Below, one piece after another: positions 1 to 34,568 of a DNA stretch of 34,568 bases. This DNA is from Phycisphaerae bacterium (GTDB lineage Bacteria > Planctomycetota > Phycisphaerae > JAAYCJ01). Location: positions 1 through 34,568 of the forward strand of contig JAAYCJ010000248.1 in the NCBI GenBank assembly GCA_012729815.1, given 5' to 3'. Position 1 is the stretch's first letter; each line of letters begins with the position of its first letter. The position numbers were made by a program, and so were the translations under genes. Under the pieces are notes generated by a model, which ran no database searches, had not been told where the DNA came from, and saw only the letters and a program-made list of their open reading frames with translations.

Positions 1-3000
1 ACGCCTCCAGCTTGATCGTCATGATCCGGCACGGCAGGTAGTCGAACGCCACCACGCCGTTTTCGATCGTCAGTTCCTGGAGGCTGTTCTCTTCCATGTC
101 GCACAGGCTCGCCCGACGCACCGCGAACGGCAGATCGAAGCTCAGCCGCCCGCGCCCGCGAACGTTCGCCGACTCGTAGAACCGCACCACTGCGGCTTGG
201 CTGTCCTCAGCGCCCTTGAACACCTCCAGCACCAGGTTCTCCGGCTCCAGCCGTAGGAAGCTCTTCTCCGCCGGCGCGGTCCTGCCGCAGGCCGCCACGA
301 TCGGCGAGATGTTCAGCTCGCGCGCGTATCGCACCGTTTTGGCCTGGTTCCATCGCCCGGCGTGCGGGTACAGGGCGTAGGTGAATTCATGGAAGCCGCG
401 GTCCGCCTGCGGGTCCGGATTGATTGGCGCCCGCAGCAGCGTCAACCGCATCGTGTTGCCGATCGCGTCGCAGCCGAACTTGCTGTCGTTCAGCACGCTC
501 ACCCCGTAATCGCCCTCGGACATATCCATCCACTTGTGGCACGGCACCTCGAACTTGGCGATGTCCCACGAGGTGTTCCGGTGCGTCGGCCGATGGATGT
601 GGCCGTACTGGATCTCGAAGCACGCCTGCGTCTGGTTCACCGTCGCCGGAAACGCCGCCTTCAGCAGCGTCTCGTGCTCGCGCCAGTCCACCCACGTCTT
701 GAAATACACCACCGGGCAGTCGCGGTCGAGGTAGATCTCCTGCCGCACCCGGCTGTTCATCGCCTTCCACTCGACCGTGTAGCCGGCCCGCAGCGGCCCG
801 CCGAACGGCCGGATCTCAGCCAGCTCGATCCGCCCCTTGTAAGGCTTTTCGACGAAGATCCGATCGATCTCCCAGCCGCTGTGCTCCTTGACGAACGGCT
901 TGTCCTCGAAAAGCTGCAACTCGTTGCCCGGTCCGGCCAGGACCTCGCGGCCCGTCGTCTTGTCCACTACCGAATCGAGGTAACCGGTGACCCGGTTGAT
1001 CGCTACCCGCAGGCAATCGTTCTCGATGGTGCAATTGCCGACCTCAACCGCCCGTTCGACCGCGCCCGTGTCACAGCCCTTGACGATCTGGAGCGTCCGG
1101 TATCCCACCGGCGGCAGTTCGCCCGCGTCCACCACGGCCGTCCGGTCGTTGAGCCGCTGGAGCGGCAGCGCCGCCCCGTCCGCGCCGGCCAGTGCCTTGC
1201 CTTCGGGCAACTCGACCTCGACCAGGCCCGACCGGCTATGCCCAAGGCTGTTGAACACCGCGAGCCGGTCGCCGCCTTCGCCCAGCAACTTGCCGACCGC
1301 CTTGCGCTCCAGCTCGGCTGCCCCGTCCAACGCCTCGTGGTAGATCCGCACCGCGTCCTCGAACACGTCGTGGGCCGACGAACCCGCCATCACGTCGTGG
1401 AACTGGTTCAGCAGCACCTTCTGCCACAGCAACCGGAACTCCTGGGCAGGGTAATCGCCCGCGTCCGCCAGCAGTGCCATCGTCTCGGCCCGGCACAGGG
1501 CGAACTCCGCCCGGCGGTTGAGCTTCTTGAGCTCCGCGTGCGTGGTCAGCGTGCCGCGATGGAACTCCAGGAACAGCTCGTCCCTCCACTGCGGCAACTG
1601 CGACTTGCATATCTCGTACTGCTCATGCAGGAACTCGCCCACCCGCTGCCAGCGGCCGTCGATCCGTCCGCCGAGTTTGTCCAGCGCCCGCATCCACTCG
1701 ATCATCTCGAAGGTCACGCCGCCTCCGCCGTCGCCCCAGCCGAGCGCGTTGAGCAGCGCCCGCCGCGGCTCCTTGGGAAATCGCCGCTGCCAGCCCAGGT
1801 GAATGTCTACCGGGTCCGGCACGCCGTTGTATGTCGCGATCGCCGCGTCCGCCATCCACGGCACCGTCATGAAATACGTCGGAATCGTCGTCCCGTCCGG
1901 CCCCGTCCACTCAAAGAAGCTGTACGGAAACCGGTTGTACCGATTCCACGAGATCTTGGTCGTCACGAAAAAGTCGATGTTGCAGCCACGGGCGATCTGC
2001 GGCAGCGTCCACGGAAATCCAAACGTGTCCACCAGCCACAGCACCCGGCTCTCGACGCCCAACTCCTCGCGGAAAAACCGCCGCCCGTAGACGAGCTGAC
2101 GCACCAGCGCCTCGCCCGACGGCACGTTGCAGTCCGGCTCGACCCACATCGCCCCGTCCGCGTCCCACTGGCCCTTGCCCACCGCCTCCCGAATCCGTTC
2201 CAGAAGCTGTGGAGCGTCCTCCTTCACGAATTGATACAACTGCGGCTGGCCCTGCTGGAAGACGTACTCCGGATAGCGGTCGATCAGCCCCAAAGCCGTC
2301 GTGAACGTCTGGGCCGACTTCTCCCGCGAGACCGCGTACGGCCAGGTCCAGGCGGTATCGATGTGCGCGTGGCCCACGCCCACCAGCGTCACCAGGTCCG
2401 GCGTATCCTGCGAGAGCTTCTTGAGGCCCTTTTCCAGATGCTCCAGCCCGCGCGCCAGCGTCGCCCGCGCCGACGCTGCGCCGGTTGAAAAGTCGATCCT
2501 CGCCAGCGACGCCTTCAGCAACTCCGCCAGCTCCTGATGCGTCCCGCTGCCCGCCTCCAGCGTCCGCAGCAGCCGACGCACCGCCATCCCCGTATAGAAC
2601 AGCTTCGCCGCCGTCGGATCGAACCACACCAGCTCGAACGCCTCCAGCAGCCGCGGCCGGGCCTTGCCGATCGGGCCGTGGTCGCGGCCGGCGTAGAACT
2701 TCAACAGAAACTCCGCCTCCTTCCTCGCGGCGAACTCTTTCGGCAAAATCGAGATCTCATGACCGCCGAACAGGTGCGGCATTTTCGGCGTGAAACTCTC
2801 GTACTCCCTGCCGTCCAGGTACAGAATCGCCCCATGCCCCACACCGGTCTGGAACCCCACGTCCAGTCGCAGACCCAATACCCGCCCGTCCGTCGCCGCC
2901 GGCAACGCGGCCTTTCGCCGAATCCACCAGCACTCATCGTGCGTCCCGAACTCAAAAAACCGTCCCGCCTCCTGCCAGGCAAGGGCGTCGAAGTCCTCGC

Positions 3001-3139
3001 TGTGGATGTATCTGGCCAACGCCGTCCGCGCCACCTCCACCGGAAGCAGGTCGCGGCAGCTCTCGGCGATCAGCGCCCGCACATCGTCCAGCCGGGAATC
3101 CGAATACTCCACCAGTTCCGTCTGCAAGCGATCAGTCAT
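1..3139 (-). CDS. Alpha-mannosidase, glycoside hydrolase family 38 (3' end cut by window edge)
   Basis: The reverse strand is open from an ATG at 3139 (AGGAG seven bases upstream) to the window edge, giving 1,046 codons without a stop. This is about the full length of bacterial GH38 enzymes, so only a few C-terminal residues are missing. GH38 enzymes are retaining, zinc-dependent hydrolases of terminal alpha-mannose. Visible hallmarks are GHAHIDTAW (His259 and Asp261, zinc ligands by family analogy), WVEPDCN (Asp336, the likely nucleophile), LWLVDTFGF and NQFHDVMAG (His581, third metal-site motif). The C-terminal half has the beta-rich layout of the family. I see no convincing signal peptide (the start is MTDRLQTELVEYSD), so it is probably cytoplasmic. 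It lies 117 bp downstream of serA on the same strand. The exact alpha linkage cleaved cannot be read from sequence. Confidence 0.93.
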   Translation of the reverse strand, partial: MTDRLQTELVEYSDSRLDDVRALIAESCRDLLPVEVARTALARYIHSEDFDALAWQEAGRFFEFGTHDECWWIRRKAALPAATDGRVLGLRLDVGFQTGVGHGAILYLDGREYESFTPKMPHLFGGHEISILPKEFAARKEAEFLLKFYAGRDHGPIGKARPRLLEAFELVWFDPTAAKLFYTGMAVRRLLRTLEAGSGTHQELAELLKASLARIDFSTGAASARATLARGLEHLEKGLKKLSQDTPDLVTLVGVGHAHIDTAWTWPYAVSREKSAQTFTTALGLIDRYPEYVFQQGQPQLYQFVKEDAPQLLERIREAVGKGQWDADGAMWVEPDCNVPSGEALVRQLVYGRRFFREELGVESRVLWLVDTFGFPWTLPQIARGCNIDFFVTTKISWNRYNRFPYSFFEWTGPDGTTIPTYFMTVPWMADAAIATYNGVPDPVDIHLGWQRRFPKEPRRALLNALGWGDGGGGVTFEMIEWMRALDKLGGRIDGRWQRVGEFLHEQYEICKSQLPQWRDELFLEFHRGTLTTHAELKKLNRRAEFALCRAETMALLADAGDYPAQEFRLLWQKVLLNQFHDVMAGSSAHDVFEDAVRIYHEALDGAAELERKAVGKLLGEGGDRLAVFNSLGHSRSGLVEVELPEGKALAGADGAALPLQRLNDRTAVVDAGELPPVGYRTLQIVKGCDTGAVERAVEVGNCTIENDCLRVAINRVTGYLDSVVDKTTGREVLAGPGNELQLFEDKPFVKEHSGWEIDRIFVEKPYKGRIELAEIRPFGGPLRAGYTVEWKAMNSRVRQEIYLDRDCPVVYFKTWVDWREHETLLKAAFPATVNQTQACFEIQYGHIHRPTHRNTSWDIAKFEVPCHKWMDMSEGDYGVSVLNDSKFGCDAIGNTMRLTLLRAPINPDPQADRGFHEFTYALYPHAGRWNQAKTVRYARELNISPIVAACGRTAPAEKSFLRLEPENLVLEVFKGAEDSQAAVVRFYESANVRGRGRLSFDLPFAVRRASLCDMEENSLQELTIENGVVAFDYLPCRIMTIKLEA

Positions 3140-3256
3140 CGATCAACTCCTGGGTTCAGAAGAAAAACACACCGTCCGTTCGGGGGGTCTGCGCACACCA
3201 TACCGCCGGCGCCGACCGGTAGCCATCTTTTTCCATTCGCAGCCGTCAGACGCCGC

Positions 3257-4867
3257 TTACGCCTCGGTCTCCAGCTCCGGCAGCTCAATATAGTTCACGC
3301 CATCCATGAAGGGAAGCTCGGACATCTCCCGCAGGATTGCCTGGCTCGGCTCCTGGTCCAGCGCCAGCACCAGCACCGCCTTCTGCGTCTGCGTCTTGCG
3401 GCCGAAGGTCAGCGAGCCGATGTTGATCTTGTGCTGACCGAACAGGTTGCCCACCCCGCCGATCACGCCGGGCTTGTCGTCGTTGAACGAGATGATCATC
3501 CGGCCCGCCGGCACCATCTCCATCCGGTAGTCGTCGATCGCCACGATCCGCGGCAGCGATCGGCTGAACACCGTCCCCGTCACGCTGTGCTGCTCCTTGT
3601 CCGTCTCGAGCGTCGCCTCGATCAGGGTGGCGAAATCGCCCGCCGCGTGACTCTTGATCTCCTCCACCTCGATCCCGCGCTCCTTGATGAAAAGCCGGGC
3701 GTTGACCGCGTTGACCGGCTCATCCGATTGACCCTGCAGCAGACCCACCAGCAGGCTCACCGTCACCGCGCCCGCCTCCAGTTCCGCCATCTCGCCCGAG
3801 TAGACCACCTTCAGCTTCCGCGTCCGGCCCTGCGTGACCGAGCCGAGGATCTTGCCCATCCGCTGGGCCAGCGACGCGTACGGACGAAGCACCTTGGCCA
3901 GCGACGCGTCAAAACCGGGCGCGTTGACCGCGTTGATCACCTCGCCCGTCTTGAGCACCTTGAGCACCTGCTTGGCCGCGTCAATCGCCACCACCACCTG
4001 CGCCTCCTTCGTCGAGGCGCCCAGGTGCGGCGTGCACACCACATTCTCCAGCTCCACCAGTCTGCGGTCCTTCGGCGGCTCTTCCGAATACACGTCCAGC
4101 GCCGCCGCCGAGATCGTCCCCGCCGTCAGCGCCTGGTACAGCGCCTCCTCGTCGATGATCCCGCCACGGGCGCAGTTAATCACCGCTGCGCTCTTCTTCA
4201 TCAAGCCCAACTGCTCCGCCCCGACGATCCCCTTGGTCTGCTCGGTCAGCGGCGTGTGTACCGTCAGATAGTCGCACTGCTTGCACAACGCGTTGACGTC
4301 CTCCACCAGTTCGACCCGGCCCTTGAAGCTCGACTCCGTCGGCGAGAAGTACGGATCGAACCCGACCACCCGCATCCCCAGACCCAGCGCCCGCTCAGCC
4401 ACCGCACGGCCAACCCGGCCCAGGCCCACCACGCCCAGCGTCTTGCCCTCGAGCTGGCGGCCCATAAACTTGTTCCGCTCCCACTCGCCCTTCTTCAACG
4501 AATCGCACGCTTTGTACAAATGCCGGGCCAGCCCGAACATCAGCGTGATCGTCTGCTCAGCCGTCGAGATCGTATTCCCGTCCGGCGTGTTCATCACCAC
4601 GACCCCCTTGCGCGTCGCCGTCGGCACGTCCACGTTGTCCACCCCGACTCCCGCCCGCGCGATCGCCTTGAGACGCCCGGAATGCTCCAGCACCTCCGCC
4701 GTCACCTTCGCCCCGCTACGGATGATCAGCCCGTCATACTCGCCCACCACCTTCGCCAGCTCATCCGGCTTCAGGCCCACCTTCACGTCCACCGTCACGT
4801 CCTTCTCAGCCTGCAGAATATCCAATCCTTCCTGAGCCAGCTTGTCCGCCACCAGAATTCGGAACAT
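3257..4867 (-). CDS. serA: D-3-phosphoglycerate dehydrogenase (long form, ACT domain)
   Basis: Protein of 536 aa catalysing NAD-dependent oxidation of 3-phosphoglycerate to 3-phosphohydroxypyruvate, the first step of serine synthesis in the cytoplasm. Residues 1-100 and 285-310 form the substrate domain. The Rossmann NAD site carries GLGRVG (148-153), and the catalytic set is visible as Arg234 in CARGG, Glu262/263 in YSEEPP and His281 in PHLGAST. An intervening ASB-type domain (about 315-445) is followed by a C-terminal ACT domain (about 450-536), which in this family can bind serine or mediate oligomerisation. The length fits the long bacterial/mitochondrial form. I chose the ATG at 4867 because AGAAGGAAAGG lies just upstream and MFRILVADKL is the usual start; the frame stays open further upstream to 4954 but without family-like sequence. 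Confidence 0.97.
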   Translation of the reverse strand: MFRILVADKLAQEGLDILQAEKDVTVDVKVGLKPDELAKVVGEYDGLIIRSGAKVTAEVLEHSGRLKAIARAGVGVDNVDVPTATRKGVVVMNTPDGNTISTAEQTITLMFGLARHLYKACDSLKKGEWERNKFMGRQLEGKTLGVVGLGRVGRAVAERALGLGMRVVGFDPYFSPTESSFKGRVELVEDVNALCKQCDYLTVHTPLTEQTKGIVGAEQLGLMKKSAAVINCARGGIIDEEALYQALTAGTISAAALDVYSEEPPKDRRLVELENVVCTPHLGASTKEAQVVVAIDAAKQVLKVLKTGEVINAVNAPGFDASLAKVLRPYASLAQRMGKILGSVTQGRTRKLKVVYSGEMAELEAGAVTVSLLVGLLQGQSDEPVNAVNARLFIKERGIEVEEIKSHAAGDFATLIEATLETDKEQHSVTGTVFSRSLPRIVAIDDYRMEMVPAGRMIISFNDDKPGVIGGVGNLFGQHKINIGSLTFGRKTQTQKAVLVLALDQEPSQAILREMSELPFMDGVNYIELPELETEA

Positions 4868-4931
4868 GGTAATACCTTTCCTTCTCGAAAAACCACCGAG
4901 ATGATCGTTTTGACCTGCGCCGTCGGCCTCC

Positions 4932-4937
4932 ATTATA
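4932..4937 (-). promoter_or_regulatory. Possible -10 element upstream of serA
   Basis: A perfect TATAAT on the minus strand lies about 65 bases upstream of the serA start. No good -35 is found at 16-18 bp spacing (TTGAGA is only 11 bp away), so this is a candidate only. Confidence 0.4.
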
Positions 4938-5068
4938 CAAATCCCACCTCTCAACGCCCGCGGTCAGCTTGCGGCAAACCCGCCGGCCTCAGCCGCCCGG
5001 CCAACCCGTGCCCGCCGCCTTTTCCCTTTCCCATCCCGCCCCGTTTCTGTAGATTGACGGGCAACGCC

Positions 5069-5500
5069 ATGCCCAGAATCATCGCCATTGACTATGGAAC
5101 CAAACGCATCGGTCTGGCCGTCGGTGATGCCGCGCTGCGGATCGCCATGCCCTGGGACGTCCTGGACGCCCGCAACGACCCAGCCGCCGACGCTCAGACC
5201 GTCTGGGACCACCTCCGCCGCTCCGGTGATCCGGTCGAGACCCTCGTCGTCGGCCTGCCCCTCAACATGGACGGCACCGAAGGCCCGCAGGCCCAGCTCG
5301 TCCGGACCTTCGGCCAGGCCCTGGCCGAGCTCTCCAGCCGCCCCGTCGAATATGTCGATGAACGCCTCAGCAGCTTCCACGCCGAACAGAAATTCCGCCC
5401 GCCCGGCAAATCCCGCAACCAAAAATCCCGCAAACCCAACCGTCCCCTCGACGCCGTAGCCGCCGCCGTCATCCTCGACGCCTACTTCCGCCAGGAATGA
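5069..5500 (+). CDS. yqgF: Putative pre-16S rRNA nuclease / Holliday-junction resolvase-like YqgF
   Basis: Protein of 143 aa, the normal size for the YqgF/RuvX family, an RNase H-fold nuclease linked to maturation of the 16S rRNA 5' end (earlier named a Holliday junction resolvase). Family signatures are visible in order: AIDYGTKRIGLAVGD at the N-terminus with catalytic Asp8, VVGLPLNMDGTEG in the middle, YVDERLSS with its conserved Asp/Glu, and the C-terminal LDAVAAAVIL segment with the last acidic residue. The ATG at 5069 is chosen because the family always begins with this beta strand; the frame is open far upstream only as a shadow of genes on the other strand. Its start is about 200 bp from the serA start on the opposite strand, so the two are divergent. 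Confidence 0.93.
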   Translation: MPRIIAIDYGTKRIGLAVGDAALRIAMPWDVLDARNDPAADAQTVWDHLRRSGDPVETLVVGLPLNMDGTEGPQAQLVRTFGQALAELSSRPVEYVDERLSSFHAEQKFRPPGKSRNQKSRKPNRPLDAVAAAVILDAYFRQE

Positions 5501-5581
5501 GGCTCCCCATTTGCCTCAACCATTCCTGGACCTCCACGCATCGCCCCGTTATGATAGACCGCTTCGACAGGAGCCGACGCA

Positions 5582-6544
5582 GTGGCCCAAGAGCTGTTTG
5601 AACGCGAGCCTCGCAACCCGATCATCACGATCGCCGATCTGCCCTATCCGGCCAACGCCGTGTTCAATCCCGGCGTGGTTGAGATGGCCGGGCGGGTGGT
5701 GCTGCTGCTGCGGGTCGAGGACCGCCAGGGCCGTTCGCACCTGACCGTCGCCCGCAGCGAGAACGGTGTGGACAACTGGAAAATCGACCCTCAGCCGCTG
5801 ATCGCTCCCGATCCCGACTCGCCGCTCTACCCTTACGAATCCTTCGGCTGCGAAGACCCCCGGATCACCTGGCTGCCCGAGCTGGGCGTCTACGCCATCT
5901 GCTACACAGCCTATTCGCCCTTCGGACCCGGCGTGGCCGTGGCCACCACCAAGGACTTCGTCAGCGTCTGCAGGATGGGCCTGATTCTCCAGCCGAACAA
6001 CAAGGACGCCGCCATGTTTCCCCGCCGGTTCAATGACCGATGGGTCATGCTCCATCGCCCGGTCTCCGGCGCCATCGAGCACATCTGGCTCACGTCGTCG
6101 CCCGACCTCGTTCACTGGGGCGCGCCCACGCACCTGGTGCCCGAGCGCGGCGGACCATGGTGGGACGGGGCCAGGGTAGGGGCCGGCGCTCCGCCCATCG
6201 AGACGCCCGACGGCTGGTTCCTGATCTACCACGGCGTCAAGACAACCGCCTCCGGCGCGCTCTACCGCCTGGGCATGGCCCTGGCGGACCGGGATGATCC
6301 GTCTCGGCTCCTGGCTCGGTACAACTCATGGATTCTCAGCCCGATTGAGTCCTATGAACGCCTCGGAGACGTTCCCAATGTGGTTTATACCTGCGGGGCT
6401 ATTGTCAGGGGTGACCATGTCTGGTTATACTACGGTGGGGCTGATACCTGCGTGTGTCTGGCGCGGGCAAGGCTCGATCATCTGCTTGAGCAGATCCGGG
6501 CCAACCCGGCTCCACAAGGACCCGGTTCCGCGCAGCAGCCCTGA
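5582..6544 (+). CDS. Glycoside hydrolase family 130 protein (mannoside phosphorylase)
   Basis: Protein of 320 aa from a GTG start at 5582 with AGGAG nine bases upstream. GH130 enzymes phosphorolyse beta-mannosides, releasing alpha-mannose 1-phosphate, and share a five-bladed beta-propeller. Recognisable blocks are RNPIITIADLP and NAVFNPGVV near the N-terminus, LLRVEDRQGRSHLTVARS, the GCEDPRIT motif (residues 89-96, holding the acidic residue proposed as general acid), and GARVGAGAPPIETPDGWFLIYHG. The short length fits the compact GH130 subgroups acting on mannooligosaccharides or mannosyl-GlcNAc rather than longer ones, but the acceptor cannot be read from sequence. No signal peptide is visible. 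With the nearby GH38 mannosidase this suggests mannose-glycan breakdown. Some GH130 members are hydrolases, which is the main alternative. Confidence 0.9.
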   Translation: MAQELFEREPRNPIITIADLPYPANAVFNPGVVEMAGRVVLLLRVEDRQGRSHLTVARSENGVDNWKIDPQPLIAPDPDSPLYPYESFGCEDPRITWLPELGVYAICYTAYSPFGPGVAVATTKDFVSVCRMGLILQPNNKDAAMFPRRFNDRWVMLHRPVSGAIEHIWLTSSPDLVHWGAPTHLVPERGGPWWDGARVGAGAPPIETPDGWFLIYHGVKTTASGALYRLGMALADRDDPSRLLARYNSWILSPIESYERLGDVPNVVYTCGAIVRGDHVWLYYGGADTCVCLARARLDHLLEQIRANPAPQGPGSAQQP

Positions 6545-6602
6545 CGGAATACAATAAAAAACAAGGACTTACAACCGTAACTCGCCTGTACGGAGATGCC
6601 GA

Positions 6603-6944
6603 ATGGCCCGAAGAGAAGTCAAGATTCTCAAGTACACCAAACTCGGTCTGGTCGCGTCGATCCTGGCTGTTCTGGCCGCCCTGGGCACCTTGGTTGTCAT
6701 CCTCCACGAATGGGACTCCGCTGAAAAGGTCATCGACGCGGGCAGGATCACCAAGCCGATCATCCTGCTCGGCGCTTTCGCAGCGATCATCTTGGGATTT
6801 CCCGGTTTTCTGCTCAGCTTGGAAGGGGCCGCCGGCCTCCAGGGCAAGTGGCGGAAACTCGGATGGATCGGCTTCTGGCTCGGGGCGTTCGGAGCCATGG
6901 CGGGGTTGGTCCTCGGGTTGTGGTACTACTTCTGGAGGTTCTAG
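6603..6944 (+). CDS. Small three-helix membrane protein, unknown function
   Basis: A 113-aa protein that I do not recognise. After a basic N-terminus (MARREVKILKY) it has three hydrophobic stretches, at about residues 14-33, 51-71 and 88-110, so it is probably an inner-membrane protein ending in WYYFWRF. A CGGAG motif about ten bases upstream could be its ribosome site. It lies 58 bp after the GH130 gene and 19 bp before lutA on the same strand, so it may be co-transcribed with lutABC. Nothing in the sequence links it to transport: it is too short to be the lactate permease usually found with lut genes. Confidence 0.65.
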   Translation: MARREVKILKYTKLGLVASILAVLAALGTLVVILHEWDSAEKVIDAGRITKPIILLGAFAAIILGFPGFLLSLEGAAGLQGKWRKLGWIGFWLGAFGAMAGLVLGLWYYFWRF

Positions 6945-6963
6945 GACACCCTTGGCCCATTCC

Positions 6964-7698
6964 ATGAACGCTACCCTTTTTGTCACCTGCCTGGCTGATA
7001 CGTTCTATCCCGAGGCGGCGGTCGCCACGCTCCGCGTCCTGCGGCGGCTTGGCTACCACGTCCGCTGCCCCGACGGCCAGACCTGCTGCGGCCAGCCGAT
7101 GTTCAACGCCGGCCACTTCGACCAGTCCCGCACCGCCGCCCGCCACTTCGTCGACGTCTTCCGCGACGCCCAAGGCCCGATCATCGGACCTTCCAGCTCG
7201 TGCGTCGCCATGGTCCGACAGCACTACGATCGCCTCTTCGCGGACGATCCCGCCTACCGCCAGGCGGCTGCCGAACTGGCCAAGCGCACCTTCGAGTTCT
7301 CCGAGTTTCTGGTCAAGCACGTCCGCCTGGACCCAGCTGCGATGGGAGCCAGGTTCAACGACTCGGTGACCTACCACTACAGTTGCCATTTCCGCCCGCT
7401 GGGCATCGTCGACGAGCCCATCTCGCTGATCCAACGCATTCCCGGCATCGACTATCGGCCGCTGGAGCGGCTGACCCAATGCTGCGGTTTCGGCGGCACG
7501 TTCTCCGTGAACTTCCCGCACGTCAGCGAAGGCATGGTCCGCGATAAGGTCGATTGCATCCGCCGCACCGGGGCCAACTGGCTGATCTTCTCCGACGCCG
7601 GCTGCGCCATGAACATCACCGGCTACGCCAACCGCACCGGCCAGCCGATCCAGGCCATGCACCTGGCCCAACTCATCGATCAATCACTGGGAACCTGA
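6964..7698 (+). CDS. lutA: Lactate utilization protein A (CCG-domain Fe-S oxidoreductase)
   Basis: Protein of 244 aa, the usual LutA/LldE size. With LutB and LutC it forms the iron-sulfur L-lactate dehydrogenase complex that oxidises lactate to pyruvate at the cytoplasmic face of the membrane. It contains two copies of the cysteine-rich CCG domain: CLADTFYPEA followed by TCCGQPMFNAGH in the N-terminal half, and CHFRPLG followed by QCCGFGGTFSV and DAGCAMNI in the C-terminal half. These cysteines bind Fe-S centres in related heterodisulfide reductase and glycolate oxidase subunits. The ATG at 6964 gives the standard start MNATLFVTCL. It is the first gene of a tightly packed operon, its stop lying one base before the lutB start. 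Confidence 0.95.
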   Translation: MNATLFVTCLADTFYPEAAVATLRVLRRLGYHVRCPDGQTCCGQPMFNAGHFDQSRTAARHFVDVFRDAQGPIIGPSSSCVAMVRQHYDRLFADDPAYRQAAAELAKRTFEFSEFLVKHVRLDPAAMGARFNDSVTYHYSCHFRPLGIVDEPISLIQRIPGIDYRPLERLTQCCGFGGTFSVNFPHVSEGMVRDKVDCIRRTGANWLIFSDAGCAMNITGYANRTGQPIQAMHLAQLIDQSLGT

Positions 7699-7699
7699 C

Positions 7700-9115
7700 G
7701 TGGCGCCGAAATCCGACTTCTACAGCAATACCGTCGAAGCCACCCGCAAAGAGGGGCTGGCCCAGAAACTCTACAACGCCACCTACCGCCAGCACAGCGG
7801 CCGAGAGGCCATCACTCCCGAACTGGGCGACATCAATTCCTTTCGCGACCAGCTCGCCGAGGTCCGCACCCACGCCGTCCGAAACCTCGACCGCTGCCTG
7901 GCCGCCCTCGCCGACAACCTCATGGCCCGCGGCGTCCAGGTCCACTGGGCCAAGGACGCCGAAGAGGCCCGGCAGATCGTCCTGCACGTCGCCCGCGTCA
8001 ACCGCGTCTCCTCCATCGTCAAGAGCAAGTCCATGGCCACCGAGGAGATCGAACTGAACCCAGCCCTCCAGGCCGACGGCCTCGAGGTCACCGAGACCGA
8101 TCTGGGCGAGTACATCATCCAGCTCGCCGGCCAGAGGCCCGGACACATCGTCGCCCCCGCCTGCCACCTGAGCACTCAGGACATTGCCGACATCTTCCGC
8201 GAGAAAATCGGCTACGACGGACCGGTCGAGCCGACCGCCCTGACCATGGCCGCCCGCGCCGTCCTCCGCGAAAAATTCCGCCGCGCCGAAATGGGCGTCA
8301 GCGGAGTCAACTTCGCCGTCGCCGATCCGGGACTGCTCGCCGTCTGCACCAACGAGGGCAACGCCCGCTACGCCACCAGCCGCCGCATCCACCTGGCCGT
8401 GATGGGCATGGAACGAATCGTGGCCGACCTCGCCGGCGGCGCCCTGGTCATGAAAATGCTCGCCAAGTACAGCACCGGCCAACGCATCACCCAGTACACC
8501 AACCTGATCGCCGGGCCCTGCCCGTCCGACGGCGCCCAACAGGTACACCTGGTGATCCTCGACAACGGCCGAAGCCGTATCCTCGCCTCCAGGTACTGGC
8601 GGATCCTCACCTGCATCCGTTGCGGGGCCTGCGTCAACGCCTGTCCCGTCTTTCGGCACGTCGGCGGCCAGAGCTACCCCGGCTGTTACAGCGGTCCGGT
8701 CGGCACCATCCTGCTCTCGCAGTTCCTCGGCCTCCGCAAGACCGCTGATCTGGCCAAGGCGTGCAGCCTGTGCAACTACTGCGCCGAAGCCTGCCCGACC
8801 AAAATGCCGCTGCCCGAGTACATCCTCAGCCTGCGCGACGAAGCCGCCCGCGAAGGACTCGCTCGAACCGGCGAAGCCACCGCCATGAGCGTCTGGGCCG
8901 ACGTCCTCCGGCGGCCGCGAATCTACCGCCTTGGACAAAAAATGATGCGGTGGGTTCTTAGGCCCCTCAGCCGAAACGGATGGCTCTCCTGGATGCCCGG
9001 ACCGCCGGGCAACTGGACCCGCGTCAAGGACCTGCCGCTGCCCGCGACCCGCAGCTTTATCCGCCGATGGCGGTCCGGCGAATTCAATCATCCGGAGAAC
9101 GCCGATGGCCGGTAG
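7700..9115 (+). CDS. lutB: Lactate utilization protein B (ferredoxin-type Fe-S protein)
   Basis: Protein of 471 aa starting with GTG one base after the lutA stop. LutB (YkgF/LldF) is the electron-transfer subunit of the LutABC lactate dehydrogenase. The N-terminal two thirds form a LUD domain, with SGVNFAVADPGLLAV (201-215) and YTNLIAGPCPSDGAQQVHLVILD typical of the family. Two 4Fe-4S motifs follow: CIRCGACVNAC (Cys305, 308, 311, 315) and CSLCNYCAEAC (Cys355, 358, 361, 365). The C-terminal region, ending near FNHPENADGR, matches the family tail. The last 11 bases overlap lutC, indicating translational coupling. Confidence 0.96.
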   Translation: MAPKSDFYSNTVEATRKEGLAQKLYNATYRQHSGREAITPELGDINSFRDQLAEVRTHAVRNLDRCLAALADNLMARGVQVHWAKDAEEARQIVLHVARVNRVSSIVKSKSMATEEIELNPALQADGLEVTETDLGEYIIQLAGQRPGHIVAPACHLSTQDIADIFREKIGYDGPVEPTALTMAARAVLREKFRRAEMGVSGVNFAVADPGLLAVCTNEGNARYATSRRIHLAVMGMERIVADLAGGALVMKMLAKYSTGQRITQYTNLIAGPCPSDGAQQVHLVILDNGRSRILASRYWRILTCIRCGACVNACPVFRHVGGQSYPGCYSGPVGTILLSQFLGLRKTADLAKACSLCNYCAEACPTKMPLPEYILSLRDEAAREGLARTGEATAMSVWADVLRRPRIYRLGQKMMRWVLRPLSRNGWLSWMPGPPGNWTRVKDLPLPATRSFIRRWRSGEFNHPENADGR

Positions 9116-9770
9116 AATCCTTGCCAGCATACGCGATGCCCTGCGCTCCGGACCGGTCGCCGCCGAAGTCCAGCCGCAGGCGACGAAGCTCGATGGCCGG
9201 CTCGTCCCAGCCGATGCCGATCGCAACCGCCTCGTGGCGACCTTTGCCCAGCGGGCCGAAACCTCCGCCGCCACCGTTCACGTCCTCGACGACGCCGCGA
9301 AACTGCCCGAGACCCTCAGCCGGATCATCCCCGCCAACGCCCGCATCACCCTCTGCCATTCTGAAAAAATCGACCCTCGCCTCGGACGAAGCATCGTCTC
9401 GGTGCTCGAACCCGTCGGCCGCGTCTTTCTCGCCGCCGATCTCGACGACGAAGGCCTGTTCCGGTCCACCGTCACCGTCGGACCCGTCGACTTCGCCGTC
9501 GCCGAAACCGGCTCGATCGCCCTCGCCGCTGACCCGCAGCGACAGCGCCTCGCCTCGCTCGTGCCGAATATCCACGTCGCGGTCCTCTGGGCCGATCAGA
9601 TCGTTCCCGACCTGATGGACCTCGACGCGTGCTTTCGAAAAGCCTACGGCCAGACCCTGCCCGGCGCCGTCACCCTCATCACCGGACCCAGCAAGACCGC
9701 CGACATCGAAATGAACCTCGTCGTCGGCGTTCACGGCCCCGCCCAACTCCATCTGGTCGTCCTGCCGTAA
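9105..9770 (+). CDS. lutC: Lactate utilization protein C (LUD domain)
   Basis: Protein of 221 aa, normal for LutC, consisting of a single LUD domain. It is the third subunit of the lactate-oxidising complex. Recognisable parts are the N-terminal ILASIRDALRSG helix, ETGSIALAADP (conserved ETGT/S segment), VAVLWADQIVPDL, TLITGPSKTADIE (the strongest family signature) and the terminal GPAQLHLVVLP. The ATG at 9105 lies within the end of lutB. The next gene, a HAD phosphatase, converges from the other strand 18 bp later, so lutC is the end of this operon. No GntR/LutR regulator or lactate permease lies next to it. Confidence 0.95.
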   Translation: MAGRILASIRDALRSGPVAAEVQPQATKLDGRLVPADADRNRLVATFAQRAETSAATVHVLDDAAKLPETLSRIIPANARITLCHSEKIDPRLGRSIVSVLEPVGRVFLAADLDDEGLFRSTVTVGPVDFAVAETGSIALAADPQRQRLASLVPNIHVAVLWADQIVPDLMDLDACFRKAYGQTLPGAVTLITGPSKTADIEMNLVVGVHGPAQLHLVVLP

Positions 9771-9788
9771 CCGATCCAGGGCCGCCGG

Positions 9789-10583
9789 CTACAACACAAA
9801 TCGCTCCAGCGCCTCAGCCACGCCGTCGTCGTCGTTGCCGGAGGTGATGTAATCCGCTGCCCGCTTCACGTCGTCCGAAGCCGACGCCATCGCGATCCCC
9901 ATTCCCGCCAATTCCAGCATGTCCGTATCGTTCGCCGCGTCGCCGATCGCGATCGTCTTCTGCGGCGAAATCCCGTACCGGTCGCATACCCGCTTCAGCG
10001 CCGTCCCCTTCGAGACCCCCGCCGACATGATCTGCAGCAGATTCGACTCGCTCTGGGTCATCGCCAGACGCCGTCCGAACCGCTGGCCGATCTTGCGGCG
10101 GACCTCGCTCATCTTCGCCGCCGGGCCCAGCAGCAGGACCTTGGTCACCGGCTGGATCAGCCACGTGTCGATCGGACCCAGCACGTCCGGCTGGAACTGC
10201 TTCGAGACCTCCGTCTGGTATGCCGGGTTCACCCGGTCGGTGTACCACTGATCCAGCACCTCGATCGACACCAGCGTCTCGCGGTAAATCTGCCGCGCCA
10301 GGTCGATCACCTCGCGGGCCAGAAACTTCTCGATCGGCCGATGGAACAGCACCTGCTTGCTCGGCGGGTCGTAGATCAACGCCCCGTTATAGCAGATCAC
10401 GCACGTGTCCAGCCCCAGCAGCTTGTACGTCTCCGCCACCGAGCGAGGAGGCCTCGCCGAGGCCAGCACGACCCGCACGCCCTGCTGGCGCACCGCCCGC
10501 ACCACCCGCTGCGTCCGCGCCGTCACGACCTTGCCCGAGGTCAGCAACGTGCCGTCCAGATCGATCGCCACCAGTTCAACCAT
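9789..10583 (-). CDS. Cof-type HAD-IIB family phosphatase
   Basis: Protein of 264 aa with the Cof/HAD-IIB layout, probably a cytoplasmic sugar-phosphate or nucleotide-cofactor phosphatase. HAD motif I is AIDLDGTLL (nucleophile Asp8 and Asp10), motif II lies in VVLASARPPRS, and motifs III/IV are GVSKGTALKRVC and IAIGDAANDTDML, which supply the lysine and the metal-binding acidic residues. The middle of the protein (about 85-185) is the C2b cap, including YNGALIYD just before it. The closing ITSGNDDDGVAEAL is typical of the family. Substrate cannot be deduced. It converges with lutC and lies 59 bp downstream of the zinc-ribbon protein gene on the same strand, so the two could share a transcript. 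Confidence 0.92.
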   Translation of the reverse strand: MVELVAIDLDGTLLTSGKVVTARTQRVVRAVRQQGVRVVLASARPPRSVAETYKLLGLDTCVICYNGALIYDPPSKQVLFHRPIEKFLAREVIDLARQIYRETLVSIEVLDQWYTDRVNPAYQTEVSKQFQPDVLGPIDTWLIQPVTKVLLLGPAAKMSEVRRKIGQRFGRRLAMTQSESNLLQIMSAGVSKGTALKRVCDRYGISPQKTIAIGDAANDTDMLELAGMGIAMASASDDVKRAADYITSGNDDDGVAEALERFVL

Positions 10584-10642
10584 GGAAAATTCCCGTCATT
10601 GCGGATCTCCGCCGTCCGTACCGCTGCGCCCTTGCCCGCCGC

Positions 10643-11305
10643 TCACCGCGCTCCGCGCAGCCGCCGCCACAACCGCGCCCACCAGCTTCCTCCGCCGCTG
10701 GATTGGTCCGGCGATCCGTCCAGATGAGACCGCATCACCCGCAGGCTCGGAAGCTTCTGCCGCATCTGGTGAAGCCGGTCGCGAGCGAACTGCTCCGGAT
10801 GCTCCCGAAATCGCCGCCGCGACGGCTCGCTAAAAAACGCCTCCTCGCCGGGAAGCTCGCTGTCGTTCGGATAGAACTTCAACGCCTCCTCGAGGCAAAG
10901 CGTCGCCTCGTACCCGAGCCGCTGCGCCTCCTTGCGCGACGACTGCTCTGCCGTTGCGCTGATGATCGCGTGGAACAGCGACAGCCACTGCCCGACGTCC
11001 AGCAACTCCGACGCCCGCTCGCTCGGATTCACCACCGGCAGCCCGTCGTCCCGCCTTTCATCCGGAACCAGCAGCTTGCTCCGGTCGAACATCAGCCGCT
11101 TGCCCGTTCCGCACGTCCGGCACCGGGCGTACCAGATGTCCGCCTGCCCGTCCGGCGTTTGTTCGGTGCTGGCGAAGTCGAACGGCCCGCCCTCGCACCG
11201 CTCGCACGGCAGCACCATCAGGTAGAACTGCCGTTCGCTGATGCTTCGAGCGGGCAACCAGTTGTCTCGGTTGGTCTGGGTCATCGGCCTGTCGCTGTTA
11301 ATCAT
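10643..11305 (-). CDS. Zinc-ribbon protein of unknown function
   Basis: Protein of 220 aa (or 213 aa if the ATG at residue 8 is used). I do not recognise a named family. Two Cys pairs, CERC at about 34-37 and CRTC at about 62-65, frame a segment of aromatic and polar residues and probably bind one zinc ion. The rest is predicted mostly helical and charged, with a segment around YEATLCLEEALKFYPNDSELP that resembles a TPR-like helix pair, and a C-terminal Gly/Ser linker followed by the strongly basic, aromatic tail WWARLWRRLRGAR. No signal peptide or membrane segment is visible, so it is likely cytoplasmic, perhaps nucleic-acid or membrane-surface associated. It lies upstream of the Cof phosphatase on the same strand. 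Confidence 0.75.
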   Translation of the reverse strand: MINSDRPMTQTNRDNWLPARSISERQFYLMVLPCERCEGGPFDFASTEQTPDGQADIWYARCRTCGTGKRLMFDRSKLLVPDERRDDGLPVVNPSERASELLDVGQWLSLFHAIISATAEQSSRKEAQRLGYEATLCLEEALKFYPNDSELPGEEAFFSEPSRRRFREHPEQFARDRLHQMRQKLPSLRVMRSHLDGSPDQSSGGGSWWARLWRRLRGAR

Positions 11306-11465
11306 GGACGTTCGGACGTTTCACCGGCGAAACGACGTTTCAGATCGGCATCGCTCATCCCCCGTGCCTTCGCCTGCCCTTCCCGTCGGTCCGGTAATAG
11401 CCTTGCCACGCCTCCATACGGCGGCTATTATCGGACCCGATCCATCTTCCACTTTGGCACCACAA

Positions 11466-11495
11466 TTGCTCCGTGGTTCCTACGGCAATTATATT
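11466..11495 (+). promoter_or_regulatory. Candidate promoter for the exported protein at 11520
   Basis: TTGCTC at 11466-11471 and TATATT at 11490-11495 are separated by 18 bp, a plausible housekeeping promoter that would start transcription just before the GGAGGTGG ribosome site. It is inferred from consensus only. Confidence 0.4.
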
Positions 11496-11519
11496 CAACC
11501 GCCCTGCGGAGGTGGAAGA

Positions 11520-11939
11520 ATGAAACGGCAACGCCATAAACACGAATGGATTCCTCCCGCCGGAACGCCGCCGGCAGCCCTCGCCGCTGCGCCTCGCAGC
11601 GGCCGGCGACCGGCCCGCCTCCTGGCCGCTGCCCTGTTGGCGGTCCTGCCGCTGTTCCTCGGCTGCGCCGCATGTTGCGGCCGCAACGACCACGAATCGC
11701 TGCTCAACGAGCTGTACGTAAGCCCCGGCTTGGTCTTGAGTTCTTCGCCCGCTCCGAGGGTGGATCCGGAAATGTTCACCTATCGTTCGCTCTGGCCCGC
11801 CACCGAAGGCTATCTCGATGTCGGCGAAACGGTCTTCTATCGCGTTCGCTGGAGAGATCGCCAGAGCATCACCCCCGGGGTCCGAGACTACTCCTACCGG
11901 ATTTTCGACAGCTATCGGGTGGGAACTCAGTTCCGCTAA
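11520..11939 (+). CDS. Small exported protein, possible lipoprotein, unknown function
   Basis: A 139-aa protein starting at the ATG at 11520, preceded by a strong GGAGGTGG ribosome site; the frame is open upstream but only this start has such a site. It has an unusually long basic N-terminus (about 33 residues rich in Arg, Pro and Ala), then the hydrophobic LLAAALLAVLPLFLGC and a cluster of three further residues containing Cys (CAACC). FLGC is an imperfect lipobox, so lipidation is possible but not certain. The mature part (about 90 residues) is rich in Tyr, Arg and Asp (for example VFYRVRWRDRQ and VRDYSYRIFDSYRV). I do not recognise a domain. It is a single gene facing the HU gene. Confidence 0.65.
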   Translation: MKRQRHKHEWIPPAGTPPAALAAAPRSGRRPARLLAAALLAVLPLFLGCAACCGRNDHESLLNELYVSPGLVLSSSPAPRVDPEMFTYRSLWPATEGYLDVGETVFYRVRWRDRQSITPGVRDYSYRIFDSYRVGTQFR

Positions 11940-11953
11940 AACCTGTCGCCACC

Positions 11954-11971
11954 GCTACTTGCAGTAGCTTT
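11954..11971 (+). terminator. Weak hairpin terminator after the exported-protein gene
   Basis: GCTACT and AGTAGC form a perfect 6-bp stem with a three-base loop, followed by only TTT. It lies 14 bases after the stop codon at 11939, so it is a plausible but weak terminator. Confidence 0.35.
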
Positions 11972-12037
11972 AAGGCGTGGCCGTCAAGTCGTCCGGCCGC
12001 TGTGTGCCTCGCCGCCAGCCGCTCTCCGCCCCGACGC

Positions 12038-12412
12038 CTACTGGCCGGATGACCCTTGACCGCTCGGGCTCATCTCCAGTTGCTCCGAGCCGCCTTCCTC
12101 CGCGCTGGCCCGCAGAAGCTTCTCCTTCATCAGACGGCCCACCTTGAACTTCACCGACCGCTTCGGCGGAACGTGAACGCGCTCCAGCGTCTTGGGGTTC
12201 TGAGCCACCCGTTCGGCCCGAAGCTTGGACTCGAACACGCCGAAGTCACGGAATTCCAAGCGGTTACCCTTGGCCAGCTCTTCGATGATCATGTCCAGAA
12301 ACTTCTGAACCACGCGCTTGACCTGCACGCCCTTGATTTGGGCTCGGGGACGCGTGCGGTTCAGTTCGTCGGTGATCCGATCGATCAGTTCCTTCTTCGT
12401 CACGGTGGCCAT
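12038..12412 (-). CDS. HU/IHF family DNA-binding protein with C-terminal tail
   Basis: Protein of 124 aa. The first about 98 residues form an HU/IHF fold: TVTKKELIDRITDELN helix, a QKFLDMIIEELAKGNRLEFRDFGVFESKLR core (the RDFGVFE segment is the family hallmark), a DNA-clasping arm with QNPKTLERVHVPPKRSVKFKVG, and a last helix. HU/IHF dimers bend DNA and organise the nucleoid. NPKT rather than a longer arm and the acidic-polar extension (about residues 98-124, rich in Ser, Gly, Glu and Gln) make it longer than the usual 90-100 aa. The tail is unlike the basic Lys/Ala/Pro tails of actinobacterial or some other HU proteins. The ATG at 12412 has an AGGGG/AGGA region upstream. It appears monocistronic. 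Confidence 0.92.
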   Translation of the reverse strand: MATVTKKELIDRITDELNRTRPRAQIKGVQVKRVVQKFLDMIIEELAKGNRLEFRDFGVFESKLRAERVAQNPKTLERVHVPPKRSVKFKVGRLMKEKLLRASAEEGGSEQLEMSPSGQGSSGQ

Positions 12413-12461
12413 GGTCCTAACCCCTTTTCAGCAAATAGCTAATAAAACGATAAAGACAGAT

Positions 12462-12490
12462 ACCTTACCGACAGGCCGCAAACGGGTCAA
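12462..12490 (-). promoter_or_regulatory. Candidate promoter of the HU/IHF gene
   Basis: On the minus strand TTGACC (12490-12485) is followed after 17 bp by TAAGGT (12467-12462). The -35 is good and the -10 poor. It would give a leader of about 45 bases before the HU start at 12412. Confidence 0.4.
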
Positions 12491-12607
12491 GGGCTCGTAT
12501 CGACTAATTCCCTCTTTGGCGTAAGCCGCTGATAGGCCAGAAGACTTGTTCAGGCTGAGCCCTGACGTCGCCTCCTATCCTAATGAAGAAAAACGCGGCG
12601 ATCAAGT

Positions 12608-12627
12608 AAAAAATTTCTGTAAATTTT
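12608..12627. repeat. AT-only inverted repeat downstream of the anti-sigma gene
   Basis: AAAATTT (12610-12616) and AAATTTT (12621-12627) face each other across CTGT. In a GC-rich genome this is a conspicuous AT island, 57 bases after the stop of the putative anti-sigma gene. A weak AT-stem terminator on the minus strand is possible. The rest of 12413-12683 shows only the HU promoter candidate. Confidence 0.4.
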
Positions 12628-12683
12628 GTAGGCGCAGGTTGTTGGAAGGATGCACAGAAAATCGGACGTGCAAAAAAGAGGGG

Positions 12684-13700
12684 TCAGTTGGTCAGAAAAC
12701 TGTCGTCCGGACGGCTCGGTACTTCGTTCCCGTGGTAGCGGTCAAGCTGCCCCGCCTGCCAGATGTTGTCCTCCTGCGGGCCTACCAGCGGGGCGGTCTT
12801 CCACAGCGCCGACCCGTCCAGAAACAGCACGTTCTGGCCTTCCGTGGTCAAAGTCCGATGGTTCGGCGACTGGCTCTGCGGCGAAAGCACCGGCTGGAGC
12901 CCCTCATTCGAAAGCAGGGGGGTCTGATCCGCCATCACCGCCATGTGCGCCGGGTGCGCCCACCGCTGGCGACGCTGCTCCTCAGAGAACTTATGGTCGC
13001 CGTAAAGGTTTTGGAAACTGTAGGTTACGGGAATCGAGTCCGGAAAATCAGACAGCTCGTCGAGGTCCTGCGGGGTCAGGGTCAGCCGCACCTTGGCCGC
13101 TGGACAGGCCAGCAGCTTCGGGTCCACGTACTTCATCTTCACCAGCAGGAACAGGTGCTGGCGACGAGGCTTTTTCTTATCGAAATCGTACCACGAGTCG
13201 CCCTCGGCCAGTCGGATCTGCGGAAGCTGGCCCGGGTGGTCGATCTGATAGTTGGCCAGGCCCGTCCCCATTCCCGCCAACTGGCTGCCGCACAAGGCCT
13301 TATACTGCTGCTGGCGGGCGTGGTTGGCCGTCACCGCCCAGGTCGAAAGGATAATGAGAATGGCCGCCGCCGCCGCTGAAAACTCCCGAAGCACCCACGG
13401 CAGCGTCAAACGGCTCCGTTTCTCCTTCGCTGGCAACTCGGCCTCCTGCTGCCGGCGGATCAGCCCGCTCATTCGGCTCGACGAGAGAATCCGGCCTCGC
13501 AAATCCTTGGGAACCTCGACGTGGTAGTCGTTGAGGGTGTGCAGCGGGTCGGACAACTCCTGGTAACGGGCGCGAAGCTCAGCGTCCTCGCTCAGGCGGC
13601 GGGCGAACTGCTTGTGCTCCTGCTCGGGCAGAAGGCCCAAGCAGTATTCGATCATCTGCAGTTCCAACGAATTGTCGTCACTCGGCTGATTGTCGCTCAT
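12684..13700 (-). CDS. Putative membrane anti-sigma factor with pseudopilin-like periplasmic domain
   Basis: Protein of 338 aa. Residues 1-60 (LELQMIEYCLGLLPEQEHKQFARRLSEDAELRARYQEL) resemble the cytoplasmic helices of anti-sigma factors, although no zinc-binding HxxxCxxC is present. Residues 101-123 are one hydrophobic helix. The remainder is probably outside the membrane. It begins with LCGSQLAGMGTGLANYQIDHPGQLP (about 136-160), which resembles the start of type IV pilin-like planctomycete proteins, and ends with NVLFLDGSALW (291-301), resembling the C-terminal DG motif of the H-X9-DG (DUF1559-type) family. The gene overlaps the ECF sigma gene by 23 bases, which is the strongest reason to call it an anti-sigma factor. 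The domain resemblance is by eye, so the role is inference. Confidence 0.72.
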   Translation of the reverse strand: MSDNQPSDDNSLELQMIEYCLGLLPEQEHKQFARRLSEDAELRARYQELSDPLHTLNDYHVEVPKDLRGRILSSSRMSGLIRRQQEAELPAKEKRSRLTLPWVLREFSAAAAAILIILSTWAVTANHARQQQYKALCGSQLAGMGTGLANYQIDHPGQLPQIRLAEGDSWYDFDKKKPRRQHLFLLVKMKYVDPKLLACPAAKVRLTLTPQDLDELSDFPDSIPVTYSFQNLYGDHKFSEEQRRQRWAHPAHMAVMADQTPLLSNEGLQPVLSPQSQSPNHRTLTTEGQNVLFLDGSALWKTAPLVGPQEDNIWQAGQLDRYHGNEVPSRPDDSFLTN

Positions 13701-14283
13701 TGTGCTTCGCTTTCCACAGACGCCCGAACGCGTTGACCGCCTTGTGCAGCCTTGACTTAACCGTTCCCAGCGGTATGCCTAACGCCTCTGCGATCTCCTT
13801 GTACTGCATGTCCTCGTAATACGCCAAAAGCAGCACTTCCCGCAGATTCTCCGGCAGCGTCATCACCGCCGTCTTGACGCTCTCGGCCCGTTCCCGTTCC
13901 ATCAACTCGATTTCGGGAACCTCCTGGTCCGAGGGGATGATGTCGATCAGCGACCGGTCCTCGTCGGTCCGGCCGGCTTCGATGCTCACCGGGTGCAGCG
14001 ACCGCCCGATGGATCGGAGCATGTCGCGGGCCTTGTTGGCCGCGATGGCAAAGACCCAGGGCCGAAACTTCTTGTCCAGATCGAATGACGCGGCGGCCTG
14101 GTGAACCTTGATGAACGTCTCTTGTGTCAAGTCGTCCGCAAGTTCCGGCCGTCCGGTAAATCGCACAAGAAAAACATAAATTTGTTTGTGGTAGCGATCT
14201 ACCAGACCTTCAAACGCCGTCTCATCACCCCTGATGAATTGTTCAAAGAGCTGCTCGTCGGTTGTCTCGCTGTTCCACACCAT
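13678..14283 (-). CDS. ECF-type RNA polymerase sigma factor
   Basis: Protein of 201 aa. Region 2 (about 10-95) contains FEGLVDRYHKQIYVFLVRFTG, the core-binding DLTQETFIKVHQ and the -10-recognising FRPWVFAIAANKARDMLR. Region 4 (about 135-190) contains LPENLREVLLLAYYEDMQYKEIAEALGIPLGTVKSRLHKA, a helix-turn-helix for the -35 element. Regions 1 and 3 are absent, as in ECF (sigma-70 group 4) factors. It should direct RNA polymerase to a small regulon when released by its partner. The downstream gene overlaps its last 23 bases and encodes a membrane-anchored putative anti-sigma factor. The start at 14283 is not preceded by a strong ribosome site (GAGGG is about 17 bases away), so translation may be weak. 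Confidence 0.95.
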   Translation of the reverse strand: MVWNSETTDEQLFEQFIRGDETAFEGLVDRYHKQIYVFLVRFTGRPELADDLTQETFIKVHQAAASFDLDKKFRPWVFAIAANKARDMLRSIGRSLHPVSIEAGRTDEDRSLIDIIPSDQEVPEIELMERERAESVKTAVMTLPENLREVLLLAYYEDMQYKEIAEALGIPLGTVKSRLHKAVNAFGRLWKAKHNERQSAE

Positions 14284-14363
14284 TGGTTACGGTAATTCCC
14301 TCGTACAGGTTCTTGGTTGATGCGCGGAAACAGGTCAAAGCCGCTGCAGCCGGGCGGGCGCCC

Positions 14364-14392
14364 GTGCCTCAGTCAGGCACCGAACAATTATA
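14364..14392 (-). promoter_or_regulatory. TATAAT box and start-site hairpin upstream of the sigma gene
   Basis: On the minus strand a perfect TATAAT occupies 14392-14387, with no clear -35 at normal spacing. Just downstream, where transcription should begin, GTGCCT and AGGCAC (14364-14369 and 14375-14380) form a 6-bp inverted repeat. This could be an operator or a 5' mRNA hairpin. Confidence 0.4.
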
Positions 14393-14538
14393 GGACGTCG
14401 CATCCGGTCCGGCATCGCCTTTTCACGGACTTCGTCAATCCCGCTGTTATCCCTTGAATGCCGGGGTTACAATTATCGACGGCCGCGATGCCGCTGAAAA
14501 GAATATTATCCGGCCCGCCGCGGCCGGGGAGAACCGTC

Positions 14539-15294
14539 ATGCAAATCCTGAAAATCGGCACGGTGCCCTATCTGAATGCCGTGCCGCTGACCGAAGGGTT
14601 GGCCGAGCGACGCGACGTCCAGTTGGTCGCCGAACCGCCAAGCCGCCTCGCCGGACTGCTCGAGCAGGGGCAACTCGACGTGGCCATGCTCCCAGCCGTC
14701 GATTACCTCCAAAAGACCGACTCCTGGCCCATGGCCTGCCCCTACGGCATCACCGCCGACGGCCCCGTGCAGACCGTTCGGATCTTCGCCCACCGGCCCC
14801 TTGAGCAAGTCCAGGAGGTGTTCCTCGACTCCGAATCACACTGCTCGGTCGCGCTGACCTCCGTGCTCTTTCGCCACTGGCTCCATCGCCCCGCGAGGCT
14901 CACCGTTCGCCGGTTCGATCCCGCCGGCGCCGACGTGGGCGATTGGCTGCTGATCGGCGACAAGGCCATGACCGGGATTGACCGCCCGTTCGTCTGCGAT
15001 CTGGGCCAGTTCTGGCGCGACCGGACGGGCCTGCCGTTCGTCTTCGCCCTCTGGGTCGCCCGCGATCGCGCGAGTGCCGAGCGCGCCGGCCCTATCCTCG
15101 CCGAGACCGCCGAAGCGAATGCCTCGCGGATCGATGAGCTGGCGTCGAAGCACGCCGCACGTCACGGCTTTGAAGTCGCCGCCGCGCATCGGTACCTGGG
15201 CCAGACCATCCGCTATCGTCTGGGCGAGCGGGAGCGGGCGGGGTTGGAGCTTTTCGGCCGGCTGCACGCATCGACGGGGGCGCAGGTTTTATGA
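14539..15294 (+). CDS. mqnA: Chorismate dehydratase (futalosine pathway)
   Basis: Protein of 251 aa. MqnA dehydrates chorismate to 3-[(1-carboxyvinyl)oxy]benzoate, the first committed step of menaquinone synthesis by the futalosine route. The fold is a periplasmic-binding-protein type II cleft in the cytoplasm. The N-terminus KIGTVPYLNAVPLTEGL is the classic family signature, followed by PPSRLAGLLEQGQLDVAMLPAVDYL, then SHCSVALTSVLFRHWL and WLLIGDKAM. The C-terminal part includes DLGQFWRDRTGLPFVFALWVARD. I chose the ATG at 14539 because the signature follows directly and GGGGAG lies upstream; an earlier ATG at 14458 adds 27 residues of unrelated sequence. It overlaps mqnC by four bases (ATGA), so the two are translationally coupled. 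Confidence 0.95.
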   Translation: MQILKIGTVPYLNAVPLTEGLAERRDVQLVAEPPSRLAGLLEQGQLDVAMLPAVDYLQKTDSWPMACPYGITADGPVQTVRIFAHRPLEQVQEVFLDSESHCSVALTSVLFRHWLHRPARLTVRRFDPAGADVGDWLLIGDKAMTGIDRPFVCDLGQFWRDRTGLPFVFALWVARDRASAERAGPILAETAEANASRIDELASKHAARHGFEVAAAHRYLGQTIRYRLGERERAGLELFGRLHASTGAQVL

Positions 15295-16382
15295 GCCGCC
15301 TGAGCGACGCCGAGGCCCTCGATCTGCTTGCCCACGCCGATCTTCACCACCTGGGCCGACTGGCCAGAGAGGCGACGCTGCGCCGCCATCGCGACAGCAT
15401 CCGCACCTACGTCGTCGATCGCAACGTCAACTACACCAACGTCTGCGTTTCGGGCTGTCTGTTCTGCAATTTCTGCCGCCCGCCCGGCCATCCGCAGGCC
15501 TACGTGCTGACGGCCGAGCAACTGCTGGCCAAGGTCGACGAGCTGGTCTCCCTCGGCGGCCGGCAGGTCCTGCTTCAGGGCGGCATGAACCCTGACCTGC
15601 CGATGGCCTGGTACACGCGGATGCTGCGCGACCTGAAGGCGGCCCATCCGCAACTCCACGTGCACGGCTTCAGCCCGCCGGAGATCGTCTTCCTCTCGCG
15701 GACGTTCGGCAAGACCATCAGCGAGATCATTGGCGAGCTGTGCGAGGCCGGGTTGGACACCATTCCCGGCGGGGGGGCGGAGATCCTTGGCGATCGCGTG
15801 CGCGCCCGGATCAGCCCCAACAAGTACAGCGCCGCACAGTGGCTCGAGGTCATGTGTCAGGCCCACCGACAGGGCGTCCGCACCACCGCCACCATGATGT
15901 TCGGCCACGTCGAGAGCGACCAGGAACGGATCGAGCACCTTCGCCGCCTCCGCGACCTGCAGGACGAGACCGGCGGCTTTACCGCCTTTATCCCCTGGAC
16001 CTTCCAGCCCGCCGGCACCAGGCTGGCCAAAGACCTTCAGCCGCGTCTGGCCGGCGTCCAGGACTACCTGCGCATGCTCGCGGTGGCCCGGCTCTACCTC
16101 GACAATTTCGAGAATCTCCAGGCCTCGTGGGTCACGCAAGGGCCCGCGGTCGGGCAGGTCGCCCTGGAATTCGGGGCCAACGATCTTGGCTCGTTGATGC
16201 TCGAAGAGAACGTGGTGGCCTCAGCCGGCGTCAGCTATCGGCTTACCGAGGCCCAACTGCGGCAACTCATTCGGCAGGCCGGCTACATTCCCGCCCGACG
16301 CGACTGCTTCTACCGGCTCGTGGAAGAGCCCGCTGCGACACCGGACGTCGCGAGATCTTCCTCGCCCGAAATCCCAGGCTGA
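15291..16382 (+). CDS. mqnC: Cyclic dehypoxanthinyl futalosine synthase (radical SAM)
   Basis: Protein of 363 aa. MqnC is a radical SAM enzyme that cyclises dehypoxanthinyl futalosine to the cyclic product in menaquinone synthesis. The cluster-binding motif CX3CX2C is visible as Cys52, Cys56 and Cys59 (NVCVSGCLFC). Further MqnC hallmarks are DTIPGGGAEIL, RARISPNKYSAAQWLEVM, TTATMMFGHVES and the block TAFIPWTFQPAGTRL, which separates MqnC from its relative MqnE. Near the C-terminus GANDLGSLMLEENVVASAG is also typical. It directly follows and overlaps mqnA. A convergent histidine kinase gene ends 22 bases downstream. MqnE, MqnB and MqnD are not in this window. Confidence 0.95.
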   Translation: MSRLSDAEALDLLAHADLHHLGRLAREATLRRHRDSIRTYVVDRNVNYTNVCVSGCLFCNFCRPPGHPQAYVLTAEQLLAKVDELVSLGGRQVLLQGGMNPDLPMAWYTRMLRDLKAAHPQLHVHGFSPPEIVFLSRTFGKTISEIIGELCEAGLDTIPGGGAEILGDRVRARISPNKYSAAQWLEVMCQAHRQGVRTTATMMFGHVESDQERIEHLRRLRDLQDETGGFTAFIPWTFQPAGTRLAKDLQPRLAGVQDYLRMLAVARLYLDNFENLQASWVTQGPAVGQVALEFGANDLGSLMLEENVVASAGVSYRLTEAQLRQLIRQAGYIPARRDCFYRLVEEPAATPDVARSSSPEIPG

Positions 16383-16403
16383 TCCCGGCTACGGTCGCAG
16401 GCC

Positions 16404-19430
<3,027 letters not shown>

Positions 19431-19681
19431 GTCTTCCCGTCCTCTCTGCGGCGGTCATCCCGGAACATTTCCGTGGATGATTTCACTATCGGAAAGCTCT
19501 CCCCCTTGCCGTCGATCCGCCCTCCGCGGATGCGTTCCACCGCCCGCCTCCTCAGCCGAATCACGTGCCGCGTCCGATAATCGCCGATGATTGCTCAAGT
19601 CATCGCCGTCCATCCGACGATGACGAAGGTAACCGCGTCCACAATCCGCGCCTCGCGCAAGGCCCGCAGGAGAACGCCGTC

Positions 19682-20932
19682 ATGATCGAAATGCTCCGGG
19701 AGTACCTCGTCTCGCTCGGCCTGGCCGACCGCCTGGCCCTGCTGGTCGTCCGGTCCGTCGCCGTCCTGGCGATCGCCGTGATCGCCCTGGCCGCCAACTG
19801 GATCGCCAGGCGGTTCCTGCTGCGGGTCATCGGCCGGTTCATCGCCGCCACCCGCGCCCGCTGGGACGACGTGCTCGTGCGGCGCCGCGTCTTCGACCGC
19901 CTTGCGCACCTGGCCCCCGCGGTCATCGTCCACGTCCTGACGCCCGTCCTGCTGCCCGGCCTCCGCGAGGAAACGCAGTCGCTGATCCAGCGGGTGGTGC
20001 TCGCCTACGTGGCCGTCATCGTCATCCTCATCCTCGACGCCCTCATCGACGTCATCCACGACGTCTACCAGAGCCTCCAGATTGCCCGCGAAAAGCCGAT
20101 CAAGAGCTACCTCCAGGTCGCCAACATCGCGCTCTACTTCCTCGGCCTCGTGTTCGTGGTCGCCATCCTGATGCAGCAGTCGCCCTGGAAGTTCCTCACC
20201 GGCCTCGGCGCCCTGACCGCCGTGCTCCTGCTCGTCTTCAAGGACGCCATCCTCGGCTTTGTCGCCAGCATTCAGATCGCCGCCAACCAGATGGTCCGCC
20301 GCGGCGACTGGATCGCCATGGAAAAATACGGAGCCGACGGCGACGTGATCGACATCTCGCTGACCACCGTCAAGGTCCAGAACTGGGACAAGACCGTCAC
20401 CACCATCCCGACCTACGCCCTCATCTCCGACTCCTTCAAGAACTGGCGCGGCATGGCCGAGTCCGGCGGACGCCGGATCAAACGCGCCATCTGCATCGAC
20501 ATGACCAGCGTCCGCTTCTGCACGCCGGAGATGCTCGCCAAGTTCTCACGCATCCACCGTCTGACCGACTACATCGAACGAAAGCGAACCGAGATCGCCG
20601 AGTACAACGCCCAGCACAACGTCGATCCGTCCGTCGCCGTCAACGGCCGGCGGATGACCAACCTGGGCACCTTCCGCGCCTACGTCGAAAACTACCTGCG
20701 CCACCACCCGCGAATCCACAAGAACATGACCTTCATGGTTCGCCAGCTCGATCCGACCCCTTGCGGATTGCCCATCGAAATCTACGCGTTCTCCAACGAC
20801 CAGGCGTGGGTCAGCTATGAGAGCATCCAAGCCGACATCTTCGACCACGTCCTCGCCGTGGTCCCCGAGTTCGACCTGCGGGTCTTTCAGTACCCCTCCG
20901 GCGCTGACATCCAGGCCCTCCTGGCCCGGTAG
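19682..20932 (+). CDS. ybdG: Mechanosensitive ion channel, MscS family (YbdG/MscM-like)
   Basis: Protein of 416 aa, almost the length of E. coli YbdG. The N-terminal half has four or five hydrophobic segments (from about residue 10 to 195). Then comes the pore-lining helix and Lsm-type beta domain: GLGALTAVLLLVFKDAILGFVASIQIAAN, followed by RRGDWIAMEKYGADGDVIDISLTTVKVQNWDKTVTTIPTYAL and FKNWRGMAESGGRRIKR, which are the strongest YbdG-type signatures. Such channels open under membrane tension during hypo-osmotic shock and release solutes. The ATG at 19682 is preceded by AGGAG with nine-base spacing, so the longer open frame from 19565 is not used. It is a stand-alone gene whose start is 250 bp from the divergent kinase gene. 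Confidence 0.93.
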   Translation: MIEMLREYLVSLGLADRLALLVVRSVAVLAIAVIALAANWIARRFLLRVIGRFIAATRARWDDVLVRRRVFDRLAHLAPAVIVHVLTPVLLPGLREETQSLIQRVVLAYVAVIVILILDALIDVIHDVYQSLQIAREKPIKSYLQVANIALYFLGLVFVVAILMQQSPWKFLTGLGALTAVLLLVFKDAILGFVASIQIAANQMVRRGDWIAMEKYGADGDVIDISLTTVKVQNWDKTVTTIPTYALISDSFKNWRGMAESGGRRIKRAICIDMTSVRFCTPEMLAKFSRIHRLTDYIERKRTEIAEYNAQHNVDPSVAVNGRRMTNLGTFRAYVENYLRHHPRIHKNMTFMVRQLDPTPCGLPIEIYAFSNDQAWVSYESIQADIFDHVLAVVPEFDLRVFQYPSGADIQALLAR

Positions 20933-20989
20933 AGTCTGCGCCGCACGCCTTCTCCGCGCCCGCGCCACACGGCGCAGGTCCGCCGTCCG

Positions 20990-21727
20990 CTACGCCGTCA
21001 CGCCCTTGGGCGGCTCCACCTTCCCCCGCCGCTGCAGCAGGAACAGCCCCAGCCAGCACAGCGTCGCCCACACCAGCCCCGCCGACCATCCCGCCAGCAC
21101 GTCCGTCGGATAGTGCACGCCCAGGTACACCCGGCTCAGGCCCACCAAACCCGTCGTCACCAGGGCCGCCGCCAGGAAGTACAGTTTGTACCGCCACGGC
21201 GTCACCATCCGCGCCAGCAGCGCGCCCAGCGTCAGGTACACCACCGCCGACAGCATCGAATGCCCGCTCGGAAAACTCGCCGTCCGCACGTACGAGAGGT
21301 GCGGCACCACCTCCGGCCGTGGACGATCGAACAGACTCTTGAGGAACAGGCTCAGCACCACGCCTCCCACCACCGCGACCAGCACGAACCCCACCGCCCA
21401 GTGCTGCCGTCGAAGCAGAAGATACCCGCACACGCCCGCCGTCATCAGCCCCAGCACCGCCATGCCTCCCAAACCCGTGATGTCGCGCGCCATCTCCTCC
21501 AGCCACCGCGGACCGATCGGGTCGGACAAGTCGTCCGCATTCCGCATCGCCAGCACGATCCGCTCATCCATCGCCTGCGTATCTCCCTCGATCACCTCGC
21601 CCGTCACTTCCAGAAACGCCCACGCCCCCGCAACCACCACCAGCACCGCCACCAGCGCCAGCACCTCGCCACGCTCGCCGCAGCACCACCGCCACACCTC
21701 CACCAGCCGACCGCGAACCGTCGCCAT
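20990..21727 (-). CDS. PAP2 family membrane phosphatase
   Basis: Protein of 245 aa with about six hydrophobic helices. The three PAP2 (type 2 phosphatidic acid phosphatase) motifs are complete: KSLFDRPRP, PSGH in SFPSGHSML, and SRVYLGVHYPTD. The active site lies on the outer face of the membrane. Likely substrates are undecaprenyl pyrophosphate, phosphatidate or related lipid phosphates, but these are not resolved by sequence. The ATG at 21727 with AGGAGG just upstream is chosen; upstream codons to 21877 would add a Cys-rich non-family extension that also contains a long hairpin. It is convergent with ybdG, and lies downstream of the low-complexity secreted protein genes on the same strand. 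Confidence 0.93.
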   Translation of the reverse strand: MATVRGRLVEVWRWCCGERGEVLALVAVLVVVAGAWAFLEVTGEVIEGDTQAMDERIVLAMRNADDLSDPIGPRWLEEMARDITGLGGMAVLGLMTAGVCGYLLLRRQHWAVGFVLVAVVGGVVLSLFLKSLFDRPRPEVVPHLSYVRTASFPSGHSMLSAVVYLTLGALLARMVTPWRYKLYFLAAALVTTGLVGLSRVYLGVHYPTDVLAGWSAGLVWATLCWLGLFLLQRRGKVEPPKGVTA

Positions 21728-21770
21728 CCCAACGCCTCCTGACTTCCGTCGAATCAGACTGCATGGCAAG

Positions 21771-21807
21771 CGGGTACGGCATGGTTCGCCCGACCACGCC
21801 GTACCCG
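21771..21807. repeat. Long inverted repeat (hairpin) between two minus-strand genes
   Basis: CGGGTACGGC (21771-21780) and GCCGTACCCG (21798-21807) are perfectly complementary. One A/C mismatch inside, TGGT/ACCA extend the stem to 14 pairs around a seven-base loop. It has no T-tract on either strand, so it is not a classic terminator. Confidence 0.7.
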
Positions 21808-21847
21808 ATCGTCGACAACAATCGGAGTAATTCCACTTCGGGCAGGG

Positions 21848-21882
21848 CGGGCAATCCTCGCCGAAGGCGAGGTTCACCCGCC
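21848..21882. repeat. Second inverted repeat between the secreted-protein and PAP2 genes
   Basis: CCTCGCC (21857-21863) and GGCGAGG (21867-21873) form a 7-bp stem with a GAA loop, enclosed by GCGGG (21848-21852) and CCCGC (21878-21882). It lies 14 bases after the stop of the secreted Asp/Tyr-rich protein on the minus strand and could be a rho-dependent or processing hairpin. Confidence 0.6.
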
Positions 21883-21895
21883 ACGCTTTGGCAAC

Positions 21896-22282
21896 CTACC
21901 AACCGTAGTAGTACCCGCCGTTGTCGTAGTCCGAGTCCCGGTCGTACCACCCGTCATCGTAATCGTACTCATAGTCGTAGTCGTACCGCTCCTCGTCATA
22001 CCAATTGTCGTCGTCATAGTAGTCGTAGCCGTCCCAGTCCCAATCGTACCATTCGTCCTCGTAGTCGTACTCGCCCCACTCGTAGTCATCGTCGTAATCG
22101 TAGTCGCCCCAGTCGTTCTCGTAGTCGATCCCGTCGTCCCCGTCGAACCAGTCGCTCGGATCGTACCATTCCTCCTCATGCACGCCCTCGCCCGGTTCGT
22201 ATTCCAGATCCTGCGCCATCGCCCACGGCGTTGCCAGCAGGAATCCCGCCGTCATCAGCGCCGTCGTCCATCGCATCAACAT
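21896..22282 (-). CDS. Secreted Asp/Tyr/Glu/Trp-rich low-complexity protein
   Basis: A 128-aa protein beginning with a standard signal peptide (MLMRWTTALMTAGFLLATPWAMAQ, cleavage expected after residue 24 or close by). The 104-residue mature part is extreme: by my count 32 Asp, 23 Tyr, 14 Glu and 10 Trp, together 76 percent, with only two Arg, no Lys and no Cys. Dipeptides DY and YD alternate along most of it, and the end is rich in Gly and Tyr (GGYYYGW). I know no domain like this. It should be strongly acidic and disordered outside the cytoplasm, possibly binding Ca or other cations. The ATG at 22282 follows an AAGGGGG ribosome site. It lies downstream of a low-complexity lipoprotein gene on the same strand. 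A low-complexity artefact is unlikely given the signal peptide and ribosome site. Confidence 0.8.
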   Translation of the reverse strand: MLMRWTTALMTAGFLLATPWAMAQDLEYEPGEGVHEEEWYDPSDWFDGDDGIDYENDWGDYDYDDDYEWGEYDYEDEWYDWDWDGYDYYDDDNWYDEERYDYDYEYDYDDGWYDRDSDYDNGGYYYGW

Positions 22283-22390
22283 CGTCAACCCCCTTTGGCG
22301 TCGTTCACGCCACAGAAGTACCGTTGGCGCCGTCGGTCCGCTCCGACGGCGTTTTGTCCGGCGGCTCGCGAGGCCCAACCTGCCTGACCG

Positions 22391-22738
22391 CTACTGCCCT
22401 TGCTCCGGCAGGTCCTGCGGCGGCTGAACCGGGGTTTCGTCGTCCTGCGGCTGGACCTGACGCTCCAGGCGGTCCAGGCGGTCCTGTTGCTGGTCCTGTG
22501 GCGGCTGAACCGGGGTTTCGTCGTCTTGCGGCTGGACCTGACGCTCCTGACGCTCCAGGCGGTCCTGCGGCGGCTGAACCTGGTACGTCTGACGCTGCTT
22601 GGCGTCGCCGTTGGTGACATCGCCGTTCCCATTGGTCGGCGTCTCGCTTCGCTCGCAGCCGGCGACGACCATCACCAGGCCCACCAGCGCGGCGACCGTC
22701 CATGTCAACCGGCGAAGACCATTCTTTCTGGCTTTCAT
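22391..22738 (-). CDS. Lipoprotein with tandem Gln/Pro/Asp-rich repeat
   Basis: A 115-aa protein with a clear lipoprotein signal: basic MKARKNGLRR, a hydrophobic helix, and the lipobox VAGC with Cys28. The ATG at 22738 has GGGGAGG upstream; the frame is open to 22798 but without such a site. The mature part is hydrophilic and low in complexity, with a linker rich in Asn, Gly and Thr and then a repeat: ERQVQPQDDETPVQPPQD occurs at residues 65-82 and again, identical, at 92-109. A partial third copy precedes them (about 52-64). The repeat is rich in Gln, Asp, Arg and Pro and is probably extended. No family is recognised. It lies 108 bp upstream of the Asp/Tyr-rich secreted protein gene on the same strand. 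Confidence 0.78.
   Translation of the reverse strand: MKARKNGLRRLTWTVAALVGLVMVVAGCERSETPTNGNGDVTNGDAKQRQTYQVQPPQDRLERQERQVQPQDDETPVQPPQDQQQDRLDRLERQVQPQDDETPVQPPQDLPEQGQ
22411..22547. repeat. In-frame 81-bp tandem duplication inside the lipoprotein gene
   Basis: Bases 22411-22466 recur at 22492-22547 with an 81-bp offset (27 codons) and only two mismatches that I can see (22418 and 22445, C versus T in the second copy). The high identity points to a recent slippage or duplication. Confidence 0.85.
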
Positions 22739-22825
22739 CGTCTTGTCCTCCCCAATGAAAAGTGAATTGCCATTGGCGCGTTTCCCTCGAATGCTCACCC
22801 CCGTGGTAGAGCGCTCACTGTCGCT

Positions 22826-22854
22826 AGATTACAACCAATCAACCCTAATTGCAA
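22826..22854 (-). promoter_or_regulatory. Possible promoter upstream of the lipoprotein gene
   Basis: On the minus strand TTGCAA (22854-22849) is followed after 15 bp by TGTAAT or after 17 bp by TAATCT. The region is AT-rich relative to its surroundings. The choice of -10 is uncertain. Confidence 0.35.
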
Positions 22855-22996
22855 GCCATCACGGTGTTTGCCGCACACCCGATTGGCCTCCAAACGGTTG
22901 TGGCTGTGGCCGTCGCCCCAATCGCACTTTTTCGTGGCATGGGTTTTCCCCAACCGCTAATCTGATCTCCGTAACGTGCGCCCAAGGAACCGCCCG

Positions 22997-24244
22997 ATGA
23001 TCCTCAAAGCCCACTGCGTCCTGTCCGGCGGCCGGTTCGAACCGGTAACACCGGGCTTGCTCCGCATCCAGGAGGATCGAATCGCCCAGCTCGGCTCCGA
23101 TCTCTCCGTCGAAGGCGAAGCGACGCTTGACTTTGCGGGCCTGGCTCCCGCTGGTTTCCGCGCCGTCATCGCCCCCGCCTTCATCGACGCCCACTGCCAT
23201 CTCGAACTCTCATTGCTCGCCCGCCGCATCCGCTATCCCGGCTCCTTCGTCGGCTGGATCGGAAAGCTCGTCCTGCGAAAGCCCAAGCGGCTCGGCACCC
23301 AGCTTCGTGCCGTTACGCACGGCGTCCGCCAGCATCTTGCCGCGGGCACCGCCACCGTCGCCGATATCTCCGCCAACGGCCGGTCGTGGCAGGCCCTGAT
23401 CGACCTGCCCATCCGCAAGATCGCCTTCGCCGAGACCCTCGGTCGCGGTCCCAGGGCTCGCACCGCCCTCGCCGAACTGCCCGAAAAGATCCACGCCATG
23501 CCGCCGGATGGCGGGCTCTTTCTGCGCGGCGTCAGCCCGCACGCGCCCTATTCCACCGATCCGCAGCTCTACCGCCTCGCCCTTGAGCTTGCCCGAATGG
23601 AGAACCTTCGCCTGACCTCCCATCTGGCGGAAGATCCTTCCGAATTGCGATTCCTCGATTCGGCCTCCGGCCCCTGGATCACGATCCTCAAAGCCGTCGG
23701 CGCGTGGGACAAGGCCATTCGGCCCACCGGTCAGACGCCGATCCAGTGGGCAGCCGATCTGGGACTGCTCGATTTCCCCGCTCTCCTCGCCCACGTCAAC
23801 TACGCCACCGATGCCGATCTGCAACGTCTCGCCGCCGGCTGCGCGTCCGTTGCCTACTGCCCGCTTGCCCACCGCTACTTCAACCACCCGCCGCACCGCT
23901 ATCGCGATATGCTCGAAGCCGGCATCAACGTCGCCCTCGGCACCGACTCCGCCGCCGCCGGTTCGCCCCTCTCGATCCTCGCCCAGGCCCAGGCTGTCCA
24001 CCAGCTCGGCGGCTTGCCTCCCTCAGCCGTCCTGGCGATGGCTACCATCCGCGCCGCACGAGCTCTGCAGCTCGACCACGTCGTCGGCTCCATCGATCCC
24101 GGCAAATCCGCCGACCTCGCCGTGCTCGCCGTCAACGACAACCCGGACCCCCTGGCCGCCATCCTCGATCCAACCGCCCGCGTTCTGGCCACCTTCGTCG
24201 CCGGCCATCTCGTCCACCGCTCACCCGACGTCGCCGCCCCTTGA
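22997..24244 (+). CDS. Amidohydrolase, possible aminodeoxyfutalosine deaminase
   Basis: Protein of 415 aa of the metal-dependent amidohydrolase superfamily (ATZ/TRZ, SAH/MTA deaminase branch). Visible active-site residues are His66 and His68 (DAHCHLE), His182 in SPHAPYS, His209 and Glu212 (SHLAEDPSE), His266 (LLAHVNYATD) and Asp317 (LGTDSAAAGSPLS). The C-terminal IDPGKSADLAVL closes the beta-sandwich, as in this group. This set is what purine-nucleoside deaminases of the family use. Because mqnA and mqnC are 7 kb away, it may deaminate 6-aminodeoxyfutalosine to futalosine, a step known to be done by enzymes of this branch in some bacteria. SAH/MTA deaminase or guanine deaminase are the alternatives. 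The ATG at 22997 has AAGGAA upstream; a GTG at 22976 is possible. Confidence 0.82.
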   Translation: MILKAHCVLSGGRFEPVTPGLLRIQEDRIAQLGSDLSVEGEATLDFAGLAPAGFRAVIAPAFIDAHCHLELSLLARRIRYPGSFVGWIGKLVLRKPKRLGTQLRAVTHGVRQHLAAGTATVADISANGRSWQALIDLPIRKIAFAETLGRGPRARTALAELPEKIHAMPPDGGLFLRGVSPHAPYSTDPQLYRLALELARMENLRLTSHLAEDPSELRFLDSASGPWITILKAVGAWDKAIRPTGQTPIQWAADLGLLDFPALLAHVNYATDADLQRLAAGCASVAYCPLAHRYFNHPPHRYRDMLEAGINVALGTDSAAAGSPLSILAQAQAVHQLGGLPPSAVLAMATIRAARALQLDHVVGSIDPGKSADLAVLAVNDNPDPLAAILDPTARVLATFVAGHLVHRSPDVAAP

Positions 24245-24323
24245 ACCGAATCGCCGCAAATGGTACAGTGAACCTCTACGCCGCATATGGTTTGCACAAG
24301 CCTCTCCACAGGAGCCAACGATC

Positions 24324-25382
24324 ATGGCCAAGCAGGTACACGTCGGGTTCATCGGGGCCGGCAACATCGCCCGCGCCCACGCCCACGGCATCCTCGCCGC
24401 CGGCGGCAAAATCCTCGGAGCCGTCGATCAGGATCTGCCGCGGGCCCGCGATTTCGCCCACCAGTTCTCCGCCGACTTCGCCGCCAACAACCCCGCCAAG
24501 CTCCTGAAATTGGACCGCCTCGACGCCGTCCTGGTCTGCTCGCCCAACGCCTTTCACGCCCCACACGCCATTGCCGCCCTCCAGGCCGGAAAGCACGTCT
24601 TCTGCGAAAAACCGATGGCCGTCTCCGCCCCGCTCTGCCAACAGATGATCCAGACCGCCAGACGGGCCCGGCGACTCCTCACCATCGGCTACTGCCGGCG
24701 GTTCATGCCGGGCAACGAACTGATCAAGTCCAAAATCGAAACCGGCGAACTCGGCAACGTCTACTACGCCGAGTCCCGCTGGTTCCGCCGACGCGGCGCC
24801 CCCGGCCTCGGCGGCTGGTTCACCACCAAAAAACTCTCCGGCGGAGGCCCGCTGATCGACCTGGGCTGCCACATGCTCGACCTGGTCCTCTGGTTCCTCG
24901 GCCATCCGCGGGCGGTCCGCGTCTCAGCCGTCAGCGGCTGCCACCTGGCCAACCGCCAGGATTACTGCGCCATGAGCATGTGGGCGCCGCCCAAACTCAC
25001 CGCCAAACCCTGCTGCGACGTCGAAGACTACGCCTCCGCCATCGTCCGTTTCGCCAACGGCACAAACCTGCTCCTGCAGACCTCGTGGGCCATCAACATG
25101 CCCGACTCCGAACGCATCGAGACCTGGCTCGCCGGCGACAAAGCCGGCTGCGTCTCCGGCAATAAGATCGAGTTCGTCGGACAGGACGGCGGCGGACTGA
25201 CCAACACCGTCTATCAGGTGCCCGAACACCGATGCTTCGAACACCAGATGTTCCATTTCCTCGACTGCGTCGGCAACGGCGCCAAACCCCGCGTCAAAGC
25301 CGAGGAGGCCCTCATGGTCCAGAAAATCCTCGACGCCGTCTACCAGAGCAGCAGGCTCAAACGCGAAATCGTCATCAGGTAA
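24324..25382 (+). CDS. Gfo/Idh/MocA family oxidoreductase
   Basis: Protein of 352 aa. The N-terminal Rossmann domain starts with VGFIGAGNIARAHAHGI (GxGxxA at residues 11-16). The family EKP motif is at 95-97 (CEKPMAV), with the lysine near the nicotinamide. The C-terminal alpha/beta domain holds LIDLGCHMLDLVLWFLG, where the Asp and His fit the usual catalytic pair. Such enzymes oxidise sugars, inositols or their derivatives with NAD(P). A substrate cannot be assigned. The ATG at 24324 follows AGGAG. It lies 79 bp after the amidohydrolase gene and about 156 bp before a small exported peptide gene on the same strand. No signal (Tat) peptide is present, so it is cytoplasmic. Confidence 0.93.
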   Translation: MAKQVHVGFIGAGNIARAHAHGILAAGGKILGAVDQDLPRARDFAHQFSADFAANNPAKLLKLDRLDAVLVCSPNAFHAPHAIAALQAGKHVFCEKPMAVSAPLCQQMIQTARRARRLLTIGYCRRFMPGNELIKSKIETGELGNVYYAESRWFRRRGAPGLGGWFTTKKLSGGGPLIDLGCHMLDLVLWFLGHPRAVRVSAVSGCHLANRQDYCAMSMWAPPKLTAKPCCDVEDYASAIVRFANGTNLLLQTSWAINMPDSERIETWLAGDKAGCVSGNKIEFVGQDGGGLTNTVYQVPEHRCFEHQMFHFLDCVGNGAKPRVKAEEALMVQKILDAVYQSSRLKREIVIR

Positions 25383-25538
25383 CCACCGGACTCGCCGAAA
25401 ACCCTGTGGCATTCCAGACGCCAAGCCGGTATAAATAACCCGTTGTCTCCAACGGCTCTTGGCGACAGCGGAAACCAGGCCGGGCCCCGCCCACCGTAAC
25501 GCAGGGCGGGCGCCGCCCACCAATTTAAGGAGTGTCTG

Positions 25539-25724
25539 ATGAGAAGCCTTCTCGCCCGAACCGCCCGTCTGCTGGCCCTCGCCATGCCCCTGCTCTGTGT
25601 CGGCTGCGATCAGGAAATCAAAATGCTGGTAATCGACCAGTTCGTCGGTTTCGCCAGCGCCATCGCCGCCGCCGCCACCACCAGCGTCATTCAGAGCCTC
25701 TTCGGAAGCAGCGTCGCGGTATAG
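25539..25724 (+). CDS. Small exported peptide, probable lipoprotein
   Basis: A 61-aa protein with a strong ribosome site (AAGGAG) and a basic, hydrophobic N-terminus, MRSLLARTARLLALAMPLLC, followed by VGC (Cys23), a near-lipobox whose -3 position is Cys rather than Leu. The mature 39 residues begin CDQEIK and are largely small and hydrophobic (FASAIAAAATTSVIQSLF), perhaps an amphipathic helix. I recognise no family. Its own strong terminator follows 39 bases later, which supports that it is a real, separately expressed gene. A TATAAA at 25430-25435 about 100 bases upstream might be its -10. Confidence 0.7.
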   Translation: MRSLLARTARLLALAMPLLCVGCDQEIKMLVIDQFVGFASAIAAAATTSVIQSLFGSSVAV

Positions 25725-25762
25725 CTCACCGCACGCCATCACTCCAACTGACAATTCACCAG

Positions 25763-25795
25763 GCCTGACCCGCCTCGCGCGGGCTCAGGCTTTTT
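25763..25795 (+). terminator. Rho-independent terminator
   Basis: GCCTGACCCGC and GCGGG-C-TCAGGC form an 11-bp GC-rich stem with one bulged C and a short loop, followed directly by TTTTT on the plus strand. It ends the small exported peptide transcript. Confidence 0.88.
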
Positions 25796-25842
25796 CTATG
25801 CCCTGCCCCCGCCGCTGCGGGTGAAACCGCCACGCCTTCCCC

Positions 25843-26496
25843 TCACTCCCGTCCCACCACTTTGCGGTCCTCCAGCTTCTTCTCCTCTTCGGTAAGCTGG
25901 CCCTGGTAAAGCACGCCCACAAACGTCAGGCCCAACACCACCGCCGCCACCGCCAACGGGTTCTGCCCCGCCCACCAGTCCGCGTCCCACTCCCGGATCT
26001 GCCACTGGTCCAACAGCGCCAGTCCGGCCAAAACGATCATCAGCGACCCCTGCAACGCGGTAAACGCGATCACCGCCGGCTTGAACAGGTACCATCCGGC
26101 GATCGCCAGGGCCACGAAACCCACCACCGCCGCCACCGGCAGGTACTCCGGACGGTTCCAGATCAGAGGCCACAGGTACACCAGCAGAACCGCCCCGACC
26201 ACGCCGGTCAGAAACGACGCCGCCACCTTCAGCATCGGCCACGCCACCGCGGCCAGAAAAACCGCCACCACCGCCATCCCAAGGTGCGGACGGTCGAACA
26301 TCAACCCGATCTGCCACCCCGCGTACGCCCCGATCGCCGCGGCGTTCAAAATCACCACCAGCAGGAAAATCACCCGCCCGTACAACAGCAGCAGCAATCC
26401 CACTCCCACCAGCAAAAAACACAACGCCGGCGGAAACGTTCGGAAAAGATCGATCCAGTAGGGGATGCGAAACGTGGTCTCTATCCACTCCGTCAT
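25843..26496 (-). CDS. Multi-pass membrane protein (second of a paralogous pair)
   Basis: A 217-aa protein with about six to seven hydrophobic helices and a charged cytoplasmic tail (LTEEEKKLEDRKVVGRE). The pattern VGLLLLLYGRVIFLLVVILNAAAIGAYAGWQIG, then a GMAVVAVFLAAVAWPMLKVA block, resembles TMEM198/DUF4203-type membrane proteins, in which small-residue-rich helices follow a Gly-Arg turn. The identification is by eye. It begins 14 bp after the stop of the larger neighbour at 26511 on the same strand and shares its helix pattern, so they are likely co-transcribed paralogues. Function unknown. Confidence 0.72.
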   Translation of the reverse strand: MTEWIETTFRIPYWIDLFRTFPPALCFLLVGVGLLLLLYGRVIFLLVVILNAAAIGAYAGWQIGLMFDRPHLGMAVVAVFLAAVAWPMLKVAASFLTGVVGAVLLVYLWPLIWNRPEYLPVAAVVGFVALAIAGWYLFKPAVIAFTALQGSLMIVLAGLALLDQWQIREWDADWWAGQNPLAVAAVVLGLTFVGVLYQGQLTEEEKKLEDRKVVGRE

Positions 26497-26510
26497 CGAC
26501 GCCAGCCTTT

Positions 26511-27488
26511 CTATCTGCCCTTCGACTTGCCGCCCTTCGGCGGAGTCGGAGCCTCTTCGTCCTCTTCCTCCTGCGGCTCCTCAGGCTTGGCCGGCGGATA
26601 CAGGTAGTACTGCACCCCGATCCCCACTCCCGTCATCACCGCCAGACCCGTCCAGACAACCCACGAATTGACCGAAAGCCACTGCGTCTGAACCGTCGCC
26701 TTCAGCGTCAGCAACGCCGCCACACTCAACGCCACCAGCAGCGATCCGGTCGCCGAAGTATAAACAATGTTCAGGAAATACGGCCGCAAAAACGCCGCCA
26801 GCATCGCCACGATCAGGGCCGCCATCAAAATGATCGTCAACTCAAACCGCAGCCGCGGCATGATCACCGACAAATTGCGCAGAATGGACGACGCCGTCTC
26901 CGGAAAACCCGCCCGCCACCCGTCCCAGTCCGCATACGCCCGCGGGGCCAGTTTCGGCAACAGCACCTCCAGATTCCGATACGCCTGACCCGTGCTGGCG
27001 CTCGCCGGTTCGGTCGTCGCCGAAATCCCGCCCGTCGCCCGCTGCGTCGCCGGCGGGTTCAGTTCGATCCCTTGCGAAACCCGGGCCACCTGCGTCTGCC
27101 GCGCCGCCTGCGCCAGGCACGGCTGGGCCCACGCGTACCAATAAACGATCAGCAGGGCCAGACCCACCAGCCCCGAGGCAAACAACCCCAGCCAGAACCG
27201 GAACAACCAGTACCCCAGACTCGCCCCCAGCGCCACCCCGATCGTCATCCCCAGAAACACATTGACCGCGTACGCGTTGGCCACTTCCCAGCCGCCGACG
27301 ATCCCCACCGACAAAAACAGCACGGTCAAAAACAACCGATGAAACCGGCTGCCGAACAGCCAGAACAGCACGCCCACCGTCAACAGCAGGGCCACGACCG
27401 CGTAAACCACCTCGACCTGCTGGAAAAACAGCATGTCCGACAGCCCCGTTGGCGCACCTGCCCCGCTTCCTATCAAACCCCACATCAT
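26511..27488 (-). CDS. Multi-pass membrane protein with soluble loop (first of a paralogous pair)
   Basis: A 325-aa protein when started at the ATG pair at 27488-27483. It has four or five hydrophobic helices in the first 120 residues (LLTVGVLFWLFGSRFHRLFLTVLFLSVGIVGG and following, similar in layout to the downstream protein), a polar loop of about 120 residues (about 122-225), three more helices, and a cytoplasmic tail EEEDEEAPTPPKGGKSKGR. No enzyme motif is visible. Start choice is uncertain: the frame stays open to 27881, but that part is antisense to the ftsK start and there is no good ribosome site at either start. It is divergent from ftsK. Confidence 0.7.
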   Translation of the reverse strand: MMWGLIGSGAGAPTGLSDMLFFQQVEVVYAVVALLLTVGVLFWLFGSRFHRLFLTVLFLSVGIVGGWEVANAYAVNVFLGMTIGVALGASLGYWLFRFWLGLFASGLVGLALLIVYWYAWAQPCLAQAARQTQVARVSQGIELNPPATQRATGGISATTEPASASTGQAYRNLEVLLPKLAPRAYADWDGWRAGFPETASSILRNLSVIMPRLRFELTIILMAALIVAMLAAFLRPYFLNIVYTSATGSLLVALSVAALLTLKATVQTQWLSVNSWVVWTGLAVMTGVGIGVQYYLYPPAKPEEPQEEEDEEAPTPPKGGKSKGR

Positions 27489-27726
27489 GGTTCCATGTTC
27501 CGCAAAAAATCCTTCGGCGTTCGCATCATCGCACGTCTTCCCAGTATCGGCAGACCTGGAATTTCCACTTCTACCTTTTACTCCCGAACCGCCCGCATGG
27601 TTCGCTTTTGCTGGAGTCACAAGCTCCCGACGGCCGATACCAGTACTGCGATCGGCCTGCTCGGACGCTCCCCGCCCGCGCTGCGCCGTCGCCGTCGACA
27701 ACCACACAAGCGAGGAACCGACCCCG

Positions 27727-30174
27727 ATGGCCAAAGCCAAACGCAAGCACAAGACCCCCGAGGAACCGCCAATCAACAAGTGGGAACTCTTCTGGTATCT
27801 CGGCAAGATCCTGCTGGTCTCGGCTGTGTGCCTGTATCTCTGGATCGCCTGCATTACCTTCGACGCCACCGACTGGCCCAACCCCGACTGCTACCGCCAC
27901 CCGTCGCTCCAGGTCACGCACAACTGGTGCGGAATCACCGGCGCTTATGTTTCCTTCGCCCTGTTTCACTACTTCGGCGAAGGGGCGTGGGTCCTCCTCC
28001 TCCTGGTCACCTGCGTCGGGTTCATGGTCATCGTCGCCATGAGCGAAACCGAGATGGCCCTGCGGGTGGCCGGCATGCTCGTGCTGGTCGCCGTCGGCTC
28101 CGGCATCTTCTCACTCCTGGAGCCGCCGTGGGCGTCCGATCTGCCTCTGGGCGCCGGGGGCGTGCTGGGCTTCGCCATCACTCACTATCTGGAGCAGTAC
28201 TTCTCGCTGTTCGGAGCCGCCCTGATCCTGCTGGTCGGTCTGGCCGTCGGCTTGATCCTGGCCGCCGATGAGTTCGTGGTCTATCTGCCCGTCCTGTTCC
28301 GCCAGGTCCGCGCCCGCGCCGACTGGCTGGTCGAGCAGTTCCGTCAGCGGTACCTGGTCCCTCAGACCGCTCCTTCACGACCCCGCAAGGCCTTGCCCGC
28401 GCCGCCGCGGACCGCCGTGGCCGTTGCCGATCCCGACGACGATGATGACGAAGTCGAACAGGCCACGCGGTTCGTCGACGACGATGAGGCGGACCAACCC
28501 GACCAGGCCGAAGAGGAAGAAGACGAGGAAAGCGAAGACGACCAGGACGAAGGCGACGAGGATGTGATCGAAGCCGAAGCCGAACCCGCCCCGGCCGTCC
28601 GCGAAGAACCCAAAATATTCCTGGCCAAACCGCTCCCGGAAAAGAAAAACTCCAAGCCCACCTCGTGGCCCAAGGACATGGGCGACTGGGAACTGCCCCC
28701 GCTGGAACTGCTCAACAACGAGCGGCAGGTCCTCGCCGACGACCACGAGTCCCAGGTCCGCGAAAAGGCCAAAATCCTCGAACGCACCCTCAGCGAGTTC
28801 CGAATCGACGCCGCCGTCGTCGAAATCGACACCGGCCCCGTCGTCACCCTCTTCGAACTGCAACTGGGACCGGGCATCAAGGTCAAGAGCATCGACGAAC
28901 GATCCAAGGACCTCGCCCGCGCCCTCAAAAGCCCCTCCGTCCGCGTCGTCGCACCCATCCCCGGCAAGAACACCATCGGCATCGAGGTGCCCAACCTCGA
29001 AAAACAGCCGGTCCGACTCCGCGAACTGATCGAGCTCTCCGGCAGCGCCCCTGGACGCATGACCATCCCCCTGTTCCTCGGCAAGGACGCCAGCGGCAAC
29101 CCCCTGGTCCATGACCTCTGCTCCATGCCCCACCTCCTGATCGCCGGCACCACCGGCAGCGGAAAAAGCGTCTGCATCAACAGCATCATCATGTCCGTCC
29201 TGCTCACCCAGCGGCCGGACCACGTCAAGATGATCCTCGTCGACCCCAAAATGGTCGAACTCTCCAGCTTCAAGGAAATCCCCCACCTGATGTGCCCCGT
29301 CGTCCATGACGTCGACCGCGCCCAGGCCATCCTCGAATGGCTCGTCCAGAAAATGGAAGAACGCTACGCCATCCTCTCCGAGGCCCAGGTCCGCAACATC
29401 AGCGCCTACAACAACCTCGGCCGCGACACCCTCCTCGAGCGTTTCCAGCCGACCGACGACGATGAGGCCTCGCGAATCCAGACCTACCTGCCCTACATGG
29501 TCCTCGTCATCGACGAACTCGCCGACCTGATGATGGTCAGCCCCAAGGAAGTCGAACTCTCCCTGGCCCGCCTCGCCCAGAAAAGCCGGGCCGTCGGCAT
29601 CCATATCATCCTGGCCACCCAGCGGCCCGAAGCCAAGGTCGTCACCGGCCTCATCAAGTCCAACCTGCCCACCCGCGTCGCCTTCCGGGTCAACAGCCGA
29701 CTCGACTCCCGGATCGTCATGGACCAGAACGGCGCCGAAGATCTGCTCGGCATGGGCGATATGCTCTTCCTGCCGCCCGGCTCCGGCAAGCCGGTTCGGG
29801 CCCAGGGCACCCTCGTCGACGACCATGAACTCAAGCAGACCCTCAAGTACCTCCGCGACCGCGCCGAACCCGAATTCCACGACGAGCTCATGCAGATCGG
29901 CAAGGTCAGCCTCGACGGCCTCGAGAAAGACGAGTTCTTCGACGAGGCGGTCCGTCTGGTCCTGGAGTCCAAACGCGGCAGCGTCTCGCTGCTCCAGCGG
30001 AAACTCAACGTCGGGTACTCCCGCGCCTCCCGACTCATCGAACAGATGGCCGCCGCGGGTATCGTCGGCGACTACAAGGGCTCCCAGGCCCGCGAAGTCT
30101 CCATGACCATCGACGAGTACGAAGCCCTCAAAGCCCAGATGCAGACCGAAGTCGACGACGGCATGACCGACTGA
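27727..30174 (+). CDS. ftsK: DNA translocase FtsK (SpoIIIE family)
   Basis: Protein of 815 aa. FtsK is a membrane-anchored hexameric ATPase that pumps chromosomal DNA through the closing septum. Residues 25-190 contain four transmembrane helices. An acidic linker follows (about 234-290, with runs of Asp and Glu), then the alpha-beta motor domain (about 340-720) with Walker A GTTGSGKS (474-481) and Walker B VLVIDELAD (Asp596, Glu597). Residues 660-700 hold the conserved MDQNGAEDLLGMGDML segment. The C-terminal gamma domain (about 738-800) is a winged helix (VSLLQRKLNVGYSRASRLIEQM, then VSMTIDEYE) that in other bacteria reads KOPS/SRS sites. The ATG at 27727 has GAGGAA nine bases upstream; the earlier open frame to 27433 is not convincing. 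Confidence 0.96.
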   Translation: MAKAKRKHKTPEEPPINKWELFWYLGKILLVSAVCLYLWIACITFDATDWPNPDCYRHPSLQVTHNWCGITGAYVSFALFHYFGEGAWVLLLLVTCVGFMVIVAMSETEMALRVAGMLVLVAVGSGIFSLLEPPWASDLPLGAGGVLGFAITHYLEQYFSLFGAALILLVGLAVGLILAADEFVVYLPVLFRQVRARADWLVEQFRQRYLVPQTAPSRPRKALPAPPRTAVAVADPDDDDDEVEQATRFVDDDEADQPDQAEEEEDEESEDDQDEGDEDVIEAEAEPAPAVREEPKIFLAKPLPEKKNSKPTSWPKDMGDWELPPLELLNNERQVLADDHESQVREKAKILERTLSEFRIDAAVVEIDTGPVVTLFELQLGPGIKVKSIDERSKDLARALKSPSVRVVAPIPGKNTIGIEVPNLEKQPVRLRELIELSGSAPGRMTIPLFLGKDASGNPLVHDLCSMPHLLIAGTTGSGKSVCINSIIMSVLLTQRPDHVKMILVDPKMVELSSFKEIPHLMCPVVHDVDRAQAILEWLVQKMEERYAILSEAQVRNISAYNNLGRDTLLERFQPTDDDEASRIQTYLPYMVLVIDELADLMMVSPKEVELSLARLAQKSRAVGIHIILATQRPEAKVVTGLIKSNLPTRVAFRVNSRLDSRIVMDQNGAEDLLGMGDMLFLPPGSGKPVRAQGTLVDDHELKQTLKYLRDRAEPEFHDELMQIGKVSLDGLEKDEFFDEAVRLVLESKRGSVSLLQRKLNVGYSRASRLIEQMAAAGIVGDYKGSQAREVSMTIDEYEALKAQMQTEVDDGMTD

Positions 30175-30201
30175 TCGATTTCCACCCGCCTGCCGAATCA
30201 A

Positions 30202-30235
30202 AAACGGGTGACAGTCGAAGGACTGTCACCCGTTT
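30202..30235. terminator. Bidirectional terminator between ftsK and rplU
   Basis: AAACGGGTGACAGTC (30202-30216) and GACTGTCACCCGTTT (30221-30235) form a perfect 15-bp stem around a GAAG loop. On the minus strand the stem is followed by a T-run (GTTTTTGATT), on the plus strand by TTTGACTTT. It sits 27 bases after the ftsK stop and 23 bases after the rplU stop, so it serves both converging genes. Confidence 0.9.
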
Positions 30236-30258
30236 GACTTTCTACCGTTTCCCCGCGG

Positions 30259-30579
30259 CTACGCTTCGATCTTCTCGATCCGAACCCGCGTGTACTTCTG
30301 GCGGTGCCCCGTGTGGGTCAGATGGCCTTTGCGGCGAATAAAGTTCACCACCTCCACCTTCGGACCCTTGACCTCCGAAGTCTCGACCTTCGCGATCACC
30401 TTCGCCCCGGCCACCACCGGCGTGCCCACCTTCGACGAGCTGCCCTCGCCCACCAGCAGCACCCGGTCAAACTCCACCGTATCCTGGCCGTCCGAAAGCT
30501 CGATCAGGTCCACGTCCAGCACCTGGCCCTCGGTCACCTTGTATTGCTCGCCGCGATCTTCGATTATTGCGTACACCAT
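30259..30579 (-). CDS. rplU: 50S ribosomal protein L21
   Basis: Protein of 106 aa. L21 binds 23S rRNA in the large ribosomal subunit. The sequence begins VYAIIEDRGEQYKVTEGQVLDVDLIE, continues with DRVLLVGEGSSSKVGTPVVAGAKVIAKV and ends in the RNA-binding RRKGHLTHTGHRQKYTRVRIEKI tail (the GHRQ segment is the L21 signature). The start at 30579 is chosen because AGGAG lies six bases upstream and the family begins with this strand; the ORF is open to 30624. It has its own consensus promoter at 30610-30638. L27 (rpmA), which normally follows rplU, is not next to it: the gene ends in the shared terminator with convergent ftsK. Confidence 0.95.
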   Translation of the reverse strand: MVYAIIEDRGEQYKVTEGQVLDVDLIELSDGQDTVEFDRVLLVGEGSSSKVGTPVVAGAKVIAKVETSEVKGPKVEVVNFIRRKGHLTHTGHRQKYTRVRIEKIEA

Positions 30580-30609
30580 CGTTCTCCTGTTGTTCCGACA
30601 GAAACCCAT

Positions 30610-30638
30610 ATTATAGAAATCCACCCCGCCGGATGCAA
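30610..30638 (-). promoter_or_regulatory. Promoter of rplU
   Basis: On the minus strand TTGCAT (30638-30633) is separated by exactly 17 bp from a perfect TATAAT (30615-30610). The start point would be near 30603, leaving about 24 bases of leader before the rplU ATG, with AGGAG inside it. This is the best promoter in the window. Confidence 0.8.
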
Positions 30639-30660
30639 CCGGGAATCCGACAAAACGTGC

Positions 30661-30693
30661 CAGTATCGCTGTGATAACTAATCAGTGTCGCTG
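30661..30693. repeat. 22-bp-spaced direct repeat upstream of the rplU promoter
   Basis: CAGTATCGCTG (30661-30671) and CAGTGTCGCTG (30683-30693) differ at one base and start 22 bp apart, close to two turns of helix. They enclose the partly palindromic TGATAACTAATCA. They lie about 23-55 bp upstream of the rplU -35, a position that suits an activator or operator. Function is inferred only. Confidence 0.5.
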
Positions 30694-30723
30694 TCGTCGG
30701 CCCGGCCGCGTTCCCGCCCGCCC

Positions 30724-31467
30724 TTACCACATCTTCTCCGCCTCGAACGGGCCGGCCGGACCCGGTTTCTTCGGCTTGGGCAGGGCCTTGAGGATCGCCT
30801 CCGCCAGCTTCAGGTCGCTCGGCCGCGTGATCTTGACGTTGCTCAGGTCGTTCTCCACCACCACCGTCCGCACTCCGATCCGCTCGACCACCTGGGCGTC
30901 ATCGGTGAAATGCCCCTTCTGACCGCCGAGCTTGGCGTAGGCCTCGACAATGACCTGCCGCTTGAACACCTGCGGCGTCTGGGCCAGGTAAAGCCCGCGA
31001 CGATCCACCGTCTCCTGGATCACCTTCTCGCCGTCCACCCGCTTGATCGTCTCGTTCACCGGCGACGCCAGCATCGCCGCCCCGTGTTTCTCAGCCGCCT
31101 CAAAAACCTCCGTGATCTTCTCGGCGGTCAGGCACGGACGCACCGCGTCGTGCACCGCCACCAGCTCCGCCTGATCGTCCACCGCGGCCAGCGCGTTGGC
31201 GACCGTCTGACAGCGCTCCGCCCCTCCCTTGACCAGCCTCACGCCCATAAACCCCAGGTTGGCCCCGTACTTGGTCTTCACGTCGTCGTAGTCCTCCTCG
31301 CTGACCGCCAGCACGATCTGACAGACGTCCTCGCGGTTGACGAAAAGCTCCAGCGTCCGGATCATCACCGGCCGCCCGTCGATCTGGGCGAACGTCTTCT
31401 TGACCGGACCGCCGAAACGGGTACCCGCCCCAGCGGCGGCGACGATCACGGCGACTTTCGAGGGCAT
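30724..31467 (-). CDS. ispD: 2-C-methyl-D-erythritol 4-phosphate cytidylyltransferase
   Basis: Protein of 247 aa. IspD couples CTP and methylerythritol 4-phosphate in the MEP isoprenoid pathway. Visible motifs are VIVAAAGAGTRFGGPVKKTF (CTP-binding loop and its Lys/Arg residues), VHDAVRP (nucleotide site), and the C-terminal KITRPSDLKLAEAIL, all conserved in IspD. A longer open frame upstream on the same strand is not used: AAAGGAGG lies just before the ATG at 31467. A short Pro/Lys-rich tail is added at the end. It starts 18 bp after the PIN-TRAM gene, the gene order seen in many bacteria (YacL-type gene then ispD), so the two are probably co-transcribed. ispF is not adjacent. Confidence 0.95.
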   Translation of the reverse strand: MPSKVAVIVAAAGAGTRFGGPVKKTFAQIDGRPVMIRTLELFVNREDVCQIVLAVSEEDYDDVKTKYGANLGFMGVRLVKGGAERCQTVANALAAVDDQAELVAVHDAVRPCLTAEKITEVFEAAEKHGAAMLASPVNETIKRVDGEKVIQETVDRRGLYLAQTPQVFKRQVIVEAYAKLGGQKGHFTDDAQVVERIGVRTVVVENDLSNVKITRPSDLKLAEAILKALPKPKKPGPAGPFEAEKMW

Positions 31468-31484
31468 AGGATTCCTCCTTTGGG

Positions 31485-32591
31485 CTAGGCGTTGTGGTTG
31501 CGGCGGGAACTGTCGCGACCGGCGTCCTCGGTCTTGCCGAAGATCATCCGGCCCGCCGAGGTCTGAAGCGAACTGGTGATCGTGATGTTGACCGTCTGAC
31601 CGATCCGGCTGCGGCCGCCCTCGATGACGACCATCGTGCCGTCCTCGAGATACCCGACCCCCTGGCCCGGTTCCTCGCCCGCCTTGACGATCTTGACCGC
31701 CAGGGCCTCGCCCGGCAGCACCACCGATTTGAGCGAATTGGTCAGGTCGTTGATATTCACCACCTCCACGCCCCGGATCTGCGCGACCTTGTTGAGGTTG
31801 TAATCCGTCGTCATGATCTTGGCGTGCATCTCCTCCGCCAGCGCGACCAGCCGCTGATCCACCGGCCCGCGGCTGCTGCCGTCGTCGTGGATCGTCAAAT
31901 CCACGTCCTTCTGGCCCTGCAGCTTGTTGACAATGTCCAGCCCGCGGCGCCCGCGGTTGCGCTTCAGCCGGTCCTGCGAATCCGCCACCTGCTGAAGCTC
32001 CACCAGCACGAACCGCGGCACGATCAGCGGGTTGTCGAATATCCGCGTCTGCGCAATGTCCGCGATCCGGCCGTCGATGATCACCGACGTGTCCAGGATG
32101 ATCGGACGACCGCCCTTGATCTTCTTCTCGAACTCCACGTACGGAATGATGAACCGGATGTCGTCCTTCGTCTGAAGCACGAAACTGATCGCGAAGTAGC
32201 ACGACAGCACGCCCACCAGCAGCTTGATCGCCACCAGGGCTGGGGCGTCCTGGAACCCCACGATCTCCCGATCCACCACGATCGCCTCGCGAAGCCCGAA
32301 TCCCGATACCTCCACCACCAGGTCGATCACCATCGCGAAAACGTACGCGAACACCAAGCCGGCCAGCAACCCGATGAACAACCCCGAAATCGCCAGCAGC
32401 GACTTCTTCGAAATCAGGATATCCAAGCCGATTGTCAACGCCCCGATGCCCAGCACGCCCAGCACGATCGCCTCTCTCGGAACCGCGGCGAAAACCCCCT
32501 CCGTCTCGGCGTCCGGAGCGGCGATAACGTACGAGACCGCAATCGCCAACAGGGCGAAAAGAAAGACGCCGCGAATGACGTGAAGCACCAT
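31485..32591 (-). CDS. PIN and TRAM domain membrane protein (YacL family)
   Basis: Protein of 368 aa. The N-terminal part has four hydrophobic helices (about 1-25, 38-58, 62-95 and 115-140). A PIN-type nuclease domain follows (about 163-285), with IILDTSVIIDGRI (Asp167 and Asp173) and TTDYNLNKVAQ near its end, the acidic residues expected for metal binding. A C-terminal TRAM domain (about 290-350) follows, with VLPGEALAVKIVKAG and QTVNITI. This layout defines the YacL/YprB-like PIN-TRAM family, whose substrate is not known; the fold suggests RNA cleavage or binding at the membrane. The start at 32591 has GGAG upstream. Its own promoter lies 40 bases further upstream. Confidence 0.93.
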   Translation of the reverse strand: MVLHVIRGVFLFALLAIAVSYVIAAPDAETEGVFAAVPREAIVLGVLGIGALTIGLDILISKKSLLAISGLFIGLLAGLVFAYVFAMVIDLVVEVSGFGLREAIVVDREIVGFQDAPALVAIKLLVGVLSCYFAISFVLQTKDDIRFIIPYVEFEKKIKGGRPIILDTSVIIDGRIADIAQTRIFDNPLIVPRFVLVELQQVADSQDRLKRNRGRRGLDIVNKLQGQKDVDLTIHDDGSSRGPVDQRLVALAEEMHAKIMTTDYNLNKVAQIRGVEVVNINDLTNSLKSVVLPGEALAVKIVKAGEEPGQGVGYLEDGTMVVIEGGRSRIGQTVNITITSSLQTSAGRMIFGKTEDAGRDSSRRNHNA

Positions 32592-32632
32592 GGATGATCT
32601 CCGAGCACAAATAATGGGATAATCTGAATACA

Positions 32633-32660
32633 AGTATATCAGGCGGAAGAGCCTTTTCAA
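32633..32660 (-). promoter_or_regulatory. Promoter of the PIN-TRAM / ispD operon
   Basis: On the minus strand TTGAAA (32660-32655) is followed after 16 bp by TATACT (32638-32633). The start point would be near 32626, with a leader of about 35 bases. It lies in a short AT-rich gap after the enolase-superfamily gene. Confidence 0.65.
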
Positions 32661-32703
32661 CGTTGCGCCGCGCTGCCCGCCGGCCGACGCCGCGACCCGT
32701 GCC

Positions 32704-33888
32704 TCAAAACTTGATCGGAATCGCCGCGCTGTGGGCGTAGCGCTGCAGCTTGCCCGCATCGACCTGCACGCCCAGACCCGGACCGCCAGGCGCCGGAATC
32801 CGACCGCGATACCGCAGCGGCTCGCGACGGGCCACGTCGTCCTTCATCAGCCACCGCCCGTAGTTGCCCTCCGCGAAGATCACCTCCGGCAGCAACGCGG
32901 CAAACCACTGGCCCGCCCGCGTCAGGATCATCGTCTCGCCGACCAGACAGCCAAGCTGCACCTCGATCCCCCGCGAGTACGCGTACCCCGCCAGCCGCAA
33001 CGACGGCAGCAGCCCCCCGTTCTTGGCGATCCGAATATCGAACACCCCCGCCCGGTAGTCGTCCGCCAGCCGCTCGCCGTCCTCCGGGGAGACCAGCGAC
33101 TCATCCGCGATCAGGTTCACCCCCCGATGGTGCTGCACGTCAAGCCAGGACCCATCGGCGTCCTTGGCCGTCGGCTGCTCCAGGTACAACACGCCCAACT
33201 CCTCCAGCCGCCCAACCTTCTCATCCAACTCCTCCGGCCGCCACGCCCCGTTCGCGTCCACCCGAAGCCGCGCACGGCCCGCCCGCAGCGCACGGCCCAA
33301 CCGCCGAACCACCGCCTCCAGCCGCTCAAACTCCTGCTCGTCGCCCACCTTCACCTTGATGTCCCGCAGACCCCAGAGCCGCATCAGCAACGCCATCCGC
33401 GACGCCTTCTCCGGAGCCGAAAAACCGATGATCCCGCTGTAACCGACCTTCGCCGTCGCACCCGGCGGCGACCAGAACGGCTGGTCCAGCCAACCCGCCA
33501 ACGCCTCCGGACTCCGTCGAAACAGCCTGCCCCACGCGTCCAACAACGCCAGCTCAACCGCGCAGCGGGCCGCGTACATCGGCCGATCGCCGATCGTCAG
33601 CGGCAGCGAATCGAGAAACTCGATCGCCGCCCCGAAGCTCTGAGGATGGGCCTCCAGCAGCCTCGGCACAAACTCCCGCTGAACCGCCTCGACCACCCCA
33701 GCCGGAGTCTCGCCCGTCACGTACGGCCGGGCCAGAGTCTCCCCGAATCCCGTCGTCCCGCCGTCCAGCTCCACCGCCAATACCACGTTGTCGCTCGCCT
33801 CGCGCACCGCCGCCCCGTGCCCGAACGGCCTGCGAAACGGGATGCCAAGCTGGTGGATCGTGATCTGGGCAATCTGGCTTCGAATCAT
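32704..33888 (-). CDS. Enolase-superfamily enzyme (mandelate racemase / muconate lactonizing type)
   Basis: Protein of 394 aa. After an N-terminal capping domain (about 1-130) comes the beta barrel with the usual metal ligands: RLRVDANGAW (Asp), LYLEQP (Glu) and LIADESL (Glu/Asp). DIKVKVGD contributes the KxK motif on the second strand and RIAKNGGL the lysine of the sixth strand, the pattern of the muconate-lactonizing/dipeptide-epimerase subgroup, in which the two lysines act as acid and base. The exact reaction (cycloisomerase, o-succinylbenzoate synthase or dipeptide epimerase) cannot be told. The start overlaps the endonuclease V stop by four bases (ATGA), so the two are translationally coupled. 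Earlier in-frame codons to 34011 lie inside endonuclease V and are not used. Confidence 0.9.
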   Translation of the reverse strand: MIRSQIAQITIHQLGIPFRRPFGHGAAVREASDNVVLAVELDGGTTGFGETLARPYVTGETPAGVVEAVQREFVPRLLEAHPQSFGAAIEFLDSLPLTIGDRPMYAARCAVELALLDAWGRLFRRSPEALAGWLDQPFWSPPGATAKVGYSGIIGFSAPEKASRMALLMRLWGLRDIKVKVGDEQEFERLEAVVRRLGRALRAGRARLRVDANGAWRPEELDEKVGRLEELGVLYLEQPTAKDADGSWLDVQHHRGVNLIADESLVSPEDGERLADDYRAGVFDIRIAKNGGLLPSLRLAGYAYSRGIEVQLGCLVGETMILTRAGQWFAALLPEVIFAEGNYGRWLMKDDVARREPLRYRGRIPAPGGPGLGVQVDAGKLQRYAHSAAIPIKF

Positions 33889-34568
33889 AGTGATGCAGTA
33901 TTCCTTCGAATGGACGGGTCTTTCGCCAACTCGGTCACGTACCGGTGGGCCAGGCGGGCCGGCTCCGGCAGCCGGTAACGCGGACTCAACGCCAGCACCA
34001 GCTCGATGCACTCCGCCAGCGTGATCCGGTTGCCGATCGACACGTACAGCGGCTTGACCCGGTCCCGCGTCCGAACCACCGCCCCGACCACCCGCTCGCC
34101 GTAAACCAGATCGACGTGCGAACCACGCTCCGGCGGCAATTCGCCCGCCGGCTGTCCGACCAACCGGCTCTTGGCGCAGCCGATCGTCGGATAATCCAGC
34201 ACCACGCCCACGTGCGCGGCAATCCCCAAAAACCGCGGATGCGCGATGCCCTGACCGTCGATCAAAAAGACATCCGGCCGCTGCGAAAGCTTCTCCACCG
34301 CCTCAATCACGCTCGGCGCCTCGCGAAACGACAGATACCCCGGCACGTACGGCACCCGGACCCGCCCGTACGCATACCGGCGCTCCAGCACCGTCCGGTC
34401 CGCGATCCGGTACAACACCACGCCCGTCACCATGTGCGTCGGACGACGCGGCGGACCCCAAAAACCCGAATCGACCGCCGCCACCGTCCGCGGCTCGCCC
34501 GCCAGCCGCTCCGAGACCACCCGCCCGGCCAACTCCTTCTGAATCCGCGCCGCCTCCTTCAAATCCGT
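33885..34568 (-). CDS. nfi: Endonuclease V (5' end beyond window edge)
   Basis: The reading frame covers at least 227 residues and is still open at the window edge, so the true start probably lies outside; a TTG at 34562 is a poor alternative. Endonuclease V cuts the second phosphodiester bond 3' of deaminated bases such as inosine in DNA (or RNA). Motifs are AAVDSGFW (catalytic Asp near residue 31 from 34562), PYVPGYLSFRE (the wedge segment PYIPG-LSFRE), LIDGQGIAHPR (second catalytic Asp) and DYPTIGCAKSRLVG, and the C-terminal YRLPEPARLAHR tail matches the family. It is followed by, and overlaps, the enolase-superfamily gene. Confidence 0.94.
   Translation of the reverse strand, partial: TDLKEAARIQKELAGRVVSERLAGEPRTVAAVDSGFWGPPRRPTHMVTGVVLYRIADRTVLERRYAYGRVRVPYVPGYLSFREAPSVIEAVEKLSQRPDVFLIDGQGIAHPRFLGIAAHVGVVLDYPTIGCAKSRLVGQPAGELPPERGSHVDLVYGERVVGAVVRTRDRVKPLYVSIGNRITLAECIELVLALSPRYRLPEPARLAHRYVTELAKDPSIRRNTASL

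Follow-up and report, generated by a model that had tools for sequence, protein, structure and literature searches.

An exported acidic-aromatic protein family encoded beside, or fused to, tandem OB-fold proteins in planctomycetes and Desulfobacterota

Introduction

The small acidic protein DSS1/SEM1, which works with BRCA2 and RPA, has been suggested to act as a DNA mimic (PMC6954417), while allostery is favoured over DNA mimicry in a review of the subject (PMC8881015). Acidic-hydrophobic peptides are described to fill the basic groove of the RPA70N OB-fold as ssDNA mimics (PMC10479964), and the bacterial SSB is an OB-fold protein whose regulation depends on a disordered tail that is acidic at its tip (PMC8881015). 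Another group of secreted acidic proteins comprises the Asp-rich biomineral and RTX-type calcium-binding proteins; according to PMC9496343, Asp-rich disordered proteins are involved in CaCO3 biomineralisation.

The protein described here, referred to as DY for its Asp and Tyr content, resembles DSS1/SEM1 in being small, extremely acidic and predicted to be disordered, and its partner has tandem OB-folds. Unlike DSS1/SEM1, it is exported and bacterial, its sequence could not be related to that of any PDB chain, and its linkage to the partner is conserved by operon and fusion. The proposed DY units would share their acidic-aromatic character with the p53 transactivation domain and the acidic peptides bound by RPA70N; however, that system belongs to eukaryotic nuclear repair and works with single peptides, whereas DY is a secreted chain of repeated units. 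The SSBs of Thermus and Deinococcus, which have tandem OB-folds, were among the best fold matches of the partner, but SSB is cytosolic and carries its tail in cis, while DY is usually a separate exported protein. The Asp-rich biomineral and RTX families are secreted, Asp-rich and likely cation binding like DY, yet they are devoid of its Tyr/Trp content and of its OB partner, and no RTX nonapeptide (GGxGxDx) was seen in the DY sequence by inspection.

Results

The window is the whole 34,568-nucleotide stretch of the Phycisphaerae contig JAAYCJ010000248.1. The DY gene (128 codons and a stop) occupies positions 21896..22282 on the minus strand, no strand having been given in the initial annotation, and was assigned, by its translation and homologues, as an orphan member of the DY family. 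Its translation, read from 22282 to 21896, starts with MLMRWTTALMTAGFLLATPWAMAQ and continues as DLEYEPGEG...YYYGW up to the stop codon. The mature chain of 104 residues contains 32 Asp, 23 Tyr, 14 Glu, 11 Gly, 10 Trp and two Arg, with neither Lys nor Cys; the initial annotation had listed the same numbers for all of these but Gly, and they were reproduced exactly. The pI of the protein is 4.05 and its net charge is -44 over about 104 residues. A Sec-type signal peptide was recognised by inspection in residues 1-24 (22211..22282, minus strand), ending in AMAQ, and the Shine-Dalgarno-like sequence AAAGGGGG (22289..22296, minus strand) stands 6 nt before the ATG, which agrees with the earlier description of a secreted protein with a normal signal peptide and ribosome site. 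Signal peptide ends of the AxAQ type also occurred in DY homologues (14 compared). The GC3 value of 0.84 was compared with 0.82-0.85 for the neighbouring genes, and GAC:GAT and TAC:TAT were used in ratios of 25:7 and 20:3. Neither the start context nor the codon use sets it apart from normal genes of the host genome. Nothing was found in promoter and terminator scans.

Since the tandem-repeat scores of the gene at the DNA level were weak, with no clean tandem repeat, a microsatellite artefact could be ruled out. A core of 21 residues was identical in the window, in a Desulfobacteraceae MAG and in Laterigemmans, which are distantly related, while 7-10 of the 21 codons differed synonymously. This homology excludes a chance origin of the ORF, and the identical core with synonymously changed codons indicates selection on the protein. 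For the congeneric genomes G269 and G381 a dN/dS of about 0.11 was obtained, for DY and partner alike. Judged by these sequence comparisons, the DY ORF of the window is a real, conserved gene.

Three parts could be distinguished in the mature chain. The conserved N-terminal motif EYEPGEGVHEEEWYDPSDWFDGDDGIDYE (residues 27-55; 22118..22204, minus strand) was defined by alignment A1 and by conservation at the codon level. It is followed by a variable middle region rich in Asp, Tyr, Trp and Glu, with W-Y-D units and predicted disorder (residues 56-110; 21953..22117, minus strand), and by the aromatic C-terminal segment GWYDRDSDYDNGGYYYGW (21899..21952, minus strand), to which the homologue ends YYTTDWYDEDSDFDAWWSGL, YFTDTWFDEEDEFDEWYE and ...YDYGWNW are comparable. 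The end of the window protein, DNGGYYYGW, is most similar to the end ...YDYGWNW seen in genome G789; in most partnered members the chain closes with aromatic and acidic residues, for example as YYTADDWWD, YYTNDDWWDWD or YFTDTWFDEEDEFDEWYE. The DY alternation emphasised in the initial annotation is only one part of the pattern, which also includes the N-terminal motif, W-(F/W/Y)-(D/N/E) units and the C-terminal aromatic motif. W-[FWY]-[DNEYH] units exceeded the expectation from composition-preserving shuffles in most members; the combined P value of 2e-12 overstates the significance, because the members were treated as independent. In the AlphaFold model of a protein of genome G005, in which DY is fused to its partner, the pLDDT of the DY region was below 50 except for the N-terminal motif, which was modelled at about 70 as two short strands and a helix turn. 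Thus the DY chain is predicted to be disordered apart from its N-terminal motif.

A search of 41 genomes (the host and its relatives) gave a match to the whole protein in one other genome, G005, at two loci, and scanning of genome contigs added locus L004 of a MAG assigned to the Desulfobacteraceae and locus L005 of Candidatus Laterigemmans baculatus. The motif YEPGxGxHEEEWYDPSDWFD...(I/V)DYE is common to the window, G005, L004 and L005 and is the basis of alignment A1. With the A1 profile, real matches were obtained in 3 of 392 genomes of the phylum of the window, besides one weak match which was rejected, and in 2 of 291 genomes of the class of the Desulfobacterota MAG; in the second of these, G620, two DY genes stand in tandem and a partner gene is also present. 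The motif is rare and scattered over planctomycetes and Desulfobacterota. The 409 kb of sequence that were retrieved contain 16 strongly DY-rich ORFs, every one of which belongs to the family. Homologues in related as well as unrelated genomes retained the DY composition, so a lack of such homologues, which would have refuted the initial annotation, can be dismissed, and its unusual polymer-like chain is supported. Aromatic content differs between members, and some versions diverge: the partnered DY proteins of G184 and G392b are far less acidic-aromatic, and those of G392b and G850 are weaker, Gly/Tyr-rich forms. Motif matches in G074 and G479 were rejected, being only 15-19 residues long and lying within large ORFs (923 and 1359 aa). 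No DY relatives were found in plasmid and viral collections, no Pfam or NCBIfam family matched the chain, and phmmer against all PDB chains, which covers homology to DSS1, gave no match at E<=10. An exported system combining OB-fold, EF-hand and acidic-aromatic chain was not found described in the open-licence literature. The DY proteins thus seem to be an undescribed family of exported acidic-aromatic chains.

A gene pair had been mentioned in the initial annotation. The pair with the neighbouring Gln/Asp-rich lipoprotein is not conserved; the lipoprotein was rejected as a DY partner after a single weak match elsewhere (E 0.009, in G322) in the seven other genomes searched. The conserved partner is an exported protein with predicted tandem OB-folds, encoded outside the window. 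At L004 the neighbour of DY is a gene for a secreted protein in which an EF-hand-like loop is combined with two LGP/OB domains; in G005 the same OB domains follow the DY motif within a single fused protein. Fusions of this kind were present in G005 (two), G297 and G759. When the OB domain alone was searched for in six genomes, it adjoined DY genes in G322, G620, G424 and on contig C242 of the host genome. In the latter, a paralogous DY gene (95 aa, ending in ...YYTEDWYNEDEGWFNDWW) lies about 80 bp upstream of a Q-rich EF-hand/OB-OB gene. A DY-type ORF was adjacent or fused in 18 of 18 testable loci reached through the OB domain alone, the number of independent loci being smaller than this count, because seven come from closely related genomes of one genus (about 13 genera overall). 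These loci had readable flanks and were collected by the six-genome, phylum-wide and family-wide OB-domain searches regardless of DY; one G620 partner at a contig start was left out of the count. The same linkage was seen at 6 loci found via the DY motif. In G364 the DY gene looks frameshifted in the assembly, with the ending YFTDRWWDW kept. No DY-type ORF accompanied the OB gene at about 15 loci where the OB domain belonged to a related subfamily (PRC-barrel fusions, the 'VHLGP' type and others). No shared third gene was seen beside the DY/OB pairs when the neighbours were read by eye. The linkage by operon and by fusion argues that the DY and OB proteins act together. The DY copy of the window has no adjacent OB gene, and this orphan may work in trans with the OB protein of C242.

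Several details of these loci may be mentioned. At L105 (7100-7720, minus strand) a DY-type gene beside an intact OB partner looks frameshifted in the assembly, either through a sequencing error or as a pseudogene. At L139 (contig C249 of G789) DY-type genes stand on both sides of the OB gene, each ending in GWNW. In the Desulfobacteraceae MAG, the product of a third gene after the DY/OB pair (L020, 5285-5875, minus strand) is a secreted protein containing DYDYNYRENTGGSRDxRYMP repeats, which are also found in the N-terminal part of the OB partner of this MAG.

In the AlphaFold model of the partner from the host genome, two barrels with the element order of an OB-fold were predicted, for the most part with pLDDT values of 80-95, and the AF2 models and Foldseek gave the partner the OB topology (five strands; beta1-3, helix, beta4-5). 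Its best PDB matches in Foldseek were nearly all tandem-OB nucleic-acid binders (E 1e-6 to 1e-4), among them Teb1, HIN-200, the Thermus and Deinococcus SSBs and RPA70; the TM-scores of the two-domain model were low (0.25-0.3) because the orientation of the domains is uncertain. The fused G005 protein led to the same fold, its single OB domains matching mitochondrial SSB with TM 0.62-0.63. By Pfam profiles the OB part had weak OB matches (best tRNA_anti_2, E=6e-4), with no convincing Pfam or NCBIfam family and no PDB chain below E=0.06, and its sequence did not place the partner in a known ssDNA-binding family (SSB/RPA). The predicted fold suggests, but does not prove, a ligand of polyanion type.

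Most of the aligned partners carry an EF-hand-like DxDxDGxxDxxE loop (for example DWDQDGTFDAYE and DYDRDGFYDAVE), in which D16, D20 and G21 are invariant; the pattern was present in 9 of the 13 listed partners, the G184 version ending in H. It is called a loop and not a full EF-hand, since Pfam EF-hand_5 was matched by one partner only, at E=0.14. The loop lends indirect support to the earlier calcium reading of DY. The pI is about 4 for DY and mostly 8.5-11 for the partners; however, 3 of the 13 have a pI of 5.4-5.9, against a simple charge picture. The idea that DY-linked OB domains are simply more basic was not supported by bulk net charge, the mean being +2 for linked and +1 for unlinked domains and thus not clearly different; basic positions specific to the DY-linked subfamily were found at columns 10, 20 and 63. 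It was also considered whether the DY C-terminus is generally received by a PDZ domain; this was rejected, since among the partners read only those of G322 and G424 carry one.

Discussion

DY may act on the tandem OB protein as an exported ligand, multivalent and acidic-aromatic and possibly tuned by Ca2+, a reading to which we give about even chances. For a disordered chain of this kind and a partner of tandem OB barrels it is the most economical one. The repeated units (EEWYDPSDWFD, WYD, WWD, WFDEEDEFDEWYE) would occupy the ligand grooves of a partner made up of exported tandem OB-folds, usually with the EF-hand-like Ca2+ loop and sometimes with a PDZ domain, in the manner of DSS1 on BRCA2/RPA or of p53 and other acidic peptides on RPA70N. 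Occupied grooves would mask the barrels from another polyanion, either nucleic acid or polysaccharide; alternatively, the chain could crosslink the barrels into a Ca2+-tuned extracellular complex, or hand over a ligand. Physical binding is what we infer from the conserved pairing and the predicted partner fold, and it would take place in the groove, in a Ca2+-dependent manner and in the extracellular space or the periplasm. The EF-hand-like loop, the pI contrast between DY and most partners and the basic positions specific to DY-linked OB domains also speak for this explanation. Against it count the partners of low pI, the low TM-scores of the two-domain model, the missing OB neighbour of the window copy, the less acidic-aromatic DY proteins of G184 and G392b, and the fact that OB-folds also bind sugars, oxyanions and proteins. 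A further-reaching version, which we consider rather unlikely, is that in at least two phyla DY as a polyanion or ssDNA mimic controls the binding of extracellular nucleic acid or another polyanion by a secreted, Ca2+-tuned tandem OB protein, and that the module is a separately evolved envelope counterpart of DSS1-BRCA2/RPA.

The initial annotation, which claimed no function, had named cation binding, bridging of surface polymers, condensates and crosslinking as possibilities. DY might instead be a matrix or biomineral polymer whose Asp/Glu chain chelates cations such as Ca2+ on the cell surface without binding to any OB groove, the EF-hand-like loop of the partner belonging to the same Ca2+-dependent matrix. 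The net charge of -44 over about 104 residues, the presence of the loop in most partners and the Asp-rich biomineral proteins cited above are in line with this, but ordered W-[FWY]-D units above the shuffled expectation, the conserved motif and the strict OB pairing are left unexplained, and we regard it as unlikely. In a further explanation the pair is a two-component coacervate or adhesive, and polyanionic DY would form an extracellular matrix with an R/Q/Y-rich low-complexity region of the partner by phase separation or gelling. It would fit the opposite charges of the two proteins in most pairs, the FUS-like Q/G/Y/R stretches of the G000, G423 and G620 partners, and a Tyr/Arg repeat protein encoded by the third gene after the G423 pair. 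However, the low-complexity regions of the partners vary in sequence and length, unlike their conserved OB and EF parts, and three partners are net acidic; this explanation is decidedly doubtful. Both cation binding and coacervation may be complements as well as rivals of the OB-ligand mechanism.

A chain of 104 residues with 23 Tyr and 10 Trp could also take part in redox reactions, be crosslinked oxidatively through dityrosine or bind metals at the surface; since the members differ in aromatic content and no conserved peroxidase, oxidase or redox gene was read by eye beside the pairs, we hold this to be very improbable. Finally, a long ORF on the opposite strand (21763-22617, plus strand) would allow the DY ORF to be spurious or the antisense shadow of a Val-rich gene. 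The signal peptide, the ribosome site, the gene-like GC3, the conservation of the minus frame across phyla and the dN/dS of about 0.11 in homologues reduce the chance of this practically to nil, and the Val-rich plus-strand ORF is the shadow frame.

We regard the DY/OB system as new in its architecture and have moderate confidence in the OB-ligand mechanism. An extreme low-complexity protein of the kind normally dismissed as noise belongs to a conserved module of two parts, encoded by two genes or fused. The other part has a predictable fold, and the module is absent from Pfam, NCBIfam and PDB, so its function can be tested by a binding experiment. If the mechanism is true, a principle of eukaryotic DNA repair, acidic-aromatic mimicry towards tandem OB-folds, would have an exported bacterial case.

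Some observations concern related OB proteins and other genes of the window. At L042 and L117 (contig C37 of G000, and G318) exported-looking proteins carry, behind PRC-barrel-like segments, OB domains that belong to a related subfamily, with no DY neighbours, and a single-OB relative of the 'VHLGP' type is widespread in Desulfobacteria. In the window, the lipoprotein gene upstream of DY (22391-22738, minus strand) contains an 81-bp tandem repeat, 93% matching, which encodes repeats rich in Gln, Pro, Asp and Arg. At 14458-16382 (plus strand) a menaquinone-biosynthesis gene of the VitK2_biosynth/MqnA type adjoins a radical-SAM gene of the CofH/MqnC type.
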